From NCBI RefSeq assembly GCF_027587175.1, contig NZ_JAPCID010000002.1, positions 1-64,000 on the forward strand: DNA of 64,000 nucleotides. Reading direction: 5' to 3'. The position numbers were made by a program, and so were the translations under genes. The stretch comes from Solirubrobacter deserti (lineage in GTDB: Bacteria > Actinomycetota > Thermoleophilia > Solirubrobacterales > Solirubrobacteraceae). The notes under the pieces were generated by a model, which was not told the origin of the DNA, made no database searches, and saw nothing but the letters and a program-made list of their open reading frames with translations. Positions 1 through 64,000 of the stretch are shown here, piece by piece (position 1 is the stretch's first letter; every line of letters starts with the position of its first letter).

Positions 1-517
1 TTGTCTCCCTAAGTCCGCTGGCCCTCCGACTGGGGCGGGGCGAGGGGGCGCCGGCCCGGGCCGACGTAGGGGGGGGCGGCGAGCTCGCGGCCGCCCCGGG
101 CGAGGACGTCGGAGGTGCGGCCGCGCGGGCCGGCGCGACCGGGGCCGGCTTCGGCTTCGCGACGCGGCGCGGGCGCGGGCGCGGGGTCAGGGACTGGCCG
201 GACGCGGCTTCGCCCGGGGCGCCGAGGTCGAGGACGATCTCCGGGGTGAGCTCGAGGCGGGCGCCGGTGACGTGGTCCTCGGGGGAGCCGCGCCAGGCGA
301 AGGCGGCGATCCAGACGCCGTCGTCGTCGGGAGCCCAGGGCTTGTGGTCGAGGGCGGCGATCAGGCGTCGGCGGCGGCCGCCGGCCTTCAGGTGCAGGGT
401 CGGGCGCATGAAGCGCTGGCCGCGCACGCCGAACCAGCGGCCGCGGACCTCCAGCCGCTCGGGCCCCTGCCAGTCGAAGCGCTCGAGCTCGAAGGTGAGC
501 TCGTCAAGGCTCATCAT
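1..517 (-). CDS. hypothetical protein, C-terminus beyond window edge
   Basis: An open frame starts at an ATG at 517 (a second ATG follows immediately) and stays open to the left edge of the window, so the C-terminus is not seen. The first ~100 residues are a mixed charged/hydrophobic domain (start MMSLDELTFELERFDWQG) with motifs such as RRLIAALDHKPWAPDDDG. It is followed by a long Pro/Ala/Arg-rich low-complexity tail. I do not recognise the family. The N-terminal part looks like a compact beta-rich domain that scores or decorates something, but no function can be assigned. Codon use (G/C at third positions) supports this strand over the overlapping plus-strand frames. Confidence 0.6.
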   Translation of the reverse strand, partial: MMSLDELTFELERFDWQGPERLEVRGRWFGVRGQRFMRPTLHLKAGGRRRRLIAALDHKPWAPDDDGVWIAAFAWRGSPEDHVTGARLELTPEIVLDLGAPGEAASGQSLTPRPRPRRVAKPKPAPVAPARAAAPPTSSPGAAASSPPPPTSARAGAPSPRPSRRASGLRET

Positions 518-547
518 CGCGATGGTTCCCCATCGTAGGAGGGCGGG

Positions 548-718
548 CTAAGAGTCGCGGTCGGGCTCCTCGCGCGGCGCGTCGTCGCCCGGCTCGCCCG
601 CGGGGGTGTCGGGCGTGATCCGGCCTTCGGCGATCGCGCGGCCCACGGCCTGGTTGCCCGCCGTCATCTGCATGGAGCGCAGGACCTCGTCCGATACCGG
701 AACGCCGCGCCGGGTCAC
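548..718 (-). CDS. small 56-residue protein with AGN-type motif
   Basis: A GTG start at 718 gives MTRRGVPVSDEVLRSMQMTA.. and ends EEPDRDS at a TAG. The centre reads MQMTAGNQAVGRAI, similar to the 'LQRTAGNRAVARLL' phrase often found near the N-terminus of actinobacterial eCIS-core/DUF4157-type proteins. The rest is an acidic Pro/Asp/Glu tail. It lies between the hypothetical gene at the left edge and the dehydrogenase-like lipoprotein gene, on the same strand. No eCIS gene is nearby, so the resemblance may only reflect a short helix. Function unknown. It could also be a spurious frame, although third-position G/C is good. Confidence 0.45.
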   Translation of the reverse strand: MTRRGVPVSDEVLRSMQMTAGNQAVGRAIAEGRITPDTPAGEPGDDAPREEPDRDS

Positions 719-791
719 GAGCCCTCCATCAAGACGCGGGAGCGAGCCCCTGGGCGCGTTCCCGCCCGAGCACGCGAACGCGCAGCGCGAG

Positions 792-1885
792 TCATGCGAC
801 GCGGACCGCGATGATCCGGTCGTCGCCGTCGCGCGGGGAGCCGCGGCCGTCGCGATTGGACGTCGCCACCCACAACGTGCCGTCCGGCGCGGCCACGACC
901 GTGCGGATTCGCCCGTAGCGCCCGCTCAGCATCCGCGTCGGCTTCCCCGCGGACGCGCCGTCGAGCGGCACCTTCCACACGCACTCGCCCTGCAGCGCGG
1001 CCACGTACAGGTTCCGGCCGATGATCGCGGCCCCGCTGGGCGAGGCCTCCGACGTCGACCAGGTGACCTCCGGGTTGGTGAAGCGTCCGCCCGTCGGCCC
1101 GACGCCCTCGACCTCCGGCCATCCGTAGTTGCGCCCGCGCCGGATCAGGTTGACCTCGTCGCGCGCGTTCTGGCCGAACTCGCTCGCCCACAGCCGCCCG
1201 CGCCGATCCCACGCGAGCCCTTGCACGTTGCGGTGCCCCAGCGACCAGACGCGCACGTTGTCGCCGTCCGGGTCCATGCGCAGGATCTTGCCGTTGCGCG
1301 AGGACGGGCTCTGTGACAGCGACGTGTCCCCCGCGTCGCCGACGCCCGCGTACAGCTTGCCGTCGGGCCCGAACGCGATCCGCCCGCCGTTGTGGACGCC
1401 CGCCGAGCGCAACCCCGTCAGCACCGGCCGCACGCGCTCGCCCAGCCGGAAGCGCACGATCCGGTTGTCGCCCTGGGTTGACGTCAGGTACGCGTAGACC
1501 CACCGGTCACGCGCGTAGGCCGGGGAGACCGCGAGTCCGAGCAGCCCGCCCTCGCCCGCCCCGCGTGCCACGCCCGGGACCGTCATCACCCGCCGCGGCT
1601 CGCCGCCGCCGGCGTCGATCCGCAGCACGCGCGCCGTCGAGCGCTCCGCCACGAGCGCGTCTCCATCAGGCAGGAACGCGATGCCCCACGGCACGTCGAG
1701 CCCGGTCGCGATCACGCGCCGCGCGGGCGGACGCGGCGTGGCCGTGGGCGACGGCCCGGGCGTCTCCTCCGGCGTCGCCGTTGCCGGTGGCGTGGTGGGA
1801 ACCGTCCTCGCGGCCGCCTTCGGCTCAGGCTGGTCGGACCCACACCCGGCGAGGACGACAGCCGCGAGCAGGACCGACACGCGCC

Positions 1886-1889
<4 letters not shown>
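792..1889 (-). CDS. PQQ-dependent sugar dehydrogenase-like lipoprotein (glucose/sorbosone dehydrogenase family)
   Basis: 365 residues. A lipoprotein signal peptide (MRRVSVLLAAVVLAGCGSD, lipobox LAGC) is followed by a Thr/Pro-rich linker to ~residue 55, then a six-bladed beta-propeller of the GSDH/soluble aldose sugar dehydrogenase family: VPWGIAFLPDGDALVAERS, GEGGLLGLAVSP, HNGGRIAFGPDGKLYAGVGD, SLGHRNVQGLAWD, GRNYGWPEVEG. Such proteins oxidise sugars outside the membrane with PQQ, or serve as non-catalytic propellers; I see no PQQ synthesis genes here. The ATG at 1889 is chosen because it gives the lipoprotein signal and overlaps the stop of the receiver gene by 4 bases (ATGA). It is the last gene of the signalling operon. 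Confidence 0.9.
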
Positions 1890-2328
<439 letters not shown>

Positions 2329-2332
<4 letters not shown>

Positions 2333-3861
2333 CGACTCTCCGTGTCCGTTTCCGCAGGCAGAGTGAAGTAGAAGGTAGAGCCCTGGCCCGCCGGACCGTC
2401 GGTGTCCAGCCACATGCGGCCGCCGTGGTACTCGACGATCTTGCGGCACATCGCGAGCCCGATCCCGGTCCCCTCGTACTGCGAGCGCGCGTGGAGGCGC
2501 TGGAAGATGACGAAGATGCGCTCGGCGTACTCGGCGTCGATGCCGATCCCGTTGTCGGCCACACGGAAGCACCAGCACTCCCCATCGCGCACCGCGGACA
2601 GCTCGACCCGCGGCGTGGCCTCCCCGCGGAACTTGATCGCGTTGCCGATCAGGTTCTGGAACACGACCCGCAGCAGCGACGCGTCCCCGCGCACGGTCGG
2701 GAGCTCTCCGTCCAGCACGAGCTCAGCACCGCTCTCCTCGATCGCCCGCGAGAGGTCCGTGCGCACCCGCTCGAGCAGCGTCCCCAGGTCGACGTCGGTG
2801 TGCGGCTGTTCCATCCGCCCCACCCGCGAGAACGCGAGCAGGTCGTTGATGAGGTCCTGCATGCGCTGGGCACCGTCGACCGCGAACCCGATGTACTGGT
2901 CCGCGCGCGCGTCCAGCTGCCCGCCGTAGCGCTGCTGGAGCAGCTGACAGAACGACGCGACCTTGCGCAGCGGCTCCTGCAGGTCGTGGGAGGCGACGTA
3001 GGCGAACTGCTCGAGCTCCTGGTTGGAGCGCCGCAGGTCGGCCTCGGCGGTCTGCAGGGCGCCGAGCTCGGCGACGATCCGGGCGCGCATCGCCTCGACA
3101 TCCTCGGCCAGCTCGACCACCTCGGCGGCGCCTTCACTGCGCACCTCGCGGTCGTAGTCCCCGCGCGCGACCGCGCGCACCCGCCCGGCGAGCGTCTGCA
3201 GCGGGATCACGAGCTGACGCCGCAGGATGATCGCCACCGCCGCGAGGCTGATGAGGATCACGGCGCCGGTGAAGAGGACCCAGAACCAGACGACGTTCGC
3301 GTTGTCGCGCAAGGCCTCACGCGCGTCCGCCCGCGCAGGGCTGAGGCGGACCTGTAGCCGGCGCACGGCCTCCCGGAAGCGGTCGAACTGCGCCTTGCCC
3401 GCGTCGGCGCGGATGATCGAGCGCGCGTTCGCCGGGTCCGAGCGCATCTCGTTCACGGTCACGTCGGCGAAGTTGCGCTCCCAGTCACGGGCGGCCGCGT
3501 CGACCTCCTGCAGCTCGCGGCGCAGCGGCTGGACGCTGTCGAAGCGCAGGAATCCCAGCATGCGCGCGAGCGCCTCGTCGGCGCTCCGGCGGCCGTCCCG
3601 GTAGGGCTCCAGGAACGACTCGTCGCCGGAGATCACGAACCCGCGCAGACTGGTCTCCTGGTCGACCATCGCGATCACGACGTCCTGCGCGGCGAGGTTC
3701 GTCGGGCCGAGCTCGTCGACGAGCTCGCTGCGCGCGTTGGCGAGCCCGTTGAGCGAGAACGCGCTCCGGACCGTGCCGACGATCGCGACCAAGATCAGGA
3801 AAGCGACCCCGCGCGCGAACCACTGTCCCGCCCGCAGGCGCCGCTTCCCGCGGCGCCTCAC
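2329..3861 (-). CDS. membrane sensor histidine kinase with CHASE3 sensor
   Basis: 510 residues from a GTG at 3861 that overlaps the preceding stop (GTGA). Order: TM1 (~13-32); an extracytoplasmic CHASE3-type helical domain (~40-175, with DQETSLRGFVISGDESFLEP); TM2 (~185-207); HAMP with coiled linker (~208-275); HisKA with ASHDLQEPLRKVASF (phospho-His); HATPase_c with NLIGNAIKF, VADNGIGID and GTGIGLAMCRKIVEYHG. The HDLQEPLRKV H-box is the phytochrome/bacteriophytochrome-like subclass that signals to short receivers, which fits the next gene. The ATG-initiated frame extends much further upstream, but that part lies over the PP2C gene and is a shadow. Confidence 0.95.
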
Positions 3862-5051
3862 TGCGTGCGCACCACGAAAGCCGCGACGTCGTCCAGCAGG
3901 GGACCGCCGTTGAGCTCCTCCGCGCGTTCCACGAGCGCGGCGACGAGCCCCGGCGGGCCGCTGTCCAGGACGCCGCGGACCATCGCGGCGAGCCCGTCCC
4001 CGCCCAGGCGCGCGTTCCCCATGCCGGTCCGGCCCTCGATCAGCCCGTCCGTGTAGAGCAGCAGCGACCACGCCTCCGGCAGGGCGTGCTCGTAGGTCGT
4101 CCAGCGGAAGTCGTCGACGACGCCCAGCGGCGGCTCGCCCTGCGCCGGCTCCAGCGACGTGATGCCGGCTTCGGTGATCAGCAGCGGCGGCGGATGGCCG
4201 GCGAGCTGGAGGCGCACGCTGCGGCGGTCCGGCGCGACCGTCGCCATGCACAACGTGGTGAACATCCACGAGTGGTGGCGCTCGTGGCCGTGTACGACCT
4301 GCAGCGTCGGCAGCAGCTCTTCGGGTTCGCGCCCGCCGATCACGAGCGTGCGCCACGCGATCCGCAGCGACACGCCGAGCGCCGCGGCGTCCGGCCCATG
4401 GCCGGAGACGTCGCCGATGACGGCGTGGACGGAGCCGTCCGCGGCCTGGACGGCGTCGTAGAAGTCGCCGCCCAGCAGCGCGCGGCGCCGCCCCGGGCGG
4501 TAGTGCGCGTTGAGGACCAGGTTCGGGTCGTTGACCAACGGGGCCGGGAGCAGGCCGCGCTCCAGGCGTGCGTTCTCCTCGGCGTGCAGGCGCGCGACCT
4601 CGAGCTCTCGGCGCGCCTCGTCCGCGCGCAGACGTTCGACCGCATAGTGCACGGCGCGCGTGAGCCCTTGGCCGTCGATCTGGCCCTTGACCAGGTAGTC
4701 CTGCGCACCGGCGCCGACGGCTTCCATCCCACGGCGCTCGTCGTCGAGCCCGGTGAGCACGAGCACGGCGATGTCGGCGCGGTCGGTCTTGAGCTGGTGC
4801 AGTGCGGCCAGGCCATGCGCGTCCGGGAGGTCGAGGTCGAGCAGGACGCAGTCGATCTGCGTGAGGTCCTCGCGCCGCGCCTCGGCGAGCGTCGTCGCGC
4901 GCACGATCTCCATGTACGCGCCGCTGATGTTGAACAGCTCTTCGACCAGGAGCGCGTCGCCGTCGTCATCCTCGACGAGCAGGAGGCGGATCGGCCCTGA
5001 TCCAGCCGCGGTGTCCCGCGGAGCCCTATTGGCGGTCTCTGGTGGAGTCAA
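3858..5051 (-). CDS. receiver-PP2C (SpoIIE/RsbU-type) phosphatase
   Basis: 397 residues. The N-terminal receiver (~20-135) has LLLVEDDDGD, phospho-Asp in CVLLDLDLPDAHG and Lys in YLVKGQ. A coiled linker (~140-170) follows. The C-terminal metal-dependent Ser/Thr phosphatase has LLGGDFYDAV, IGDVSGHGPDAAALG, LLLYTDGLIEGR and LDDVAAFVVRTQ, with all metal-binding Asp/Gly motifs present. Such proteins dephosphorylate anti-sigma-factor antagonists in partner-switching stress pathways; no anti-sigma gene is seen in the window. First gene of a four-gene operon. The start ATG at 5051 lies about 30 bases after the fluoride-channel gene and a hairpin. Confidence 0.95.
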   Translation of the reverse strand: MTPPETANRAPRDTAAGSGPIRLLLVEDDDGDALLVEELFNISGAYMEIVRATTLAEARREDLTQIDCVLLDLDLPDAHGLAALHQLKTDRADIAVLVLTGLDDERRGMEAVGAGAQDYLVKGQIDGQGLTRAVHYAVERLRADEARRELEVARLHAEENARLERGLLPAPLVNDPNLVLNAHYRPGRRRALLGGDFYDAVQAADGSVHAVIGDVSGHGPDAAALGVSLRIAWRTLVIGGREPEELLPTLQVVHGHERHHSWMFTTLCMATVAPDRRSVRLQLAGHPPPLLITEAGITSLEPAQGEPPLGVVDDFRWTTYEHALPEAWSLLLYTDGLIEGRTGMGNARLGGDGLAAMVRGVLDSGPPGLVAALVERAEELNGGPLLDDVAAFVVRTQ

Positions 5052-5053
5052 GT

Positions 5054-5085
5054 GAGTGGTCGGCGCTCTGGGAGCCGCTCCACTC
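5054..5085 (-). terminator. hairpin at the end of the fluoride-channel operon
   Basis: GAGTGG (5054-5059) pairs with CCACTC (5080-5085), and CGGC/GCCG pair inside with a small bulge. The dyad touches the stop codon of the downstream fluC gene and precedes the next operon. No T-run follows, as is usual in high-GC actinobacteria. Confidence 0.45.
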
Positions 5086-5393
5086 TACCCAGCCCCTCGG
5101 AACGTAATCCCCAGTCCGGCGGCGGCCAGACCGAGGACCAAACTGCCCATTATGTTGAAGATCGCCGCGTTGCGGGACAGCCGGTCCGTTTCCAGCATCC
5201 AGGTGGAGAACGTCGTGTACGCGCCGACGAAACCGGTGCCAAGGACGAAGTTGTCGCCGAGCAGGCCGAGCGCGAACGCCCCGCTCACGTTGACCGCCAG
5301 CGTGCCGTACGGCACGGGCAGCGCGTAGGAGACGAGGTAGCGCGCCATGGCGCCGAGGCCGCCCGCGAGGGCCAGGGCGAGCCAGCTCGTCAT
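5085..5393 (-). CDS. crcB: fluoride-specific ion channel FluC/CrcB, subunit 1
   Basis: 102 residues with four hydrophobic helices and the Fluc signatures [26 protein letters not shown] (pore Asn) and [15 protein letters not shown] (the phenylalanine-box/TTFST motif). It exports toxic fluoride across the cytoplasmic membrane as an antiparallel dimer. The start ATG (5393) overlaps the stop of the preceding crcB paralogue by 4 bases, so the two may form a heterodimer, as in other organisms with paired crcB genes. No fluoride riboswitch motif was found upstream. Confidence 0.93.
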
Positions 5394-5728
5394 ACGCGGC
5401 GTCCCAGGGCGACCGCGGCGAGTCCGAGGACGATCGACGCAGCGCCGTACATCGCCGCTTCGAGCACCCGGAGCTCGAGCAGCTCCACCTGCATCGTGCT
5501 GAACGTGGTGAACGCGCCGCAGAAGCCGGTGCCGAGGAACTTCGGTGCGCGCGTGACGACCGCACCCAGCAGGAACGCTCCGACGACGTTGACGAGCAGC
5601 GTGCCCCACGGGACGGCCAGCGCCTCGGCGACGCCGGCGCGGGCGAGCGCCCCCAGGCACCCGCCCGCGAAGACGGCGAGAAGTTCAGATGGCCGTGGCG
5701 TGGAGCGGCTGGTAGAGGCCGAGCTCAC
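5390..5728 (-). CDS. crcB: fluoride-specific ion channel FluC/CrcB, subunit 2
   Basis: 112 residues. Conserved Fluc motifs: [29 protein letters not shown] and [15 protein letters not shown], with four membrane segments. The only good start is the ATG at 5728, which makes the gene overlap the 3' end of the VOC gene by 44 bases; no ATG/GTG/TTG occurs between it and the first conserved residues (ELLAVFAGG). Paired with the adjacent paralogue, the heterodimeric arrangement is the known alternative to homodimeric Fluc. Confidence 0.9.
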
Positions 5729-6032
5729 CGCCGCCGGGAACCTGCATCGCGGTGACGAGGCCCCAGCTCTGGTCCTGGACGGGAGCCGTGAACTCGACGC
5801 CCTTGGCCTCCAGGGCGGCGCGGGTCTCTTCGATGTCGTCGCACATCAGGTACAGCTCGTAGTGACCGGAGGTGTCGCTCGGATGCACCGAGAGCTCTCC
5901 GGGCGGCAGCTTGAAGATCGGGTAGCCGCCGCCGGCCTCGACGTAGTCGAGATCCACCACATCGCGCAGAAAGTCGCGCAGGGCGTCGGCCTTGTCGCCG
6001 AACATGATCGTGTGAACGCCGCGGATGCTCAT
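5685..6032 (-). CDS. VOC (glyoxalase/bleomycin resistance) family protein
   Basis: 115 residues with a single beta-alpha-beta-beta-beta repeat pair: start [21 protein letters not shown], metal-ligand-like positions around [17 protein letters not shown], and the closing [12 protein letters not shown] typical of the family. VOC proteins bind a divalent metal and act as isomerases, dioxygenases or resistance proteins; the substrate cannot be read from the sequence. The start overlaps the preceding PPOX gene by 4 bases, so they are co-translated. Confidence 0.88.
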
Positions 6033-6598
6033 GACAGTGCCGGAAGCCCGTCGATGGACACGCGGTTGTGCTTGGCCTCGTAGTTGCGCATGGCGTCTGG
6101 CCCTTCTACCCGCAACCGCTTCGCCGTTGACAGGTCGCTGTGCGGGCGCTCGCCTTCATAGGCCAGCAGCGGCACGCCGTAGCCGCAGGAATCGGCGATC
6201 CGCTGCACGTGCACGACGATGATGGCGCGCCGCGCCTCGGGCGCCTCGGGCTCGTGGAAGCCGCGTTGCAGCAGCTCGTCGAACTGCTCGTCACCCGGCA
6301 GGACGACCTCGCCGCGGCCGTGCAGGCGCAGGATCCGCGGCGGGCCCTGGAAGGCGCAGAACATCACGACGATGCGCCCGTTCTCGCGGATGTGCGCGAT
6401 CGTCTCCGCGCCGCTGCCCACGATGTCCAGGTAGGCGACGGTGTGATCGTCGAGCACCCGCAGCGAGCCGATCGGACCCTTCGGCGAGACGTTCACGTGG
6501 CCGTCGGTCGCGGCCGGGGCGGTCCCGACGAAGAACATCGACTGATTCGCGATCCACTTGCGCTGGTGCTCGTCGATGCTGTCGTAGATCCGCCCCAT
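6029..6598 (-). CDS. pyridoxamine 5'-phosphate oxidase-family flavoprotein
   Basis: 189 residues of split-barrel flavin-binding fold: FFVGTAPAATDGHVNVSPKG (strand pair around the phosphate site), VAYLDIVGSGAETIAHI, GRIVVMFCAFQGPPRILRLHGRG. The subgroup with 'HVNVSPKGP..' is usually annotated as general stress or F420/FMN-dependent oxidoreductase-like; true PdxH activity is unlikely. It sits 12 bases after the BBE oxidase gene and overlaps the VOC gene, within the operon 7960 to 5085. Confidence 0.9.
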   Translation of the reverse strand: MGRIYDSIDEHQRKWIANQSMFFVGTAPAATDGHVNVSPKGPIGSLRVLDDHTVAYLDIVGSGAETIAHIRENGRIVVMFCAFQGPPRILRLHGRGEVVLPGDEQFDELLQRGFHEPEAPEARRAIIVVHVQRIADSCGYGVPLLAYEGERPHSDLSTAKRLRVEGPDAMRNYEAKHNRVSIDGLPALS

Positions 6599-6610
6599 GT
6601 GGCGGCGATT

Positions 6611-7960
6611 CTAGATGGCGTGGTTCGCGTGGACGAGCCCGTCCGGATTCACGCGGGCGCGCACGGCGCGCAGGCGCGCGAACGTCTCGGGCTCCAGGAC
6701 GTCCTCCAGGCCGACCTGGTGCTCGACGAAGTTGAGGTAGACGCTGCGGTTGGTCCACGGCTCCATCGCGCGCAGCACGCGCTTGATGGCGACCTCCTTG
6801 ACCGCGCCGACCTGGCCGTCCGTGACCAGGCCGGCCATGAACAGCAGGAAGTCGCCGTCGATGCCCGCGATCGCGCCGTGGCCCGGCGTCCGGCGACGCA
6901 GCGCGCCGCCGGCCTGGCGCAGCTCGACACTGTCGAGCGGCGAGCCGGAGCCCGGGCCGACCTGCGCGAGCAGCGCGCGGATCGCTTCCGGCGTGAGCCC
7001 GTCGACGAGCGCGGAGCGGCCGACGAACGGCATCGGCTGCTCCGGGTCCTGGTGCAGGCGCGCGAGCGTGGCAGCGGGGACCATGGCGAACGTGTCGATC
7101 TCGGGCCGGAGGTCGCGCAGCGGCCGGAGCACCGCCGGGTCGCCCTGGACCGCGCCGTCGATCATCACGACGCTGCGCCCGCGCAGGAACTCCGGGAGCT
7201 CCTCGAGCGGCGGCAGCTGCATGACCCGCAGCGAGGTCGTGACGTGGTCGGGCGCGTCCTGCGCCCACGCCGCCCACGCCGTGAGCACGCGCTCGGCGTG
7301 CGCCCAGTCCCAGAGCAGGAACCCGGCGTAGACCTCGCTCAGCGGGTACAGGCGGAACTCGAGCGCGGTGACGATCCCGAAGTTCCCGCCACCACCCCGC
7401 AGCGCCCAGAACAGCTCAGGGTCGTGCTGCGCGTCCGTGCGCACGTGCTCGCCGTCCGCCGTCACCAGCTCGATCGCGGTGATGCTGTTGGCCTGCAGGC
7501 CGTGGCTGCGGGCCAGCCACCCCATGCCGCCGCCGAGCGAGTAGCCCGCGACGCCGACGCTCGGGCTCGACCCGTGCAGCGCCACCAGCCCGTGCGGCGC
7601 CGCCTGGTCCACGACGTCCTCCCACAGCGCGCCCGCCCCGACCCGCGCGATCCGGTTGGCCGCGTCGATCTCGACGCCGCCCATCGCGCTCGTCTTGAGC
7701 AGGATCGTCCGACCGAGATCACCGAGCGGCGCCGCGTTGTGGCCCGTGGTCTGCGGCGCGACGCGCAGCCCGGCCTCGCGAGCGGCGTTGACCACGGCCG
7801 CGACCTCGTTCGCGTCCGCCGGGTAGACGACCGCCGCAGGACACTGATCGACCGTCAGGTTGAACGCTTGGCGGGCGGCGTCGTAGCCCTCGTCTCCGGG
7901 CAGCGCGACGGCGCCGCCGCAGAGGTCGCGGAGCGCGGTGGCGGGATCGATCATCGTCAT
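6611..7960 (-). CDS. FAD-dependent BBE-type (berberine-bridge-like) oxidase
   Basis: 449 residues of the VAO/PCMH fold. The FAD-binding N-terminus has VVYPADANEVAAVVNAAREAGLRVAPQTTGHN, then LLKTSAMGGVEIDAANRIARVGAG, SLGGGMGWLARSHGL and LRGGGGNFGIVTALEF. The BBE C-terminal segment ends NPDGLVHANHAI. The His in QTTGHN is the position of the 8-alpha-histidyl FAD linkage in this family. Substrates range from oligosaccharides to alkaloids and are not predictable here. The start at 7960 (MTMIDPATAL) is preferred; an in-frame ATG at 8002 would add 14 residues without support. First gene of the operon that runs to the fluoride channels. Confidence 0.9.
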   Translation of the reverse strand: MTMIDPATALRDLCGGAVALPGDEGYDAARQAFNLTVDQCPAAVVYPADANEVAAVVNAAREAGLRVAPQTTGHNAAPLGDLGRTILLKTSAMGGVEIDAANRIARVGAGALWEDVVDQAAPHGLVALHGSSPSVGVAGYSLGGGMGWLARSHGLQANSITAIELVTADGEHVRTDAQHDPELFWALRGGGGNFGIVTALEFRLYPLSEVYAGFLLWDWAHAERVLTAWAAWAQDAPDHVTTSLRVMQLPPLEELPEFLRGRSVVMIDGAVQGDPAVLRPLRDLRPEIDTFAMVPAATLARLHQDPEQPMPFVGRSALVDGLTPEAIRALLAQVGPGSGSPLDSVELRQAGGALRRRTPGHGAIAGIDGDFLLFMAGLVTDGQVGAVKEVAIKRVLRAMEPWTNRSVYLNFVEHQVGLEDVLEPETFARLRAVRARVNPDGLVHANHAI

Positions 7961-8023
7961 GGGTGACACGGTCGCCGGGCCGGGTTGCCGACGGCTTGCC
8001 ACGACCTTGCCGCGTGAACCCCG

Positions 8024-8072
8024 GGGGTGCGTCGAGAAAGCGTCCTGTGAGGACGGGTTCTCGACGCACCCC
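8024..8072 (-). terminator. long perfect dyad after the SARP-LuxR hybrid gene
   Basis: GGGGTGCGTCGAGAA (8024-8038) is the exact reverse complement of 8058-8072. Between them, CGTCC (8041-8045) and GGACG (8051-8055) form an inner stem. The right arm includes the first base of the regulator stop codon. It separates the large regulator gene from the oxidase operon on the same strand. Confidence 0.7.
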
Positions 8073-11000
8073 TAGGTCTCCAGCGCGAGCGCGAGCTCCC
8101 GCGTCGAGCTCGCCCCCAGCTTCCTCAGAGCACTCCCCAGCTTGATCTCGATGATCCGCGGGGTCACGAACAGCTCCTGCGCGATCTCGCGCTCCGCCCG
8201 GCCCGCCGCGGCCAGCGCCGCCACGCGCCGCTCGGTCGCGGTCAAGGACGCCACGCCGTGCGGCATCGCCGACGCGGGCTCGACGCCGACCGCGACCAAC
8301 TCGCGCCGGATGTCGCCCAGCAGCCGTTCGGCGCCACACACCTCGGCCAGCTCGTGAGCGCGCGTGAGCGGCTCCCGGGCGTAGTCCGGACGGCCGGCCA
8401 GGCGGCGCAGCACACCCAGGCCCGCCAGGGACTTGGCCAGCTCCAACCGCGATGAGGCGCGCGAGACGAGCTCGACGGCCTCTTCCAACCGCTCCAGGCC
8501 TTCCGGCCCTTCGAGCAGGCCGAGCACGCGCAGCGAGCGCGCGACGGTCCCGGGGGCGCCCCAGTCGCGAGCGCGGTCGAGCTCCTCGGCGGCGAGCGCG
8601 ATCGCCTTCTTCTTCATGCCCAGCGCGTCGAGCGCCACGGCGCGCAGGCCGCTCCAGCGCGCGGCGGCAGGGTTGTGGTAGTGCCGGAAGCGCACGGCAT
8701 AGTCCTCGGCGGCCTCCACCGCGTCCTCGTACTTGCCCTCGGCGACGAGCAGCTCGAGCCGGGCGTTGCACCAGTAGCGCGCGCCGTCCGAGCGCGGGCC
8801 GCGCTCGCGGGCGCGCATCAGCGCGGTGCGGGCCTCGGCGAGCTTGCCGCGCTCGGTCAGGCACCAGCTGAGGTGAGCGGCGTTCCACTGCAGGGTGTCG
8901 GCGCCATAGCCCCAGGCCTCGGCCTGCTCGAACGCCGCGGTCAGCTCCTCCTCGGCGTCCATCAGGTCACCGCGCCAGAACAACGTGAAGCCGCGCCACA
9001 GGTACATGCCGGTGACCGCGAACAGCGAGCCGCGCCGGTGCGCCTCGACCATCGCGAGGTCGAACATCTGCAGCGCCTCGTCGCGGTCGCCGACGATCAG
9101 CGGCAGGCTGGCGGCGAGCGTGAGCAGGTTGGGGTCGCGCAGCTGGAGCTGTCCGCCGGCAAGTGCGCCGAACGCCTGGGGCAACACGTCGTCGACGTGC
9201 CCGCCGGCCTGCGTCCACTCCAGCGCGGAGACCGCGCCCATCAGCTTCTCGCCGATCGTGGACATCGGCTTGCCCCGCCACGCGCGGGCCGGTGTCCACT
9301 CCTCCGGCTCCATCGAGCCGAACGGGATGCCCATCAGCGCGAAGGCGCGCAGGCCGAGCGCCTCGTCGGCCAGCTCGGGCGGGAGCGCGTCCGCGGCCTC
9401 CAGGGCCACGCGCGAGCCTTCCGCAGGCGAGCTGGTGAACAGCAGCGCGCGGCCGAGGGCATTGGCGGCTCGGACCTTCAGCTGCGCGTCGCTGAGCCCG
9501 TCGTAGGCCTCGCGCAGGTGGCGCGCACTGTCCGGGCCGCGGGTGAGCGCCTCCGCCTCGCCGAGGTCGAGCAGCAGCCGCGCGCGGTCCTCGGGCGCCG
9601 GTGGCTCCTCCAGCGCGCGCTGCATGTAGCCGACGGAGCTGTCAACGGCGCCGCGCGACATCGCGGCGTTGCCGGCCTCGTGCAGCAGGCGCGCCACGGC
9701 CGCGTCGCCGCGCCCGGGCGTGAGCATCAGCTGGGCCGCGACCTGGTCGAGGTCCGCGCCGCGTTCGCGCAACACCGCGGCCGCGCGGGCGTGCAGCAGC
9801 TCGCGCTCGCCCAAGGGCAGGCCGGTGTAGACCGCGTCGCGGACGAGCGGGTGCACGAACCCGGGCGGCGGCTCCGGGCGCAGGATCTCCGCGCGCGCCA
9901 GCGCGGCCATCGCGCCCGCGACCTGCGCCTCGTCCAGCCCCGACAACGCGGCCACGGTCGGCAGCTCCGCGCTCTCCCCCAGCACCGCGACGGCGCGCGC
10001 GACGGTGGCGGCCTCGCCCGGCAGCCGCGCCATCCGCAGCAGGACGGAGCTGGAGACGGCGCGGGAGCCGATCGCGCGCACGACGTCCGCGTGCGCCGCG
10101 TCCGGCTTGACGTGGTCGGTCTCCAGCGCGTTGAGCAGTTGGCGGACGAGCAGCGGGTTGCCGCCCGTGGTTCTGTGGCAGGCCTCGCGGAAGGCGTCGT
10201 CGGGCTCCGCGCCCAGGCGCTTGGCCACGAGGTCACCGACCGCCTCCTCCGACAGCGGGCCCGGCCGCACGTGCGCCGTCGCGGGGTCGTTGGCGATCTC
10301 GGCCAGCAGCGCGGCGTCCGTCGGCTGGTCGCCCGTGCGCACGCTCGCGGTGACGAGCACGGGCTGGCCTTCCAGGCGGCGCACCAGGTAGGCGAGGAAG
10401 CGCAGGCTCGGGCGGTCGCACCAGTGCAGGTCGTCGATCTCCAGCAGCAGCGGGTGCTCGGCAGCGAGGTTGAGCGCAAGCCAGTACAGGCCGTGCAGGG
10501 CGGCGAAGCTGGCGTCGCCGGTGGGCGTGCCGTTCTCGGGCGAGGCGAACACGACCCGCGCGGCGGCGGCGGCGCCGGCGAGCGAGTCCGGATCGGTCAC
10601 GACGCCCTCGAACAGCTGGCGCACGACGCCGAACGGGAACTCGCGCTCGAGCTCGCCCGCGCGCGCGTTCAGGACGAGCGCGCCCTCGGTGACCGCGCGG
10701 CGGCGGAACTCGGCCAGCAGGCGCGACTTGCCGATCCCGGGCGGGCCCTCGATCAGCACCGCGCGGCCGTCGCCCAGGGTCGCCTCTTGCAGCCAGCCGT
10801 CGAGCAGCGCGACCTCGCGGTCGCGCTCGACGAGCGTGGACGCGCGCGCGACCGCCGGCCGCGCCGTCGGCCTCGGTGGGGCGGAGTCGTCGCGCAGCAG
10901 CTCCTGGTGGAGCGCGACGAGCGCCGAGCCGGGCGAAGAGCCGAGCTCCTCGCGCAGCAGCACGCGGATGTCCTCGTACACCCGCAACGCCTCGTTGACG

Positions 11001-11629
11001 TTCCCGCGGGCGCGCAGCACCTCCATCAGCGCGGCGCGCGCGGACTCGCGGTACGGCTGCGCCTTCACCGCGGCGCGGGCCGCCTCCTCCGCCTCGGGCA
11101 GCGCGGCGCCGCCGAGCCGGGCGCCCGCGAGCGCAGCCGCCTCGAGCGCCTCCACGTGCAGGTCGGCGAGCTCGGAGCGCTTGGTGTCGATCCACGGCGC
11201 CTCGAGCCCGGGCAGCAGCCCGCGCTCGGCGATCTCGACCGCCTCGCGTGCAGCCTGCCAGGCGTGGGCGGGCGTCGAGCCGCGGGCGTCGCGCACGCGG
11301 GCGCGGGCGACCTCCCAGTCGATCCACGCGTCTTCCGGCAGCTGCAGCTGCAGCTCGGAGCGGCCCTCGAGGACGCCCGGGCCGAGCGCCTTGCGCAGGC
11401 GGCTGAGCGGCGGCGCGAGCAGCGACTCGTACGCGGGCGGCGCGCCCTTGCCCGACCACAGCGCCTCGGCGAGCTCATCGCGGCGGACGGGACGGTCCCG
11501 GTTGATCGCGAGGTACGCGAACAGCAGACGCCCTTGGCGTCCGCGCAGACTCTCCTCGAGCCTCCGTCCTTGGAGCTCCACGATGAGTCGACCGCATAGC
11601 TGGATGCGGGTCGAGTCCTTCACGACCAC
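8072..11629 (-). CDS. SARP/AfsR-type regulator with AAA ATPase, TPR-like region and C-terminal LuxR HTH
   Basis: 1185 residues. The N-terminal OmpR/SARP winged helix (~5-95; [31 protein letters not shown]) is followed by a BTAD domain (~100-245; [29 protein letters not shown]). An AAA/STAND ATPase (~270-560) has Walker A GPPGIGKS and Walker [14 protein letters not shown] long alpha-helical TPR-like sensor (~600-1090) follows. The C-terminal HTH is LuxR-like ([36 protein letters not shown]..), with the usual TVEWHL helix changed to IIEIKL. It thus has DNA-binding domains at both ends, combining the AfsR and LAL (MalT-like) plans. No secondary-metabolite cluster is adjacent; the target is unknown. 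Divergent from the fur-like gene. Confidence 0.92.
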
Positions 11630-11706
11630 GCGCGGAAATCTAACGACCGGTCCGGGCGATTGCAGCTTTTTGATCGATTCCAGGAAGCGGTGGGTAGCGC
11701 TCGGCC

Positions 11707-12114
11707 GTGGAGATCGAAGAGCAGCTGCGCGGCGTGGGGCTCCGCGTGACCGCGCCGCGGGTCGCCGTCCTGCGTGTGTTGTCCGAGTCGCGGGATCACC
11801 CGCGCGTGGACCAGGTCATCGAGCGGGTGCATCAACGGGGGCTGCGCATCTCCACGCAGGCGGCGTACGACGTGTGCGAGGCGCTGCGCGAGCGCGGCCT
11901 GGCGCGCCGGGTGGCGTTCGACGGCGGCCCGGCGCGGTGGGAAGCGGGTGCGGACGACGGACACCACCACTTCGTGTGCCGCTCGTGCGGGTGGACCACG
12001 GACGTCACCTGCGCCGTCCCATGCGTCGACGCGCCCGGCCTCGCGGTCGAGGAGGCCGAGATCACCTTCCGGGGCACATGCCCCAGCTGTCTAGTCAAGG
12101 GGGAAGCGGGATGA
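11707..12114 (+). CDS. Fur-family peroxide/metal-responsive regulator (CatR/PerR-like)
   Basis: 135 residues from a GTG. The N-terminal winged helix ([34 protein letters not shown]) is followed by the Fur dimer domain with the metal site motif [10 protein letters not shown] and two CxxC pairs (CRSC, CPSC) for structural zinc. The ATG of the catalase gene overlaps its stop (ATGA). This gene order is the classic regulator-catalase pair of actinobacteria (catR-catA, furA-katG), so peroxide-relieved repression of the catalase is likely. No clear Fur/PerR palindrome stands out in the 77-base upstream gap. Confidence 0.93.
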
Positions 12115-13751
12115 GCGAGCGCAAGGACCTGACCACCCGTCAGGGGCATCCGGTCTACGACAACCAGAATCTGCGGACGGTCGGTGCTCGAGGCCCGGCG
12201 ACGCTCGAGAACTACCACTTCCTCGAGAAGATGAGCCACTTCGACCGCGAGCGGATCCCGGAGCGGGTGGTGCACGCGCGCGGCGCCACCGCCTTCGGGC
12301 ACTTCGAGGCCACGGGCAAGGTGGGCGACGAGCCGGTCGCCAAGTACACCCGGGCCAAGCTCTTCCAGGAGGCGGGCAAGCGGACGGACGTCGCGCTGCG
12401 CTTCTCCACCGTGGCGGGCGGCCGGGACTCCTCCGAAGCGGTCCGCGACCCGCGGGGCTTCGCGATCAAGTTCTACACCGAGGACGGCAACTGGGACCTC
12501 GTCGGCAACAACCTCGGCGTCTTCTTCATCCGCGACGCGATCAAGTTCCCGGACTTCATCCACTCCCAGAAGCCGGACCCGGTGACGTTCGAGCGCCAGG
12601 TCCCGAACCGCGTCTTCGACTTCATCTCGCAGTCGCCCGAGGCCATGCACATGGTGATGCTGGTGTTCTCGCCGCGCGGCACGCCGGCGTCGTACCGGAC
12701 GATGCAGGGCTTCGGCGTCAACACCTACAAGTGGGTCAACGCGGCCGGCGACACGGTGCTCGTCAAGTACCACTGGCACCCCAAGCAGGGCGTGGCCTCC
12801 TGGGCCGGTTCGGACCTGGCGACGGTGCAGGGCTCCGAGCTCGGCGTCCACACCAAGGACCTCTACGACTCGATCCAGGCCGGCGACTACCCCGAGTGGG
12901 ACCTCTACGTGCAGATCATGGAGGACCACGACCACCCGGAGCTCGACTGGGATCCGCTCGACGACACCAAGACGTGGCCGGAGAACGACTTTCCGCTCCG
13001 GCACGTCGGCACGATGCAGCTCAACCGGATCCCGGAGAACTTCTTCGCCGAGTCCGAGCAGATCGCGTTCGGGACGGGTGTGCTGGTCGACGGGCTCGAC
13101 TTCTCCGACGACAAGATGCTCGTCGGGCGCACCTTCTCCTACAGCGACACGCAGCGCTACCGCGTCGGCACGAACTACCTCCAGCTGCCGGTCAACGCGC
13201 CCAAGACGCGCGTGGCGACGAACCTGCGCGACGGCGAGATGACCTACTACGTCGACGAGAACGGCGGCAACCCGTCGGTCAACTACGAGCCGTCGATCAC
13301 GGGCGGGCTCGAGGAGGCGCCCAAGCCGGGGCACGTCGAGCAGGGGCCGATGATCGAGGGCCGGCTCGGTCGCGCGCGGCTCCCGCGCACCAACGACTAC
13401 AAGCAGGCCGGCGAGCGCTACCACCTCTCCGAGCAGTGGGAGAAGGACGACCTCGTCGCCAACCTGGTCGACGCGCTGTCGCAGTGCGACCGTCCGATCC
13501 AGGAGCGGATGGTCTGGCACTTCTACATGGTCGACGACGAGCTCGGGTCCCGCGTGGGCGACGGGATCGGGATCGGGCTCGACGAGGTCAAGGGCCTCGA
13601 GCCGCTCGCCTCCCAGACGCTCAACGACGAGGAGCGCGAGCGGCTCGCGAACCTCGGCCACAACGGCCCGCGGGACGTGAGCGACGTGGAGATGACCCAC
13701 TGCGTGCCCAACGAGCACGTGGAGGTCACCGAGACTCCGGTCGGGGCGTAG
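12111..13751 (+). CDS. katA: monofunctional heme catalase
   Basis: 546 residues, small-subunit clade length plus a C-terminal extension. Distal His in [15 protein letters not shown]; Asn in [10 protein letters not shown]; signature [20 protein letters not shown]; proximal heme-ligand Tyr in [17 protein letters not shown]. It dismutates hydrogen peroxide in the cytoplasm. Translationally coupled to the Fur-type gene. The chosen start ATG at 12111 follows an upstream purine-rich site (GGGGGAAGCGGG). A strong dyad ends the unit. Confidence 0.97.
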
Positions 13752-13757
13752 GCGCAT

Positions 13758-15347
13758 TCAGGTTCTCGCGGGCACCCGGCTGTCCGCGAGAACCGCCATC
13801 GCGGCGTTGCGGCCGTTGAGCGCGATCACGCTGCCGCCCGGGTGGGTCGCGGCGCCGCAGAAGTAGAAGCCGTCGATCGGCGTGCGCGGCGTCAGGCGGT
13901 GCTCCCACATCTGGTTGGGCATCACCTCGCCCTGGAAGATGTTGCCGCCCGTCAGGCCGATGCGCTCCTCGATGTCGGGCGGGCCGAGCACCTCGTAGGT
14001 CTCGACGATGTCCGGGAAGTTCGGCGCGAAGCGGGCGATCAGGTCGATGAACTGGCGCGCCACCTCGTCGCGGCGGGTCGACCAGTCCATGTCGTAGGGC
14101 GCGTACTGGCCGAAGACGCTCAGCAGGTGGCGGTCGGTCGGCGCCGGCGACGGGTCGTAGCCCGTCTGGATGTAGATCTCGCCGAAGCCGACCGCGGGCT
14201 CGCCGGCCGCGCAGCGCTCGAAGGCGCGCTGGGCGGCGTCGAGGCCCTCCGTGACGTCGATCGTCGCGCGGGCGGGCCACGTGGCGCCGGGCGCTGCGGT
14301 GAAGTCCGGGAGCGCGGTGAGCGCGGCGTTAAACTTGACGACCGGGCTGCGGATCTCCCACTCGCGCAGGCGCTGCTCGTAGGCGGGCGGGAGCTCGGTG
14401 AGCAGGGCGAGCGCGCGTTTGGGGTCCGCGTTGCAGAGGACGGTGCGCGCGCGGATGACCGTGCCGTCTTCGAGCGTGACGCCCTCGCCGGGCGTGATGG
14501 CGCTCACCGGGACGCCGGTCGCCAGGGTCGCTCCGGCTTCCTGAGCGGCGTGCGCGATGGCGAAGGAGATCATCCCCATGCCGCCCTTCACGTAGCCCCA
14601 CACCGGGCCCTGGCCCTCGAGGTCGCCCTGGTAGTGCATGAGCTTGATCGAGGCGGTGCCCTTGTCCTGCGGGCCGCCGTAGGCCGCGATCACGCCCTGG
14701 CCGAACAGTGCGTCCTTGAGGCGCTGGTCGTCCATGTGCTCGTCGAGGACCTCCGCGATCGAGGCATCGAAGACGATGTCGATCATGTGCTGCTCGCCGT
14801 GCAGCAGCTCCTCCAGCTCGGCTCGCGTCGGGGCCTCGTCGAGCCAGGCGTCGCGGCCGCGGGTGCGCAGGCGCTGGCGGATCTCGTCGAAGAGGTGCTC
14901 GTAGGCCCAGTAGCCGTCGATGTCCTTGCGGCTGACCTTGAGCTCCTCGAGGTTGCGCTGGGTCTTGGCGTCGTCGAGCCACTGGCCGAAGGACGTGCCG
15001 TCCTCGAACGGAACCCACAGGTTGGGGTCCGCGACGTAGCACTCGAAGCCGCGTCGTCTGAGGTCCAGCTCCTGGATAACGAGGTCGTCGAGCAGGCCGA
15101 CGACGTACGCGCACGGCGAGACGCTGTAGCGCTGATCCGGGAACGGGCGCTCGAGCGTGCAGGCGCCGCCGAGCCGCTCCCGGCGTTCGAGGACGAGGAC
15201 GCGTTGGCCCGCTCGGGCGAGGTACGCGGCGGCCGTGAGCCCGTTGTGGCCGCCGCCGACGATGACGGCGTCCCAGTGGGTGGCCGCCAGCTCACGCACC
15301 GGCGCGGGCAGCCCGACCTCCCCCAGCTTCGCGGCGATCTCGTTCAT
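13758..15347 (-). CDS. FAD-dependent phytoene-desaturase/PYROXD2-like oxidoreductase
   Basis: 529 residues. A short N-terminal extension precedes a Rossmann FAD site (WDAVIVGGGHNGLTAAAYLARAG then VLVLERRERLGGACT). The typical C-terminal FAD motif of the carotenoid-oxidase/PYROXD2 group is GFYFCGAATHPGGSVIALNGRNAAMAVL. Reaction unknown; relatives act on hydrophobic amines, carotenoids or are uncharacterised. The start ATG at 15347 overlaps the upstream synthetase stop by 4 bases, so it belongs to the operon with acyl-CoA dehydrogenase and synthetase. A paralogue lies at 24016-25617. Confidence 0.9.
   Translation of the reverse strand: MNEIAAKLGEVGLPAPVRELAATHWDAVIVGGGHNGLTAAAYLARAGQRVLVLERRERLGGACTLERPFPDQRYSVSPCAYVVGLLDDLVIQELDLRRRGFECYVADPNLWVPFEDGTSFGQWLDDAKTQRNLEELKVSRKDIDGYWAYEHLFDEIRQRLRTRGRDAWLDEAPTRAELEELLHGEQHMIDIVFDASIAEVLDEHMDDQRLKDALFGQGVIAAYGGPQDKGTASIKLMHYQGDLEGQGPVWGYVKGGMGMISFAIAHAAQEAGATLATGVPVSAITPGEGVTLEDGTVIRARTVLCNADPKRALALLTELPPAYEQRLREWEIRSPVVKFNAALTALPDFTAAPGATWPARATIDVTEGLDAAQRAFERCAAGEPAVGFGEIYIQTGYDPSPAPTDRHLLSVFGQYAPYDMDWSTRRDEVARQFIDLIARFAPNFPDIVETYEVLGPPDIEERIGLTGGNIFQGEVMPNQMWEHRLTPRTPIDGFYFCGAATHPGGSVIALNGRNAAMAVLADSRVPART
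13761..13794. terminator. bidirectional dyad between catalase and PYROXD2-like gene
   Basis: GGTTCTCGCGG (13761-13771) is the exact reverse complement of 13784-13794, with a 12-base loop. It follows the catalase stop by 9 bases and lies over the last codons of the convergent oxidoreductase gene, so it can end both transcripts. Confidence 0.6.
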
Positions 15348-17314
15348 GGTTGAGCCTCCTCGTCGGCCAGGGCGTCCACGGCGACCGCGCCGTCGGCGGT
15401 CACGATCACGGGGTTGAGCTCGATCAGCGCGAGCGGGAGCTGCTGCAGCGTGTGGGCGATGTCGGCCACGCGCGGCTCGATCCGCTCGCGCGGCGCGGGC
15501 AGCGGGACGATGGTCGCCCGGTCGAGCAGCTCGGTGTGCGTGCCGCCGAGCCCGACGACCAGCACCGGCATGAAGCCGGTCCGGTCGACGCTGACCAGCA
15601 GTTCCAGCCCGGGCGCCGTCATCCGTTCGATGTATGTGAGGCCGCGCGCGAAGGCCTCGCGTACGTCGCGCACATTGAGCTCGACGCCACCCGCGGCCGC
15701 TTTGTGTCGCAACCTCGTCGCTTTCATCGCGACGGGCCCGAGCTCGCGCGCGAGGCGCTCGGCGTCTTCGGCGTCGGTCGCGATCCGGCCCTCGGGGACC
15801 GGGACACCCGCTGCGCGCAGGAGCTGCTTGGCCTCGTGCTCGGGGATGGGCGCGCCCTTGTCGACGGGACGCTCCAGCTGCGCGATCCGCTCGGGATCCG
15901 GCGTGACCGTGAGCGCCCGGGCGGCGAGCAGCCCGCTCCTGAGGCCGGCGACCCCGTCCTCGGGCATCAGCTCGGGGATCGTCGAGGCGAGCAGCGTCGG
16001 GGCGCGGGCCTGGGCGACCGCGTCGACGATCGGCGCGTGGCCGTCGTACGCGTCGAAGAGCACGAGCACGCGCCCGATCGCGGGATCGGCGCCGAGCGCC
16101 TCGATCAGCGCGGTGAGCGCGGCCGTGTCCTCCCACAGCAACGCCGTGTAGTCGAGCGGGTTACCGGCCGTGGCCGCCGCGGGCAGGTGGCGCTCGAGCG
16201 CGGTGATGGTGTCCGGCGCGAGCGCCGGGAGGTCGACGCCCAGGGACGCCGCGAGATCGGCCGCCACGGCCGAATCTCCGCCGGAGCACGTCATGACCGC
16301 CACGCCGCGCGGCGAGGCCGCGGCGGCCGGCGCGTTCGCCGCGCCGGGCTGGGGGGCGGGCGGCGCCCCCGCACTCGGCCGGCGGGCCGGCATCGCGAGC
16401 GCCTTCGCGATCTCCAACAGGTCGTGCGGGTCCTCGGCCCAGGCGGCGCCGCACTCTTCGAAGACGGCGCGGAAGACGCGCTGGTCGCCGGCGATCGCGC
16501 CCGTGTGGGCCTCGGCGGCGGCGCGGCCGGCGCGGGAGGAGCCCGCCTTGAGCACGGCGACGCGGACGCCCGCGCGGGCGCAGGCCTCGAGGGCGGTGCA
16601 CCAGCGGGGACCGTCGCCGTCGTCCTCGACGTACAGCGCGACCGACCGCACACCCTCGCGCTGCGCGACGGCGAGCAGGAAGTCGGCGGCGTCGACCACC
16701 GCCTGGTTGCCGCACGAGATCACGGTATGCAGGCGCAGGCCCCGCCGCGACGCGAGCGCGTTGACCGCGACGTTGCCGGACTGGGAGATCAGCGCGACGG
16801 GACCGGGCTCGACGTGCCGGATCGGGTCTCCCCACAGCGCAACGCGGTCGGGCAGGGAGACGATCCCGTTGCCGTTCGGGCCGCACACCGGCATCCCGTC
16901 CGCGGCGGCGACGAGCCGCGCCTGCAGACCGCGGGCGCGCACCTCGGCGAACCCCGCCGCGAACACGACCGCACCGCCGCAGCCGAGCGACGCCGCCCGC
17001 GCGACCACGTCGGTCGCGTCGGCGGCGGGCACGGCGACCACTACCGCGTCGGGCACCTGGGGCAGGTCGTCGAGCGACGGCACCGCCGCCACGCCGTGCA
17101 CGGCGGACCGCCGCGGGTTGACGGCGAAAACGCGCCCGCCGTAGCCGATCCGCGCCAGGTTGAGCAGGACCTCGCCGCCGTAGGAGCCGGCGCGCTCGGA
17201 CGCGCCGACCACAGCCACGCTGCGCGGCGCGAAGAGGCGGGCGCCGAGCGGCGCGGCGGAGCGCGCCGACGCGGGCGGCGACCCGGTCAGCGGCGCGGTG
17301 GGCGGGCGCGTCAC
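15344..17314 (-). CDS. ADP-forming acyl-CoA synthetase (acetate-CoA ligase family, fused alpha-beta)
   Basis: 656 residues from a GTG at 17314 overlapping the preceding stop (GTGA). The CoA-binding domain (~28-125; SVAVVGASERAGSYGGEVLLNL, VFAVNP) is followed by a succinyl-CoA-synthetase-like flavodoxin domain (~150-310; ALISQSGNVAVN, and the phospho-His segment AEAHTGAIAGD). The C-terminal ATP-grasp (~440-656; DKGAPIPEHEAKQLLRAAGVPVPEG, GPVAMKATRLRHKAAAGGVELN) follows. It makes acyl-CoA from acid, ATP and CoA or the reverse. A Pro/Ala insert (PSAGAPPAPQPGAANAPAAA) separates the two halves. It activates the substrate for the adjacent acyl-CoA dehydrogenase. Confidence 0.92.
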   Translation of the reverse strand: MTRPPTAPLTGSPPASARSAAPLGARLFAPRSVAVVGASERAGSYGGEVLLNLARIGYGGRVFAVNPRRSAVHGVAAVPSLDDLPQVPDAVVVAVPAADATDVVARAASLGCGGAVVFAAGFAEVRARGLQARLVAAADGMPVCGPNGNGIVSLPDRVALWGDPIRHVEPGPVALISQSGNVAVNALASRRGLRLHTVISCGNQAVVDAADFLLAVAQREGVRSVALYVEDDGDGPRWCTALEACARAGVRVAVLKAGSSRAGRAAAEAHTGAIAGDQRVFRAVFEECGAAWAEDPHDLLEIAKALAMPARRPSAGAPPAPQPGAANAPAAAASPRGVAVMTCSGGDSAVAADLAASLGVDLPALAPDTITALERHLPAAATAGNPLDYTALLWEDTAALTALIEALGADPAIGRVLVLFDAYDGHAPIVDAVAQARAPTLLASTIPELMPEDGVAGLRSGLLAARALTVTPDPERIAQLERPVDKGAPIPEHEAKQLLRAAGVPVPEGRIATDAEDAERLARELGPVAMKATRLRHKAAAGGVELNVRDVREAFARGLTYIERMTAPGLELLVSVDRTGFMPVLVVGLGGTHTELLDRATIVPLPAPRERIEPRVADIAHTLQQLPLALIELNPVIVTADGAVAVDALADEEAQP

Positions 17315-18435
17315 CACAGCACCCGCTGCACGCCGCGGCGCTCCAGCGCCCTCGCCACGATCAGGCGCTGGATCTCGCTCGTGCCCTCCCAGATGCGGTC
17401 CACGCGCAGCTCGCGCCAGAAGCGCTCGGCGACGTTGACCCGCGTGTAGCCGCGGCCGCCCCAGACCTGCAGGCACCGGTCGGCGCAGCGGTTCGCGGCC
17501 TCGCTCACGAACAGCTTGGCCATCGACGCTTTCGCGTGCACGAGCTTGGGGTCCTCGCCGGCGTCGGCCAGCCGCGCCACCTCGAGCCCGAGCAGCCGGC
17601 CCGCGGCGGCGTCCGCGGCCGAGTCCGCCAACGGGAACGCCACGCCCTGGTGGTCGATGATCCGTGCGCCGCCCTGCTCGCGCTCGATCGCCCAGGCGGT
17701 GGTCTCCTCGATCAACCGCAGCATCGCGCCACAGCCGCGCGCGGCGATCCCGAGGCGCTCCTCGGCGAACCACGCGCGCTGGAGCTCGTCGCCACCGCCG
17801 ACGCAGCCGATCACCGCGTCCTCGCCCACGACGACGCCGTCGAAGCGGATCGTCGGATGCCCGTGCGGATACGTGTGCGTGAAGGGCGGATCGTCGACCA
17901 CCGAGATCCCCGGCAACGACGCGTCCACGAGGAACAGCGTCGGCTGAGGCGCCAACGCCATGACGATGAACACCGCCGCGACGTCTCCGTACGTCACGAA
18001 CCACTTCTCGCCGTCGAGCCGCCAACCGCCCTCCACACGCGTGGCGCGCGTCTCGATGCCCGACGGATCGGACCCCGCGCCCTCCTCCGTCACCGCGTAG
18101 GCGTCGTGCAGCTCGCCGCGTAGCGCGGGCTTCAACCACCGGTCGATCTGCTCCGCCGACCCCCGCGCGAGCACGTTGTAGGCCGTCGGCACGTGCCACG
18201 ACAACGCGTTGGTGGAGCGCCCGAACTGCTCCTCGACCTCGAACCACTCGACGTGCGACCACCCCTGCCCGCCGTGCTCCACCGCGTGCAAACCCCCCGA
18301 GACACGCCGCGCCAGCGCCTCGCGCCGGATCAGCGCGACGTCGCCGGCCCCGAGCCGCCCCAGCTCGGCGTCGATCTCGCGCGGGATCAGGATCTCGTCC
18401 ACGAACGCACGCGCCCGTTCAGCGGCTGGATTCAC
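17311..18435 (-). CDS. acyl-CoA dehydrogenase
   Basis: 374 residues from a GTG at 18435. N-terminal helical domain, then FAD/substrate loop YAVTEEGAGSDPSGIETRA and GGWRLDGEKWFVTYGD. The C-terminal helical bundle holds RCLQVWGGRGYTRVNVAERFWRELR and the catalytic-Glu region IWEGTSEIQRLIVARAL. It forms a trans-2-enoyl-CoA from an acyl-CoA and passes electrons to ETF. First gene of a three-gene overlapping operon (dehydrogenase, synthetase, PYROXD2-like). A TetR gene diverges only ~26 bases upstream, the usual position for its repressor. Confidence 0.95.
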   Translation of the reverse strand: MNPAAERARAFVDEILIPREIDAELGRLGAGDVALIRREALARRVSGGLHAVEHGGQGWSHVEWFEVEEQFGRSTNALSWHVPTAYNVLARGSAEQIDRWLKPALRGELHDAYAVTEEGAGSDPSGIETRATRVEGGWRLDGEKWFVTYGDVAAVFIVMALAPQPTLFLVDASLPGISVVDDPPFTHTYPHGHPTIRFDGVVVGEDAVIGCVGGGDELQRAWFAEERLGIAARGCGAMLRLIEETTAWAIEREQGGARIIDHQGVAFPLADSAADAAAGRLLGLEVARLADAGEDPKLVHAKASMAKLFVSEAANRCADRCLQVWGGRGYTRVNVAERFWRELRVDRIWEGTSEIQRLIVARALERRGVQRVLW

Positions 18436-18461
18436 CGTGGTCCTCCTGTAGGTTGCGCGCC

Positions 18462-19058
18462 GTGGAAGCCAGCCGTGCCGCCGCTCGGGCCAGCGCCCGG
18501 GCGAGGATCCTCGACGCCGCCGTGATGCTCATCGCCCGCGAGGGCATCAACGACGTCCGGGTCGCGCGGATCGCGATGCAGGCGGGCGTCTCCGCGAGCC
18601 TGCTGCACTACCACTTCGCCTCGCGCGACAGCCTGCTGGCCGAGGCGCTCGAGCACTCCTACGAGCTCGCCGGCGACCTGCGCACGAACCGGCGCGAGCA
18701 GCCGACCGAAGCGCCCGCCCGCCTCAGGTGGATGATCGACTGGTGCCTGCCGCTCCCCGGCCACCAGCACGACGACTGGATGCTGTGGGTCGAGCTGTGG
18801 CTGCACGCCGGCCGCCGCCCCGAGCTGCGCCCGACCGCCGCGCGCCTGTACGCGCGCATGCACGAGTGGTTCGACGAGGCGATCGCCGAGGGCGAGGCCA
18901 GCCACGAGTTCCGCGTCGAGGACCGCTCGCGCACCGTCGACCATCTGCTCGCGCTGCTCGACGGCTACGGCATCCGCGCGCTGATCGAGGACTTCTCGAT
19001 CGAACGCGCGCACGAGGAGATCTGGGCCGCGATCGCGCCCGAGCTGGGCGTTCACTGA
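18462..19058 (+). CDS. TetR-family transcriptional regulator
   Basis: 198 residues from the GTG at 18462; an in-frame TTG at 18453 is the alternative. The N-terminal HTH is ARILDAAVMLIAREGINDVRVARIAMQAGVSASLLHYHFASRDSL, followed by an all-helical ligand-binding domain with TetR_C-type motifs (WMIDWCLPLPGHQHDDWMLWVELW). It is divergent from the acyl-CoA dehydrogenase with almost no spacer, so an operator would overlap both promoters, suggesting repression by an acyl-CoA or related ligand. Its 3' end overlaps the convergent TetR-thioesterase gene by 7 bases. Confidence 0.92.
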   Translation: MEASRAAARASARARILDAAVMLIAREGINDVRVARIAMQAGVSASLLHYHFASRDSLLAEALEHSYELAGDLRTNRREQPTEAPARLRWMIDWCLPLPGHQHDDWMLWVELWLHAGRRPELRPTAARLYARMHEWFDEAIAEGEASHEFRVEDRSRTVDHLLALLDGYGIRALIEDFSIERAHEEIWAAIAPELGVH

Positions 19059-19996
19059 GCGAGCGCCTCGCGCTCTTCGGCGGTCAGCGCCCGGCCCGGG
19101 ACCTCCAGCGTGGTCGCCGCCTCCACGCCGACGCCGTCCGCGGTCGCGACCGTCTCGCGCGTCCGGAACGACGCGCGCCCCACCGTGTCCAGCGTGCACG
19201 TGACCTCCACGTCGTCGCGCCCCAGTGACCGCAGGTACCGCACCGCGACGTGCGTCACCACCGCCTCCGGCACGCGGCCGCCGAGCCACGCCAGCCGCGC
19301 CTCCTCGAGGAACGTGAACAGCACGGCGGGATCGACGAACCCGTGCGCGTCCAGATCACGCGCCCGGATCGACAGCACCATCCGGTGCACGGACGCGCCG
19401 CGCACCGGCTCGACCACGGGCGGGTCCGGCAGCGTCACCCCCAGCTCGAGCTCCGCCAGCCGCCGTGCCCAGCCGGCGGCGCGCGCCGGCGGGACGTCCT
19501 CACCGTGGACCGTCGCGTGCAGCCCGATCCCGTCCAGCACCGCGACCAGCCGCGCCGCCGTGTCCTGCACGTCCGCGCACGCCCAGCAGCCCTGGCGGAC
19601 GCCGTCGGCCAGCACCTCGGCGAGCACCGCCCGCCAGCCGACGTCGAACCGGCCCAGCGTGTCCCGCACGAGCGACGAGTGCACGGACGAGCCCCACGCG
19701 TCCACCCACAGCCGCCACGACCCGCTGTCCTCCCACTCGGACTGCGCGAGGTACGCCGCCAGCCGGTGCGGCGGGTCTTCGTGGCGGCGCGAGATCGCCT
19801 CCAGCGCCGCGAGGTCCTCCTGCGCCGCGGCCGCGAACGCCTCCGCCACCATCTGGTCGCGCGACCCGAAGTGGTAGTTGACCAGGCCGAGCGACGCGCC
19901 CGCCTCGCGCGTGATCGTCCCCACCGTGGCGGCCGCGAAGCCGTCGCGCCCGATGACGCGGCGCGCCGCGCCCAGCAGCTCGTCGCGCCGCCTCAT
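19052..19996 (-). CDS. fusion: TetR-family regulator plus hotdog acyl-CoA thioesterase
   Basis: 314 residues from the ATG at 19996, which overlaps the potA stop by 4 bases. Residues ~1-60 are a TetR HTH (LLGAARRVIGRDGFAAATVGTITREAGASLGLVNYHFGSR). Residues ~65-190 are the helical TetR ligand domain (WRLWVDAWGSSVHSSLVRD). Residues ~205-314 are a 4HBT-type hotdog domain (RARDLDAHGFVDPAVLFTFLEEAR, VRYLRSLGRDDVEVTCTLDTVGRASF). The frame is continuous, with no stop or spacer between the parts. Such a fusion would let a repressor bind or hydrolyse a thioester ligand. It is the last gene of the Rieske/PYROXD2/Pot unit and may regulate it. Confidence 0.9.
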   Translation of the reverse strand: MRRRDELLGAARRVIGRDGFAAATVGTITREAGASLGLVNYHFGSRDQMVAEAFAAAAQEDLAALEAISRRHEDPPHRLAAYLAQSEWEDSGSWRLWVDAWGSSVHSSLVRDTLGRFDVGWRAVLAEVLADGVRQGCWACADVQDTAARLVAVLDGIGLHATVHGEDVPPARAAGWARRLAELELGVTLPDPPVVEPVRGASVHRMVLSIRARDLDAHGFVDPAVLFTFLEEARLAWLGGRVPEAVVTHVAVRYLRSLGRDDVEVTCTLDTVGRASFRTRETVATADGVGVEAATTLEVPGRALTAEEREALAQ

Positions 19997-21036
19997 GGGT
20001 CCAGCACCCGCAAGCAGTCGGCCGGGAGGTGGACGCACACGGGATCGCCGCTCGCGTGCTCGACTGCGGACCCGTCGTTGGGCACGTCGCAGCGCACCAG
20101 CGCGCCGCTCGCCAGCCGCACGCGCACGTCCTGATGGAAGCCGAGGTAGACGACCGCCTCGACCATCCCCGGCACCCGGTTCTCGCCGGCCGACCCGTGC
20201 GGCTCCAACCGCACCCGCTCGGGCCGGATCATCGCCAGCGCGTCGCCGGTCCGCCCGTTGACGTCCGCGCGCAGCGTGAACTCCCCAACCTGCAGCCCGT
20301 CACCCGTCACCGCCGCCGGGATCAGATTCGAGGAGCCGAGGAAGTTCGCCACGAACGCCGTGCCCGGCGCCTCGTAGAGCACGCGCGGCTCGTCGCACTG
20401 CTCCACGCGCCCGCCCTTCATCACCGCCACGCGGTCGCTCATCGTGAGCGCCTCGTCCTGGTCGTGCGTGACGTAGACGAACGTCATTTCGAGCGTCTCC
20501 TGGATGCGCTTGAGCTCCACCTGCAGGTCGATCCGCAGCCGCGCATCCAACGCGCCGAGCGGCTCGTCCAGCAGCAGCACCGGCGGTTCGAGCACGAGCG
20601 CGCGGGCCAGCGCGACCCGCTGCTGCTGCCCGCCGCTCAGCTGCCCGGGTCGGCGCGCCGCGAGCGAGCCCAGCTGCACGAGCTCCATCGCCTCGCCCAC
20701 GCGCCGGGCGACCTCGGCCTTGCCGACCCGCTTGTAGCGCAGCCCGAAGGCCACGTTCTCGGCCACGGTCATGTGCGGGAACAGCGCATAGGACTGAAAG
20801 ACCGTGTTGACCGGCCGCTTGTGTGGCGGCTTGCCCGCGATGTCGGTGCCGTCGAGCGTGATCGCGCCGCTGTCGAGCGTCTCGAAGCCGGCGATCAGCC
20901 GCAGCGTCGACGTCTTCCCGCAGCCGGATGGCCCGAGCAGCGTGAAGAACTCGCCGTGCGCGATCTCGATCGACACGTCGTCGACCGCGCGCACGTCGCC
21001 GTAGCGCTTGACCAGGTGCTCAAGCGCGAGGCTCAA
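19993..21036 (-). CDS. potA: spermidine/putrescine-type ABC transporter ATPase
   Basis: 347 residues. Walker A LLGPSGCGKTS, Q-loop VFQSYALFPHMTV, signature LSGGQQQRVALARAL, Walker B VLLLDEPLGALD, H-loop VYVTHDQDEAL, then a C-terminal TOBE_2 domain (~270-347; AMIRPERVRLEP). It powers uptake with the two permeases and binding protein encoded just upstream. The start is a TTG at 21036, backed by a strong ribosome site GGGGGAGG five bases ahead; the gene overlaps the end of the preceding permease gene by 17 bases. Confidence 0.95.
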   Translation of the reverse strand: MSLALEHLVKRYGDVRAVDDVSIEIAHGEFFTLLGPSGCGKTSTLRLIAGFETLDSGAITLDGTDIAGKPPHKRPVNTVFQSYALFPHMTVAENVAFGLRYKRVGKAEVARRVGEAMELVQLGSLAARRPGQLSGGQQQRVALARALVLEPPVLLLDEPLGALDARLRIDLQVELKRIQETLEMTFVYVTHDQDEALTMSDRVAVMKGGRVEQCDEPRVLYEAPGTAFVANFLGSSNLIPAAVTGDGLQVGEFTLRADVNGRTGDALAMIRPERVRLEPHGSAGENRVPGMVEAVVYLGFHQDVRVRLASGALVRCDVPNDGSAVEHASGDPVCVHLPADCLRVLDP

Positions 21037-21829
21037 CCGGCCTCCCCCGTCCCAGGACCCACGCGAGCGCGAGCGCGGCCAGCGACAGCACGAGCATGAT
21101 CGTCACCAGCGCGTTCAAGGCGGGCGTGGGCGCCGCGCGAGCGCTGGCGTAGATGCGCATCGGCACGGTGGTGGTGTCCGCGCCGGACGCCATGTACTGC
21201 GCGACCACGAAGTCGTCGATGCTGAGGGCGAACACCGTCAGCAGCGAGGCCGCCAGGGCCGGGCCGAGCAGCGGGAGCAGCACGCGTCGCAGCACGTGCC
21301 AGGGCGGTGCGCCGAGGTCGGCCGCGGCCTCCTCGACGTCGCGGCCGATCATCACCAGCCGCCCGCGCACGATCAGCACCACCCAGCTGAGCGAGAACGT
21401 CACGTGCCCGATGACCTGCGCCGTCGTCCCGAGCCCGATGAACCCGAACGCGCTCGTGAACAGCAGGAACAGCCCGACCGCGAACACGAGCTCCGGCGTC
21501 ACCAGCGGCAGCAGCATGAGGACGTTCGAGACTCCGCTGCCCCGCCCGCGCCAGCGCTGCAACCCGAGCGCGAGCGCCGTCCCGAGCGGCACGGCGATCA
21601 CCATGCTCAGCCCGGCGAGGACGAGCGAGTGCTCGAGCGCGCTCGCGAGCGTCGGATCGTTGCGCACGCTCAGCGTCGGGTCCGTCCAGAACCAGCGCAG
21701 CGAGAAGCCCTGCCCCGTCGTGCGCGAGCGGCCCTCGTTGAACGCGAACCGGATCGCGATCAGCACCGGCAGCAGCGACCAGACCACGTAGATCCACGTG
21801 ACCGCCGGCAGCAGGCGAGAGCGCTTCAC
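21020..21829 (-). CDS. potC: ABC transporter permease (PotC-like)
   Basis: 269 residues from a GTG at 21829 overlapping the potB stop (GTGA). Six membrane segments. The EAA loop is DVEEAAADLGAPPWHVLRRVLLPLLGPAL, with the permease signature followed by FALSIDDFVVAQYMASG, typical of PotC. It is an inner-membrane channel half of a type-I importer for polyamines or related organic cations. Confidence 0.95.
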   Translation of the reverse strand: MKRSRLLPAVTWIYVVWSLLPVLIAIRFAFNEGRSRTTGQGFSLRWFWTDPTLSVRNDPTLASALEHSLVLAGLSMVIAVPLGTALALGLQRWRGRGSGVSNVLMLLPLVTPELVFAVGLFLLFTSAFGFIGLGTTAQVIGHVTFSLSWVVLIVRGRLVMIGRDVEEAAADLGAPPWHVLRRVLLPLLGPALAASLLTVFALSIDDFVVAQYMASGADTTTVPMRIYASARAAPTPALNALVTIMLVLSLAALALAWVLGRGRPVEPRA

Positions 21830-22707
21830 AGCGCGTTCTCCCGCCGCAGCTCGCGCAGGTAATAGAGCATGAACACGAGCAGGAACGCGGACAGCAGCAG
21901 CGTCAGCGCCGCGCCGAGCGCCTTGTCGGGCCCGCCCTGGACGGAGTTGTTGATCGTGTTGCCGAGCATCGCCGTGCGCGGCGACCCGGACATCAGGTCC
22001 GGCGTGTAGTAGTCGCCGAACATCGGCAGCGCGATCAGGACGATCCCGCCGAGCGTGCCGGCCCGTGACAGGGGCAGCACGACGCGCCGGAACGCGCCCG
22101 CCGAGGAGGCGCCGAGGTCCCGCGCGGCCTCGATCAGCCGCTCGTCGATCCGGTCCAGCGACGCGTACAGCGGCAGGATCAGGTAGGGCACGTAGCCGTA
22201 GACGAGCCCCATCACCACCGCGACGTGCTGGCCGCCGAGCCAGTCCTCGCCGTCCAACAAGAGCGCGTCGAGCGAGAGCGCGTTGAGCACGGTCGCCGCG
22301 TAGCCGCCGTCGGCCAGCAGGTTCGTCCAGGCGAACATCCGCATCAGGTAGGAGATCCAGAACGGCGCCGCGAGCAGGATCAGCAGCAGCGCCTTCATCC
22401 GACCGTGCGCGTAGCGCGAGACGTAGTAGGCGACCGGGTAGCCGATCGCGAGCGACAGCGCCACCGCGATCGCGACATACAGCAGCGTCCGCACGAACAC
22501 CGGCCAGGTCCGGCCGCCGGGCGCGATGTCCTCGAGCGCCTGCAGCATGTAGCCGACGTTCCACTCGAGCGGGTTCCAGTGCGGGACCGGGTCGTAGACG
22601 TCCGTGACGTTCCCGAAGCCGACCGCCACCACCGCGTAGAAGGCGACGAGGAAGAACGCGGCGAGCCACGCCATGCCCGGCGCCGCGAACAGGGCCCACC
22701 GTCTCAT
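21826..22707 (-). CDS. potB: ABC transporter permease (PotB-like)
   Basis: 293 residues from an ATG at 22707 that overlaps the potD stop (ATGA). Six membrane segments. EAA loop IEAARDLGASSAGAFRRVVLPLSRAG; LPMFGDYYTPDLMSG is characteristic of PotB. The start was chosen at MRRWALFAAPGMAWLAAFF rather than an upstream in-frame ATG inside potD. Partner of PotC. Confidence 0.95.
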   Translation of the reverse strand: MRRWALFAAPGMAWLAAFFLVAFYAVVAVGFGNVTDVYDPVPHWNPLEWNVGYMLQALEDIAPGGRTWPVFVRTLLYVAIAVALSLAIGYPVAYYVSRYAHGRMKALLLILLAAPFWISYLMRMFAWTNLLADGGYAATVLNALSLDALLLDGEDWLGGQHVAVVMGLVYGYVPYLILPLYASLDRIDERLIEAARDLGASSAGAFRRVVLPLSRAGTLGGIVLIALPMFGDYYTPDLMSGSPRTAMLGNTINNSVQGGPDKALGAALTLLLSAFLLVFMLYYLRELRRENAL

Positions 22708-23981
22708 CCGTTCCGGAAGGCGCCCCAGGCCTGATCCCAGCGCCGCCGGCCTTCGGCGGTCAGCGCCAGGTACGCGTTGCCGTTGGCGTAGTCCTCGCGC
22801 GTGACGACGCAGTTGCGCAGGTTCGCCGGCAGCACCTGCTGCTCGAACAGCGCGGCGGCGTCGATCTTGGTGATCGGCGGCTGGTAGCCGACGTAGCCCG
22901 TGAAGTTGGTCAGGGCGACGTCCGGCCGGAGCAGGAAGTTGAGGAACCGGTGCGCCATCACCGGCTTGCGCGCCTCCACGCCGACGCACATGCAGTCGTT
23001 GAAGACCGGGCCGCCGACCTTCTGGTACCAGTAGCTGAGCACGTCGCCCGACGTCCCCTCGGGCAGGTAGGAGATGACCGCGTTGAGCATGTCGCCCGAC
23101 CAGACGTGGTTCATCGTCATGCGGCCGGCGGGCAGCGTCTCGTAGCCGTTGATCGCCACCTTCACGCGGGTGATGTCGTTGAGCTCGACCAGGTCGTCCG
23201 AAGCCCGCTTGAGCGCGGCCTCGTCCTCGGTGTTGAGGTTGGACACGCCGCGCCGCATCAGCGCCATGCCGAGCGCCTCGCGCGCGTCGTCGAGCACGGC
23301 GACCTTGCCGCGCAGCGCCTGCGACTCCCAGAACGCCTCCCAGCCGAGCGCGTTCGGGTCCAGCGCGCCGATCTGGTCGTTGCGCCAGCCGATCCCGGTC
23401 GTGTAGAGCGTGTACGGGACCGAGTAGCGCGGGCCGACGTCATAGAACGGCGAGTGCAGCTCGGGCCAGGTCTCCTTGACCAGGTTCGGAATCAGGTCGA
23501 AGTTCAGCGGCTGGACGAGGCGCCGGCCGACCAGGCGCGGGAGGTGGTCGGGCGCGGTGAAGACCACGTCGAACTGGAAGCGGCCGGTCGAGAGCTTCGT
23601 GAACGCCTCGTCGAGCGACTGGAACGTCGTGACGCGGACGCTCACGCCCTCCTGCTTGCCGAACGCCTGGATGACCTCGGGATTGAGGTAGTCGGCGTAG
23701 TTGTAGACCTGCAGCTCGCCGCCCTTCTCGGGCGCGCCCGCCTTCACCGGGTCGCCGATCCGCGGCAGCGTGACGGGGTAGTCACGGCGGGCGAGCGGGA
23801 TACCCGCGGCGTCGACCGGCCCGCCCGCCGTCTCGTCCCCCATGATGCCCGGCCCGCCGGTCCCCTCGGCGGTGGCGACGGGGGTCGTCGTGTTCTCGCA
23901 GCCCGTCAGGCTCGCCCCGGCGAGGACCGCACCGGCCGATGCCAGCAACCCCCTCCGGGACAGTCCTGAAGGCTCGTTCAA
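22704..23981 (-). CDS. potD: polyamine-type extracellular solute-binding lipoprotein (PotD-like)
   Basis: 425 residues. Twin-arginine lipoprotein signal LSRRGLLASAGAVLAGASLTGCEN, then a Gly/Thr-rich linker and an SBP_bac_8-type bilobed domain: LQVYNYADYLNPEVIQAFGKQEGVSVRVTTF, YTLYTTGIGWRNDQIG, LPAGRMTMNHVWSGDM. This resembles PotD/PotF, but the fused context with oxygenase and oxidoreductase suggests an amine other than plain putrescine. The start is a TTG at 23981; no in-frame ATG/GTG precedes the RR motif. The gene lies 34 bases after the PYROXD2-like gene. Confidence 0.92.
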   Translation of the reverse strand: MNEPSGLSRRGLLASAGAVLAGASLTGCENTTTPVATAEGTGGPGIMGDETAGGPVDAAGIPLARRDYPVTLPRIGDPVKAGAPEKGGELQVYNYADYLNPEVIQAFGKQEGVSVRVTTFQSLDEAFTKLSTGRFQFDVVFTAPDHLPRLVGRRLVQPLNFDLIPNLVKETWPELHSPFYDVGPRYSVPYTLYTTGIGWRNDQIGALDPNALGWEAFWESQALRGKVAVLDDAREALGMALMRRGVSNLNTEDEAALKRASDDLVELNDITRVKVAINGYETLPAGRMTMNHVWSGDMLNAVISYLPEGTSGDVLSYWYQKVGGPVFNDCMCVGVEARKPVMAHRFLNFLLRPDVALTNFTGYVGYQPPITKIDAAALFEQQVLPANLRNCVVTREDYANGNAYLALTAEGRRRWDQAWGAFRNG

Positions 23982-24015
23982 GACACACCGATCCTCTCGG
24001 TTTGTGCCTAATGTG

Positions 24016-25617
24016 TCAAGCCCGCGTTCGCACCTTGAACCGGCGTTCAGCCCGCCTGCGGTCCTTGAGCACTCGCTGCGCCGCGTTGTGGCCGGCCGCG
24101 GCGATCACGCCCCCGCCCGGATGCGTGCCGGCGCCGCACAGGTAGAGGCCGTGGACGGGCGTCGCGTAGCGGGAGAGCAGCGGCGTCGGCCGCATGAACG
24201 CCATCTGGTCCAGGCCCTGCTCGCCCTGGAATATCGAGCCGCCGACGAGGCCGAAGATGCGCTCCAGGTCCGGCGGGGCGAGCACCTCGTAGTGGATGAC
24301 GGCGTCGCGGACGTTCGGCGCGTAGCCGGCGATGAGGTCCAGGCAGCGCTGCGCGTAGGCCTCGCGCGCGCCGTCCGGCCAGCCGGCCTCGTCGTGCGGG
24401 CCGTACTGGGTGAACATCGTCATCACGGTCGTGCCGTCGTCGGTGAGCGTCGGGTCGATCGCCGTGGGCACCTCGACCTCGATGTACGGCGCTTGCGCGG
24501 GCTTGCCGAGCGTCGCGTCCTGCCAGGCGCGCTCCAGGTAGTCGATGCTCGGGCAGATCGCGAGGCTCGTGTGCAACAGCCGCTCGTCCGGGAGCCGCGG
24601 CGGCTCGGAGAGGATCCAGTTGACCTTCACGGACCCGCCGCGGGAGCGGTAGCGGCGCATGTCCTCGCCGACCTCGTCCGGGAAGTGCTCGGCGCCGACC
24701 AGGTCGAGCACGGTCGTCTTCGGGTGCGCGCCCGACAGCACGACCGGCGCGGAGATCGTTTCGCCGTCCTCGAGCGTCACGCCGGTCACGCGGCCGCCGG
24801 CGACGTCGATCCGGGTGACGGGCGCGCCGGTGCGGACCACGGCGCCGAACGCGCGCGCCGACCCGGCCAGCGCCTCGGAGATCGCGCCCATCCCACCTCT
24901 GACGTGCCCCCAGGCGCCGCCGACGCCATCCAGCTCGCCCAGTTCGTGGTGGAGCAGGTTGTAGGCGGTGCCGGGCGTGCGCGGGCCGGCCCACACGCCT
25001 ACCACGCCGGTGGAGGCGTACGCGCCCTTCAAGGCATCGTTCTCGAACCAGTCGTCGAGCAGGTCGCCGACGGACATCGTCATCACGCGGTAGAGCTCGT
25101 GGAAGCCCCGCTGGGAGAGCCCGGCGGCGCGGCCGGCCTCGCGCAGCAGCTCCATCACGTCACCCGGGCGCTTGGAGCCGACCGCGGGCGGCGGCTTGAG
25201 CATCATCGGGCGCAGGACGTCGGCGACGCGCTCCATCATCGCCTCGAACTCGCCCATCCGGTCCGCGTCGCGTCTGGACACGCGGGCGAGGCTCTCGTAG
25301 GCGGCGCGCTCGTCGTTGTGGAACAGGATCGGCGTGCCGTCGGCGGCGAAGGTCGCGAACGGCGGGTCGAGCGGGATCGGGTGGTAGCCAAAGCGCTTGA
25401 GCTCGAGGTCCTTGACCACCTGCGGCCGCAGCATGGACACGACGTAGCTCGCCCTCGACACGCGCCGGCCCGGGCTGATCTCCTCGGTCACGCACGCGCC
25501 ACCGAGCAGCGCGCGGCGCTCGAGGACGCACACGCGCAGCCCCGCCCGCGCGAGGTACGCGGCCGCGGTCAGCCCGTTGTGGCCGCCGCCGACGACGATC
25601 GCGTCGAAGTCGGTCAT
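24016..25617 (-). CDS. FAD-dependent PYROXD2-like oxidoreductase, second copy
   Basis: 533 residues. FAD Rossmann site FDAIVVGGGHNGLTAAAYLARAGLRVCVLERR at the N-terminus; GGGMGAISEALAGSARAFGA-like central motif (VRGGMGAISEALA); C-terminal FAD motif GLYLCGAGTHPGGGVIAAAGHNAAQRVL. Same family as 13758-15347, which shares the block GxNxFQGE..M. The start ATG overlaps the Rieske gene stop by 4 bases, so it is likely to act on the product or an intermediate of the oxygenase. Confidence 0.92.
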   Translation of the reverse strand: MTDFDAIVVGGGHNGLTAAAYLARAGLRVCVLERRALLGGACVTEEISPGRRVSRASYVVSMLRPQVVKDLELKRFGYHPIPLDPPFATFAADGTPILFHNDERAAYESLARVSRRDADRMGEFEAMMERVADVLRPMMLKPPPAVGSKRPGDVMELLREAGRAAGLSQRGFHELYRVMTMSVGDLLDDWFENDALKGAYASTGVVGVWAGPRTPGTAYNLLHHELGELDGVGGAWGHVRGGMGAISEALAGSARAFGAVVRTGAPVTRIDVAGGRVTGVTLEDGETISAPVVLSGAHPKTTVLDLVGAEHFPDEVGEDMRRYRSRGGSVKVNWILSEPPRLPDERLLHTSLAICPSIDYLERAWQDATLGKPAQAPYIEVEVPTAIDPTLTDDGTTVMTMFTQYGPHDEAGWPDGAREAYAQRCLDLIAGYAPNVRDAVIHYEVLAPPDLERIFGLVGGSIFQGEQGLDQMAFMRPTPLLSRYATPVHGLYLCGAGTHPGGGVIAAAGHNAAQRVLKDRRRAERRFKVRTRA

Positions 25618-26762
25618 CGCAACGCCTCCAGGTAGCGGGACGCGACCATCTGGTCGAAGGCGTGCACGTCTCCCTCCTGCGTCGTGTAGCGGCCGGGTGT
25701 GAAGCGGGCCGAGCGCATACCCTGCTGGGTGAGCTGGCAGACGTGCCAGTCCTCACGGTTGACCTGGTCCCAGAACTCGACGGCGTCGGACGGGTCGAAC
25801 CCGGGCTCGGCCATCGTCTCGGGCTCGAAGAACCACTCGCAGACGACCTCGGTGCGGTCGGGGGCCTTCGGCCACAGCGTGTGCAGCATCACATAGTCCG
25901 GATGCAACGACACGAGCGTGTTCGGGAAGATCAGGAAGTACAGGATCACGCGCTCGTCGACGCCCGCGATCGCGCGGCGCGCGTGGGTCGCGCCGTCGGT
26001 CGACATCGTCTCCACGCCGTCGGCGAGCGTCATCGAGCCGCCGCACCACAGCCCCGCGCCCTCGTAGGTCTCGCCCGTCAGGTAGTGGCTGAGGCGGTTG
26101 AGCTCCGGGTGGACGCCCGGGCAGTGCAGGCACTCGCTGTAGTTCTCGGCGATCGCCTTCCAGTTGGCATGCACGTCGTAGACGATCCGCGCGCCGCGCC
26201 TGAGCTCCGGCAGCCGGTAGGCCGCCATGTGCGGTGCCAGATCTCCGATGTGGTCCTGCGGCGCCGGCGCCTCACCGCTCAGATCGAGCAGAACCAGTCC
26301 CTCGACCACCGCCAGCCGGACCTCGTGCAGGGCGAAGCAGCCAGGATCGAAGTCCGCCAGGCCGTCGGTGAAAGGCGCGCTCTTGAGGCTGCCGTCGAAC
26401 CCGTAGGCCCACGCGTGGTACGGGCACTGGAGGCGGCGCAGCTGCCCCTCGGGCTCGTCCACGAGGCGCGCGCCGCGGTGCCGGCACGTGTTCAGGAACG
26501 CGCGCGGGAGGCCGTCGTCGTCGCCGACCACGATCACGCTCTCCCCGCCGGCCTCGATCCGGACGAACCGGCCCCGATTGGACACTTGTTCGATGTGGCC
26601 TGCGCAGACCCACCCGCGGGCGAAGAGGTTGGCGTGCTCCCACGCCAACACACTAGGGTCCGTGAAGGCCGGACCGGGGAGCTGCGTGGCCCGTTCGAGC
26701 GGCAGCATCGTGCGCTCGATTTCGGCGGCGTAGAGCGGCAGAGACGGGTTCGCGACGGCCAC
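25614..26762 (-). CDS. Rieske non-heme iron oxygenase, alpha subunit
   Basis: 382 residues. Rieske [2Fe-2S] ligands CxH...CxxH are in NTCRHRGARLVDEPEG and LQCPYHAWAY. The catalytic mononuclear iron site is in ENYSECLHCPGVHPELNRLS (two His), and the downstream Asp region is in FDPSDAVEFWDQVNREDW. SRPBCC/RHO-alpha-C fold. The group includes choline, carnitine and betaine oxygenases and aromatic dioxygenases; the linked polyamine-type transporter favours a quaternary or secondary amine substrate (inference). No reductase gene is adjacent. The GTG start at 26762 is chosen because GGAG lies 8 bases upstream; upstream in-frame codons read into the promoter. Confidence 0.93.
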   Translation of the reverse strand: MAVANPSLPLYAAEIERTMLPLERATQLPGPAFTDPSVLAWEHANLFARGWVCAGHIEQVSNRGRFVRIEAGGESVIVVGDDDGLPRAFLNTCRHRGARLVDEPEGQLRRLQCPYHAWAYGFDGSLKSAPFTDGLADFDPGCFALHEVRLAVVEGLVLLDLSGEAPAPQDHIGDLAPHMAAYRLPELRRGARIVYDVHANWKAIAENYSECLHCPGVHPELNRLSHYLTGETYEGAGLWCGGSMTLADGVETMSTDGATHARRAIAGVDERVILYFLIFPNTLVSLHPDYVMLHTLWPKAPDRTEVVCEWFFEPETMAEPGFDPSDAVEFWDQVNREDWHVCQLTQQGMRSARFTPGRYTTQEGDVHAFDQMVASRYLEALR

Positions 26763-26794
26763 GGCGGCGACTCCTCGAGGGTTGACCTGACAAG

Positions 26795-26824
26795 ACCCTA
26801 TCACGAGGATTGTGCGACTGGCAA
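26795..26824 (-). promoter_or_regulatory. candidate promoter of the Rieske-Pot operon
   Basis: On the minus strand, TTGCCA (26824-26819) is followed after 18 bases by TAGGGT (26800-26795), a fair sigma-70-type pair. The expected start is near 26788, leaving a ~26-base leader with the CGAGGAG ribosome site before the GTG. The rest of the 160-base gap to the EAL gene has no other obvious element. Confidence 0.4.
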
Positions 26825-26921
26825 CAAGGTCAGTTTGTCCGATTGGCCACGTGCGCCGCAAGTCTGGACGCCGCTTGGCGTTTGAGCTTTGCGTCCAACG
26901 GCCACCCCACGGAATGCCGAT

Positions 26922-28550
26922 ATGTCTCCATTGCTGACAGCCCGCCCATCAGTCTCAGTCACGATGCGGTTGCTTGGTGCGTGTGCCGTCACCGCCGTCG
27001 TGGCCGCGTTCGTTCCGCTGGCCGGCGGAGACGGCGAGTCCAGTGCCGCCGTCCCCGCATGTCTGACCGTCGCGATCATCTGCGCGGCGCTGATGAGCCA
27101 CATGCTCTACGCGTCCTCCAAGGCGCTCGACGATCGCCGCATGGCGTGGCTCGCGATCGGCACGACCGTCGCGATGCTGGGGCTGATCACCTCCCTGGTC
27201 GCGCTGCCGAGCGTCTTCCCGGGCGGCGGGCCGGTCGACTCCGGCGCCAACTCGGCCGCCGCGCGCTACGTGATCTGGCACGTCGCGCTGATCCTCGCCG
27301 GCGTCTTCGCCCTCGTGGGTGTGCAGGCGACCCTTCGCAACCTTCTCATCTTCGGCGGCTCAGGTGCCCTCCTCCTCGCCTGGGCCGCCGTCGCCTCCTC
27401 CCCGCTCGGGAACCTCGCCGACGGCGACGGGCTGACCGCGACGATGCGCGTCCTGGTCGCCGTCATCGTCCTCGCGCAGGCCGGCGTCGCCTTCGCCTGG
27501 TGGCGGCGCGCCGGCGGCGCCCTGAACTGGGGCGAGTTGTGCGTGCTCGTGATGATGGGCCTCGCCGCCCTGGACGCCTTCGCGTACGTGTGGGCGACCG
27601 GCGTGTTCGAGGGCTCCTGGTGGGCGTCCCTGGCGCTGCGCGCCGGCCAGTTCGCGATCCCGGCCGTCGGCCTGCTGATCGGCTTCATCGCCGTGGCCGA
27701 GAAGCTGCGCGAGTTCGAGCGCGAGCTGGCGCAGAACCTGGTGGCCGAGCGCGAGCGCGCCCGTGCCCACGAAGAGCGCGTGACCCTGGACGCCGAGCGC
27801 CGCGAGCGCATCCAGGCCCGCATCCGGCGCATGACCAACGGCTTCGGCCTGGACGTCGCGTTCCAGCCGATCGTCGACCTCGCGTCCGGCAAGGTCGTCG
27901 GCGCCGAGGCGCTCGCGCGCTTCAAGGACGCCGACGGCACCGCCATCCCGACCGAGCGCTGCTTCCTGGACGCGCACGCCGTCGACATGGGCGTCGAGCT
28001 CGAGCTCGCCGTGATCAAGCTCGCGCTCGAGTGCCACGAGCGCCGCCTCCCCGAGGGCCGCTACCTCGCGCTCAACGTCTCCCCCGCCGTGCTCGAGCAG
28101 GACGAGCTCGCCTTCGCCATCGCGCGCCACAGGACCGACCGTCCGCTCGTCGTCGAGATCACCGAGCACCAGCCCGTCGAGGACTACGTCGCCCTCTCGG
28201 CACAGCTGGACCGCCTGCGTGCGCTCGGCGTGCGCGTCGCCGTCGACGACGTCGGCTCCGGCTTCGCCTCCTTCCGCCACGTCACCCGCGTCAATCCGGA
28301 CATCCTCAAGCTCGACCGCACCCTCGTCTGCGGCATCGACGACGACCCGGTCCGCCAGTCCCTGGCGAGCGCCATCGTCGCCTTCGCCAAGGACGTCGGC
28401 GCGACCGTCGTCTCCGAGGGCATCGAGAACGAGTCCGAGCTCTGCTGCCTGAGGGGCCTCGCCGTCGGCTGCGGCCAGGGCTTCTACCTCGCCCGCCCGA
28501 ACCTCGGCACCGTGGACGCCGAGGTCCCGCAGCTCACGGCGGTCGCCTGA
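26922..28550 (+). CDS. membrane-bound EAL-domain c-di-GMP phosphodiesterase
   Basis: 542 residues. The N-terminal half (~15-260) has about eight hydrophobic segments (MRLLGACAVTAVVAAFVPLA, and so on), a 7TM/MHYT-like sensor region I do not recognise by name. A charged coiled linker (~265-300) follows, then an EAL domain (~305-530). Catalytic signatures are kept: GAEALARF, LNVSP, EITEH, VDDVGSGFAS, ILKLDR, SEGIE, GQGFYLARP. It should hydrolyse c-di-GMP at the cytoplasmic face. There is no GGDEF domain. The start ATG 26922 is preferred to an upstream TTG at 26889. Divergent from the Rieske operon. Confidence 0.93.
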   Translation: MSPLLTARPSVSVTMRLLGACAVTAVVAAFVPLAGGDGESSAAVPACLTVAIICAALMSHMLYASSKALDDRRMAWLAIGTTVAMLGLITSLVALPSVFPGGGPVDSGANSAAARYVIWHVALILAGVFALVGVQATLRNLLIFGGSGALLLAWAAVASSPLGNLADGDGLTATMRVLVAVIVLAQAGVAFAWWRRAGGALNWGELCVLVMMGLAALDAFAYVWATGVFEGSWWASLALRAGQFAIPAVGLLIGFIAVAEKLREFERELAQNLVAERERARAHEERVTLDAERRERIQARIRRMTNGFGLDVAFQPIVDLASGKVVGAEALARFKDADGTAIPTERCFLDAHAVDMGVELELAVIKLALECHERRLPEGRYLALNVSPAVLEQDELAFAIARHRTDRPLVVEITEHQPVEDYVALSAQLDRLRALGVRVAVDDVGSGFASFRHVTRVNPDILKLDRTLVCGIDDDPVRQSLASAIVAFAKDVGATVVSEGIENESELCCLRGLAVGCGQGFYLARPNLGTVDAEVPQLTAVA

Positions 28551-28654
28551 GTTTCTCCCTCCCCAGACCTTGACCCGCGGCCCCTCGTGGGGAGAGGCGG
28601 CGGGCCAAGCGTTCTTGCCGCGCGGTTCTCCGCAACGGCGAGCACACCCACTGG

Positions 28655-28938
28655 AGCCGGGTTCCCCGGACTGCGTGAAACGCCGAGCGTTCACGCACGG
28701 GCCATTCGCTCGGGCTCGGGCCGCCGGAGTGGGTCGCAAGCGCTTGTGGAGGGCCGCCTGGCACGCGAGCGTTCACTAAGGCCCCCAGGAGGCGACTGAG
28801 TGAACCCTCGCGTGGCGTGACCGGAATCGTTGGTCAGTTCAGGCCCCATAGGGGCCCGAACTGACCACTCACCGCCGGGGGCTAGCAAGTAGCTCTGCGC
28901 ACACGCGCGAGCGTTTGCGCAGTCCGGGGAACCCGGCT
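28655..28938. repeat. 21-bp perfect inverted repeat bracketing a palindrome-rich intergenic stretch
   Basis: The 487-base gap between the EAL and lipoprotein genes has no convincing gene. A 21-base arm at 28655-28675 (AGCCGGGTTCCCCGGACTGC plus G) is the exact reverse complement of 28918-28938. Nested inside are GCGTGAA/TTCACGC (28673-28679 / 28690-28696), an imperfect GCGAGCGTTCACT / AGTGAACCCTCGC pair around 28766-28813, and the hairpin at 28831-28867. Together these look like a mobile or amplified intergenic repeat rather than a terminator alone. Confidence 0.55.
28831..28867. terminator. 17-bp-arm hairpin in the intergenic repeat region
   Basis: TGGTCAGTTCAGGCCCC (28831-28847) pairs with GGGGCCCGAACTGACCA (28851-28867) with one A-C mismatch and a 3-base loop. 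It would terminate transcripts from either side, or be part of the repeat element. Confidence 0.5.
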
Positions 28939-28984
28939 TGTTGGGACGTTGCACGCCCGCCGTTGCCAATCCCGCGGCCGGCGC

Positions 28985-29023
28985 AAAGAAGAGGCCCGCC
29001 GCGTGCATGACGAGACGGGCCCG
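28985..29023 (-). terminator. intrinsic terminator of the lipoprotein gene
   Basis: On the minus strand, downstream of the stop at 29038, GGCCCG (29021-29016) pairs with CGGGCC (28998-28993) and is followed by a T-rich tract TCTTCTTT, a canonical intrinsic terminator. Confidence 0.6.
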
Positions 29024-29037
29024 AGGACCGAGCGCGG

Positions 29038-29892
29038 CTAGGAGATCGTCGTCTCCTCCGGCACGCTGCGGCCGAAGTCCTGCTGGAGCTTTTGCATGAG
29101 CTCCTCGATCGGGCGGCCCGAGGCGGGCGGCGTGATCTGCACCGGCTTGTCGACGTCCTTGAGCTGAATCGAGAAGGAGATCGTGGACTTGTCGGAGCCA
29201 TTGTCGACGGTCATGCGCGCCGCGACGCGGCGGAGCTTGTCGTCGGACTGGGCGACGTCGACGGTGAAGGTCGGGTCGCTGATCATCTTCTCGACCTGGT
29301 CGATGTCGCCGTTGGAGAGCTGCTCGAGGCCCTCGAAGCCGCTGGCGCCCGGCTGCTTGGCCATCTCCTTCATGTCCTCGAGGGCGGCGGAGAGGTCGAG
29401 CTTGCCGGTGATGCGGGTGACGCGCTCGCCGTTGAGCTCGGCGTCGGACTGGGCGTCGCTCTCGGGGAACCAGTCCTGCATCCTGGCCATGAGCTTGGTC
29501 ACGTCCGCGGATTCCATGCCGCTGCCGGCGCCGAGCGCGCCGAGCTGGGCGATCTTGTCCTTGCCGACCTGGTAGGTCTCGCCGCCGTACTGGACGAAGG
29601 CGTCATCGCCGGTGGAGATGATCCGGCCCTCGACGGGCCGGGGCATCATGCCGTCGAGGCTGAGCCGCCAGTCGACGCTCGGGAGCTTGTTCTCGCCGTT
29701 GGACTGGAACGGGCCGCTGAGCGACACGTTCGACTCGCCCTGGGCGGACTTCATGGACAGCGCGACGGTGACGTCGGCCGACTCGATGTCTTGCTCGAAT
29801 GCGGTCTTGACGACCGACGCCTCCTCGGCGCCACAGGCGCTGAGGGCGAGGGTCGAGGCGGCGGTCACTGCGAGGAGGGCCCGTCTCATCAT
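29038..29892 (-). CDS. secreted lipoprotein, LppX/LprG-like or DUF6612-like fold
   Basis: 284 residues. Lipoprotein signal MMRRALLAVTAASTLALSACGAEE (lipobox LSAC). The mature part has the alternating beta-strand pattern of LolA/LppX-type lipid-binding or sensor lipoproteins: DVTVALSMKSAQGESNVSLSGPFQ, RISTG-like strand, DAFVQYGGETYQVGKDKIAQ, ERVTRITGKLDLSAALEDM, STISFSIQLKDVDKPVQITPP. Ala-Asp/Gln-rich helices interrupt it. It is anchored in the outer face of the membrane; function unknown. It stands alone, with its own terminator downstream. Confidence 0.85.
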   Translation of the reverse strand: MMRRALLAVTAASTLALSACGAEEASVVKTAFEQDIESADVTVALSMKSAQGESNVSLSGPFQSNGENKLPSVDWRLSLDGMMPRPVEGRIISTGDDAFVQYGGETYQVGKDKIAQLGALGAGSGMESADVTKLMARMQDWFPESDAQSDAELNGERVTRITGKLDLSAALEDMKEMAKQPGASGFEGLEQLSNGDIDQVEKMISDPTFTVDVAQSDDKLRRVAARMTVDNGSDKSTISFSIQLKDVDKPVQITPPASGRPIEELMQKLQQDFGRSVPEETTIS

Positions 29893-29921
29893 GAGATCCG
29901 AGTACCCCGTTGCCTAAGGCG

Positions 29922-30926
29922 CTACTTAAGACGAAATCCGGGCGGCGGCCCGCTGACGTCCAGCGGGCTGGACGGCAGGCCCGGCGCCGGGTCGGGCAGG
30001 TTGAACGGTGGGGGCGCCACGTCGTTGGGCCCGTCAGGGTGGAACAGCCCGGCGAGCAGCTGGATCTGGCGCCGGGCCGGACCGAGCTCGCCCATCCCGC
30101 CGCCGTACATCGCGACCCCGCGCTCCTCGCACCAGGCGTAGATCTCCAGCAGCCGCCGCAGCGACCCGATCCGCGAGGGCTTGACGTTGATCGTGCGCGT
30201 GTCCCCGATGTCCTGCACCCGCGTGATCGGCGCGTCGAAGGAGACGCGCTCGAGCGGCAGCCCGTCGACGCCCTCGTGCGGGTCCTCGATCAGCGCCTCG
30301 GGCAACAGCTCGACGACCGCTTCGTACACGGGCGCGATGTCGCCCTCGATCTCGAGCCCGTAGTGGCCCTTGAAGTCGACCGTCCGCACCATCCCCGTCT
30401 CGGCCAGCGCTGCGATCACCTCGCGCGTCCAGGTCGGCGCCGCGTCGAGCTTGAACCCGACCGTCGGGTACAGCTCGATGGTCGCGCGCAACCGGTCCAG
30501 CGCGGGCGGGTCGCCGAGCCCGAACGAGTTCACGAACGTGACGGGCCGCGGCTCGTCACGCCCCAGCGCCGCCGCCAACGGCACGCCCGCCTGGCGCAGC
30601 GCGAGGTCCAGCGCCGCCGACTCGAACACCCAGTTGCGCAGCCGCGCCGCGAAGTCGCCCCACTCCTCGGGCGGCTCCTCCACCCACTGGTTCATGCCGC
30701 CCAGCGCGTCGAGGAACGACTCCAGCGTCCACGAACCCGCGAGCGGCAGGTCGGCCGGGACCTCGATCGGGTCCGCTTCGCCCGGCATCTGGAGCAGGTC
30801 CTCGCCGAACCCCTCCTCCCCGCGCCCCTGCAGCCGCAGCAGCGTCGTGACGCGCTCACCGCCGGTGAGCCGCTCGAGCGTGTAGCCCTCGATCTCGAGC
30901 GGGAGCGAAGCCAGGCGCTCGAACAT
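29922..30926 (-). CDS. enolase-superfamily (mandelate racemase/muconate lactonizing-like) protein
   Basis: 334 residues. N-terminal capping domain with LEIEGYTLERL, GFGEDLLQMPGE and SAALDLALRQAGVPLAAALGR, then a TIM barrel with GFKLDAAPTWTREVIAAL, VDFKGHYG, LIEDPHEGVDGL and NVKPSRIGSLRRLLEIYAWCEERGVAMYGGGMGELG. The DFKG and EDPH positions match metal-ligand strands of o-succinylbenzoate synthase/MLE-like members, though the usual KxK motif reads KLD. The product is therefore uncertain. The ATG at 30926 overlaps the YciI-like stop by one base (TGATG). A Pro-rich C-terminal tail (PPPFNLPDPAPGLP) is unusual. Confidence 0.82.
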   Translation of the reverse strand: MFERLASLPLEIEGYTLERLTGGERVTTLLRLQGRGEEGFGEDLLQMPGEADPIEVPADLPLAGSWTLESFLDALGGMNQWVEEPPEEWGDFAARLRNWVFESAALDLALRQAGVPLAAALGRDEPRPVTFVNSFGLGDPPALDRLRATIELYPTVGFKLDAAPTWTREVIAALAETGMVRTVDFKGHYGLEIEGDIAPVYEAVVELLPEALIEDPHEGVDGLPLERVSFDAPITRVQDIGDTRTINVKPSRIGSLRRLLEIYAWCEERGVAMYGGGMGELGPARRQIQLLAGLFHPDGPNDVAPPPFNLPDPAPGLPSSPLDVSGPPPGFRLK

Positions 30927-31201
30927 CAGCTCGCCACGACGGTCCACGGCTCGACCTTGCGCGACACGACGAGGTCCGCCTTGCCGTACGGGTCCTCGTC
31001 CGCGAAGGCCTCGGCGTCCTGCACCGAGCGGAAGGCGAGCAGCCCCGAATGCGGCGGATCGCCGAGCGCGCCGGCGATCACGAGCTTGCCCTCCGCGTGG
31101 TACTCCTCGATCAGGCTCAGGTGCGCGGCCCGGTGCGGTGCGCGCTTCTCAGCGATGTCCGGCACGTACTCGTACTGCAACAGCTGCAAGGTCTCGGGCA
31201 C
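30926..31201 (-). CDS. YciI-family protein
   Basis: 91 residues from a GTG. Ferredoxin-like YCII fold: LQYEYVPDIAEKRAPHRAAHLSLIEEYHAEGKLVIAGALGDPP, then LLAFRSVQDAEAFADEDPYGKADLV and VEPWTVV. The His in PHRAAHL and Asp in EDPY are the conserved pair of the family. YciI proteins are dehalogenase- or lactonase-like small enzymes, often of unknown substrate. Translationally coupled to the enolase-superfamily gene. Confidence 0.88.
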   Translation of the reverse strand: MPETLQLLQYEYVPDIAEKRAPHRAAHLSLIEEYHAEGKLVIAGALGDPPHSGLLAFRSVQDAEAFADEDPYGKADLVVSRKVEPWTVVAS

Positions 31202-31273
31202 CTGCCGGACAATACGGGTTCGCTGTCGACATCACGCTCGCCGTGGGCGGGCGAACGCGCAATACTTGACGGC

Positions 31274-32164
31274 ATGAGGGCGCGCCGCGACCTCTTCCCT
31301 GCCGACCCCGGCCTGGTGTTCCGGATGGTCGCGGTCGGGCTGATCACGCCTCTGTTGGTCCTCGCCGCGCTGATCGCGGCGTTGACGGTGGTCCCGTGGC
31401 GCGCGCTGCACGTGCACGACTGGCAGGTCCAGTCCGTGCTGCTGTTCGCGCTCGCCCTCGGCGTGTGGGTCGGTGTGCGCGAGCGGGTGGCGATCTCCTC
31501 ACGCGGGCGCCGGCTCTCAACCGCCGACGCGCCCGAGCTGCACGCGGTCGTCGAGCGCCTGTGCGTGGTCGCGGACCTCGCCAAGCCGGCGCTGGTGCTC
31601 GACCGCCACGCGATGCCCAACAGCTGGATCGAGGGGACGAGCCGCGGCGGGTTCCGGCTGCACCTGACCGAAGGGCTGCTGGACCTGCTGGAGCCGCACG
31701 AGCTCGAAGCCGTGATCGCCCATGAGCTCGCGCACGTCGCCAACCGCGACGCGGCCGTGATGACGGTCGTCGCCGGCCCGGGCGAGGCGCTCCTGTCCGG
31801 CGGCGTGCGGGTCGTCAACCAGGGCTGGTGGCCGCTCGTGCTGGGCGGCGGCGTGGCGACGTTCATCGGCTGGGTCGGCACGCTCGGCGGGCGCGCGCTC
31901 TCGCGCTACCGCGAGTTCGCCGCCGACGCGGCGGCCGTGCGCATGACCGGCAACCCGGCCGCGCTGGCCGCGGCGCTGATGAAGGTCTCCGAAGGGCTCG
32001 TGGCCATCCCGGAGAAGGACCTGCGCGCCGCCGCGGCCGGTGACGCGTTCCACCTGCTCCCGGCCCGCGACGCCCGCCAGTTCATGCTGCCGCCGACGCA
32101 CCCGCCGCTCGCCGCCCGGATCGAGCGCCTCGAGCGGCTCGAACGCGCCCTCCAACGCGGATAA
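31274..32164 (+). CDS. M48-family membrane metallopeptidase (HtpX-like)
   Basis: 296 residues. Two N-terminal membrane helices (~16-42, ~52-70), a membrane-proximal strand, zinc motif VIAHELAHVANRD (HExxH), two further hydrophobic segments around ~180-205 (WWPLVLGGGVATFIGWVG), and third-ligand Glu in YREFAADAAAV. It degrades misfolded membrane proteins in the HtpX manner. The ATG at 31274 has no ribosome site; AATACT lies 9 bases upstream, so a leaderless or very short leader is possible. Stop is 5 bases before hrpA. Confidence 0.92.
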   Translation: MRARRDLFPADPGLVFRMVAVGLITPLLVLAALIAALTVVPWRALHVHDWQVQSVLLFALALGVWVGVRERVAISSRGRRLSTADAPELHAVVERLCVVADLAKPALVLDRHAMPNSWIEGTSRGGFRLHLTEGLLDLLEPHELEAVIAHELAHVANRDAAVMTVVAGPGEALLSGGVRVVNQGWWPLVLGGGVATFIGWVGTLGGRALSRYREFAADAAAVRMTGNPAALAAALMKVSEGLVAIPEKDLRAAAAGDAFHLLPARDARQFMLPPTHPPLAARIERLERLERALQRG

Positions 32165-32169
32165 CGTAA

Positions 32170-35100
32170 GTGGGCGTGCTTCAGGCGCGTCTTCCCGAAC
32201 TCACGCTCCAGGACGAGTTTCGTCTCGAGCAGCGCTTCAAGCGTCTGGCCAAGGGAGACGAGAAGGGCCAGGCGCGGCTCGACGCCGACATCGCGAAGGC
32301 CGTCCTCCGGTTCGAGCAGCGGCGCGCCGCGGTCCCGGCCGTCTCCTACCCCGAGGAGCTGCCAGTCTCGGCGCGGCGCGAGGACCTGCTCGCCGCGATC
32401 CGCGACCACCAGGTCGTGATCGTCGCCGGCGAGACCGGCTCGGGCAAGACGACGCAGCTGCCCAAGGTGTGCCTGGAGCTGGGCCGCGGCGTGCGCGGGA
32501 CGATCGCGCACACGCAACCGCGGCGGCTCGCGGCGCGCACCGTCGCCGAGCGGATCGCGGACGAGCTGAAGGTCCCGATGGGCTCCGCGGTCGGCTACGC
32601 GGTGCGCTTCGCCGACAAGTCGGGCGAGAACACGCTGCTGCGGCTGATGACGGACGGCCTGCTGCTGGCGGAGATCCAGAACGACCGGCTGCTGCGCCGC
32701 TACGACACGATCATCGTCGACGAGGCGCACGAGCGGTCGCTGAACATCGACTTCCTGCTCGGCTACCTCAAGCGGCTGCTCCCGCAGCGGCCCGACCTGA
32801 AGGTGATCATCACGAGCGCGACGATCGACCCCGAGCGGTTCGCGCGCCACTTCGACGACGCGCCGATCATCGAGGTCTCCGGCCGCACGTATCCGGTCGA
32901 GGTCCGCTACCGCGAGCCCGACGAGGACGCCGACCAGACCGACGCGATCGGTGACGCCGTCGACGAGCTGCTGCGCGAGCCGCCCGGCGACATCCTCGTC
33001 TTCCTCTCCGGCGAGCGCGAGATCCGCGACACCGCCGAAGCGCTGGAAGGGCGCTTCCGCAACGTCGAGATCCTGCCGCTGTTCGCCCGTCAGAGCACCG
33101 CCGCGCAGCAACGCGTGTGGAAGCCGCACAAGGGCCGGCGCGTCGTGCTCGCCACCAACGTGGCCGAGACGTCGCTCACGGTGCCCGGCATCCGCTACGT
33201 CGTCGATCCCGGCACGGCCCGCATCTCCCGCTACAGCGCGCGCCTGAAGGTCCAGCGCTTGCCCATCGAGCCGATCTCCCAGGCCTCCGCCGACCAGCGC
33301 AAGGGCCGCTGCGGCCGCGTCGCCGAGGGCATCGCGATCCGGCTGTTCTCCGAGGAGGACTTCGAGGAGCGCCCGCGCTTCACCGACCCCGAAATCCTGC
33401 GCACCAGCCTCGCCGCGGTGATCCTGCAGATGGCGGCGATCGACCTTGGCGACGTCGAGGACTTCCCCTTTCTGGACCCGCCGGACCGCCGCCAGGTGCG
33501 CGACGGCATCGCGCTGCTGCAGGAGCTCGGCGCGCTCGACGAGTCCGGACGCACGCTGACGCAGATCGGCCGCCGGCTGGCCGCGCTACCGATCGATCCG
33601 CGGATGGGCCGGATGGTGCTCGAGGCCGCCGGGCTCGGCTGCGTGGACGAGGTGATCGTGATCGCGGCCGCGCTGTCGATCCAGGACGTGCGCGAGCGCC
33701 CCGCCGACCAGCAGGCCCAGGCCGACCAGGCGCACGCCCGTCACGCCGACGAGAACTCCGACTTCCTCGCCTACTGGAACCTGTGGCGCTACCTGCACGA
33801 GCAGCGGGCCGAGCTGTCCGCGAACCAGTTCCGCAAGCAGGCCAAGGGCGAGTTCCTGCACTACCTGCGCATCCGCGAGTGGCAGGACCTCGTCGGGCAG
33901 ATCCGCCAGGCGGCCAAGGGCGTCGGCATCAAGGCCAACCACGTCCCGGCCGAGCCCGAGCAGATCCATCAGGCGATCCTCGCCGGCCTGCTCAGCCACA
34001 TCGGCCTCAAGGACAGCGGCCGGCGCGAGTACACCGGCGCGCGGAACGCCAAGTTCGCGCTGTGGCCAGGCAGCGGCGTCAAGGGCCAGCCCGCGTGGGT
34101 GATGGTGTCCGAGCTGGTGGAGACGTCGCGGCTGTGGGGCCGGACGGTGGCGAGGATCGACCCGCGCTGGGTGGAGCCGCTCGCCGGCCACCTGCTCAAG
34201 CGCACCTACGATGAGCCGCGCTGGGATCGCAAGCGCGCCCAGGTCGTCGCCACCGAGCGCGTGACGCTGTACGGGCTGCCGATCGTGGCCGGACGCACCG
34301 TCGGCTACGGGCAGATCGACGCGGCACTCAGCCGCGACCTGTTCATCCGCCGCGCGCTGGTCGAGGGCGAGTGGGACACGCGCCACCGCTTCCTCGCGGA
34401 CAACCAGGCGCTGGTCGAGGAGGTCGAGGCGCTCGAGGAGCGCGCGCGCCGGCGCGACATCCTCGTCGACGACCAGACGCTGTACGACTTCTACGCCGCC
34501 CGCATCCCCGAGACGGTCATCTCCGGCCGCCACTTCGACCGCTGGTGGCGTGACGAGCGCCGCGTGAGGCCGGACCTGCTCACGTTCACGCGTGAGCTGC
34601 TGATCAACCCGACCGCCGCGGAGGACATCGCCGGGCGCCCGGACGTCTGGCGTCAGGGGGACCTCGAGCTCCAGCTCAGCTATCGCTTCGACCCCGGCTC
34701 CGCGCACGACGGCGTGACCGTCCACGTCCCGCTCAAGCGGCTGATGGCGCTGCGGCCCGAGGGGTTCGAGTGGCTGGTGCCCGCGATGCGCGCCGAGCTG
34801 ATCGTCGCGCTGATCCGCTCGCTGCCGAAGGACGTCCGCAAGCGGCTCGTGCCCGTGCCGGAGGTGGCGGCGTCCGTGCTGGAGCGGCTTGAGCCGCGCA
34901 AGCGCCCGCTGCTGGAAGCGCTCGCGGCCGAGATCGAGGCGCAGCGCGGCGTGCGCATCGCGCCGGGCGACTGGGACCTGTCCCGGCTGCCGAACCACCT
35001 GAAGATGACGTTCAGCGTCGAGGACGACGAGGGCCGCGTCGTCGCCGCTGGGCAGGACCTCGCCGCCGTGCGCGAGCAGGTGCGCCCGCAGCTGCGCCGC

Positions 35101-35988
35101 GCGCTGGCGTCCGCGACCAAGAAGCTCGAGAGCACGGGCCAGACGAGCTGGACCTTCGGGAAGATCCCGAAGGTCGTCGCGCTGCCCGGCACCAACCAGA
35201 CCGTGCGCGCGTACCCGTCGCTGGTGGACGAGGGCGAGACGGTCGGCGTGCGCGCGCTGGAGAGCCCGCAGGCGCAGGCGCTGCACATGCGCGCCGGCAC
35301 CCGGCGCCTGCTGGCGCTGACGACGCCCTCTCCCCTGCGCCAGTACCAGGGCTCCAAGCTGGGCAATGCCGCGCAGCTCGTGCTGATCGAGGCGCCACAC
35401 GGCTCCCCGCGCGCGGTGCTGGAGGACGCGGCCAGCGCCGCGATCGCCGCGCTGCTCGACCGCGCCGGCGGGCCCGTGTTCGACGCGGAGAGCTTCGAGC
35501 GGCTGCGCCAGTACGTCGCCGGGCACGTCGCGGACGAGACGGCGAAGATCGTCGCGGCCGTGGTGAAGATCATCCAGGCGGCGCGGGATGTGCGCGCGGA
35601 GCTCGACCAGCTGCGCGGCGCGGCCTTCGAGCCCGTCCGCCGCGACGTGGCGCAGCAGCTCGGCCGGCTGGTGTTCCCCGGCTTCGTCACCCCCACCGGC
35701 GCGCACCGGCTCGCGGACGTCGAGCGCTACCTGCGCGGCGCCGAGTGGCGCCTGCAGCGGCTGACCAAGAACGCGGCCGTCGACCGCGACCGGATGCTCG
35801 CGCTCAACGAGCTCGAGCGCGCCTACGACGCGGCGCTGCGGGCCCAGGTCGGGGCGAACCCCGAGCTCGCCGACGTGCCGTGGATGCTGGAGGAGCTGCG
35901 CATGAGCCAGTTCGCGCAGTCCGTCGGCACCAAGGGCCACGTCACCGCCCGGGGCATCCGCCGCATCCTCGACGAAGCCGCCCGTTAG
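32170..35988 (+). CDS. hrpA: ATP-dependent DEAH-box RNA helicase HrpA
   Basis: 1272 residues, full family length. Motif I GETGSGKTTQ; Ib TQPRRLAARTVA; II DEAHERS; III SAT; V NVAETSLTVPGI; VI QRKGRCGRVAEG. Then HA2 (winged helix/ratchet), OB-fold and the long C-terminal DUF3418 region (RPDLLTFTRELL.., LPGTNQTVRAYPSLVDEG). HrpA resolves stalled ribosomes and unwinds mRNA. Start GTG at 32170, 5 bases after the M48 gene, so probably co-transcribed. Nothing unusual in length or motifs. Confidence 0.97.
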   Translation: MGVLQARLPELTLQDEFRLEQRFKRLAKGDEKGQARLDADIAKAVLRFEQRRAAVPAVSYPEELPVSARREDLLAAIRDHQVVIVAGETGSGKTTQLPKVCLELGRGVRGTIAHTQPRRLAARTVAERIADELKVPMGSAVGYAVRFADKSGENTLLRLMTDGLLLAEIQNDRLLRRYDTIIVDEAHERSLNIDFLLGYLKRLLPQRPDLKVIITSATIDPERFARHFDDAPIIEVSGRTYPVEVRYREPDEDADQTDAIGDAVDELLREPPGDILVFLSGEREIRDTAEALEGRFRNVEILPLFARQSTAAQQRVWKPHKGRRVVLATNVAETSLTVPGIRYVVDPGTARISRYSARLKVQRLPIEPISQASADQRKGRCGRVAEGIAIRLFSEEDFEERPRFTDPEILRTSLAAVILQMAAIDLGDVEDFPFLDPPDRRQVRDGIALLQELGALDESGRTLTQIGRRLAALPIDPRMGRMVLEAAGLGCVDEVIVIAAALSIQDVRERPADQQAQADQAHARHADENSDFLAYWNLWRYLHEQRAELSANQFRKQAKGEFLHYLRIREWQDLVGQIRQAAKGVGIKANHVPAEPEQIHQAILAGLLSHIGLKDSGRREYTGARNAKFALWPGSGVKGQPAWVMVSELVETSRLWGRTVARIDPRWVEPLAGHLLKRTYDEPRWDRKRAQVVATERVTLYGLPIVAGRTVGYGQIDAALSRDLFIRRALVEGEWDTRHRFLADNQALVEEVEALEERARRRDILVDDQTLYDFYAARIPETVISGRHFDRWWRDERRVRPDLLTFTRELLINPTAAEDIAGRPDVWRQGDLELQLSYRFDPGSAHDGVTVHVPLKRLMALRPEGFEWLVPAMRAELIVALIRSLPKDVRKRLVPVPEVAASVLERLEPRKRPLLEALAAEIEAQRGVRIAPGDWDLSRLPNHLKMTFSVEDDEGRVVAAGQDLAAVREQVRPQLRRALASATKKLESTGQTSWTFGKIPKVVALPGTNQTVRAYPSLVDEGETVGVRALESPQAQALHMRAGTRRLLALTTPSPLRQYQGSKLGNAAQLVLIEAPHGSPRAVLEDAASAAIAALLDRAGGPVFDAESFERLRQYVAGHVADETAKIVAAVVKIIQAARDVRAELDQLRGAAFEPVRRDVAQQLGRLVFPGFVTPTGAHRLADVERYLRGAEWRLQRLTKNAAVDRDRMLALNELERAYDAALRAQVGANPELADVPWMLEELRMSQFAQSVGTKGHVTARGIRRILDEAAR

Positions 35989-35994
35989 CGACGG

Positions 35995-36096
35995 ACGACC
36001 CCGCTCCGTTGCGCTTGGTGTCCGCGACCGGCTTCGCCGGTGCGTGGCCACTTCGGCTTGGAGATCGCTTCGCGGATCTCCCGGTGGCGGGGTCGT
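35995..36096. other. structured intergenic element with TTC/TTCG-capped hairpins
   Basis: ACGACCCCGC (35995-36004) is the exact reverse complement of 36087-36096. Inside, ACCGGC-TTC-GCCGGT (36027-36041, extended by CGC/GCG with one bulge) and GGAGATC..GATCTCC (36060-36066 / 36075-36081, loop GCTTCGCG) form two further stems. This makes a closed multi-branch fold just after hrpA. It could be an elaborate terminator, a small RNA or a mobile palindromic element. Confidence 0.45.
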
Positions 36097-36144
36097 CGTA
36101 GCTTCACGCTGTCTGAGCGACCATGCCCAGCAGACGCGGAAGGC

Positions 36145-36195
36145 TCAGATACGCCAGCCCCAGCGCCAGCCGGCGCTGTCGATGCGGAAGCCCAT
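36145..36195 (-). CDS. tiny peptide gene (16 residues as read, possibly frameshifted)
   Basis: An ATG at 36195 preceded by a strong ribosome site (GGAGGG, 6 bases upstream) gives MGFRIDSAGWRWGWRI and stops. One extra base in the GGCTGGCGCTGGGG stretch would instead give a 30-residue peptide continuing ..LGLAYLSLPRLLGMVAQTA to a TGA at 36104-36106, which looks like a natural small hydrophobic peptide, so a 1-base deletion is suspected. It diverges from the broken SARP gene across a SARP-type box. Function unknown. Confidence 0.35.
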   Translation of the reverse strand: MGFRIDSAGWRWGWRI

Positions 36196-36248
36196 GACTG
36201 CTTCCCTCCGTAGTTGACTGCGATCAGTCTCCGCGGGGGCTACGCGGC

Positions 36249-36266
36249 GGCAAAGGCTCGGTAAAG
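36249..36266. promoter_or_regulatory. SARP-type direct-repeat box 1
   Basis: GGCAAAG and GGTAAAG are heptamers separated by 4 bases (11-base period), the spacing known for SARP (BTAD) operators. The box lies 10 bases before the SARP-like ATG and 53 bases before the divergent peptide ATG, so it could serve either promoter. Confidence 0.5.
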
Positions 36267-36276
36267 AGGCGCCGCG

Positions 36277-36768
36277 ATGGACTTCGCGATCCTCGGTCCG
36301 CTGCGGGTCGTGGGGCCGGACGGCGAGATCGAGCTCGGCGCGGGAGCGGAGCTCGAGCGCCTGACCGCCGAGCACCCGTACCGCGAGCGCTTCCACGCGC
36401 AGCTGATGCTTGCGCTCTACCGCGCCGGCCGCCAGGCCGACGCGCTCGACGCCTACCGCCGCGCCCGCCACGCGCTCGTGGAGGACCTCGGGCTGGACCC
36501 CGGCCCGGACCTCCAGCGCCTCGAAGCCCGGATCCTCGCCCACGACGTAAGCCTCACCGCTCGCTCACAGAAGGGGTCTGACCCTTCATCCTCGCCCGCG
36601 CCGGCGGCCGACACCCCGCCATTGCCGCTGCCGGCGACGCCGCTGCTCGGGCGCGAGGAGCACCTGGAGACGGCGGAGGCGCTGCTGGAGGACCCGGACG
36701 TGCGGCTGCTCCCGTCACCGGGCCGGGCGGCACCGGCAGCATCGGCCGGGGCGGCAAAGTCTCAGTAA
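36277..36768 (+). pseudogene. decayed SARP/BTAD-ATPase regulator
   Basis: The frame starts MDFAILGPLRVVGPDGEIEL, a perfect SARP N-terminus, but then jumps directly to the C-terminal part of BTAD (ERLTAEHPYRERFHAQLMLA.., LYRAGRQADALDAYRRARHALVEDLGLDPGPDLQRLEARIL). Most of the winged helix and the first BTAD helices (about 130-180 residues by family comparison) are missing. After TPLLGREEHLETAEALLEDPDVRL the ATPase P-loop appears only in another frame (VTGPGGTGS), showing a frameshift, and everything further is lost. A palindrome element (36570-36587) sits in the linker. Non-functional as a DNA-binding protein. Confidence 0.8.
36570..36587. repeat. REP-like palindrome, degenerate copy, in SARP pseudogene
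   Basis: GAAGGG-GTCTGA-CCCTTC; the core GGGGTCTGACCC matches the element at 61331-61373. It is translated in frame as QKGSDP. Confidence 0.6.
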
Positions 36769-36770
36769 AG
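36753..36770. promoter_or_regulatory. SARP-type direct-repeat box 2
   Basis: GGCAAAG-TCTC-AGTAAAG repeats box 1 with the same 11-base period; the surrounding 21 bases match 36246-36266 at 19 positions. It overlaps the stop of the SARP remnant and has no intact gene beside it that it would control (the cupredoxin gene ends here), so it is probably a relic of a lost promoter or a duplication scar. Confidence 0.4.
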
Positions 36771-36775
36771 CGACC

Positions 36776-37399
36776 TCAGCGCGTCGTGATTTCGGCCACC
36801 ATGCCGGCGGCTTCGTGGCCGCGCAGCGAGCAGTAGAGCGTGTACGTCCCGGCGGGGAGGTCGACCGCGAGCGTGCCCGACTCGCCCGGCGCGAGCGGGA
36901 GCTCGCCCAGGTCGCGCGCCGCCGCGTCGCGGACGGTCAGGTCGTGCTCGTCCTCGCCGCGGTTGTTGGCGTTGAACTCGACCCGGCCCGCCGCCAGCAG
37001 CCGGTAGGACGGCCGCACCGACCACTCGCGGATGTCCGTGAGGTCCACGTTGGTGCGCGACGGCAGCGGCGCCGGGGTGGCGGTGGCCACGGGCGTCGCG
37101 GTGGCCGTCGGGGTCGGCGTCGCTCCGGGCCTGGGGGTCGGCGTCGCCTGCGGACCGGGCTCGCCGCCCGGGGCGTCCGACCGCGGCGCGGGATTCGTGC
37201 TCGCCGGCGCGTCCTTGCGCGGCGCGGGCTTGGCCGGCGCCGGGCGCTTCTTCTTGGCCTTGACGCACGGCTGTTTGATCGGCACCGCGCTCGCCGCGCC
37301 GAGGCTGCTCGCGGCCGCACCGCACCGGCGCGGCTTGGCGTCCGGGGCCGGGTTGCCGCCGAGCCCGGCGAGCGTCAGCAGGATCGCGAGCCAGCTCAC
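36776..37399 (-). CDS. secreted cupredoxin-like protein with Pro/Ala linker
   Basis: 207 residues. Hydrophobic N-terminus (MSWLAILLTLAGLGGNPAPDA), long Lys/Pro/Ala/Thr linker (~40-115), then a cupredoxin domain (~118-207). Type-1 copper ligands are recognisable: His in EDEHDLTV, then Cys-His-Met in YCSLRGHEAAGM. It should bind one copper and transfer electrons outside the membrane. Its start overlaps the DUF1501 stop by 4 bases, so all three genes (DUF1800, DUF1501, cupredoxin) form one unit, an unusual partner for this pair. Confidence 0.85.
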   Translation of the reverse strand: MSWLAILLTLAGLGGNPAPDAKPRRCGAAASSLGAASAVPIKQPCVKAKKKRPAPAKPAPRKDAPASTNPAPRSDAPGGEPGPQATPTPRPGATPTPTATATPVATATPAPLPSRTNVDLTDIREWSVRPSYRLLAAGRVEFNANNRGEDEHDLTVRDAAARDLGELPLAPGESGTLAVDLPAGTYTLYCSLRGHEAAGMVAEITTR

Positions 37400-38988
37400 T
37401 TGAACAGCCTACGTCCCGTCAGCTGATCGCCGCGCCGAAGGTCCTCGACCACCGGCCCGCCGAGCAGCGACTGCGAGTTCTGCTCGCCCAGCCACTCGTC
37501 GAGCACCGCCTTGTAGACCGACCGGTAGTCCGTCGCCACCTGGAGGTTGCCCTGCGTCGCGCTGTTGACCGGCTGCAGCTCACGCAGCTCGCACCCCGGC
37601 CAGTCCGCCGCGAAGCCGCCGCGGACGCCGCTGCCCATGGCGAACATCAGGCCACCGATCCCGTGATCGGTGCCGGCCTCGGTGCCGGAGCCGTTCTCGC
37701 GCACGCGCCGGCCGAACTCCGAGAACACGAGCGTGGCGACGCGCTGCTCGATGCCGCGCGCCTGCAGGTCGGCCCGGAAGGCCGCGAGCGCGCGCGAGAA
37801 CTCGGCCATCTGGCGGTCCTGCGAGGCGAGCTGGCCCGTGTGGGTGTCGAAGCCGCCCCAGTGGATCGTGATCACTCGCGTGCCGAGGTTGGCGGCCAGC
37901 AGCGTCGCCGCCGTCTTCAGACGCGCCGAGAGCGTGCCGGTGTTCGGGTAGGCGATCGGGACGGGCGTCGCCGTGGGCGTCGGCGTCGGGCTCGGCGTCG
38001 TCGTGAGCGATTTGACCTTCATGTACGTCGTGTGGGCGAGCCCATACGTGTACCGGGAGCGCTGCAGGTACGCGTTGCCGGCCCCGGCCTGGATCCCGGC
38101 GAGCTGGCTGATCACGCCGTTGAGATCCGAGCTTCCGCCGCCCACCGCTCCGCCGGGGTTGTTCGTGAAGCCCGACATCGAGAGCGACGGGACCGCGCAC
38201 ACCGGGTTGCGCTCGGTCCGGATCGCCTTCGACAGCGCGGTGTCGATCGAGACCGCCTGCAGCGGGTTGTCGGGCTTGCCGTTGCGATCGATCCAGCGCC
38301 CGAGCCACCCCGTCTTGGTGTTCTGGTCGTTGGAGGCCGCGAACCAGATGTCGGAGTTGTCGAAGTGCGAGAGGCTGTACTGCTTGGCGTCGACCGCGGG
38401 CAGGACCGCGAGGTCCGAGCCGGGGCCGCCCGTGCCGTCGCCGTACAGCGTGTCCAGGCCGTAGCCGTCGCCGCCGGCCGCGAAGTTGAAGCGCGCCTGG
38501 CCGTTGTCCCCGCCGCCGTTCTTGGACACCACGACGTTCGCGAACGCCAGCGCCCCGCCGCCTGGGCCGGCCAGCGGCGTGGAGCCGACGCGCCCGTTCG
38601 CGGGCGTGACGCCCTGGGCGCGGTGGATCTCCGGGCGCGCCGCGACGTAGGCCGCGTAGTCGGCCGCCTCGGTCGGGATCATCACGTTCAGGCCGTCGTT
38701 GCCGCCGGCCAGGTAGATCAGCACGAGGCACTTCTCGTTCTCCGCCTCGTTGGCGTTGGCGACCGAGTCCCAGATCTGGTCCCAGCCGAGCTGGTGCGCC
38801 CCGTAGATCGACGCGGACCCGGCAATGCCCCACTGCAGCAGCCGCCGGCGCGTGAGGTCGCGCGGCGTGCGCCCCGCGGGGAACCCGTCCAGGGCCTGAT
38901 AGGGCACCGGCATGGTCTGGCTCGGCGGCTGGTCGCGGACGCGAGCCAGCTCGATCTCTTCGCACTCGATGCAGCGCTGACGCTCCAT
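37396..38988 (-). CDS. DUF1501 protein with twin-arginine signal
   Basis: 530 residues. Unusual N-terminus MERQRCIECEEIE before a twin-arginine segment (RDLTRRRLLQWGIAGSASIYG), then an alkaline-phosphatase-superfamily-like DUF1501 domain: LVLIYLAGGNDGLNVMIP, HFDNSDIWFAAS, VITIHWGGFDTHTGQLASQDRQMAEFSRALAAFR, LVFSEFGRRVRENGSGTEAGTDHGIGG. The Asp/His/Glu pattern is consistent with the metal-binding fold of the superfamily, but activity is unknown. DUF1501 and DUF1800 are widely encoded side by side, as here (one base apart). Confidence 0.93.
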   Translation of the reverse strand: MERQRCIECEEIELARVRDQPPSQTMPVPYQALDGFPAGRTPRDLTRRRLLQWGIAGSASIYGAHQLGWDQIWDSVANANEAENEKCLVLIYLAGGNDGLNVMIPTEAADYAAYVAARPEIHRAQGVTPANGRVGSTPLAGPGGGALAFANVVVSKNGGGDNGQARFNFAAGGDGYGLDTLYGDGTGGPGSDLAVLPAVDAKQYSLSHFDNSDIWFAASNDQNTKTGWLGRWIDRNGKPDNPLQAVSIDTALSKAIRTERNPVCAVPSLSMSGFTNNPGGAVGGGSSDLNGVISQLAGIQAGAGNAYLQRSRYTYGLAHTTYMKVKSLTTTPSPTPTPTATPVPIAYPNTGTLSARLKTAATLLAANLGTRVITIHWGGFDTHTGQLASQDRQMAEFSRALAAFRADLQARGIEQRVATLVFSEFGRRVRENGSGTEAGTDHGIGGLMFAMGSGVRGGFAADWPGCELRELQPVNSATQGNLQVATDYRSVYKAVLDEWLGEQNSQSLLGGPVVEDLRRGDQLTGRRLFK

Positions 38989-38989
38989 C

Positions 38990-40918
38990 TCACATCACCT
39001 GCCCGTCGGGACCGCCGAGGATCATCGCTTGCAGCGCGTAGAAGCGCTGACGCCGGGCGGTGATCGCCGCGGCCGAGGTGCCGGTGCGGTTCGCTTCGGT
39101 CAGCGTCTGGGCGAAGGCCAGCAGCTGGGCCCGTGTGGCGCCGGAGATCCACGGGCGCCCGACCGACGCGTACGCGCGCTCCAGGACCTCCGCCGCGGTC
39201 TCACCCCGGACGTCCGGCGCGTAGCTGGCGGCGGCGTTCGCGTCCGCGTAGTAGCCGTTCGAGTACCGCAGGCTCTGTGCGACCTTGACCATGTCGAAGC
39301 GGGCCTGGACCGTGTTGGTGTTCAGCCACGACATGCCGCCCTCCCAGCCCGCGACGTTCGGCGGGTTGTAGATGCGCTGCTGCATGCTGTTCATCGGCCC
39401 CTGCAGGACGTTGCCCTTGACCGGCGCGCCGAGCGCCCGCAGGACGCCGACCATGTAGACCACCGGCGGCTTGATCAGGTTCGGCTCCTCGAGCGACTCG
39501 AAGATCTCGGTGTTGAGCAGGATCCCGCGGATGAGCGGCTTGAGCTGGTAGCCGTTGGCGCGGTACTCGGCGCTGAGCGCGTCGAGCGTGGCCTGCGGGA
39601 TCGGTCCCGCCATGAACTCGCCCCACAGCTTGCGGATCAGGAACTGCGCGTGCTGCGGGTGCTCGAGCACGATGTCGACGCCGGCGTTGACAGCCCGCGG
39701 GCCCCAGTTGACGTTGTCGGGATTCGTGGCGTCGGTCTTGCCGGTCTCCGCCGCGATCACGCGGCCGAGGACGGTCTTGGCCGGCATGTGGAACTGCTTC
39801 GGATCGAACGTGATCTTCCCGTAGTCCGGGTTCGGCGTGACCTTGTCGGCGAGGAACTCTGCCCCGTTGAGCCGCCAGCCGGTGAAGGCCTGCGTCAGGC
39901 CGACGATGTCCTCCTGCGTGTAGTTGTCATTGCCGGCCGGATCCTTGGGCCCGAGGCAGAACAACTCCATGATCTCCCGCGCGTAGTTCTCGTTCGGGCG
40001 GGTCTTGGTGTTCGCGTTGAGGTTCAGGTACGAGGACATCGCGGCGTTGGCCGTCGTCATCTCGTACGCGAGCTGCCGGAACGTCGCGCCCGGGTGGGCG
40101 CCGAGGTCCGAATAGCGCAGCAGATGGTTGCGGTACGCGTACGCCCACTTGTTCGAGACCGAGCCGTCGTTGAGCGAGATCACCCAGTGTCGATGCCAGA
40201 AAAGCACCAACCGCTCCGGGAGCGGGTTGACCGCCCGCTGCATGCGGTCGATCCATTCGAGCTCGAGCTCGACCTGCCCGGCCAGCGGGTCGATCGTCGT
40301 CGCGCCCGCGGCCGTCTTGGGCGCCAGCATGCTCGTGTCGATGCTCGCCGGCGTGCTCACCAGCCACTCGACCAGATCCGCGTGGCGCTTGCCGACCCAC
40401 GCGTCGCGCTGCGCCTGCGTCGGCCCGAAGCCCGCCCGCCAGAACAGGCGGTCGACCATCGCCTCGGTCATCGTGTCGTACGGCGACGGCACGGGCGTCG
40501 GCGTCGCGACCGGCGTCGGAACCGACGGGATCTCAGGCGTCGGCGTGACCGCCGCGATCGGCGCCGCCGGGTTGCTCGTCCCCGGTGTCCCCGGCGTCGG
40601 AACGTCCGTCTGCTTGGGCACGGTGACCCGCCGGCTCGGCGTCAGCGCGCCCGCGCGCTTGGCCTTGTCGTAGGCCCGGACCGCGTACCGGTACGTCCGT
40701 CCCGCCTTGACGGTCGTATCCGTGAACGAAGCCCTCGTCGTCCGGCCGAGGCTCTTGCCGTCGCGCACGACGACGTAGTAAGCGGGCTTGGCGCCCTTCG
40801 GCGCCGCCCACTTCAGCGTCACTCCCTTTGGTCCGACGCTCGCGACCTTCAACGATCGCGGCGCGGCCAACCGCTTCCTGGCTGCGGACTTGCGTCCGAA
40901 GACCGACCCCCCATCCAT
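38990..40918 (-). CDS. DUF1800 protein with N-terminal fibronectin type III domain
   Basis: 642 residues. An Arg/Lys-rich start with no signal peptide (MDGGSVFGRKSAARKRL) is followed by one FN3 domain (~18-100), a Pro/Thr linker with TPTP repeats (~103-145), then DUF1800 (~150-640): RLFWRAGFGPTQAQRDAWVG, LFWHRHWVISLNDGSVSNKW, NENYAREIMELFCLG, GLTQAFTGWRLNG, PPNVAGWEGGMSWLNTNT. Partner of DUF1501. An upstream in-frame stop (40934-40936) excludes a longer start, so export would need another route, or the N-terminus is unusual. First gene of the unit, with three dyads ahead of it. Confidence 0.93.
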   Translation of the reverse strand: MDGGSVFGRKSAARKRLAAPRSLKVASVGPKGVTLKWAAPKGAKPAYYVVVRDGKSLGRTTRASFTDTTVKAGRTYRYAVRAYDKAKRAGALTPSRRVTVPKQTDVPTPGTPGTSNPAAPIAAVTPTPEIPSVPTPVATPTPVPSPYDTMTEAMVDRLFWRAGFGPTQAQRDAWVGKRHADLVEWLVSTPASIDTSMLAPKTAAGATTIDPLAGQVELELEWIDRMQRAVNPLPERLVLFWHRHWVISLNDGSVSNKWAYAYRNHLLRYSDLGAHPGATFRQLAYEMTTANAAMSSYLNLNANTKTRPNENYAREIMELFCLGPKDPAGNDNYTQEDIVGLTQAFTGWRLNGAEFLADKVTPNPDYGKITFDPKQFHMPAKTVLGRVIAAETGKTDATNPDNVNWGPRAVNAGVDIVLEHPQHAQFLIRKLWGEFMAGPIPQATLDALSAEYRANGYQLKPLIRGILLNTEIFESLEEPNLIKPPVVYMVGVLRALGAPVKGNVLQGPMNSMQQRIYNPPNVAGWEGGMSWLNTNTVQARFDMVKVAQSLRYSNGYYADANAAASYAPDVRGETAAEVLERAYASVGRPWISGATRAQLLAFAQTLTEANRTGTSAAAITARRQRFYALQAMILGGPDGQVM

Positions 40919-40972
40919 GATGCGACTTTTGCATCATCCGAAAGGGGTGACAACCCCTGACCGGTCGGTCAG
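40917..40972. promoter_or_regulatory. three tandem dyads in the DUF1800 promoter region
   Basis: ATGATGC-GACTTTT-GCATCAT (40917-40937, over the start codon), AGGGGT-GACA-ACCCCT (40943-40958) and CTGACC-GGTC-GGTCAG (40957-40972) lie end to end in the 50 bases between the ROK stop and the DUF1800 ATG. The last has the form of a TetR-family operator. Confidence 0.5.
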
Positions 40973-42234
40973 GCGGCGGCGACGAGTGTTGGGTCGGCCA
41001 ACAGCCGACGCAACTGGGTGGCGGCGGCGCCGCGCATCGCGGCCTCCGCGCCGAGGCTGGACGACAGCACGGGCGGGACGGCGCCGTTGCCGCCGAGCAC
41101 GCGCGTCGCGAGTTCGGAGCAGATGACGGGCTTGAGCCATTCGGTCATCGGCGCGAAGTGGCCGCCGAGCACGATCGCCTGCGGGGAGAGCAGGTTGACG
41201 ACCGTCCCGAGCGCGATGCCGAGCCAGCGCCCGCAGTCCTCCAGCGCTGCCAGCGGCTGCGCCTCCCCCGCCTGAGCGCGCTTGACCAGGTCGGCCACCG
41301 GGCGGGCCAGGCCGCGCGAGCGCGCTTCCCCGGTCCCGTTGATTCCAGCCGCGGTGAGCACCGGCTCCAGGCCGGCACGGGTCTCGAGGCACCCGCGGGA
41401 CCCGCAGGCGCACGGGAGCCCGTCGTGCTCGACCGTCGTGTGCCCGAACTCGCCCCCGAAGCCCCGGTAGCCGCGGAACAGCTCGCCGCCGAGCACGAGC
41501 CCGCCGCCGACGCCGATCTCGCCCGAGCAGTACATGAAGTCGCTGATCCCCGTGGCCGCGCCCTCCCACAGCTCGGCCAGCGCGGCGAGGTTCGCCTCGT
41601 TGTCGACGCCGATCTCCAGGCCGGGTGCGTCGATGCGCTCGCGCAGCGCGTCCACGAGCGGGACGTCGCTCCAGTGCAGGTTCGGCGCGATCAGCAGCGC
41701 GCCGCGCTCGATGTCCACCAGACCGGGCACGGCGACGGTGGCGCCGATCGGGCGCAGGCCCTGCGCCTGGACCTCCACCAGCGCGCTGCGCGCGAGCTCG
41801 CCGAGCCGGTCGAGCACCTCGTCGACGCCGCGCCCGCGGTTGTCGACGGCCTCCATGCCCTTGTAGCGGGAGCCGCCCGCGAGATCGGTGGCCTGCACGC
41901 CGACGTAGTCGACGTTGACCTCGAGCCCGAGCGCCACGACACCGTCACGCGCGACGTCGACGACGAGGCCGGGCCGGCCGGCCGTGCCGCGGTGCTCGGC
42001 GCCGCGCTCGACCAGCAGCCCGAAGTCCATCAGCTCGCTCACGAGGCTCGAGACCGTGCTCTTGTTGAGTCCGGTGTCCGTCGCGATCGTCGCGCGCGAG
42101 CGCGGCCCGCGCTCGACCACCTGGCGCAGCACAACGCTGAGGTTGTGGCGCCGCACCGCGCGCTGGCTCGAGAGCTCGATGGCGGGCTTCGGGGTCCACA
42201 TGAGACCGGTAACCGTATCGACGGGCCCGGTCAT
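40969..42234 (-). CDS. ROK-family transcriptional repressor (XylR-like)
   Basis: 421 residues. N-terminal MarR-type winged helix ([48 protein letters not shown]), then a ROK sugar-kinase-like domain with DVARDGVVALGLEV, zinc motif CACGSRGCLETRAG (CxCGxxGCxE) and LLSPQAIVLGGHFAP. It is a likely sugar-responsive repressor of the adjacent ThuA/xylB and oxidase operons. The ATG at 42234 is used; an ATG at 42201 (MWTPKPAIEL) would also give a full HTH. Neither has a clear ribosome site. Confidence 0.93.
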   Translation of the reverse strand: MTGPVDTVTGLMWTPKPAIELSSQRAVRRHNLSVVLRQVVERGPRSRATIATDTGLNKSTVSSLVSELMDFGLLVERGAEHRGTAGRPGLVVDVARDGVVALGLEVNVDYVGVQATDLAGGSRYKGMEAVDNRGRGVDEVLDRLGELARSALVEVQAQGLRPIGATVAVPGLVDIERGALLIAPNLHWSDVPLVDALRERIDAPGLEIGVDNEANLAALAELWEGAATGISDFMYCSGEIGVGGGLVLGGELFRGYRGFGGEFGHTTVEHDGLPCACGSRGCLETRAGLEPVLTAAGINGTGEARSRGLARPVADLVKRAQAGEAQPLAALEDCGRWLGIALGTVVNLLSPQAIVLGGHFAPMTEWLKPVICSELATRVLGGNGAVPPVLSSSLGAEAAMRGAAATQLRRLLADPTLVAAA

Positions 42235-42251
42235 CGCGTGTGGAGCGGCAC

Positions 42252-42285
42252 CGCCGCGGCGACGACCCACGTCGTCGCCGCGGCG
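42252..42285 (-). terminator. perfect 15-bp hairpin after the ThuA gene
   Basis: CGCCGCGGCGACGAC (42252-42266) is the exact reverse complement of 42271-42285, loop CCAC. It lies 10 bases past the ThuA stop codon and just before the ROK start. Confidence 0.75.
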
Positions 42286-42294
42286 TGCACGCGC

Positions 42295-45200
42295 TCACGG
42301 AGTCGTGGTCGACAGCGTGAACGTCAGGGTCTTGCGGTAGCTGCCCGTGCGCAGCGGGTCCGTGCGCTTGATCAGCTGCTTGAACGTGATGTCCACGTTC
42401 TCGTTGGCCGTCGGCGCCGTCCAGCTGGACTTGCTGAACGAGACGCGCAGCGGCTCGGCCAGCGCGAAGGCGCCGTTGGTCATGTGCCCGGGGTCGGAGA
42501 CGCTGAGCGTCGCCTCACCCGCGGAGCTGATGACCTTCGCACCCACGCTGGTCGTGTACTCCTGCTCGACGCCCGGTACGAACGGCTGGAACGTCGCCGC
42601 GCCGGCCAGCGAGAGGGCGAGCGTCGCCGGCACGGTGCCGCCCACGGTACCGGTGGCGTCCGTCTGCAGGACCGGCGCAGCCGGCTGGGCCTCGTTGCCG
42701 CTCATCCAGCCCACGAGCTCGGCGCCCTTGGTCTGGAGCGCGAGCAGCGCCGCGCCGTTGTCGGCGCCGGCGTGGACCGCCCGCTTGGCCTCCGCCACGA
42801 ACGTCCGCGCGTGCGTCGCCGCGCCCGCGAAGTCGTCCGCGCGGTAGGCCGTGTCGGCCTCCTCGAGGGCCGCGCTGAGCGCGGTGTTGCCCGCGGCGGT
42901 GACGTTGCCGTCCGCCCGCGCCTTCGCGAGCAGGTCGCGGACCTCGTTGAACGTGACGCAGTTCGAGTACTCCTGGCCCGCCGTCCACTGGACCGCGTTG
43001 AGCATCATGTCGCGGAACCAGGTCTCGGTCGCGTACTGCCAGTTGTGGCCGAGCGTGGTCGTGAAGGAGCGCCCGCCGTCGAAGTTCCGGCACCACGTCA
43101 TCACGTGCTTGTCGGTGTTGTGCAGCCCGTTGCCGGGGCCGTAGCCGAGCTGACCGACGAGCGTGTCCTCGTTCTCGTACATCAGCGGGTGCGCGATCCC
43201 GAGCGCCGCCGGGTCGCGGTTGGTGTTGTAGAGCTCCTCGATCGAGAAGAAGCGCCGCGGCACGGCCTGCATCGTCGAGTGCGCCGGGTCGGCGTTGATG
43301 AGCTCGACGTGGCCGCCGGACTCGGTGTCGATCAGGATGCCGCCCTGGTTGGAGCCGTGGTTGGTGAAGCCGGCGCCGACCAGGTCCATGTACCACGGCA
43401 CGTTCTGCATCGCGTCCGTGCCGCCGTGGATGGCGATCACGCCGCCGCCCTCGCGGACGAACCGCTGCAGGTTGGCGAACTCCACCGCGTTGACCGTCGA
43501 CGTGGCGTTGAGGCCGACCGTCGAGTTGAAGATGATCGTCTTGTACTGCTTGAGCTGCTCGTAGTCCAGGAACGGGCTCGTGGGCAGCGAGACGCCGGCC
43601 GGCGCCTGGCGGCCCGGGCTGCCGTTGATGTTCGGGTCCCAGATGTCGACGTTGAAGCCGTGCTCGAACCCGAGCTGCTGGAACATCCAGTGGAAGTCCA
43701 CGATCGACTGGTGGCGGAAGCCGCCCGCACGGCCGTTGACGAGGATCTTGTACGTCGCCATCGGGTTGTTGACGAACGGGCTCGGGTTGTTGAACACCCG
43801 GATGGCCTGCACGCCGTCCTCGGCGGCCTCGACCGTGATGCCCGTGCCGGTGGTGTCGACCGGCGTGCCGTTGAGCTGAGCGATCAGGGCCTCACCGGCG
43901 CTCTGCAGCGGACGCGACGCCGCGGCGGCGGCGTTGAACGCCTGCAGCGCGGTGATCGCGGCGGCGGTCTGGCCCGCGTCGGCCTTGGCCTTGGCGTCGG
44001 CCAGCAGGGCGCGCAGCTCGGTGGCCTTGGCGGCGCTGATCAGCGGCTGCGGGTTGGCCACGGTGGTGCCGGTCGCGTGCGCCTTCGTCAGCGGCGTGGT
44101 GAGCGTCACGTTGTTCAGGCTCGTCGCCGTGCCCGCCGCGTGGTCCTTGGCCAGCGGCGCGCTCAGCTCGACGTTCGGCGCCGGGGCCGGGGGCAGCGGC
44201 GAGAGGTGGCGCTTGACGTAGACGACCTCCTGGTTGGCGCCCGTGTCGAGCACGATCGGCTGGCCGATGATCGGGCCGTTGTTGCTCGGCGGGTTGGGCC
44301 CGGTGAGCGTCTCGGTCGTGTAGCTGGCCAGGCGGATCTGGGTCGCGCCCGCGGTCGCGGCCGCGCTTAGGGTGGTGTTGAGCGTCGGCGGCGGGGTGAG
44401 CGCCTTGGCGATCGTCACCGTCTCGGCTCCGTCACCGGTGCCCACCACGAGCTGCTGGCCCGCGCGGAATCCGCCGACCGGCGCCGTCAGGCGCAGGCCG
44501 GTCGCGCCGACGGCCTGGGCGCCGTTGAGCGTGGTGCGCAGCGCGTTGTCGGCGTGCTGGTCGATGACCGTCGCCAGGTCGGCGAACGACGTCGTGACCA
44601 CGAACGTGTTGACGTACTTGGCCGTCTGGCCGGCGGCGTCCTGCAGCGAGACGGTCTGGGTGTGCTTGCCGACCGTCAGCCGGTTGAGGTTGACCGTCTT
44701 GGGGACCATGAACTCGCCGTCGAGCGTCATCCGGCGCGGTGCCGCGCCGCCGGCGCCGCTGGCCACGGTGTCAGACGAGTCACGCAGGCGCGGATCGCTG
44801 CGCAGCGGCGTCAGCGTCTGGGACTGCAGGATCTTGCCGTCGACGACCTGCGGCACGTAGACGTTCGCCCCCGAGATGTGGGCCTTGGTCAGCGCGCTCG
44901 TCAGCACGACGTTCGGCGCCGGAGCGGCCGCGGTCGGATCCACGCTGGCGACCTTCACGGTCTCCGCGTTGCCGCCCTGGTCGACCTGCAGCGTCTCGCC
45001 GGCCGTGCGGCCGCTGACGCTCGCGATCCGGATGCCCGTCGCGCCCGCAGCCGCCGGCGCGGCCAGCGTCGAGGCCTGCGTGCCCCAGGTCGCGACCGGG
45101 GCCTTGGTGTCGATCTGCAGCGCGATCGTGTGCGCGAAGGCGGTCCCGGCCACCGCGGTGGTGGCGGGGTGGGCGTTCGCCAGCGGCGCCGTCAGCGTGA

Positions 45201-45732
45201 CGTTGGGCTGCGGGGCGGGCGGCGCCGGGGCGACGATCGTCGCGATCGTCGCGGTCTCCTGGGTCGCACCCGTGTTCAGCTGCAGCCGGTCGCCCGGGGC
45301 CAGCCCTGCGGTGCTCTGCAGGCGGACCGCGCTCGCGCCGGCGGCCGCGGCCTGGTTGAGCGTCGTGTTGACGGTGGCGCGCGAGACGTTGCCCGCTTCG
45401 TCGACCGCGCGGTAGCGCAGCGGCGTGTTGCCCTCCTGCGAGAGCGTCAGGCTCGCGGCCCCCGCCGTCGCCGGGACGTCGACGTAGGTCGCCCCGCCGT
45501 CCAGCGAGTACTGGAACTTGGTCACGGCGACGTCGTCGGTCGCCGACAGGTTCAGCGTCTGCGGCGCCGTCAAGCGCCAGTTGCCGTTGCCGCTCGCCGG
45601 TGTGGCGAACGTGGCCGGCGCCATCACCGGCGGCGTCGTGTCCTGCGCGTGTGCCGCGGTCGGCAGCGCAACCAGCGCAGCTCCGACCGCAGCCGCGGTC
45701 GCGGCTCTCCTGTACACCCTCTCTCCCCTCAT
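42295..45732 (-). CDS. large secreted protein with beta-repeat modules and ThuA (trehalose-utilisation-like) domain
   Basis: 1145 residues. Signal peptide MRGERVYRRAATAAAVGAALVALPTAAHAQD. An OmpL47/Ig-like region (~40-125; NLSATDDVAVTKFQYSLDGGATYVDVP) is followed by about four ~65-residue modules of the pattern 'AGATxIRLxSxxGxxxGxxLxxxxGxxxETVxVAxV...NVxLTxPLxxAHxxG' (starting ~130, 215, 415 and 470). The ThuA domain (~665-900) has YKTIIFNSTVGLNATSTVNAVEFANLQRFVREGGGVIAIHGGTDAM, GGHVELINADPAHSTM and CRNFDGGRSFTTTLGHNW. An alpha-helical then beta C-terminus closes it. ThuA domains are glutamine-amidotransferase-like and linked to 3-keto-glycoside metabolism. Own promoter at 45759-45787. Confidence 0.9.
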   Translation of the reverse strand: MRGERVYRRAATAAAVGAALVALPTAAHAQDTTPPVMAPATFATPASGNGNWRLTAPQTLNLSATDDVAVTKFQYSLDGGATYVDVPATAGAASLTLSQEGNTPLRYRAVDEAGNVSRATVNTTLNQAAAAGASAVRLQSTAGLAPGDRLQLNTGATQETATIATIVAPAPPAPQPNVTLTAPLANAHPATTAVAGTAFAHTIALQIDTKAPVATWGTQASTLAAPAAAGATGIRIASVSGRTAGETLQVDQGGNAETVKVASVDPTAAAPAPNVVLTSALTKAHISGANVYVPQVVDGKILQSQTLTPLRSDPRLRDSSDTVASGAGGAAPRRMTLDGEFMVPKTVNLNRLTVGKHTQTVSLQDAAGQTAKYVNTFVVTTSFADLATVIDQHADNALRTTLNGAQAVGATGLRLTAPVGGFRAGQQLVVGTGDGAETVTIAKALTPPPTLNTTLSAAATAGATQIRLASYTTETLTGPNPPSNNGPIIGQPIVLDTGANQEVVYVKRHLSPLPPAPAPNVELSAPLAKDHAAGTATSLNNVTLTTPLTKAHATGTTVANPQPLISAAKATELRALLADAKAKADAGQTAAAITALQAFNAAAAASRPLQSAGEALIAQLNGTPVDTTGTGITVEAAEDGVQAIRVFNNPSPFVNNPMATYKILVNGRAGGFRHQSIVDFHWMFQQLGFEHGFNVDIWDPNINGSPGRQAPAGVSLPTSPFLDYEQLKQYKTIIFNSTVGLNATSTVNAVEFANLQRFVREGGGVIAIHGGTDAMQNVPWYMDLVGAGFTNHGSNQGGILIDTESGGHVELINADPAHSTMQAVPRRFFSIEELYNTNRDPAALGIAHPLMYENEDTLVGQLGYGPGNGLHNTDKHVMTWCRNFDGGRSFTTTLGHNWQYATETWFRDMMLNAVQWTAGQEYSNCVTFNEVRDLLAKARADGNVTAAGNTALSAALEEADTAYRADDFAGAATHARTFVAEAKRAVHAGADNGAALLALQTKGAELVGWMSGNEAQPAAPVLQTDATGTVGGTVPATLALSLAGAATFQPFVPGVEQEYTTSVGAKVISSAGEATLSVSDPGHMTNGAFALAEPLRVSFSKSSWTAPTANENVDITFKQLIKRTDPLRTGSYRKTLTFTLSTTTP

Positions 45733-45758
45733 ATGACCCTATTTGGTCCGGCGTGCCA

Positions 45759-45787
45759 ACTAAACCTGTCTGACAATCGCTTGTCAA
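45759..45787 (-). promoter_or_regulatory. promoter with overlapping operator dyad for the ThuA gene
   Basis: Minus strand: TTGACA (45787-45782), 17 bases, TTTAGT (45764-45759). The dyad TGACAA-TCGC-TTGTCA (45771-45786) covers the -35 box. It starts directly after the xylB stop codon. The TTGACA half-site recurs in the divergent region at 47230-47268. Confidence 0.6.
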
Positions 45788-47224
45788 CTAGGCTGCGTTG
45801 GCACGTGTCAGCGCGGGGTAGAGCGCCGTGTAGCGTGCTTTGAGCTCCCGATAGGGCTCGATCCACTCCGCGACGGGCTCGACTTCGGAGTGCGTATGGA
45901 CGCACGCGGCGACGGCTTCGTGCACATCCCCCCACAAACCTCCGGCGACGCCGCCCAGCAGCGCCGCGCCGTAGGCCGCGCCCTCCTCCACCGCAAGCCG
46001 CTCGAGCGGGATCTCCAGCACCGAGGCGACGATCTGCAGCCACAGCTCGCTGCGCGCGCCGCCGCCCGAGACGCGCCCGCGCTCGCCGCCGCCGACGAGG
46101 TCGAACGAGTCCCGCAGGCCGCAGGCCACGCCCTCCAGCACGGCGCGGGTGAGCGCGCCGCGGTTGTGGCGGATCTCGAGGCCGGTGAACGCGCCGCGCG
46201 CGTCGGGGTCGGCGTGCGGAGTCCGCTCGCCGGTCAGGTACGGCAGGAACGTCAGCCCGTCCGCCCCCGGCCCCCATGCCGCCGCCTCCTCGGTCAGCTG
46301 TGAGAACTCGCCGCCGACCACGCCGCGCAGCCACGCGAGCGAGCCGGCCGCGGACAGCATCACGCCCATCTGGTGCCACGCGCCGGGGACGGCATGGCAG
46401 AAGGCGTGGACGCGGGCCTGGGCGTCCGCTCGGTACTCGGGCAGCGCCGCGAAGACCACGCCGGAGGTGCCCATGGCCACGCTCAACGGTCCCGGCCGGT
46501 CGACGCCGACGCCGAGCCCGCCCGCGGCCTGGTCGCCCGCACCCGCCGCGACCGCGATCCCACCCGCCGTGCGGCCGCTCACCTCCGGCGACTCGAGCAC
46601 GGTCGGAAGCCACGCCGGGTCGATCTCGAGCGTCTGCAGGACCTCGTCGCTCCAGCGGCGCTGGGCCACGTCGAGCAGCAGCGTCCCGGAGGCGTCGGCG
46701 ACGTCGATGGCCCGCTCGCCGGTGAGCTTGAGCCGCACGTAGTCCTTGGGCAGCATGATGTGCGCGATCCGGGCGTAGGCGTCCGGCTCGTGCTTGCGCA
46801 GCCAGAGCAGCTTCGGCGCCGTGAAGCCCGTGAGCGCGCGGTTGCCCGTCAACTCGACGAGCCGATCGAAGCCGACCCGCTGCTCGATCTCAGCGCACTC
46901 GGCGCCGGTGCGCTGGTCGTTCCACAGGATCGCGGGCCGGATCGGGCGGTCGGAGGCGTCGAGCGTGACGAGCCCGTGCATCTGGCCCGAGAGGCCGATG
47001 CCGGCGACGCCTTCGGTGAGGCCGTCGAGCGCCTGCTCGGTGGCGGCCCACCAGTCGTCCGGGTTCTGCTCGGACCAACCGGGCTTGGGCGTCGAGAGCG
47101 GGTAGGAGACCTCGCGGCGCTCGAGCACCTCGCCGTCTTCAGCGACGGCGATGACCTTGACCGCGGACGTGCCGACATCGATGCCGATCGCGGTTCGTGA
47201 CGGGTTCTGAAGTGTTGATGACAT
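45788..47224 (-). CDS. xylB: xylulokinase-like FGGY carbohydrate kinase
   Basis: 478 residues from the ATG at 47224 (a TTG at 47239 lies upstream). ATPase core motifs: IGIDVGTSAVKVIAVAEDGEV, GLSGQMHGLVTLD, PAILWNDQRTGAECAEIEQ, TGFTAPKLLWLRKHEP, LPKDYVRLKLTGE, AAGAGDQAAGGLGVGV, MGTSGVVFAA, FLPYLTGERTPHADPDARG, RVSGGGARSELWLQIVASVL. These are all XylB-type residues, including the substrate-binding Gln-Met-His-Gly. It phosphorylates D-xylulose or a related ketose. Divergent from the FAD-oxidase operon; the ThuA gene follows downstream with its own promoter. Confidence 0.93.
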   Translation of the reverse strand: MSSTLQNPSRTAIGIDVGTSAVKVIAVAEDGEVLERREVSYPLSTPKPGWSEQNPDDWWAATEQALDGLTEGVAGIGLSGQMHGLVTLDASDRPIRPAILWNDQRTGAECAEIEQRVGFDRLVELTGNRALTGFTAPKLLWLRKHEPDAYARIAHIMLPKDYVRLKLTGERAIDVADASGTLLLDVAQRRWSDEVLQTLEIDPAWLPTVLESPEVSGRTAGGIAVAAGAGDQAAGGLGVGVDRPGPLSVAMGTSGVVFAALPEYRADAQARVHAFCHAVPGAWHQMGVMLSAAGSLAWLRGVVGGEFSQLTEEAAAWGPGADGLTFLPYLTGERTPHADPDARGAFTGLEIRHNRGALTRAVLEGVACGLRDSFDLVGGGERGRVSGGGARSELWLQIVASVLEIPLERLAVEEGAAYGAALLGGVAGGLWGDVHEAVAACVHTHSEVEPVAEWIEPYRELKARYTALYPALTRANAA

Positions 47225-47229
47225 TTGGC

Positions 47230-47268
47230 TTGACAGCAATTGAAGGCTAATGCAAGCTTGCCTGTCAA
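47230..47268. promoter_or_regulatory. divergent control region with TTGACAG/CTGTCAA inverted repeat
   Basis: TTGACAG (47230-47236) and CTGTCAA (47262-47268) face each other in the 47-base gap between xylB and the oxidase gene. On the minus strand TTGACA is followed after 18 bases by TTCAAT, a workable xylB promoter with a very short leader. A plus-strand -10 is unclear. Confidence 0.45.
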
Positions 47269-47271
47269 TAG

Positions 47272-48699
47272 ATGAAGTCTTCTGTCACGCAGCTGGTCGA
47301 GCTTGCCCCCGCCCTGGCCGCGGTCCTCGGCGGGGACGCGGTCCTCACCGACGACGCACAGCTTGACGCCTACACGGCCGACACGTACTGGCCGGCGATC
47401 CACGCCCGCGCCGCCGGCGCGCCGCTGGGCCGGCCGGACGTGGTGGCGGTGCCCCGGCGTGAGGAGGACGTGGCCACGATCCTGCGCATCGCCGCCTCCC
47501 ACCGCGTGCCGGTGACCGCCTGGGGCGGTGGCTCGGGGACGCAGGGCGGCGCGGTGGCGATCGAGGGCGGGCTCGTGGTGGACCTGCGCGGCCTGGACAC
47601 GATCGTCGAGATCGACGAGGTCTCGATGACCGTGACGGCGCAGGCCGGCGTCAACGGGAACGTGCTGGAGCGCACGCTCAACGAGCGCGGGCTGATGCTC
47701 CCCCACTACCCGGCGAGCTCGGAGTGGGCGACGGTCGGCGGGTACGTCGCGGCGCGCGGCTCGGGCGTGCTCTCCACCCGCTACGGGAAGATCGAGGATC
47801 TGGTGCTGGGCCTGCGCGTCGCGCTCCCGGATGGCACCTTCTTCGACAGCGTGCCCGCGCCGCGCCACGCCGTCGGCCCCGACCTCACGCCGCTGTTCGT
47901 CGGCTCGGAAGGCACGCTCGGGATCATCACCCGCGCGACGCTCGAGGTCGTCCCTGCTCCCGCCGAGCGCACGTTCGCGGCGCTGCACTTCCCGAGCGTG
48001 CACGCCGGCGTGGACGCCTTCCGCACCGCGCTCGCGCGCGGGAACCGGCCGTCGGTGATCCGCATGTACGACGAGGAGGCGACGCGCCGCACGCTCTCGC
48101 CCGTCGTCGGCGAAGGGCTCGACGGCGTCGTGGCGATCGTGGTGTTCGAGGGGGGAGAGCCGGAGGTCACCGCGGCCGAGCGCGCCGCCACCATCGGGCT
48201 CGCGCGCACGGAGGGCGCGCGCGAGCTCGATCCGGCCCTCGCCCGGACGTGGTGGGACCGCCGCTACGACTTCTACAAGCCGCCGCACCACCCGGAGCTG
48301 CCCTCGGTCTGGGGCACGATCGACGTCGTCGCGTCCTACCGAACCATCCACGACGTGCACCGGGCGCTGCAGACCGCCGTCCGCGACCGCTACGCGCCGG
48401 ACGGCCTCCAGCTGCGGATGCACTTCTCCCACTGGTATCGCTGGGGCACGATGATCTACGCCCGCTTCCTCATCCCGGACGGCGGGCAAGACGCCCGGGA
48501 GCTGCACGACCAGGTCTGGGCCGACGGCGTCACGGCCGTCCTCGCCGCCGGCGGCGTGATGAACGACCACCACGGTGTGGGCCTCAAGCTCGCACCCTTC
48601 ATGCAGGCACAACACGGAGCGGGCCTCGAGGCCTTGCGCTCGGTGAAGTCCGCGTTAGATCCTCTCGGCATCATGAATCCCGGCAAGCTCGGCCTCTGA
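47272..48699 (+). CDS. FAD-linked oxidase (glycolate-oxidase/alkyl-DHAP-synthase-like VAO family)
   Basis: 475 residues. PCMH FAD domain: DVVAVPRREEDVATILRIAASHRVPVTAWGGGSGTQGG, TAQAGVNGNVLERTLNERGL, YPASSEWATVGGYVAARGSGVLSTRYGKIEDLVLG, VGSEGTLGIITRATLEV. The C-terminal cap has MNDHHGVGLKLAPFM and ends LDPLGIMNPGKLGL. The NDHHGVG motif resembles the ADHAPS/glycolate-oxidase (GlcD) branch that acts on 2-hydroxy acids or dihydroxyacetone adducts. First gene of a seven-gene operon for carbohydrate breakdown. Confidence 0.92.
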   Translation: MKSSVTQLVELAPALAAVLGGDAVLTDDAQLDAYTADTYWPAIHARAAGAPLGRPDVVAVPRREEDVATILRIAASHRVPVTAWGGGSGTQGGAVAIEGGLVVDLRGLDTIVEIDEVSMTVTAQAGVNGNVLERTLNERGLMLPHYPASSEWATVGGYVAARGSGVLSTRYGKIEDLVLGLRVALPDGTFFDSVPAPRHAVGPDLTPLFVGSEGTLGIITRATLEVVPAPAERTFAALHFPSVHAGVDAFRTALARGNRPSVIRMYDEEATRRTLSPVVGEGLDGVVAIVVFEGGEPEVTAAERAATIGLARTEGARELDPALARTWWDRRYDFYKPPHHPELPSVWGTIDVVASYRTIHDVHRALQTAVRDRYAPDGLQLRMHFSHWYRWGTMIYARFLIPDGGQDARELHDQVWADGVTAVLAAGGVMNDHHGVGLKLAPFMQAQHGAGLEALRSVKSALDPLGIMNPGKLGL

Positions 48700-48733
48700 G
48701 GAGAAGGCCGTGCCGGAGGAGGAGAGGAAGACA

Positions 48734-49642
48734 GTGGCGATCAAGGTGTCGATGCACAACTGGATGCGGCCGGAGCCGATCGAGCGCACGATCGAGCGGC
48801 TGGCGCGTCTGGGCTACGACGGGATCGAGATCTCGGGCGAGCCCGATCAATACGACGTCGGCCGGGTGCGCGGGCTGCTGGAGGAGCACGGGCTCGTCTG
48901 CTGGGGCGCCGTGACGCTGATGATGGGCGCGCGCGACCTGTGCCATGAGGATCGCTACATGCGGATCGGCAGCGTCGAGTACGTCAAGGACTGCCTGACG
49001 TTCGTGTCCCAGCTCGGTGGCCAGATCGTCACGGTCGTGCCGTCGACCGTGGGCAAGATCACACCGATGGGCTCGCCCGCGGACGAGTGGCGCTGGTGCG
49101 TGGAGTCGCTGCGTGAGTGCCAGGCACACGCCGAGTCGGTCGGCGTCCGGATCGCGCTGGAACCGCTCAACCGGTTCGAGACGTACTTCCTCAACCGCGG
49201 CGAGCAGGCGCTCGCGCTCGCCGAGGAGGTCGGCGGCAACTGCGGCGTCGCGCTGGACACGTTCCACATGAACATCGAGGAAGCCGACCTGATCGACGCC
49301 ATCCACCAGGCCGGCGACCGGCTCGCCGACTTCCACGTGGCCGACAACAACCGCATGCCGCCGGGCCACGGCGCGCTCGACTGGGACGCGATCGTCCGCG
49401 CGCTGCACACGATCGGCTACCAGGGGCACATGACGGCGGAGTTCGTCCCCTCGCTGGACCGCAGCTCAATCTCCGAGCGCGAGATCGGCGACGCGTCCGA
49501 GGCCGGCGGCGGCGTCGCCATGGAGAAGTTCCTGCGCGACCACTCGACCGGCGCGGTCCCCGAGGCCTACTACGACCGCTGCGCCCAGGCGTCGATCGAC
49601 CACCTGCGCGCGGCGTTGGCCGGGAGCACATCCACCGTCTGA
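48734..49642 (+). CDS. TIM-barrel sugar phosphate isomerase/epimerase
   Basis: 302 residues from the GTG at 48734, which follows a purine-rich site (GGAGGAGAGGAAG). An in-frame GTG at 48710 would merely translate that site as EEERK. AP-endonuclease-2-type barrel: IERLARLGYDGIEISGEPDQYDVGRVRGLLEEHGL, VRIALEPLNRFETYFLN (metal Glu), GVALDTFHMNIEEADL (Asp, His), DFHVADNNRMPPGHGALDWDAIVRAL (His, Asp). The metal-binding set is that of D-tagatose 3-epimerase/hydroxypyruvate-isomerase relatives, so ketose epimerisation is likely. Confidence 0.92.
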   Translation: MAIKVSMHNWMRPEPIERTIERLARLGYDGIEISGEPDQYDVGRVRGLLEEHGLVCWGAVTLMMGARDLCHEDRYMRIGSVEYVKDCLTFVSQLGGQIVTVVPSTVGKITPMGSPADEWRWCVESLRECQAHAESVGVRIALEPLNRFETYFLNRGEQALALAEEVGGNCGVALDTFHMNIEEADLIDAIHQAGDRLADFHVADNNRMPPGHGALDWDAIVRALHTIGYQGHMTAEFVPSLDRSSISEREIGDASEAGGGVAMEKFLRDHSTGAVPEAYYDRCAQASIDHLRAALAGSTSTV

Positions 49643-50865
49643 TGCCCGCCGTCGCCCTCATCGGGACCCTCGATACCAAGGGCGACGAGATCGCGTACGT
49701 GCGCGAGCGCTTGAAGGCGTTCCGGGTGCGCGCGGTGGTGATCGACAGCGGCATCCTGGGCGAGCCGGGCTGCAAGGCGGACATCGGCCGGGAGGAGGTG
49801 GCCGCGGCGGGCGGCCACGCGTTGGCCGACGTGCAGGCGGCGGGCTCGCGCGGCGCGGCCGTGTCGCTGATGGTGGACGGCGTCCGGGCGCTCGTGGTGC
49901 GCCTGTTCGCCGAGGGGCGGGTCCAGGGCGTGCTGTGCCTGGGCGGCGCGGAGGGCGCGCTGCTGGGCGCGGCGGCCATGCAGGCGCTGCCGGTGGGCGT
50001 CCCGAAGCTGCTCGTGTCGCCGAGCGCGAGCGGGCGGCGCACGTTCGCGGCCTTCGTCGGCGAGAGCGACGTCTGCGTCATGCACTCGGTCGTCGACATC
50101 CTCGGCCTGAACGGCATCTCGCGGCCGATCTTCGACAACGCCGCGGCCGCGATGGCGGGCATGGTCCACGACGCGGGCTCCGCGCTGGGCACGCTGGGCG
50201 AGCACTGCGTCGGCGTCACGATGCTCGGGCAGACGACCCCGGGCGTGATGCGCCTGCGCGAGCACCTCGCGCTGGCCGGGCATGAGCCCGTGATCTTCCA
50301 CGCCAACGGCGTCGGCGGACCCGCGATGGAGCACCTGTGCGAAGAGGGTGCGCTGCAGGGTGTGGTCGACTACACCCTGTCCGAGGTCGCGAACTCCTTG
50401 AAGGACGGGATGCACGCGACCGGGCCCGAGCGGCTCACGGTCGCCGGCCGGCTCGGCCTCCCCCAGGTCGTCGTCCCCGGCTGCGTGGACTTCTTCAACC
50501 AGGGCCCGCGCGAGTCGCTGCCGCTGCAATACCGCGCGCGCAAGACGTACTTCCACAACCCGGTGATGACGCTCGTGCGGCTGGACCGCGACGAGGAGGC
50601 CGAGCTCGGCGCGATCGTCGCCGAGCGCCTGAACGGCGCCACCGGGCCCGTGCACGTCGTCGCGCCGCTGCGCGGGTTCTCGCTGGCCGACGCCGAGGGC
50701 GGCGACCTGTGGGACCCGGAGGCCGACTCCGCCTTCCTGGAAGCCCTGAGCGGCGCGTTGCGCGCCGACATCCGCTTCGAAGCCGTCGACGCCCACGTCG
50801 ACGACCACGACTTCGCCGACGTGGTCGCCACCCGTTACCTCGCCCTCGTCGGAGCCTATGCCTGA
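49642..50865 (+). CDS. Tm-1-like ATP-binding domain protein (UPF0261)
   Basis: 407 residues. MPAVALIGTLDTKGDEIAYVRERLKAFRVRAVVIDSGILGEP is the hallmark start; then VLCLGGAEGALLGAAAMQALPVGVPKLLVSPSASG, GVTMLGQTTPGVMRLREHL, EPVIFHANGVGGPAMEHL and QVVVPGCVDFFNQGPRESLP. The family includes the N-terminus of the tomato virus-resistance protein Tm-1, and many bacterial members sit in sugar or aldol-type gene clusters. Biochemical role not settled. The start overlaps the isomerase stop by one base (TGATG). Confidence 0.92.
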   Translation: MPAVALIGTLDTKGDEIAYVRERLKAFRVRAVVIDSGILGEPGCKADIGREEVAAAGGHALADVQAAGSRGAAVSLMVDGVRALVVRLFAEGRVQGVLCLGGAEGALLGAAAMQALPVGVPKLLVSPSASGRRTFAAFVGESDVCVMHSVVDILGLNGISRPIFDNAAAAMAGMVHDAGSALGTLGEHCVGVTMLGQTTPGVMRLREHLALAGHEPVIFHANGVGGPAMEHLCEEGALQGVVDYTLSEVANSLKDGMHATGPERLTVAGRLGLPQVVVPGCVDFFNQGPRESLPLQYRARKTYFHNPVMTLVRLDRDEEAELGAIVAERLNGATGPVHVVAPLRGFSLADAEGGDLWDPEADSAFLEALSGALRADIRFEAVDAHVDDHDFADVVATRYLALVGAYA

Positions 50866-51724
50866 TTCAGCTCGTCCCGTCTCGCACTGCATCATGGACC
50901 TCGCGCCGCCGGACATCGCGTGGTTCCAGGAGAAGTCGGACATCATCCTGGTGCCGATCGGGTCGTGCGAGCAGCACGGCGCGCACCTGCCGCTCGGGAC
51001 GGACACGATCACGGCGCTGGAGGTCGCGCGGCGCGCGGCCGAGCAGGCCGATGTGCCCTACACCGCGCCGTTCTGGGCCGGCTACTCGCCGCAGCACATG
51101 CGCGAGACCGAGTCGGCCGTGGGCACGATCACGCTGCGTGCCGAGACGCTCAACGCGGTGCTCTACGACATCCTGCGCTCGCTGATCCACCACGGGTGGA
51201 ACAAGCTGATCCTGGTCAACGGGCACGGCTCCAACGTCAAGGTGCTGGACCCGCTGCTGCGGCGCATCAAGTACGAGACGGGCGCGCTGGTCGCGCTCTA
51301 CAAGCCGTACGCGGAGCGCTACATCGGCATCCTCGAAGGGCTGCTGGACAACCCGCCGGAGGAGACGCCGGGCTGGCACGCGAGCGAGCTGGAGACCTCC
51401 CAGGTGCTGGCGCACAACGCGGCGCTGGTGCGGATGGACCGCGCCGCCGAGGACCGCGCGCAGGCGCCCGAGTGGCTGCCGGACTCGATGCTCAAGTCCG
51501 ACGGCGCGCCCGACGTCCAGTTCGAGGGCTACCAGTACTTCTCGTTCCCGATGGACCACGGCGAGTTCTCGCGCACGGGCGTGATCGGCAACCCGCTGAC
51601 GGCCACCGCCGAGAAGGGCGAGGAGGCGCTTTCGCGCTTCTCCGGTCATCTGGTGCGGGCGATCGACGAGTTCCGGCCGCTGAAAGTGGACGTGCGCCGG
51701 CGCGCGTTCGAGGAGCGCGTGTGA
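50858..51724 (+). CDS. creatininase-family amidohydrolase
   Basis: 288 residues. Metal-site motifs of creatininase: LVPIGSCEQHGAHLPLGTDT (Glu, His), APFWAGYSPQHM, ILVNGHGSN (His), PGWHASELETSQVLAH (Glu), then FSRTGVIGNPLTATAEKGEEALSRF. Family members cleave cyclic amides or act on lactone-like substrates in pathways of cofactor and sugar-acid metabolism; here a lactone or amidic sugar derivative is plausible (inference). Overlaps the UPF0261 gene by 8 bases and the DeoR gene by 4. Confidence 0.9.
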   Translation: MPDSARPVSHCIMDLAPPDIAWFQEKSDIILVPIGSCEQHGAHLPLGTDTITALEVARRAAEQADVPYTAPFWAGYSPQHMRETESAVGTITLRAETLNAVLYDILRSLIHHGWNKLILVNGHGSNVKVLDPLLRRIKYETGALVALYKPYAERYIGILEGLLDNPPEETPGWHASELETSQVLAHNAALVRMDRAAEDRAQAPEWLPDSMLKSDGAPDVQFEGYQYFSFPMDHGEFSRTGVIGNPLTATAEKGEEALSRFSGHLVRAIDEFRPLKVDVRRRAFEERV

Positions 51725-52512
51725 GCACCACGCCGCCCGCGCTGCGGCGCCAGCAGATCCTGGAGCGCATCCAGCGCGACGGCGGCGTGTCCGTCGCCGA
51801 CCTGGCGCGCGATCTGACGGTGTCGTCGATCACGGTCCACCGTGACCTCGAGCAGCTGTCTAAGGACGGGCTGGTCGAGCGCGTACACGGCGGGGCGCGG
51901 GCGCTGGCGGCGGCCGGGCCGGCGACGGCGATCCCGCCGACGGGCTGGGAGCAGCGGGCGGCGGCCTCGCGTGGCGCGAAGGCCGCGATCGCCGCGCACG
52001 CCGCGCGCGAGGTCCGCTCGGGCTCGACGATCTTCCTCGACTCCTCGTCCTCCTGCCTCGCGCTGGCGCGGCAGCTGGTGAGCGAGTCGGCGTCGAACCT
52101 CACGCTGGTCACCAACTCGCCCGCGATCGCCTACGAGCTGGCGGACGAGCGGATGCTGGTGATCGTCACGCCCGGCGAGCTCGACCAGCACATGCGGCTG
52201 CTGGCGGGGCGCTGGACGACCGACTTCATGTCGGGCTTGAACTTCGAGCTGGCGTTCGTCTCGTGCGCGGGCGTGACGCTGGACGCGGGGCTCACGACCT
52301 CGCGCCGCGCGCTCGCGGACGTGATCAACGTCGCGAGCGCGAACGCGGCCCGCACCGTCGGGCTGATCGACTCGAACAAGTTCGGGCGGGCGTCGCTGCT
52401 GACGATCGCCCGCGCGCAGGACCTGGACGCGATCGTCACGGATGAGGGACTGGACGACGCGACCGCGCACGACTTCCGGGCGGCCGGTGTGGCGCTCGAG
52501 ATCGCAAAGTAA
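51721..52512 (+). CDS. DeoR-family transcriptional regulator
   Basis: 263 residues from the GTG at 51721 that overlaps the previous stop (GTGA). [57 protein letters not shown]. Sugar-phosphate-sensing DeoRC domain with [72 protein letters not shown] and IVTDEGLDD. It is embedded in the operon it probably controls, with a phosphorylated sugar as effector. Confidence 0.94.
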
Positions 52513-52528
52513 CGGAGGAGAACGAGGG

Positions 52529-53530
52529 ATGGCACGACCCGTAACGCTGTTCACCGGCCAATGGGCCGACCTGGGCTTCGAGGAGCTGGCCAAGAAGGTC
52601 GGCGAGTGGGAGTTCGACGGCCTCGAGCTCGCGACCTGGGGTGACCACTTCGAGGTGCCCAAGGCGCTCGCGGACCCCTCCTACTGCGCCGGCCGGCGCG
52701 AGGTGCTCGAGCGCCACGGTCTCAACATCTGGGCGATCGGCGCGCACCTCACCGGCCAGGCGGTGTGCGACCCGATCGACTCGCGCCATCAAGGGGTGCT
52801 GGACCCGGAGGTGTGGGGGGACGGGGACCCCGAGGGCGTGCGTCAGCGTGCCGCCGAGCGCATGAAGGACACGGCGCGCGCGGCCGCGCAACTCGGCATC
52901 GAGGTCGTCACGGGCTTCACCGGCTCGTCGATCTGGCACCAGCTGTACTCGTTCCCGCCCAACGACTTCGCGGAGATCGAGCGCGGCTACGAGGACTTCG
53001 CGGAGCGCTGGGGGCCGATCATCGACGTCTTCGACGCCGAGGGCGTGCGCTTCGCGCTCGAGGTCCATCCCACCGAGATCGCCTACGACTTCGTGACCAC
53101 GCGCAAGACGCTGGACGCGCTCGACAACCGGCCCGGGTTCGGCATCAACTTCGACCCGTCGCACTTCGCGCACCAGTTCCTCGACAGCGCCGCGTTCGTG
53201 ACCGAGTTCGCGGACCGCATCTACCACGTGCACGTCAAGGACTCGATCAAGACGCTGGACGGGCGCACGTCGATCCTCGGCGGGCACCTGAACTTCGGCG
53301 AGGCCGGCCGCGGCTGGGATTTCGTGTCCCCCGGGCACGGCGACGTGGACTTCGAGGCGCTGTTCCGGGCGCTGAACCGGATCGGCTACCGCGGGCCGTT
53401 GTCGATCGAGTGGGAGGATTCCGGGATGGACCGGGACTGGGGCGCGCCCGACGCGCTGGCGTTCGTGCGGCGCACGGACTTCGCGCCGTCCACGGTGGCG
53501 TTCGACGCGGCGTTCGCGCGGGAGGCGTAG
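52529..53530 (+). CDS. TIM-barrel sugar phosphate isomerase/epimerase, second copy
   Basis: 333 residues from the ATG at 52529, with ribosome site GGAGGAG. Barrel with [116 protein letters not shown]. It matches the subgroup found beside Gfo/Idh/MocA dehydrogenases, as here (start of the next gene directly after this stop). This combination is typical of pathways that oxidise a sugar ring carbon and then cleave or isomerise it. Confidence 0.92.
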
Positions 53531-54712
53531 ATGAGCAAGGTCGGATTCGTCACGATGGGAGAGTCGGCGGGCGGGGATGACGTCCCCACCGTCGGCATCG
53601 GCATGCTCGGGTACGGGTTCATGGGCAAGGCCCACTCGAACGCGTACAAGACGCTCGCCTACATGACCTGGCCGCCGCCGTTGATGCCGCAGCTGGTGTC
53701 GATCGCGGGGCGCAACGAGGAGGCCGTCGCCGGCGCGGCGCGCCGCTATGGCTTCGACGGCTATGTGACCGACTGGAAGCAGATCATCGCCGACGACCGC
53801 GTCGGCGTGTTCGACAACTCCGGGCCCAACAACTTCCACGCCGAGCCGACGATCGCGGCGGCCGAGGCGGGCAAGCACGTGATCTGCGAGAAGCCGCTCG
53901 GGCGCACCGCGGACGAGGCGTACGAGACGTGGCAGCGCGTGCAGGCCGCGGGCGTGAAGGCGATGTGCGCCTTCAACTACCGCTTCGTGCCGGCCGTTCG
54001 GCTCGCGCGCATGATCATCGAGTCGGGCGAGCTCGGCGAGATCTTCCACTTCCGTGGGAGCTACCTGCAGGAGTGGATCATCGACGCGGACTTCCCGATG
54101 GTCTGGCGGCTGGACAAGGACGTGGCCGGGTCGGGCGCCCTGGGCGACCTCGGCGCCCACGTGATCGATCTGGCGCGCTACCTGGTCGGTGAGATCAGCG
54201 CGGTGAGCGCCCACACGCGGACCTTCGTCAAGAACCGCGAGGGGCAGGCCGTCACCGTCGACGACGCCGTGGAGTCCATCGTCGACTTCGAGAACGGCGC
54301 GGTCGGCACGATCGAGGCCACGCGCTTCGCGTCGGGCCGCAAGAACGGGCTCACGTTCGAGATCAACGGCTCCAAGGGGTCCTTGAGCTTCGACATCGAG
54401 CGCCTGAACGAGCTCCAGGTCCATTACCGGGACTCCAAGCCCGGCGACCTGGCGCAAGGCTTCCGCACCGTGCTCGTGTCCGAGGCCGACCACCCGTTCT
54501 GGGAGCACTGGTGGCCGCAGGGGCACATGATCGGCTGGGAGCACACGTTCGTCCACGAGATCCACCACTTCCTCTCGGCGATCCGCGAGGACACGGAGAT
54601 CGGACCGCACGGCGCCACCTTCGAGGACGGCTACCGCGCGGCCGAGATCTGCGACGCGATGCTGCGCTCCGCCGGGAACGGCGCGCGCGAGACGCTGAGC
54701 TACCGGTCCTAG
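53531..54712 (+). CDS. Gfo/Idh/MocA-family NAD(P)-dependent oxidoreductase
   Basis: 393 residues. After a short N-terminal extension, the Rossmann fold (TVGIGMLGYGFMGKAHSNAYK), the EKP motif HVICEKPLGRTADEAYE, and the C-terminal domain with the substrate Asp-Leu-His region DLGAHVIDLARYLVG and HTRTFVKNREGQ. Ribosome site GGGAGG directly precedes the ATG at 53531. It oxidises a polyol, inositol or sugar hydroxyl. Last gene of the seven-gene operon; a hairpin follows. Confidence 0.94.
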   Translation: MSKVGFVTMGESAGGDDVPTVGIGMLGYGFMGKAHSNAYKTLAYMTWPPPLMPQLVSIAGRNEEAVAGAARRYGFDGYVTDWKQIIADDRVGVFDNSGPNNFHAEPTIAAAEAGKHVICEKPLGRTADEAYETWQRVQAAGVKAMCAFNYRFVPAVRLARMIIESGELGEIFHFRGSYLQEWIIDADFPMVWRLDKDVAGSGALGDLGAHVIDLARYLVGEISAVSAHTRTFVKNREGQAVTVDDAVESIVDFENGAVGTIEATRFASGRKNGLTFEINGSKGSLSFDIERLNELQVHYRDSKPGDLAQGFRTVLVSEADHPFWEHWWPQGHMIGWEHTFVHEIHHFLSAIREDTEIGPHGATFEDGYRAAEICDAMLRSAGNGARETLSYRS

Positions 54713-54730
54713 GACCAAAGGCGTCTGGTC

Positions 54731-54761
54731 ACCGGGCGTCGTCCCAGCGACGATGCCCGGT
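54731..54761 (+). terminator. hairpin ending the sugar operon
   Basis: ACCGGGCGTCGTC (54731-54743) pairs with GACGATGCCCGGT (54749-54761) with one mismatch. It ends exactly before the ATG at 54762 of the next gene, which favours that start. Confidence 0.5.
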
Positions 54762-55082
54762 ATGACCACGATCGCTGAAGAAGTCGAGGCGTGGCCCGGC
54801 GTGCACGCCGAGCACGGCTCGCGGGGCGAGTACGCCTTCAAGGTGGGCGCGCGCGAGATCGGGCACGTGCACGGTGACCGCGTGCTGCACATCGGCTTCC
54901 CGAAGGCCGTCTGGCATGAGCTCCACGACGCCGGCCGGATCGACTACCACCCCGTCTTCCCGAACAAGCCGGGGTTCGGCTCGCGTGACCTACGCAGCGA
55001 GGACGACGTGCGCGACGCGATCGAGCTGCTGCGCCTCAACTACGACCGCGTGATCGAGCGCTACGGGCTCCCCACCCCGTGA
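54762..55082 (+). CDS. luciferase-family/DUF5519 protein
   Basis: 106 residues from the ATG at 54762 (an ATG at 54753 lies inside the hairpin). TTIAEEVEAWPGVHAEHGSRGEYAFKVGAREIGHVHGDRVLHIGFPKAVWHELHDAGRI, then VFPNKPGFGSRDLRSEDDVRDAIELLRLNYDRV. This is the short domain labelled DUF5519 in actinobacteria, sometimes called 'luciferase family' without any shown light reaction. Function unknown. It overlaps the following quinone-oxidoreductase gene by 4 bases. Confidence 0.82.
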   Translation: MTTIAEEVEAWPGVHAEHGSRGEYAFKVGAREIGHVHGDRVLHIGFPKAVWHELHDAGRIDYHPVFPNKPGFGSRDLRSEDDVRDAIELLRLNYDRVIERYGLPTP

Positions 55083-55945
55083 GGGCCGTCTGGCTGCGCG
55101 CGTTCGGCCCGCCTTCGGTGCTCGAGGCGGGTGAGGCGCCGGAGCCCACGAACCTAAAGAGGGACAGTCCCTCTTTAGGTTTGATCAAGGTCGAGTTCGC
55201 GAACGTCACGTTCGTCGAGACGCAGGTCCGAGCCGGCCGCGGCCCGTTCCCGGTGCAGCTCCCCATGATCCCCGGGAACGGCGTCGGCGGCCGGCTGGAG
55301 GGGCGACGCGTGGTCGCTTCGCTCAACGGCCGCGGCGGCTACGCCGAGCGCGCCGTCCCGGGTGAGCTCTTCGACGTGCCGGACGAGCTCCCGCTCGATC
55401 ACGCGGTCGCGCTGCTCGCCGACGGCCGCACCGCGACGCTGCTCACCGACGCGGCGGCGATCCAGCCCGGTGAGCGGGTGCTCGTCCTGGCCGCGGCGGG
55501 AGGCGTCGGCACGCTGCTCGTCCAGCTCGCGCGGCGGGCGGGCGCGACGGTGGTCGGGGCCGCGAGCGAGTCCAAGCACGACGTCGTCGAGCGGTTGGGC
55601 GGCGCGCCCAGGCGCTATGACGACCTGCCGGCCGCCGATGTGGTGTTCGACGGCGTCGGCGGCGCCGCGGCCCGCGCGGCCTTCCAAGCGCTCTCCCCCG
55701 GCGGCCGCATCCTCTCCTACGGCCTCGCCAGCGGCGCCTGGGCGGACATCACGCCCGAGCAGGCGGCCGCACGGGACGTCACGCTCGTCAAGACCGGCCG
55801 CCCCGAGCGCCACCACACCGAGCGCGCGCTGACCGCCGGCCTGAAGCCGATCATCGGCCAGCGCTTCGAGCTCGAGCAGGCCGCCGCCGCGCACGCCGCG
55901 ATCGAGGCGCGCGCGACGGTCGGCAAGACCCTGCTCGTGCTCTAG
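55079..55945 (+). CDS. quinone-oxidoreductase-like MDR protein (zinc-independent alcohol dehydrogenase family), palindrome insert
   Basis: 288 residues. N-terminal GroES-like domain, short for the family (MRAVWLRAFGPPSVLEAGEAPEP then IKVEFANVTFVETQVRAG), and NADPH Rossmann fold with VLVLAAAGGVGTLLVQLARRAGATVVGAAS. No zinc ligands. A 31-base palindrome at 55151-55181 is translated in frame as NLKRDSPSLGL, replacing the usual 'PGPGEVLVR' turn, yet the frame stays open. It probably reduces quinones or enones; activity after the insertion is not known. Confidence 0.9.
   Translation: MRAVWLRAFGPPSVLEAGEAPEPTNLKRDSPSLGLIKVEFANVTFVETQVRAGRGPFPVQLPMIPGNGVGGRLEGRRVVASLNGRGGYAERAVPGELFDVPDELPLDHAVALLADGRTATLLTDAAAIQPGERVLVLAAAGGVGTLLVQLARRAGATVVGAASESKHDVVERLGGAPRRYDDLPAADVVFDGVGGAAARAAFQALSPGGRILSYGLASGAWADITPEQAAARDVTLVKTGRPERHHTERALTAGLKPIIGQRFELEQAAAAHAAIEARATVGKTLLVL
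55151..55181. repeat. REP-like palindrome inserted in frame in an oxidoreductase gene
   Basis: Arms AACCTAAAGAGGGA (55151-55164) and its exact reverse complement (55168-55181), loop CAG. The core GGGACAGTCCC belongs to the same style as the GGGGTCTGACCCC elements elsewhere in the window. Confidence 0.75.
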
Positions 55946-58053
55946 CGCGTCACCCGCTTCATCGGACCGTGGCCGCCCGGGACGACGCGCAGCGTCGAGC
56001 CGGCCTTGCGCATCGCGGCCGCGTCGCCGAGGCTGGCCGGCTTGGCCGGCGTGAACAGCCACTCGTCGAAGAACGGGTCGAGCTCCTGGCCGGAGATCCG
56101 CTCGGCGAGCGCGATGAACTGCGGGATCGCCACGTTGCCGCCGCGGTTGCGGGCGATCCATTCGCGCAGCAGGCGGAAGAACGGACCGTCCCCGATCCGG
56201 GTCCGCAGCGCGTGCAGGGTCATCGCCCCGCGGTCGTAGACGGCGCCGTCGAACAGGTCGATCGGGCCCGGGTCGCCGATCTTGATCGACCAGAACGGGT
56301 CGTCGGCCGGCTGGGAGGCGTAGAAGTCGAAGAAGTCCTGGGCCGTCGAACGGCCCTGCTCCTCGCTCCACAGCCACTCGGTGTAGGTGGCGAAGCCCTC
56401 GTTGAGCCACAGGTGCCGCCACAGCGAGATCGCCAGCGAGTCACCGACCCACTGGTGCGCGAGCTCGTGGACGACCACGCTCTCCGCCGGCTCGGACCGC
56501 ACGTTGAAGAACGCGCGCGAGTAGGTCGGCCGGGTCTGGTTCTCGAGCGCGAAGCCGATGCCCTCGACATCGTCGACGATCGAGCCCGCGGACGAGAACG
56601 GATAGCGGCCGAACAGCCCTTCCAGGAACGTGATGATCTGCGGCTGCTGGTCGAGCGCCGAGCGCGCGACCTCACCCTCGGTCGGCGGGGTCTGCGCGGC
56701 GCCGCCCACGATCCAGTCGTTCTCGTTCGGCGGCGCGTCGGCGGGCGGGCCGCTCACGGTCCAGCCGTCGAACACGTTGCCGTCGGCCTCGAACGAGGTC
56801 GTGCCCTGCCCGCCCGGGCCGACGATGTCGTCGAGCTCGACGCCCGCGATCTGGTAGAGGTCGTCGCTGGCGTGGGTGAGCGACAACTCGACCTGCTGCC
56901 CGGCGTAGGCGCCGAGGTCCACGCGCCACTGCTCGTAGCCGTCGCTGGAGCCGCTCGCGGCCCACCACTCGCCGGTCGTGCCCGTCGGGACGCACTGCCC
57001 GTTGACGACGTCGATGTAGCTCGCGACCTGCGCGTAGATGCTGCCGAGGCCGTTGCACGCGCCGGCCGTCACCTGCGAGTTGTGACCGTTGAGGTCGCGC
57101 AGCGTCGTCCAGTCCTCGGTGCCGGCCGGGCGCGCCTCGACGAAGAAGAAGTCCCAGCTGGGCTCGGTCTCGCGCCGGACCCAGAACGAGAGCTCACCGC
57201 CGCCCGCGGGGACGTCGATGGTGCGAGTGAGGCGCTTCCAAGACGGCTCGGCGATCTGCGAGATCGCCATCTGACGCCCGGTGCGCGGCTCGGGCTCGGC
57301 GAGCAGGTCCGGGTCCATCGCGTCCCAGTACTTGATGCCGTTGGCCTTGTAGGCGTCGACCTTGAACTCGCCGATCGTCGCCGTCGTCAGGTACGACGCC
57401 ATCGGCTCCTTCGCCTCCCACTTCCACGTCGTCCACGGCCCGAAGGTGCTCACGTCGCGCAACTCGCCGTTCGCGATCGCCTCCAGCCCGCGCGGGACCG
57501 TGATCGAGAACGAGTAGGACGCCTTGTCGAGCGGATGGTCGTTGACCGGGTACCAGTACGCGGCGGAGTCCGGCTGGCCGGCCACGTATGTGCCGTCGTC
57601 GGTGTGGATGAAGCCGGACAGGCCGAGGACACCCTCGTCGATCGTCTGCGGCACGCCGTCGTAGAGGAAGTACGCGTTGAAGCGCTCCCCGCGCCGGATC
57701 CCCTTCAGCGGCTTGACCGTCATCTCGCCGCCGCTGCGGCTCACCCGCGCGGGCCAGCCGTCCACGAGCGCGAGCCGCACGTTCATCCCGATCAGGTCGA
57801 GGTTGAAGCTCGAGAGGTCCTGCTTGGCGGTAATCTCCAGCTTGGCGACACCGCGCAGCACGTCGGTGTCCGGGTCGTAGCTGAGCGTGAGCCCGTAGTG
57901 GGACACGTCGTAGCCGCCGTTGCCGTCCAGCGGGAAGTACGGATCCCCGATCCCGGGCGCTCCCGGTTTGAACGAGATGCCCTTCGCCTCGGCCACGGCC
58001 GGCACCAGTGCCAGCGCGAGCGACGCCGCCATCACCCCTACGAGCCTGCGCAC
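55942..58053 (-). CDS. secreted M1-family zinc metallopeptidase with inserted beta domain
   Basis: 703 residues. Signal peptide MRRLVGVMAASLALALVPAVAEA. N-terminal M1 beta domain (~40-230; VSHYGLTLSYDPDTDVLRGVAKLEITAK). At ~265-470 there is a large inserted jelly-roll-like (MAM/immune-inhibitor-A-type) module (RLTRTIDVPAGGGELSFWVRRETEPSWDFFFVEA.., LSLTHASDDLYQIAGVELDDI). The catalytic part is FALENQTRPTYS (in place of GAMEN), HELAHQWVGDS and NEGFATYTEW. The zinc ligands and catalytic Glu are intact. Aminopeptidase or related peptidase outside the cell. Its 3' end overlaps the convergent oxidoreductase gene by 4 bases. Confidence 0.92.
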   Translation of the reverse strand: MRRLVGVMAASLALALVPAVAEAKGISFKPGAPGIGDPYFPLDGNGGYDVSHYGLTLSYDPDTDVLRGVAKLEITAKQDLSSFNLDLIGMNVRLALVDGWPARVSRSGGEMTVKPLKGIRRGERFNAYFLYDGVPQTIDEGVLGLSGFIHTDDGTYVAGQPDSAAYWYPVNDHPLDKASYSFSITVPRGLEAIANGELRDVSTFGPWTTWKWEAKEPMASYLTTATIGEFKVDAYKANGIKYWDAMDPDLLAEPEPRTGRQMAISQIAEPSWKRLTRTIDVPAGGGELSFWVRRETEPSWDFFFVEARPAGTEDWTTLRDLNGHNSQVTAGACNGLGSIYAQVASYIDVVNGQCVPTGTTGEWWAASGSSDGYEQWRVDLGAYAGQQVELSLTHASDDLYQIAGVELDDIVGPGGQGTTSFEADGNVFDGWTVSGPPADAPPNENDWIVGGAAQTPPTEGEVARSALDQQPQIITFLEGLFGRYPFSSAGSIVDDVEGIGFALENQTRPTYSRAFFNVRSEPAESVVVHELAHQWVGDSLAISLWRHLWLNEGFATYTEWLWSEEQGRSTAQDFFDFYASQPADDPFWSIKIGDPGPIDLFDGAVYDRGAMTLHALRTRIGDGPFFRLLREWIARNRGGNVAIPQFIALAERISGQELDPFFDEWLFTPAKPASLGDAAAMRKAGSTLRVVPGGHGPMKRVTR

Positions 58054-58113
58054 ATCAACCTCCCGGAACCTCTCGTTTCACGGAACGTTGCCGTGCGGTA
58101 GGAACGCCGTCAA

Positions 58114-58665
58114 GTGCCTACCACCGCCCTGATCGTCGTGGACATGCTCAATGCGTACGACCACGAGGACGCCGACCAACTCGCCGAGTGCGTCGAGCGT
58201 CAGCTGCCGCAGATGGTTCAACTGCGCGACACCGCCGCCGAGCGCGACGACATCCTGCTCGTCTACGTCCAGGACAACTACGACGCCTGGGAGGTCGGCC
58301 GCGAGCAGCTGGTCGACCGGGCGCTGAAGGGCGAGCACCCCGAGCTCGTCGAGCCGATCGCGCCCAGCGACGGCGTCGCGTTCCTGCCCAAGGGCCGGCA
58401 CTCGATCTTCTACCAGACGGCCCTGGACCACGTGCTGAGCGTGGGCGACGTCAAGAAGGTGGTGCTCGTCGGCCAGGTCACGGAGCAGTGCGTGCTCTAT
58501 TCCGCGCTCGACGCGTACCTGCGCGGGTATGAGGTGACTGTGCCGCGCGACGCCGTCGCGCACATCGACAAAGAGCTCGCGGACGCCGCGCTGAAGATGA
58601 TGGAGCGCAACCTGCACGCCGACCTGTCGCCGGCGGCCGAGGTGTTTCAGCCCGTCACGTCGTAG
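58114..58665 (+). CDS. isochorismatase-like cysteine hydrolase
   Basis: 183 residues from a GTG. Catalytic triad positions: Asp in LIVVDMLNAYD, Lys in FLPKGRHSIFYQT, Cys in LVGQVTEQCVLYSALDAYLRG. It is a nicotinamidase/ureidoacrylate-hydrolase-like fold acting on an amide or ether substrate that cannot be named. Divergent from the M1 peptidase gene, with a 60-base gap that shows no clear operator. Confidence 0.92.
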   Translation: MPTTALIVVDMLNAYDHEDADQLAECVERQLPQMVQLRDTAAERDDILLVYVQDNYDAWEVGREQLVDRALKGEHPELVEPIAPSDGVAFLPKGRHSIFYQTALDHVLSVGDVKKVVLVGQVTEQCVLYSALDAYLRGYEVTVPRDAVAHIDKELADAALKMMERNLHADLSPAAEVFQPVTS

Positions 58666-58844
58666 CCCGCGAGGTCCAGGCAGACCATGCAGTAGGGCCA
58701 CGGCGGGTTCCACGGCCAGCCCGTCACGTCCTTGCCGCAGAGGGCGGTGTCCGGGTCGTCCTCGGGGACGATGTGGCAGATCTTCTCGCCGTCGTGGGTC
58801 GGGCCGTCGACCTTCGACTTCTCAGGTGCGATGGTCATGCTCAT
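58647..58844 (-). CDS. small cysteine-rich protein, DUF3039-like zinc ribbon
   Basis: 65 residues. His in KICHIVPEDD, CGK in DTALCGKDVTG, and CMVC near the end, the spacing of the actinobacterial DUF3039-type motif (H..ALCGK..CPxC). It probably binds one zinc. The 3' end overlaps the isochorismatase-like gene by 19 bases on the opposite strand. Role unknown. Confidence 0.7.
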   Translation of the reverse strand: MSMTIAPEKSKVDGPTHDGEKICHIVPEDDPDTALCGKDVTGWPWNPPWPYCMVCLDLAGYDVTG

Positions 58845-58876
58845 TGTTGTAGCCCAATCGGGGTACGAGGGCGAGC

Positions 58877-59551
58877 GTGCTCACGATCGTGATTCTCGGA
58901 TTGGCCCTGTTCGGCGCGCCTGGCTGGCTGACGCATACCACCGCGGAGGAGCTGAGCTTCTCGTATCAGGCGATCGGCGAGGAGGACGAGTTCGACCAGG
59001 TCCTCACGATCAAGAACGACGGCTTGGGGGCGGTCGCCCCGAAGCTGAAGATCACACCGCTGGACTCGACGAGCCAGCCGATCTCGGGCCTGAAGGTGAC
59101 GAGCGCGTTCGGCAGCACGAACGGCACGATGATCATCCCGTCGTTCTTCGAGGACTTCGACATCCTCAAGTTCGAGGGCGCCCGTGCGGACGAGGTCTAC
59201 GACGTCCGGGTCGAGGTGGTCGAGCTCAAGCAGGTGGACTACCCGGACATGCCCGAGGGCGGCGTCGTGATCGAGCAGTACCTCAACGAGGGCAAGCCGT
59301 CGAAGGAGTTCGACGACCCGTTCGACGCGCTCGAGCTGCACAACCCCAACGACGACGACTTGACGATCAAGATCGCGCTGATCGCGTGGCAGGAGAAGGA
59401 GGGCGACGCGCCGCAGCAGTTCGACTGGGTGATCACGTCCGGACCGGCGGTCACCGTGCCGGCGAACTCGCGCAAGACACTCCGGCTCGGCCAGGACACG
59501 GCGGGCATCCGCTACGTGACGGCCTGGCCGTTCCAGTCGACTACATCCTGA
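58877..59551 (+). CDS. exported protein of unknown function
   Basis: 224 residues from a GTG. A hydrophobic N-terminus ([20 protein letters not shown]) leads into a beta-rich acidic domain: [98 protein letters not shown]. The NDG and NPNDDD turns suggest two Ig-like beta sandwiches. No family recognised. It ends by overlapping the convergent carboxyltransferase gene by 11 bases. Confidence 0.75.
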
Positions 59552-61043
59552 ACACGCCGTAGCCCACGTCGCGCAGCGGCGCGCCGGAGCACGCCCCGAG
59601 CGCGAGCCCGAGCACGTCGCGCGTGTCGCGCGGGTCGATCACGCCGTCGTCCCACAGCCGTGCGGTCGCGTAGTACGGGTGGCCCTGCTCCTCGTACTGC
59701 TCGCGCAGCGACGCGCCGACCTCCGGCTGGCCGACGGTCTCCATCACGGTCGCGGCCTGCTGGCCGCCCATCACCGAGATGCGCGCGTTCGGCCACATGA
59801 ACAGGAAGCGCGGCGAGTACGCGCGCCCGCACATGCCGTAGTTGCCGGCGCCGAACGACCCGCCGACGATCACGGTGAGCTTGGGCACGCGCGCGCAGCT
59901 GACCGCCGTGACCATCTTCGCCCCGTGCTTGGCGATGCCGCCCGCCTCGTAGTCCTTGCCGACCATGAACCCGCTGATGTTCTGCAGGAACACGAGCGGG
60001 ATGCGGCGGCGATCGCAGAGCTCGATGAAGTGGGCGCCCTTGAGCGCGGACTCGCTGAACAGGATCCCGTTGTTGGCCAGGATGCCGACCGGGTGGCCGT
60101 GGATATGAGCGAAGCCGGTGACGAGCGTCGGCCCGTACAGCGCCTTGAACTCGTGGAAGTGCGAGCCGTCTACCAGCCGCGCGATCAGCTCGTGCGGGTC
60201 GTAGGGCTTGCGGACGTCGGCGGGCACGACGTCGAAGATCGAGTCCGCGTCGTGGTGTGGCGGCTCGACCGCGATCCGCTCCCAGGCGCGGGTCGGCTTC
60301 GGGAGCGTGGCGACGATGTCGCGGACGATCGCCAGCGCGTGCGCGTCGTCGTCGGCGAGGTGGTCGGTGACGCCGGACGTGCGCGAGTGCAGGTCGCCGC
60401 CGCCCAGCTCCTCCGCGGTGACCTCCTCGCCCGTCGCGGCCTTCACCAGCGGCGGGCCGCCGAGGAAGATCGTGCCCTGCTCGCGGACGATCACGCACTC
60501 GTCGCTCATCGCGGGCACGTACGCGCCGCCCGCCGTGCACGAGCCGAGCACCGCGGCGATCTGCGGGATGCCCTTCTCGGACATCGTCGCCTGGTTGAAG
60601 AAGATCCGGCCGAAGTGTTCGCGGTCGGGGAAGACCTCGTCCTGCAGCGGCAGGAACGCCCCGCCCGAGTCGACCAGGTAGATGCACGGCAAGAGGTTGT
60701 GCAGCGCCACTTCCTGCGCGCGCAGGTGCTTCTTGACCGTCATCGGGTAGTAGGTGCCGCCCTTGACCGTCGCGTCGTTGGCGACGATCACGCACTCGCG
60801 GCCCTGCACCCGCCCGACCCCGGTGACGAGCCCCGCGCCGGGCGCGTCCCCGTCGTACATGCCGTGCGCGGCGAGCGGGCTCAACTCCAGGAACGGTGCG
60901 CCGTGGTCGAGCAGCCGGTCCACGCGCTCGCGCGGGAGCAGCTTGCCCCGGCTGGTGTGCCGTGCGCGGGCCTTCTCCCCGCCGCCCAGCCGCACGCGCT
61001 CGAGCTGCGCGTTCAGGTCGGCGACCAGCTCCGCGTGCGTCAT
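59541..61043 (-). CDS. acyl-CoA (methylcrotonyl-type) carboxylase, carboxyltransferase beta subunit
   Basis: 500 residues, a little shorter than the usual ~535. Two crotonase-like halves: [61 protein letters not shown], then [83 protein letters not shown]. The GAHFI and [19 protein letters not shown] motifs match 3-methylcrotonyl- and geranyl-CoA carboxylases rather than propionyl-CoA carboxylase. It overlaps the biotin carboxylase gene by 4 bases and completes the leucine-type operon. Confidence 0.95.
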
Positions 61044-62803
61044 GCGACCACCGCCACGATCTCGTCCCGCCCCACCTTGTCCCCCACCTTCACCTTCAGC
61101 TCGGTCACCGTGCCGTCAGATGGAGCGGTGAGCGAGAGCTCCATCTTCATCGACTCCAGCACCACCACGGGCTCGCCGGCCTTGACCTCGTCGCCCACCG
61201 CCCGCGGCGTGAGCAGCACCGACCCGGGCATCGGCGCCCGCAGCTCCCCGTCGCCCGCGACGTGGTGCAAGTCCTCCGCGCTCGGCTCGCTGACCCGCCA
61301 CGTCCACCCATCGACCGCCACCCACGGACCCGAACACAACCTTAAGGGGTCTGACCCCTTTAGGTTGTGTTCGATAGAGATCGGGGCGCCGCCGTTGACC
61401 GAGAGCGTCCAGTAGGACGGGGCGCGCGCGCCGCCGAGGCGCCAGCCGTCCACGCGCTGCCACGGGTCGTCGCCGGCGCGGCGCAGTTGTGCGGAAGCCC
61501 AGGCTGCGGCGGCCTCCTCGTCGGTGAGCGGCGGCTCCGGCGGGTCAAGGCGGCCGATCAGGCCCGTGTCCATCTCCCCCGCGCGCACGTCGTCGCGCGC
61601 AAGCAGCGAGCGCAGAAAGCCGACGTTGGTCTCCAGGCCGAGGATCGCGGTGTTGGAGAGCGCACGGTCCAGGCGCGCGAGGGCGGTGCGGCGATCCGGG
61701 CCGTGCGCGATGACCTTGGCGATCATCGAGTCGTAGTCCGTGCCGACCACGCTCCCGGTCTCGACCGCCGCGTCCACGCGCACGCCGGACGGGTACCGGG
61801 CGAGCAGCACGGGACCGGCGGACGGGAAGAAGCGCAGGTCCTCGGCGTTCACGCGGGCCTCGATGGCGTGGCCGGTCATTTCCACCTGGACGTCCAGCGG
61901 CTCACCCGCCGCCACGCGCAGCTGCAGCTCGACCAGGTCCAGGCCCGTCACCAGCTCCGTAACCGGGTGCTCGACCTGCAGGCGCGCGTTCATCTCCAGG
62001 AAGAAGTGCTGCGACGGATCGTCTGCGTCGGCGATGAACTCGACCGTCCCCGCGCCGACGTAGCCCGCGGCCTGCGCCAGCGCCACCGCCTCGCGGCCGA
62101 AGACCTCCCTCAGCGCCGCGTCCACGACCGGCGACGGCGACTCCTCGATCACCTTCTGGTGGCGCCGCTGGAGCGTGCACTCGCGCTCGCCGAGCGAGAT
62201 CACGGTGCCGTGCGTGTCGCCGATCACCTGCACCTCGATGTGCCGGGCGCGCGGGAGGAAGCGCTCGAGGAAGACGCGGTCGTCCCCGAAGCCCGCGGCG
62301 GCCTCGCGGCTCGCCGCCGCCATCGCGTCCGCCAGGTCCTCCGGACGCTCGACGACCCGCATGCCGCGCCCGCCGCCGCCCGCCGCGGCCTTGACCAGCA
62401 CCGGGTACTCCGCCGTCTCCGGGGTGTACGTGGGGACGACCGGCACGCCCGCAACCTCCGCGGCCGCCTTCGCGCGCACCTTGTCCCCCATGAGCTCGAT
62501 CGCGTCCGCCGACGGCCCGATGAACACGACGCCCATCTCCTCGCACGCACGCGCGAACGCCGGGTTCTCGCTCAGGAACCCGTAGCCGGGATGGACCGCG
62601 TCGCAGCGCGCGGCGACGACCATGATCTCGTCGATGCTCAAGTAGGACGAGACGAGCTCGGCGGCGTCGGCCTCACGCACGTGCGGCGCGTCGCGATCTG
62701 CCTCGGTGTAGATCGCCATGGACCGGATGCCGAGCCCGTGCAGCGTCCGCAGGACCCGGCGCGCGATCTCGCCGCGGTTGGCGACGAGCACGGAGTCGAA
62801 CAC
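61040..62803 (-). CDS. biotin carboxylase fused to biotin carrier (methylcrotonyl-CoA carboxylase alpha-type), palindrome insert
   Basis: 587 residues from the GTG at 62803, two bases after the dehydrogenase stop; a longer open frame upstream is spurious. Biotin carboxylase (~1-440): [85 protein letters not shown]. The C-terminal carrier domain has [18 protein letters not shown] (biotinyl-Lys). A 43-base palindrome (61331-61373) is translated in frame as [15 protein letters not shown] within the linker between the two domains. It carboxylates biotin for the next subunit. Confidence 0.95.
61331..61373. repeat. REP-like palindrome inserted in the biotin carboxylase linker
   Basis: Arms 61331-61349 (CGAACACAACCTTAAGGGG) and 61355-61373 are reverse complements with one mismatch. 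The loop TCTGA can close further (GGGGTC-T-GACCCC). Same family as 36570-36587. Confidence 0.75.
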
Positions 62804-62805
62804 GG

Positions 62806-63939
62806 CTAGGCCCCGAGCGCCCGCGCGATCACCATCTGCTGCACCTCGTCGGTGCCCTCGCCGATGGTGAGGATCTTCGCGTCCCGGTACATGCGGCAGA
62901 CCGGGTACTCCTCGATGTAGCCGTAGCCACCGTGGATCTGCACGGCCTCCTCGGCGCAGCGTACCGCCAGCCGGCCCGTCTTGAGCTTCGCCTGCGCGGC
63001 CGTGAGCGTGAAGTTGCGGCCCTGGTCCTTGAGCCGCGCGGCCTTGTAGACGAGCAGCCGCGCCGCCTCGATCTCGGTCGCCATGTCGGCGAGCTTGGCC
63101 TGGATGGCCTGGAACTTGGAGATCGGCTTGCCGAACGCGCGCCGCTCCTTCGCGTAGGCCAGCGCCTGGTCGAGCGCGCCCTGCGCGAGGCCGACGCCCA
63201 TCGCCGCCACGCCGATGCGCCCGATGTCCAGCACGTGCAGGAACTGCTTGAAGCCGGCGCCGCGCGGGCCGAGCAGGTTCTCCTCCGGCACCACGCAGTC
63301 CTCGAACGTCAGCGGCCGCGTGTCCGACGCGTTCCAGCCCATCTTGCGGTACGGCTCGCCCTGGAAGTAGCCCGGCGTGCCGTTCGGGACGATCAGGTTG
63401 GAGATCTCGTCCTCGCCGGTGCGCGCCGTGATGCACACCACGCCGGAGATGTCCGTGCCCGCGTTGGTGATGAACTGCTTGGCGCCGTTGATCGTCCAGC
63501 CGTCCTCGTTCAGCGAGGCGCGCGTGCGCACGTTGCCCGCGTCCGACCCCGCTTCGGGCTCGGTCAGCCCGAACGCGCCCAGGACCTCGCCGCTCGTCAG
63601 CTTCGGCAGCCACTCGGCCTTCTGCTCCTCGGAGCCGAACAGGTAGATCGGCTGCGTCCCGAGTGACGTGTGGGCGCAGAGCGTGATCGCCACCGACGAG
63701 TCCACACGCGTGAGCTCCTCGACCGCGATCGCGTAGGCCAGCGAGTCCGCCCCCGCCCCGCCGTACTCCTCCGGGAACGGGATGCCCATCAGCCCGAGCT
63801 CCCCGAGCTGCTTGACGATCGCGTACGGGAACGCCTTCGTGCGGTCGAGCTCCTCCGCCACCGGAGCGACCTCCTGCTCGGCGAAGTCGCGCACCGTGCG
63901 CCGGATCAGCTCGTGGTCGTCGGGGAGATCGAAGTTCAT
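62806..63939 (-). CDS. acyl-CoA dehydrogenase (isovaleryl/short-branched-chain type)
   Basis: 377 residues from the ATG at 63939 (a TTG at 63945 would add 2). FADH-dependent fold: VRDFAEQEVAPVAEELDRTKAFPY, GLMGIPFPEEYGGAGADSLAYAIAVEELTRVDSSVAITLCAHTSLGTQPIYLFGSEEQK, GAFGLTEPEAGSDAGNVRTRA, VQIHGGYGYIEEYPVCRMYRDAKILTIGEGTDEVQQMVIARAL (catalytic Glu in GEGTDE). Upstream of the two carboxylase subunits this is the order of leucine/isovalerate degradation operons. The missing enoyl-CoA hydratase and HMG-CoA lyase genes are not in the window. Confidence 0.94.
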   Translation of the reverse strand: MNFDLPDDHELIRRTVRDFAEQEVAPVAEELDRTKAFPYAIVKQLGELGLMGIPFPEEYGGAGADSLAYAIAVEELTRVDSSVAITLCAHTSLGTQPIYLFGSEEQKAEWLPKLTSGEVLGAFGLTEPEAGSDAGNVRTRASLNEDGWTINGAKQFITNAGTDISGVVCITARTGEDEISNLIVPNGTPGYFQGEPYRKMGWNASDTRPLTFEDCVVPEENLLGPRGAGFKQFLHVLDIGRIGVAAMGVGLAQGALDQALAYAKERRAFGKPISKFQAIQAKLADMATEIEAARLLVYKAARLKDQGRNFTLTAAQAKLKTGRLAVRCAEEAVQIHGGYGYIEEYPVCRMYRDAKILTIGEGTDEVQQMVIARALGA

Positions 63940-63945
63940 GTACAA

Positions 63946-63964
63946 CTTATACCGAACGCTCGTT
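63946..63964 (-). promoter_or_regulatory. leaderless promoter -10 box with overlapping TetR-type dyad
   Basis: Minus strand -10 TATAAG (63951-63946) leaves 6 bases to the A of the ATG at 63939, so the mRNA probably begins at the start codon; no ribosome site exists. The dyad AACG-CT-CGTT (63955-63964) lies just upstream, within the spacer to a -35 that is not recognisable. The last bases of the window (63978-63996) hold a further GC-rich dyad. Confidence 0.5.
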
Positions 63965-64000
63965 ATAAAAACGGGCGTCCGGGGGCGGAGCCCCTGGTTC

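What the first reader, a model, noticed from the sequence alone, without database searches (positions are those of the whole stretch)
36104..36195. Tiny divergent peptide gene beside the SARP remnant, probably with a 1-base deletion
A strong ribosome site precedes MGFRIDSAGWRWGWRI. Adding a single base would continue into a hydrophobic 30-residue peptide (LGLAYLSLPRLLGMVAQTA end). The length to the second stop is one base short of a multiple of three, as expected for a deletion. If intact homologues exist, this would be a SARP-linked small peptide family not described to my knowledge.
Basis: inference. Interest (0 to 1): 0.5.

Follow-up and report, generated by a model that had tools for sequence, protein, structure and literature searches.

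The report
Hidden micro-peptide gene beside regulator remnant
The tiny gene is complete at 16 amino acids and belongs to an apparently undescribed family of very small peptides in the soil bacterium Solirubrobacter, which share a regulatory DNA box with large regulators, exporters and a second family of tiny secreted-looking peptides and may form a peptide signalling circuit.

Summary
MGFRIDSAGWRWGWRI* (minus strand, 36195-36145) is complete. Relatives sit in the same place in other Solirubrobacter: two in S. taibaiensis (25, 24 aa), MGFKFGWKV in an unnamed species, MGWRN in S. phytolaccae. Unlinked copies occur in S. soli (21 aa) and, found by following the DNA box, in Ca. S. pratensis (MSWKF). 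Nearly all end G-[FWY]-[KR]-x. The "second frame" is the complement of a conserved sequence upstream of a second SARP that this species has lost.

Intact relatives carry two AfsR-like SARPs and an MFS transporter here; in the window SARP2 and MFS are deleted and SARP1 is a remnant. An 11-bp-phased direct repeat (CTTTRCC-N4-CTTTRCC) precedes micro-peptides, MFS genes and a second hidden 30-aa family, MKNIK...AEA|RATWT, whose signal-peptidase cleavage would free a pentapeptide. It also stands at SARP2's start.

Best reading: a SARP-linked micro-peptide/export regulon, possibly peptide signalling. The family is well supported. Signalling, and SARP as the box's reader, are inferred; an OmpR-type response regulator is a serious alternative reader. 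No expression data were available.

The parts
36145..36195 (-). Complete micro-peptide ORF MGFRIDSAGWRWGWRI* (16 aa)
   Evidence: family members at the same place in relatives; leave-one-out E 0.0049
36205..36209 (-). Shine-Dalgarno-like GGAGG of the micro-peptide
   Evidence: SD-like sites also precede the relatives
36249..36266 (.). 11-bp-phased direct-repeat box GGCAAAG-N4-GGTAAAG (CTTTACC-N4-CTTTGCC towards the peptide)
   Evidence: 14/14 to the consensus, 71 nt before the peptide ATG
36277..36768 (+). Remnant of SARP1 (163 aa): first ~20 residues joined to the second half of BTAD, then broken in the P-loop region
   Evidence: Pfam BTAD profile positions 83-146 only; intact orthologues of 898-901 aa
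36731..36775 (-). Relic of the promoter of a deleted MFS transporter gene, with a second box at 36753-36770
   Evidence: Aligned by eye with the MFS upstream regions of S. taibaiensis, G001 and S. phytolaccae
36118..36131 (+).
35999..36098 (-). Terminator-like long stem (GACGACCCCGC...GCGGGGTCGT) after the peptide, with a dispersed repeat in its loop
   Evidence: Folding energy -56 kcal/mol for 35995-36104, z -4.93; no T-run confirmed

Best explanation
The ORF is a complete micro-peptide gene of a Solirubrobacter family built from G-[FWY]-[KR]-x units (5-25 aa). It is one output of a regulon marked by the box CTTTRCC-N4-CTTTRCC, together with large AfsR-type SARPs carrying TPR domains, MFS exporters, and 30-aa Sec-type prepeptides that would release [RK][AC][ST]WT pentapeptides. 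Most likely mechanism (inferred): the wHTH of a SARP binds the box and switches on peptide and exporter genes; the peptides leave the cell or act inside it and feed back on the TPR domain, a peptide-signalling loop that works like RopB with its leaderless peptide or like Rap/Phr. In the window's species the SARP2 and MFS genes are deleted and SARP1 is broken, so this copy is an orphaned output: still intact, perhaps read by another regulator, perhaps decaying. Shown by sequence: gene family, synteny, boxes, deletions. Inferred: expression, who binds the box, export, signalling.
For: Family at the same syntenic place in the window species, S. taibaiensis (two copies, each with its own box), G001 and S. 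phytolaccae, and unlinked in S. soli. C-terminal G[FWY][KR]x end. A terminator-like hairpin follows the S. taibaiensis and S. soli copies. Box score 12/14 or more at 17 of 21 peptide, MFS and prepeptide upstream regions, shuffles 0.12%; 11 of the 15 regions not reached through the box. Following the box uncovered MSWKF* in Ca. S. pratensis and the 30-aa prepeptide family, the latter with pN/pS 0.35-0.58 in 7 of 8 pairs. SARP1 is AfsR-like with wHTH, BTAD and TPR. SARP target promoters with 11-bp-spaced direct repeats: PMC10936776, passages.
Against: No expression or binding data. The window species has lost both SARPs. The box also stands in other genera before secreted or membrane proteins, and beside an OmpR-type response regulator in S. 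soli and Ca. S. pratensis, so SARP may not be its reader. At SARP2 the box points away from the gene. The SARP1-like genes of S. soli and Ca. S. pratensis have no peptide beside them. The S. phytolaccae box is poor (9/14), and its peptide and that of G001 overlap the SARP2 stop codon. One prepeptide pair has pN/pS 0.93.
Confidence: 0.45

Rival explanations
1. The box is read by an OmpR-type response regulator conserved in the order; SARPs, MFS genes and both peptide families are members of that two-component regulon, and the peptides act in the envelope rather than as SARP ligands.
For: Box beside a response-regulator gene in S. soli and Ca. S. pratensis; box before secreted or membrane proteins in other genera; box kept at the peptide and at the C82 prepeptide in the window species after SARP loss.
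Against: Boxes cluster at the SARP locus (7 of 11 exact sites in G000, G001, G003, G004). The S. soli variant box occurs only at its SARP and its orphan peptide (pattern drawn from those two). Another SARP paralogue could equally read the orphan boxes.
Confidence: 0.35
2. The micro-peptides are short cationic aromatic antimicrobial peptides exported by the MFS protein, not signals.
For: W/K/R-rich cationic sequences; MFS exporters share the box.
Against: Five-residue forms (MGWRN, MSWKF) are very small for this; nothing here links this MFS family to peptides.
Confidence: 0.2
3. In this species the ORF is a silent relic left after loss of SARP1, SARP2 and the MFS gene; the family is real elsewhere.
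For: SARP1 broken, SARP2 and MFS gone.
Against: ORF, SD and a 14/14 box are intact in two assemblies of the species.
Confidence: 0.4
4. A one-base deletion broke a 30-residue hydrophobic peptide.
For: The length fits (92 bases).
Against: Homologues end in frame at the same motif; the second half matches a conserved element on the other strand; a second assembly is identical.
Confidence: 0.02
5. The peptides are minimal RiPP precursors modified by an enzyme encoded elsewhere.
For: Aromatic-rich sequences down to five residues, as in biarylitides (PMC13417212, start of abstract).
Against: No maturase recognised among the gene calls of the wide loci, which were mostly judged by eye.
Confidence: 0.07

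Closest known systems
RopB with its leaderless communication peptide (SIP/LCP) of Firmicutes (PMC10518010, passages)
   Same: Tiny leaderless peptide gene linked to a regulator of the TPR class; the regulator binds at the peptide's promoter.
   Different: Ours: phylum Actinomycetota, an AfsR-type SARP of about 900 aa, box of OmpR/SARP type, no demonstrated binding; peptide sequences unrelated.
RRNPP systems such as Rap-Phr (PMC10075063, passages)
   Same: Small Sec-type prepeptides whose C-terminal five residues could be the signal; TPR regulators.
   Different: Receptor far longer than 250-500 aa; prepeptides not adjacent to it; not Firmicutes; no shared receptor fold outside TPR tested.
AfsR-AfsS of Streptomyces (PMC10936776, passages)
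   Same: Large SARP with nucleotide-binding and TPR domains; promoter box of 11-bp direct repeats at the target.
   Different: Ours are 5-25-aa peptides divergent from the SARP; AfsS is larger and unrelated in sequence (recalled).
Biarylitide precursors
   Same: Five-residue genes that escape annotation (PMC13417212, start of abstract).
   Different: No P450 or other maturase recognised beside ours.

Membership tests
Solirubrobacter GPhiK micro-peptide family (defined here) | Short ORF with SD-like site ending G[FWY][KR]x | tested here: met
   the only one of 249 ATG ORFs in the window; the Ca. S. pratensis member ends SWKF, a variant
Solirubrobacter GPhiK micro-peptide family (defined here) | CTTTRCC-N4-CTTTRCC box upstream | tested here: met
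   14/14 for the window; 6 of 7 members reach 12/14, S. phytolaccae 9/14
RRNPP quorum sensing | Small propeptide secreted by the Sec route | tested here: inconclusive
   30-aa family looks Sec-type with AxA before the last five residues, no predictor run; the window peptide has no signal sequence
RRNPP quorum sensing | Receptor of 250-500 aa | tested here: not met
   SARP1 898 aa
RRNPP quorum sensing | Receptor with TPRs | tested here: met
   Pfam TPR_12 in SARP1 and SARP2 of relatives; absent from the window remnant
RRNPP quorum sensing | Propeptide gene next to receptor gene | tested here: inconclusive
   Met for the GPhiK peptide in four species; not met for S. soli and Ca. S. pratensis copies; no SARP recognised beside the prepeptides
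Leaderless communication peptide (LCP) | Secreted, reimported and bound by the receptor | not testable with these tools
   Needs mass spectrometry and binding assays
AfsR-type SARP (SARP1, SARP2 of relatives) | wHTH, BTAD, nucleotide-binding and TPR domains | tested here: met
   (AfsR 8k60, E 3e-53, over residues 2-558); below the NCBIfam AfsR equivalog cut-off (227 vs 1430 bits), so AfsR-like, not AfsR
AfsR-type SARP (window remnant) | Intact wHTH and BTAD | tested here: not met
   Only BTAD profile 83-146 remains
AfsR-AfsS circuit | SARP binds the target's direct-repeat box | not testable with these tools
   Box geometry matches (11-bp period), but binding needs EMSA

The most novel reading that the evidence does not exclude
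Solirubrobacter runs peptide-based cell-cell signalling through AfsR-type SARPs: a single direct-repeat box drives the SARPs, leaderless G-aromatic-basic micro-peptides of 5-25 aa, MFS exporters, and 30-aa prepeptides that signal peptidase trims to [RK][AC][ST]WT pentapeptides read by the SARP TPR domains. This would be an RRNPP-like communication system of separate origin in Actinomycetota, and could suggest what the TPR domains of large SARPs sense.
Probability: 0.27. Interest if true: 0.88.

Novelty: new variant of a known kind. Interest (0 to 1): 0.62.

Why it matters
The signal sensed by the TPR domains of large SARPs is, to my knowledge (recalled), not established. Here two hidden micro-peptide families and exporters share one regulatory box with such SARPs, which gives concrete candidate ligands and a testable circuit in a phylum whose known quorum signals are typically small molecules made by enzymes (PMC10075063, passage). 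It also shows that five-residue genes can be found through their promoters where sequence search fails.

Tried and rejected
Frameshift reading: rejected. Rfam search of 35950-36850 at E <= 1: no match. Pattern hits outside Solirubrobacter (G050, G134, G138, G159, G165, G183): 6 of the 11 genomes with a match, not counted as members. I read two of these loci: G159 MGFRI* has an SD-like site but no SARP was recognised nearby, and G183 did not look like a member; the other four were not read. The family model in 232 genomes of the order found significant hits only in G000, G206, G004 and G005; these sequences, or identical ones, are in the model. The prepeptide model in 396 genomes drawn evenly from the phylum: only G000 at E <= 0.001; in the 232 genomes of the order its weaker hits outside the genus (best E 7.4e-4, G172) were not followed. 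SARP paralogues of seven Solirubrobacter genomes: 46 places listed, 30 loci scanned for micro-peptides, none beyond those reported. Promoter -10 elements: no clear consensus for the peptide promoters (by eye). Literature: 'Solirubrobacter' with 'SARP' (5 papers listed, none relevant by title and abstract start); BTAD + small open reading frame + divergently + peptide (0); SARP + tetratricopeptide + signaling peptide + quorum sensing + actinobacteria (0); Solirubrobacter + peptide + regulator + genome mining (8 listed, none relevant by title and abstract start); RRNPP + Actinobacteria (4 listed); PMC12700828 has no mention of SARP, AfsR or Actinomycetota (find). So 'undescribed' means not found in these searches of an open-access subset. 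Structure prediction was not used: it could not test peptide binding.

Full report
Where it is. The window lies in a Solirubrobacter genome (G000) of the same species as Solirubrobacter sp. CPCC 204708 (L096; G206 is identical over the peptide).

The observation. On the minus strand GGAGG (36209-36205) precedes ATG at 36195 and MGFRIDSAGWRWGWRI*, ending at 36145. Another frame is open to 36104, 92 bases from the ATG.

The deletion is not supported. In the same place, divergent from the intact SARP1, S. taibaiensis has MGFKFDPANGFKFGPAQGWKYGFKI* and MGFKFSPADGWKMGWKMGVQGWRF*, G001 has MGFKFGWKV* (a longer in-frame start exists), and S. phytolaccae has MGWRN*. S. soli has an unlinked MGFKFGTVDGFKYGYKWGYKW*, followed by an overlapping ORF without an SD-like site, MTSSWKSSPSTWRLGFKV*. 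All of these end G-[FWY]-[KR]-x. In the window and 12 wide loci only these ORFs and in-frame variants of them carry that end; Markov controls give 0.1 per 64 kb, 0.03 with SD. Leave-one-out models recover the window peptide at E 0.0049 (next window ORF 2.1), the S. taibaiensis ones at 2e-8 and 7e-6, and S. soli weakly at 0.028. That element stands between HrpA and the next SARP in S. taibaiensis, S. phytolaccae, S. soli and G001, and in the window at 36118-36131.

What was lost here. In G001 and S. phytolaccae the order is HrpA (DUF3418), SARP2, peptide (opposite strand), SARP1, MFS (convergent), plastocyanin-like, DUF1501, DUF1800 (Pfam names from the window orthologues, and relatives). S. 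taibaiensis has the same, with SARP2 read by hand because the simple gene caller chose another frame. SARP2 proteins are 57-59% identical to S. taibaiensis SARP1. In the window SARP2 is absent, SARP1 is a 163-aa remnant with only half of BTAD, and the MFS gene is absent; in the own genome only weak MFS matches remain (best a 56%-identical 81-residue stretch). The box at 36753-36770 sits in a relic of the MFS promoter.

The box. CTTTRCC-N4-CTTTRCC has the 11-bp period described for SARP target promoters (PMC10936776, passages). Exact GGYAAAG-N4-GGYAAAG sites number 2, 3, 3 and 3 in G000, G001, G003 and G004; 7 of these 11 lie in this locus. Against one consensus, 17 of 21 upstream regions of peptides, MFS genes and prepeptides reach 12/14 or more; shuffles reach that in 0.12%. 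Six regions were reached through the box itself (Ca. S. pratensis peptide; three prepeptides; G001 and S. phytolaccae MFS). Of the other 15, 11 reach 12; the four that do not are the S. phytolaccae peptide (9), one G001 prepeptide (11) and two S. soli prepeptides (11 and 10). For MFS genes and prepeptides the best box starts 39-51 nt before the ATG, which suggests short-leader or leaderless transcripts (inference). In S. soli a variant box, drawn from its SARP and its orphan peptide, occurs nowhere else in that genome and in none of the six others searched.

Two predictions from the box. Reading beside boxes away from this locus gave, in G001, S. phytolaccae and S. taibaiensis, a 30-aa ORF: MKNIKVALTSAVLFVPVLLPTIAEARATWT* and kin. 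A model of these three found more copies in S. taibaiensis (a tandem pair), G001, S. soli (two, one of them at E 0.011) and the window's own genome at G000:C82:15132-15221, MRTIKVIATTTALTLPILLPAMAEAKATWT*, E 7.1e-9. All nine distinct sequences have an AxA signal-peptidase-like site followed by five residues, [RK][AC][ST]WT. pN/pS is 0.35-0.58 in seven of eight pairs and 0.93 in one pair with seven changes. In Ca. S. pratensis, where sequence search found no micro-peptide, one of two boxes is followed by an SD-like site, ATGAGCTGGAAGTTCTAA (MSWKF*) and a terminator-like inverted repeat; the other box lies between a two-component operon and a GYD-like protein.

Who reads the box. For the SARPs: boxes at SARP1 and SARP2, shared geometry, the S. 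soli variant. Against, or for another reader: in other genera of the order the same box stands before secreted or membrane proteins, and in S. soli and Ca. S. pratensis beside an OmpR-type response regulator gene (Pfam for the Ca. S. pratensis one), whose wHTH class also binds such repeats (recalled). At SARP2 the box points away from the gene. I therefore hold SARP as reader only somewhat more likely than not.

Function. Shown here by sequence: a gene family, a shared box, co-boxed exporters and prepeptides, and TPR-bearing AfsR-like SARPs. Inferred: that these form a peptide-signalling loop. The nearest working analogues are RopB with its leaderless peptide (PMC10518010, passages) and RRNPP systems (PMC10075063, passages). 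Membership in RRNPP fails on receptor length, and no SARP was recognised beside the prepeptides. Rivals are a two-component envelope regulon, cationic antimicrobial peptides, and, for this copy, a silent relic. Existence of the family I hold at about 0.85, the full mechanism at 0.45, the two-way signalling reading at about 0.27.

Limits.

Noticed in passing
G000:C82:15132-15221 (L205, L175), outside the window; relatives in L081, L082, L083, L202, L203, L204, L206, L207: Second hidden micro-peptide family of 30 aa, Sec-type, ending AxA-[RK][AC][ST]WT, behind the same box.
   Followed up: partly
window 36011-36082; L002-L007: About 70-bp double-hairpin element repeated around the genome, several copies directly after stop codons; in the window it sits inside a terminator-like stem.
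   Followed up: partly
window 36118-36131; L074 ~10778, L075 ~12612, L076 6272, L078 8632: Conserved CGACCATGCCC[GA]GC element between HrpA and the next SARP in five species; function unknown.
   Followed up: partly
L048, L049, L053, L058, L066-L068 (other genera of the order): The same direct-repeat box stands before a related-looking family of small secreted proteins ending in T-V/H-rich basic stretches.
   Followed up: no
L035:1501-1518 (G159, another genus): MGFRI* with a strong SD-like site and no SARP nearby; may be chance or a distant member.
   Followed up: no
G000:C117:5573-5590 (L031): Box copy between an MCP-like gene and a trigger-factor-like gene in the own genome; no micro-peptide seen.
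   Followed up: partly

What the first reader, a model, noticed from the sequence alone, without database searches (positions are those of the whole stretch)
55151..55181. REP-like palindrome inserted in frame in an intact quinone-oxidoreductase gene
A 14-bp-arm perfect palindrome with core GGGACAGTCCC replaces the turn after the first strand of an otherwise normal MDR protein. Its 31 bases, together with flanking bases, keep the frame open (NLKRDSPSLGL), so the gene appears to tolerate a mobile palindrome inside coding sequence. The style matches short palindromes (GGGGTCAGACCCC / GGGACAGTCCC) known to be spread by REP-associated tyrosine transposases in many bacteria.
Basis: partly seen in the sequence, partly recalled or inferred. 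Interest (0 to 1): 0.6.

Follow-up and report, generated by a model that had tools for sequence, protein, structure and literature searches.

The report
In-frame mobile palindrome in Solirubrobacter gene
A short hairpin-forming DNA repeat, spread by a REP-type transposase of the same genome, sits in frame inside an intact oxidoreductase gene, as related repeats do in many genes of soil bacteria of the genus Solirubrobacter; such inserts are a known kind, but here the same spot in a gene can hold a different repeat type in each species.

Summary
Bases 55151-55181 form a perfect palindrome (15-bp arms, one central A), the only one with arms of 12 bp or more in the window. The genome (Solirubrobacter sp.) has 28 exact 25-mer copies and about 55 close copies; the reversed control has 0. 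It lies in frame in an intact, syntenic quinone-oxidoreductase (MDR) gene. One congener has a copy at the same place, two have a copy at a second place in that gene, and one has neither. Most RAYT (Y1) genes found in the genus are flanked by inverted palindromes, and palindrome type follows RAYT clade. So this is a RAYT-linked repeat of the TIRtron/TIRYT type, not a GTAG/CGTC REP. Intragenic REPs are already published, so the kind is known. At least 26 family-1 copies in four species lie in frame in coding sequence, in all four open frames. The unusual part: old in-gene sites are shared between species yet carry each species' own palindrome family (four families at one phosphotransferase site), and core third positions are conserved where flanking synonymous sites have diverged. 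In-situ replacement by the cognate RAYT system is the likeliest reading, but target preference and hairpin selection are not excluded.

The parts
55151..55181 (.). family-1 palindrome, arms 55151-55165 and 55167-55181, central A at 55166
   Evidence: 28 exact 25-mer copies genome-wide
55079..55945 (+). host gene: MDR-type quinone oxidoreductase-like protein, 288 aa, GTG start
   Evidence: syntenic orthologues in G001, G003, G004, G005
55619..55640 (+). second site, empty here: the equivalent place in the orthologues carries a family-1 palindrome in G004 and G001 and a family-3-like palindrome in G003
61331..61373 (-). family-2 palindrome (core GGGGTCTGACCCC), in frame in the acyl-CoA carboxylase alpha-subunit gene
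61040..63613 (-). host ORF of the family-2 copy: biotin carboxylase domains plus biotinyl domain; the true start is uncertain
36572..36586 (+). shortened family-2 copy AGGGGTCTGACCCTT in a BTAD-regulator ORF (36277-36768), read as QKGSDPS

Best explanation
The palindrome is a non-autonomous hairpin repeat, multiplied in trans by a RAYT-like HUH/Y1 transposase. Two copies of that transposase gene in this genome are themselves framed by the same palindrome. It entered the 5' part of an MDR oxidoreductase gene at a turn that tolerates extra residues. It persists there because two of the three frames on either strand are free of stop codons and because only events that kept the frame survived (the net insert is 21 nt here, not 31). 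Shown: copy number, cognate flanking of the RAYT genes, in-frame coding position, empty and filled orthologues. Inferred: mobilisation by cutting of single-stranded hairpins at the replication fork, loss of a few target bases at insertion, near-neutrality for the protein.
For: 28 exact and 55 near copies, control 0. Y1_Tnp genes C30 and C86 are flanked by family 1 and C38 by family 2. In relatives the same holds: G003 C4 and G004 C236 with family 1, G004 C802 with family 2, G001 with family 3, G003 C149 with family 5, G005 C5a with family 4. RAYT clades match palindrome families. G002 has no RAYT hit and no family-1 palindrome. NCBIfam REP_Tyr_transpos matches at 64 bits. The MDR gene is empty at this site in G001, G004 and G005, with synteny. 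A species-specific insert in a LytS-like kinase gene is absent from four relatives (+42 to +45 nt). Twenty-six in-gene family-1 copies in four species use all four open frames.
Against: No transposition was observed. The only second genome of this species is identical at all 40 loci compared, so there is no within-species polymorphism. The NCBIfam match is below its curated cut-off (64 against 80 bits), and there is no PDB sequence match for the RAYT. One RAYT (G005 C5b) has no palindrome beside it within 1.5 kb. The codon-based classifier did not itself flag the MDR copy, because only about 70 nt of gene precede it; that case rests on the orthologues.
Confidence: 0.88

Rival explanations
1. 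The palindrome is kept by selection as a functional element of the gene, such as an mRNA hairpin or a protein-binding site controlling the oxidoreductase.
For: The core is unchanged between G000 and G003 although four-fold sites in the flanks are only 54% identical. Four of five species have a palindrome somewhere in this gene.
Against: The position differs between species and G005 has none. The same element occurs in dozens of unrelated genes and between genes. Families differ in core sequence.
Confidence: 0.06
2. The encoded peptide (KRDSPSL) is a selected protein motif and the DNA palindrome is secondary.
For: The peptide occurs in several proteins.
Against: In-gene copies are read in all four open frames, giving KRDSPSL, KEGQSLF, KEGLSLF or KRDCPSL. 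Synonymous positions do not vary. Close orthologues lack it.
Confidence: 0.02
3. A chance palindrome or assembly artefact.
For: None.
Against: Genome-wide family with control 0; the same place is filled in an independent species; a second assembly is identical.
Confidence: 0.01

Closest known systems
TIRtron / TIRYT repeats (Di Nocera et al. 2013, PMC3733652; largely HUH subclass 2.1 in PMC6006769)
   Same: Tyrosine transposase gene framed by inverted, partly self-complementary repeats with motif GGGGWSAS (family 2: GGGGTCAG); dispersed family, single or paired, no GTAG tag.
   Different: Family 1 is usually AGGGACAG, one base off the motif; many copies in coding sequence; the genus Solirubrobacter is not named in that paper.
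REP/REPIN-RAYT systems (Nunvar 2010 PMC2817692, Nunvar 2013 PMC3686654, Bertels and Rainey 2011 PMC3116915)
   Same: Cognate RAYT beside its own repeat family; repeats without their own gene; different repeats beside related RAYTs ('orthoswitch').
   Different: No GTAG/CGTC foot; outer stem TAAA...TTTA shared by all families here; in Nunvar's model old copies stay and decay after an orthoswitch, whereas here homologous sites carry different families.
Intragenic REPs of Opitutus terrae and others (PMC3733652)
   Same: REPs singly or as dimers inside ORFs, adding residues.
   Different: Here the same gene sites are followed across five species, showing sites both shared and species-specific.
Rickettsia palindromic elements (RPE)
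   Same: Palindromes in frame in many genes; PMC3733652 equates RPE-4 and RPE-6 with intragenic CGTC repeats.
   Different: Here a cognate transposase is present and flanked by the repeat; no sequence relation was tested.

Membership tests
TIRtron / TIRYT repeat | Y1 tyrosine transposase gene flanked by inverted repeats of the family | tested here: met
   9 of 10 RAYT genes in five species have family palindromes beside them; G005 C5b has none within 1.5 kb
TIRtron / TIRYT repeat | GGGGWSAS motif in the repeat | tested here: inconclusive
   Family 2 (GGGGTCAG) fits exactly; family 1 is usually AGGGACAG, with some GGGGACAG variants
TIRtron / TIRYT repeat | C-terminal domain of subclass 2.1 proteins (PMC6006769) | not tested
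   The RAYTs here are about 180-200 aa; their C-termini were not examined against that domain
GTAG / CGTC REP | Unpaired GTAG or CGTC tetranucleotide at one end of the stem | tested here: not met
   Printed flanks of 65 copies show no such conserved tag
RAYT protein family (NCBIfam NF047646) | Score above curated cut-off (80 bits) | tested here: not met
   64 bits, E = 1.3e-17 over the full profile
Y1 transposase family (Pfam PF01797) | Score above gathering cut-off (23 bits); HxH motif | tested here: met
   32.7-52.2 bits; NHVHL/NHMHL/NHIHL motif in all ten sequences
REPIN | Two REPs in inverted orientation acting as one unit | tested here: inconclusive
   Many pairs 75-78 nt apart, but mostly in the same orientation as judged by the central A
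Rickettsia palindromic element | Sequence or length match to an RPE family | not tested
   Only the behaviour was compared

The most novel reading that the evidence does not exclude
Old in-gene palindrome sites are inherited across species while the palindrome at the site is replaced in situ by the family that is active in that lineage, through the cognate RAYT. At one APH-like phosphotransferase site G000 and G004 carry family 1, G001 family 3, G003 family 5 and G005 family-4-like palindromes, always between ..LH/LN and F.RL. At a MocR linker G000 and G005 both hold a pair 25 codons apart, of different families. RAYT systems would then home into existing repeats, not only insert at new places.
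Probability: 0.5. Interest if true: 0.72.

Novelty: new member of a known kind. Interest (0 to 1): 0.48.

Why it matters
How REP-type repeats spread and stay intact is still an open question: insertion sites are hard to align between genomes because most repeats lie in fast-evolving intergenic DNA. Coding sites with clear protein alignments on both sides give exact site homology across species. Here they show empty, filled and family-switched states of one site, so 'new insertion plus decay' can be tested against 'replacement in place'. They also show which protein loops and linkers take up extra residues.

Tried and rejected
(1) The window-only count of GGGACAGTCCC is uninformative. (2) The second genome of the species (G061) was searched for insertion polymorphism but proved identical at all 40 loci. 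(3) The inverted pair on C44, 632 bp apart, looked like a decayed RAYT unit; the DNA between encodes part of an amidase and has no RAYT similarity. (4) An AlphaFold model of the host protein, with a 3-sequence alignment, reached only mean pLDDT 46.8, and residues 1-116 are unreliable; it was not used. (6) Decay of family 1 in G001, which lacks a family-1 RAYT (2 of 6 copies with perfect inner arms against 43 of 53 in G004), is suggestive, but the numbers are small and the search patterns differed between genomes.

Full report
What is there. Bases 55151-55181 are AACCTAAAGAGGGAC-A-GTCCCTCTTTAGGTT. It is the only perfect palindrome with arms of 12 bp or more in the window and folds well above shuffles. 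It lies 24 codons into a 288-aa gene (55079-55945) that matches MDR quinone oxidoreductases. In the PDB alignment to a quinone oxidoreductase (1yb5) the insert falls in the variable stretch between the first and second strand regions (the strand assignment is from general knowledge of the MDR fold).

Genome-wide copies. The 25-mer occurs 28 times exactly and 55 times within 3 mismatches; the reversed control gives 0. The window belongs to a Solirubrobacter genome: G061, identical at all 40 compared loci, corresponds to Solirubrobacter sp. CPCC 204708, G004 to S. taibaiensis and G005 to S. soli (contig lengths and coordinates agree). A second family, GGGGTCTGACCCC, has about 20 places.

Transposase. 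The genome has three Y1_Tnp genes. C30 and C86 are framed by family-1 palindromes and C38 by family 2. In four other species the pattern repeats with each species' own palindromes. A tree puts the family-1 RAYTs together, the family-2 RAYTs together (support 0.95) and the family-3/5 RAYTs together (1.00). G002 has neither a RAYT hit nor family 1.

In-gene copies. A codon-usage test (trained on 92 ORFs; both 180-nt flanks best in the same frame, no stop) finds 26 family-1 copies in frame inside genes of four species. All four open frames are used (9 in +1, 9 in +2, 6 in -2, 2 in -1), so no particular peptide is favoured strongly. Hosts include an S9 peptidase, MocR-type regulators (linker between GntR and aminotransferase domains), an APH-like phosphotransferase, a LytS-like kinase, a CydDC-like ABC transporter, an amidase, and EamA and MFS transporters (names without a Pfam hit are from reading the sequence). 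Families 2, 3 and 5 do the same, for example family 2 in the ispE-like gene of G001 and in the carboxylase gene of this window.

The MDR gene across species. The gene and its two upstream neighbours are syntenic in G001, G003, G004 and G005. Site 1 (the finding) is filled in G000 and G003 and empty in G001, G004 and G005. The net gain, counted against G004/G005, is 21 nt in G000 and 12 nt in G003, less than the 31-nt palindrome. Site 2, about 155 codons further on, holds family 1 in G004 and G001 (read as ELKEGQSLF and ELEEGQSLF), a family-3-like palindrome (AACTTAAACGTCCTGGACGTTCAAGTT) in G003, and nothing in G000 or G005. A clean case of species-specific insertion is the LytS-like gene: only G000 carries the insert, +45 nt relative to three relatives and +42 nt relative to G001, joined there to a GCGACATGTGTCGC palindrome.

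Shared sites with different families. At the APH-like site all five species have a palindrome or a clear relic between ..LH/LN and F.RL: family 1 in G000 (two copies) and G004, family 3 in G001, family 5 in G003, family-4-like in G005. The census shows these are the species' own families: G001 has 75 TAAAN{11,15}TTTA places (control 1), mostly CGTCCTGGACG; G005 has 153 (control 3), mostly GGGGTCAGGCCCC, with a minority of the GGAGCAGGCC type seen at the shared sites; G003's TAAAGGACCTGGGGCTTTA recurs elsewhere in G003. At shared family-1 sites the core is mostly identical between species while four-fold sites in the flanks are 54-67% identical. For seven third positions the chance is 0.014-0.061 per pair; the product over four independent sites (S9, MocR, APH, MDR site 1) is about 4e-7 if core positions evolved like the flanks. 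The pairs between MDR site 1 and site 2 are not homologous and are not used.

Reading. The finding is a RAYT-linked mobile palindrome of the TIRtron type. Intragenic REPs have been described (PMC3733652), so this is a new member of a known kind. The sharing of sites with change of family is best explained by replacement in place. The published model expects old copies to stay and decay after an 'orthoswitch' (PMC3686654), though that paper allows partial replacement. Repeated insertion at favoured sites and selection for any hairpin are not excluded. No paper reporting family switching at homologous coding sites was found in six literature searches of an open-access library, which is not proof of absence.

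Limits. No expression or transposition data; no within-species variation; most relatives are draft assemblies; the in-gene classifier is conservative and uses no annotation; the structure model was too poor to use.

Noticed in passing
window 61331-61373: Family-2 palindrome with 21-bp arms (95% complementary), in frame on the minus strand in an acyl-CoA carboxylase alpha-subunit gene, read as [15 protein letters not shown] upstream of the biotinyl domain.
   Followed up: partly
window 36572-36586; L281, L282 (G003): Linker after the BTAD domain of SARP/AfsR-like regulators carries a family-2 remnant here and family-5 or family-3+5 palindromes in related G003 genes, so this linker is a repeated landing place.
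   Followed up: partly
L224, L009, L018, L057 (G000): Some family-1 copies are joined to a second short palindrome GCGACANNTGTCGC with a variable centre; origin unknown.
   Followed up: no
G000 pairs, e.g. C58:41981/42056, C62:21534/21612, C38:63344/63419: Many palindromes come in pairs 75-78 nt apart; pairs inside genes (MocR, APH-like) have spacings divisible by three, while several others are 76 nt apart.
   Followed up: partly
L250 (G003 C4), L251 (G001), L253 (G003 C149): The RAYT reading frame runs into its own 3' palindrome, which encodes residues near the C-terminus (for example KRPGRLS, KGPGPLS).
   Followed up: no
window 28831-28867: Inverted repeat TGGTCAGTTCAGGCCCC / GGGGCCCGAACTGACCA (17 bp, 94%) of an unrelated kind.
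   Followed up: no
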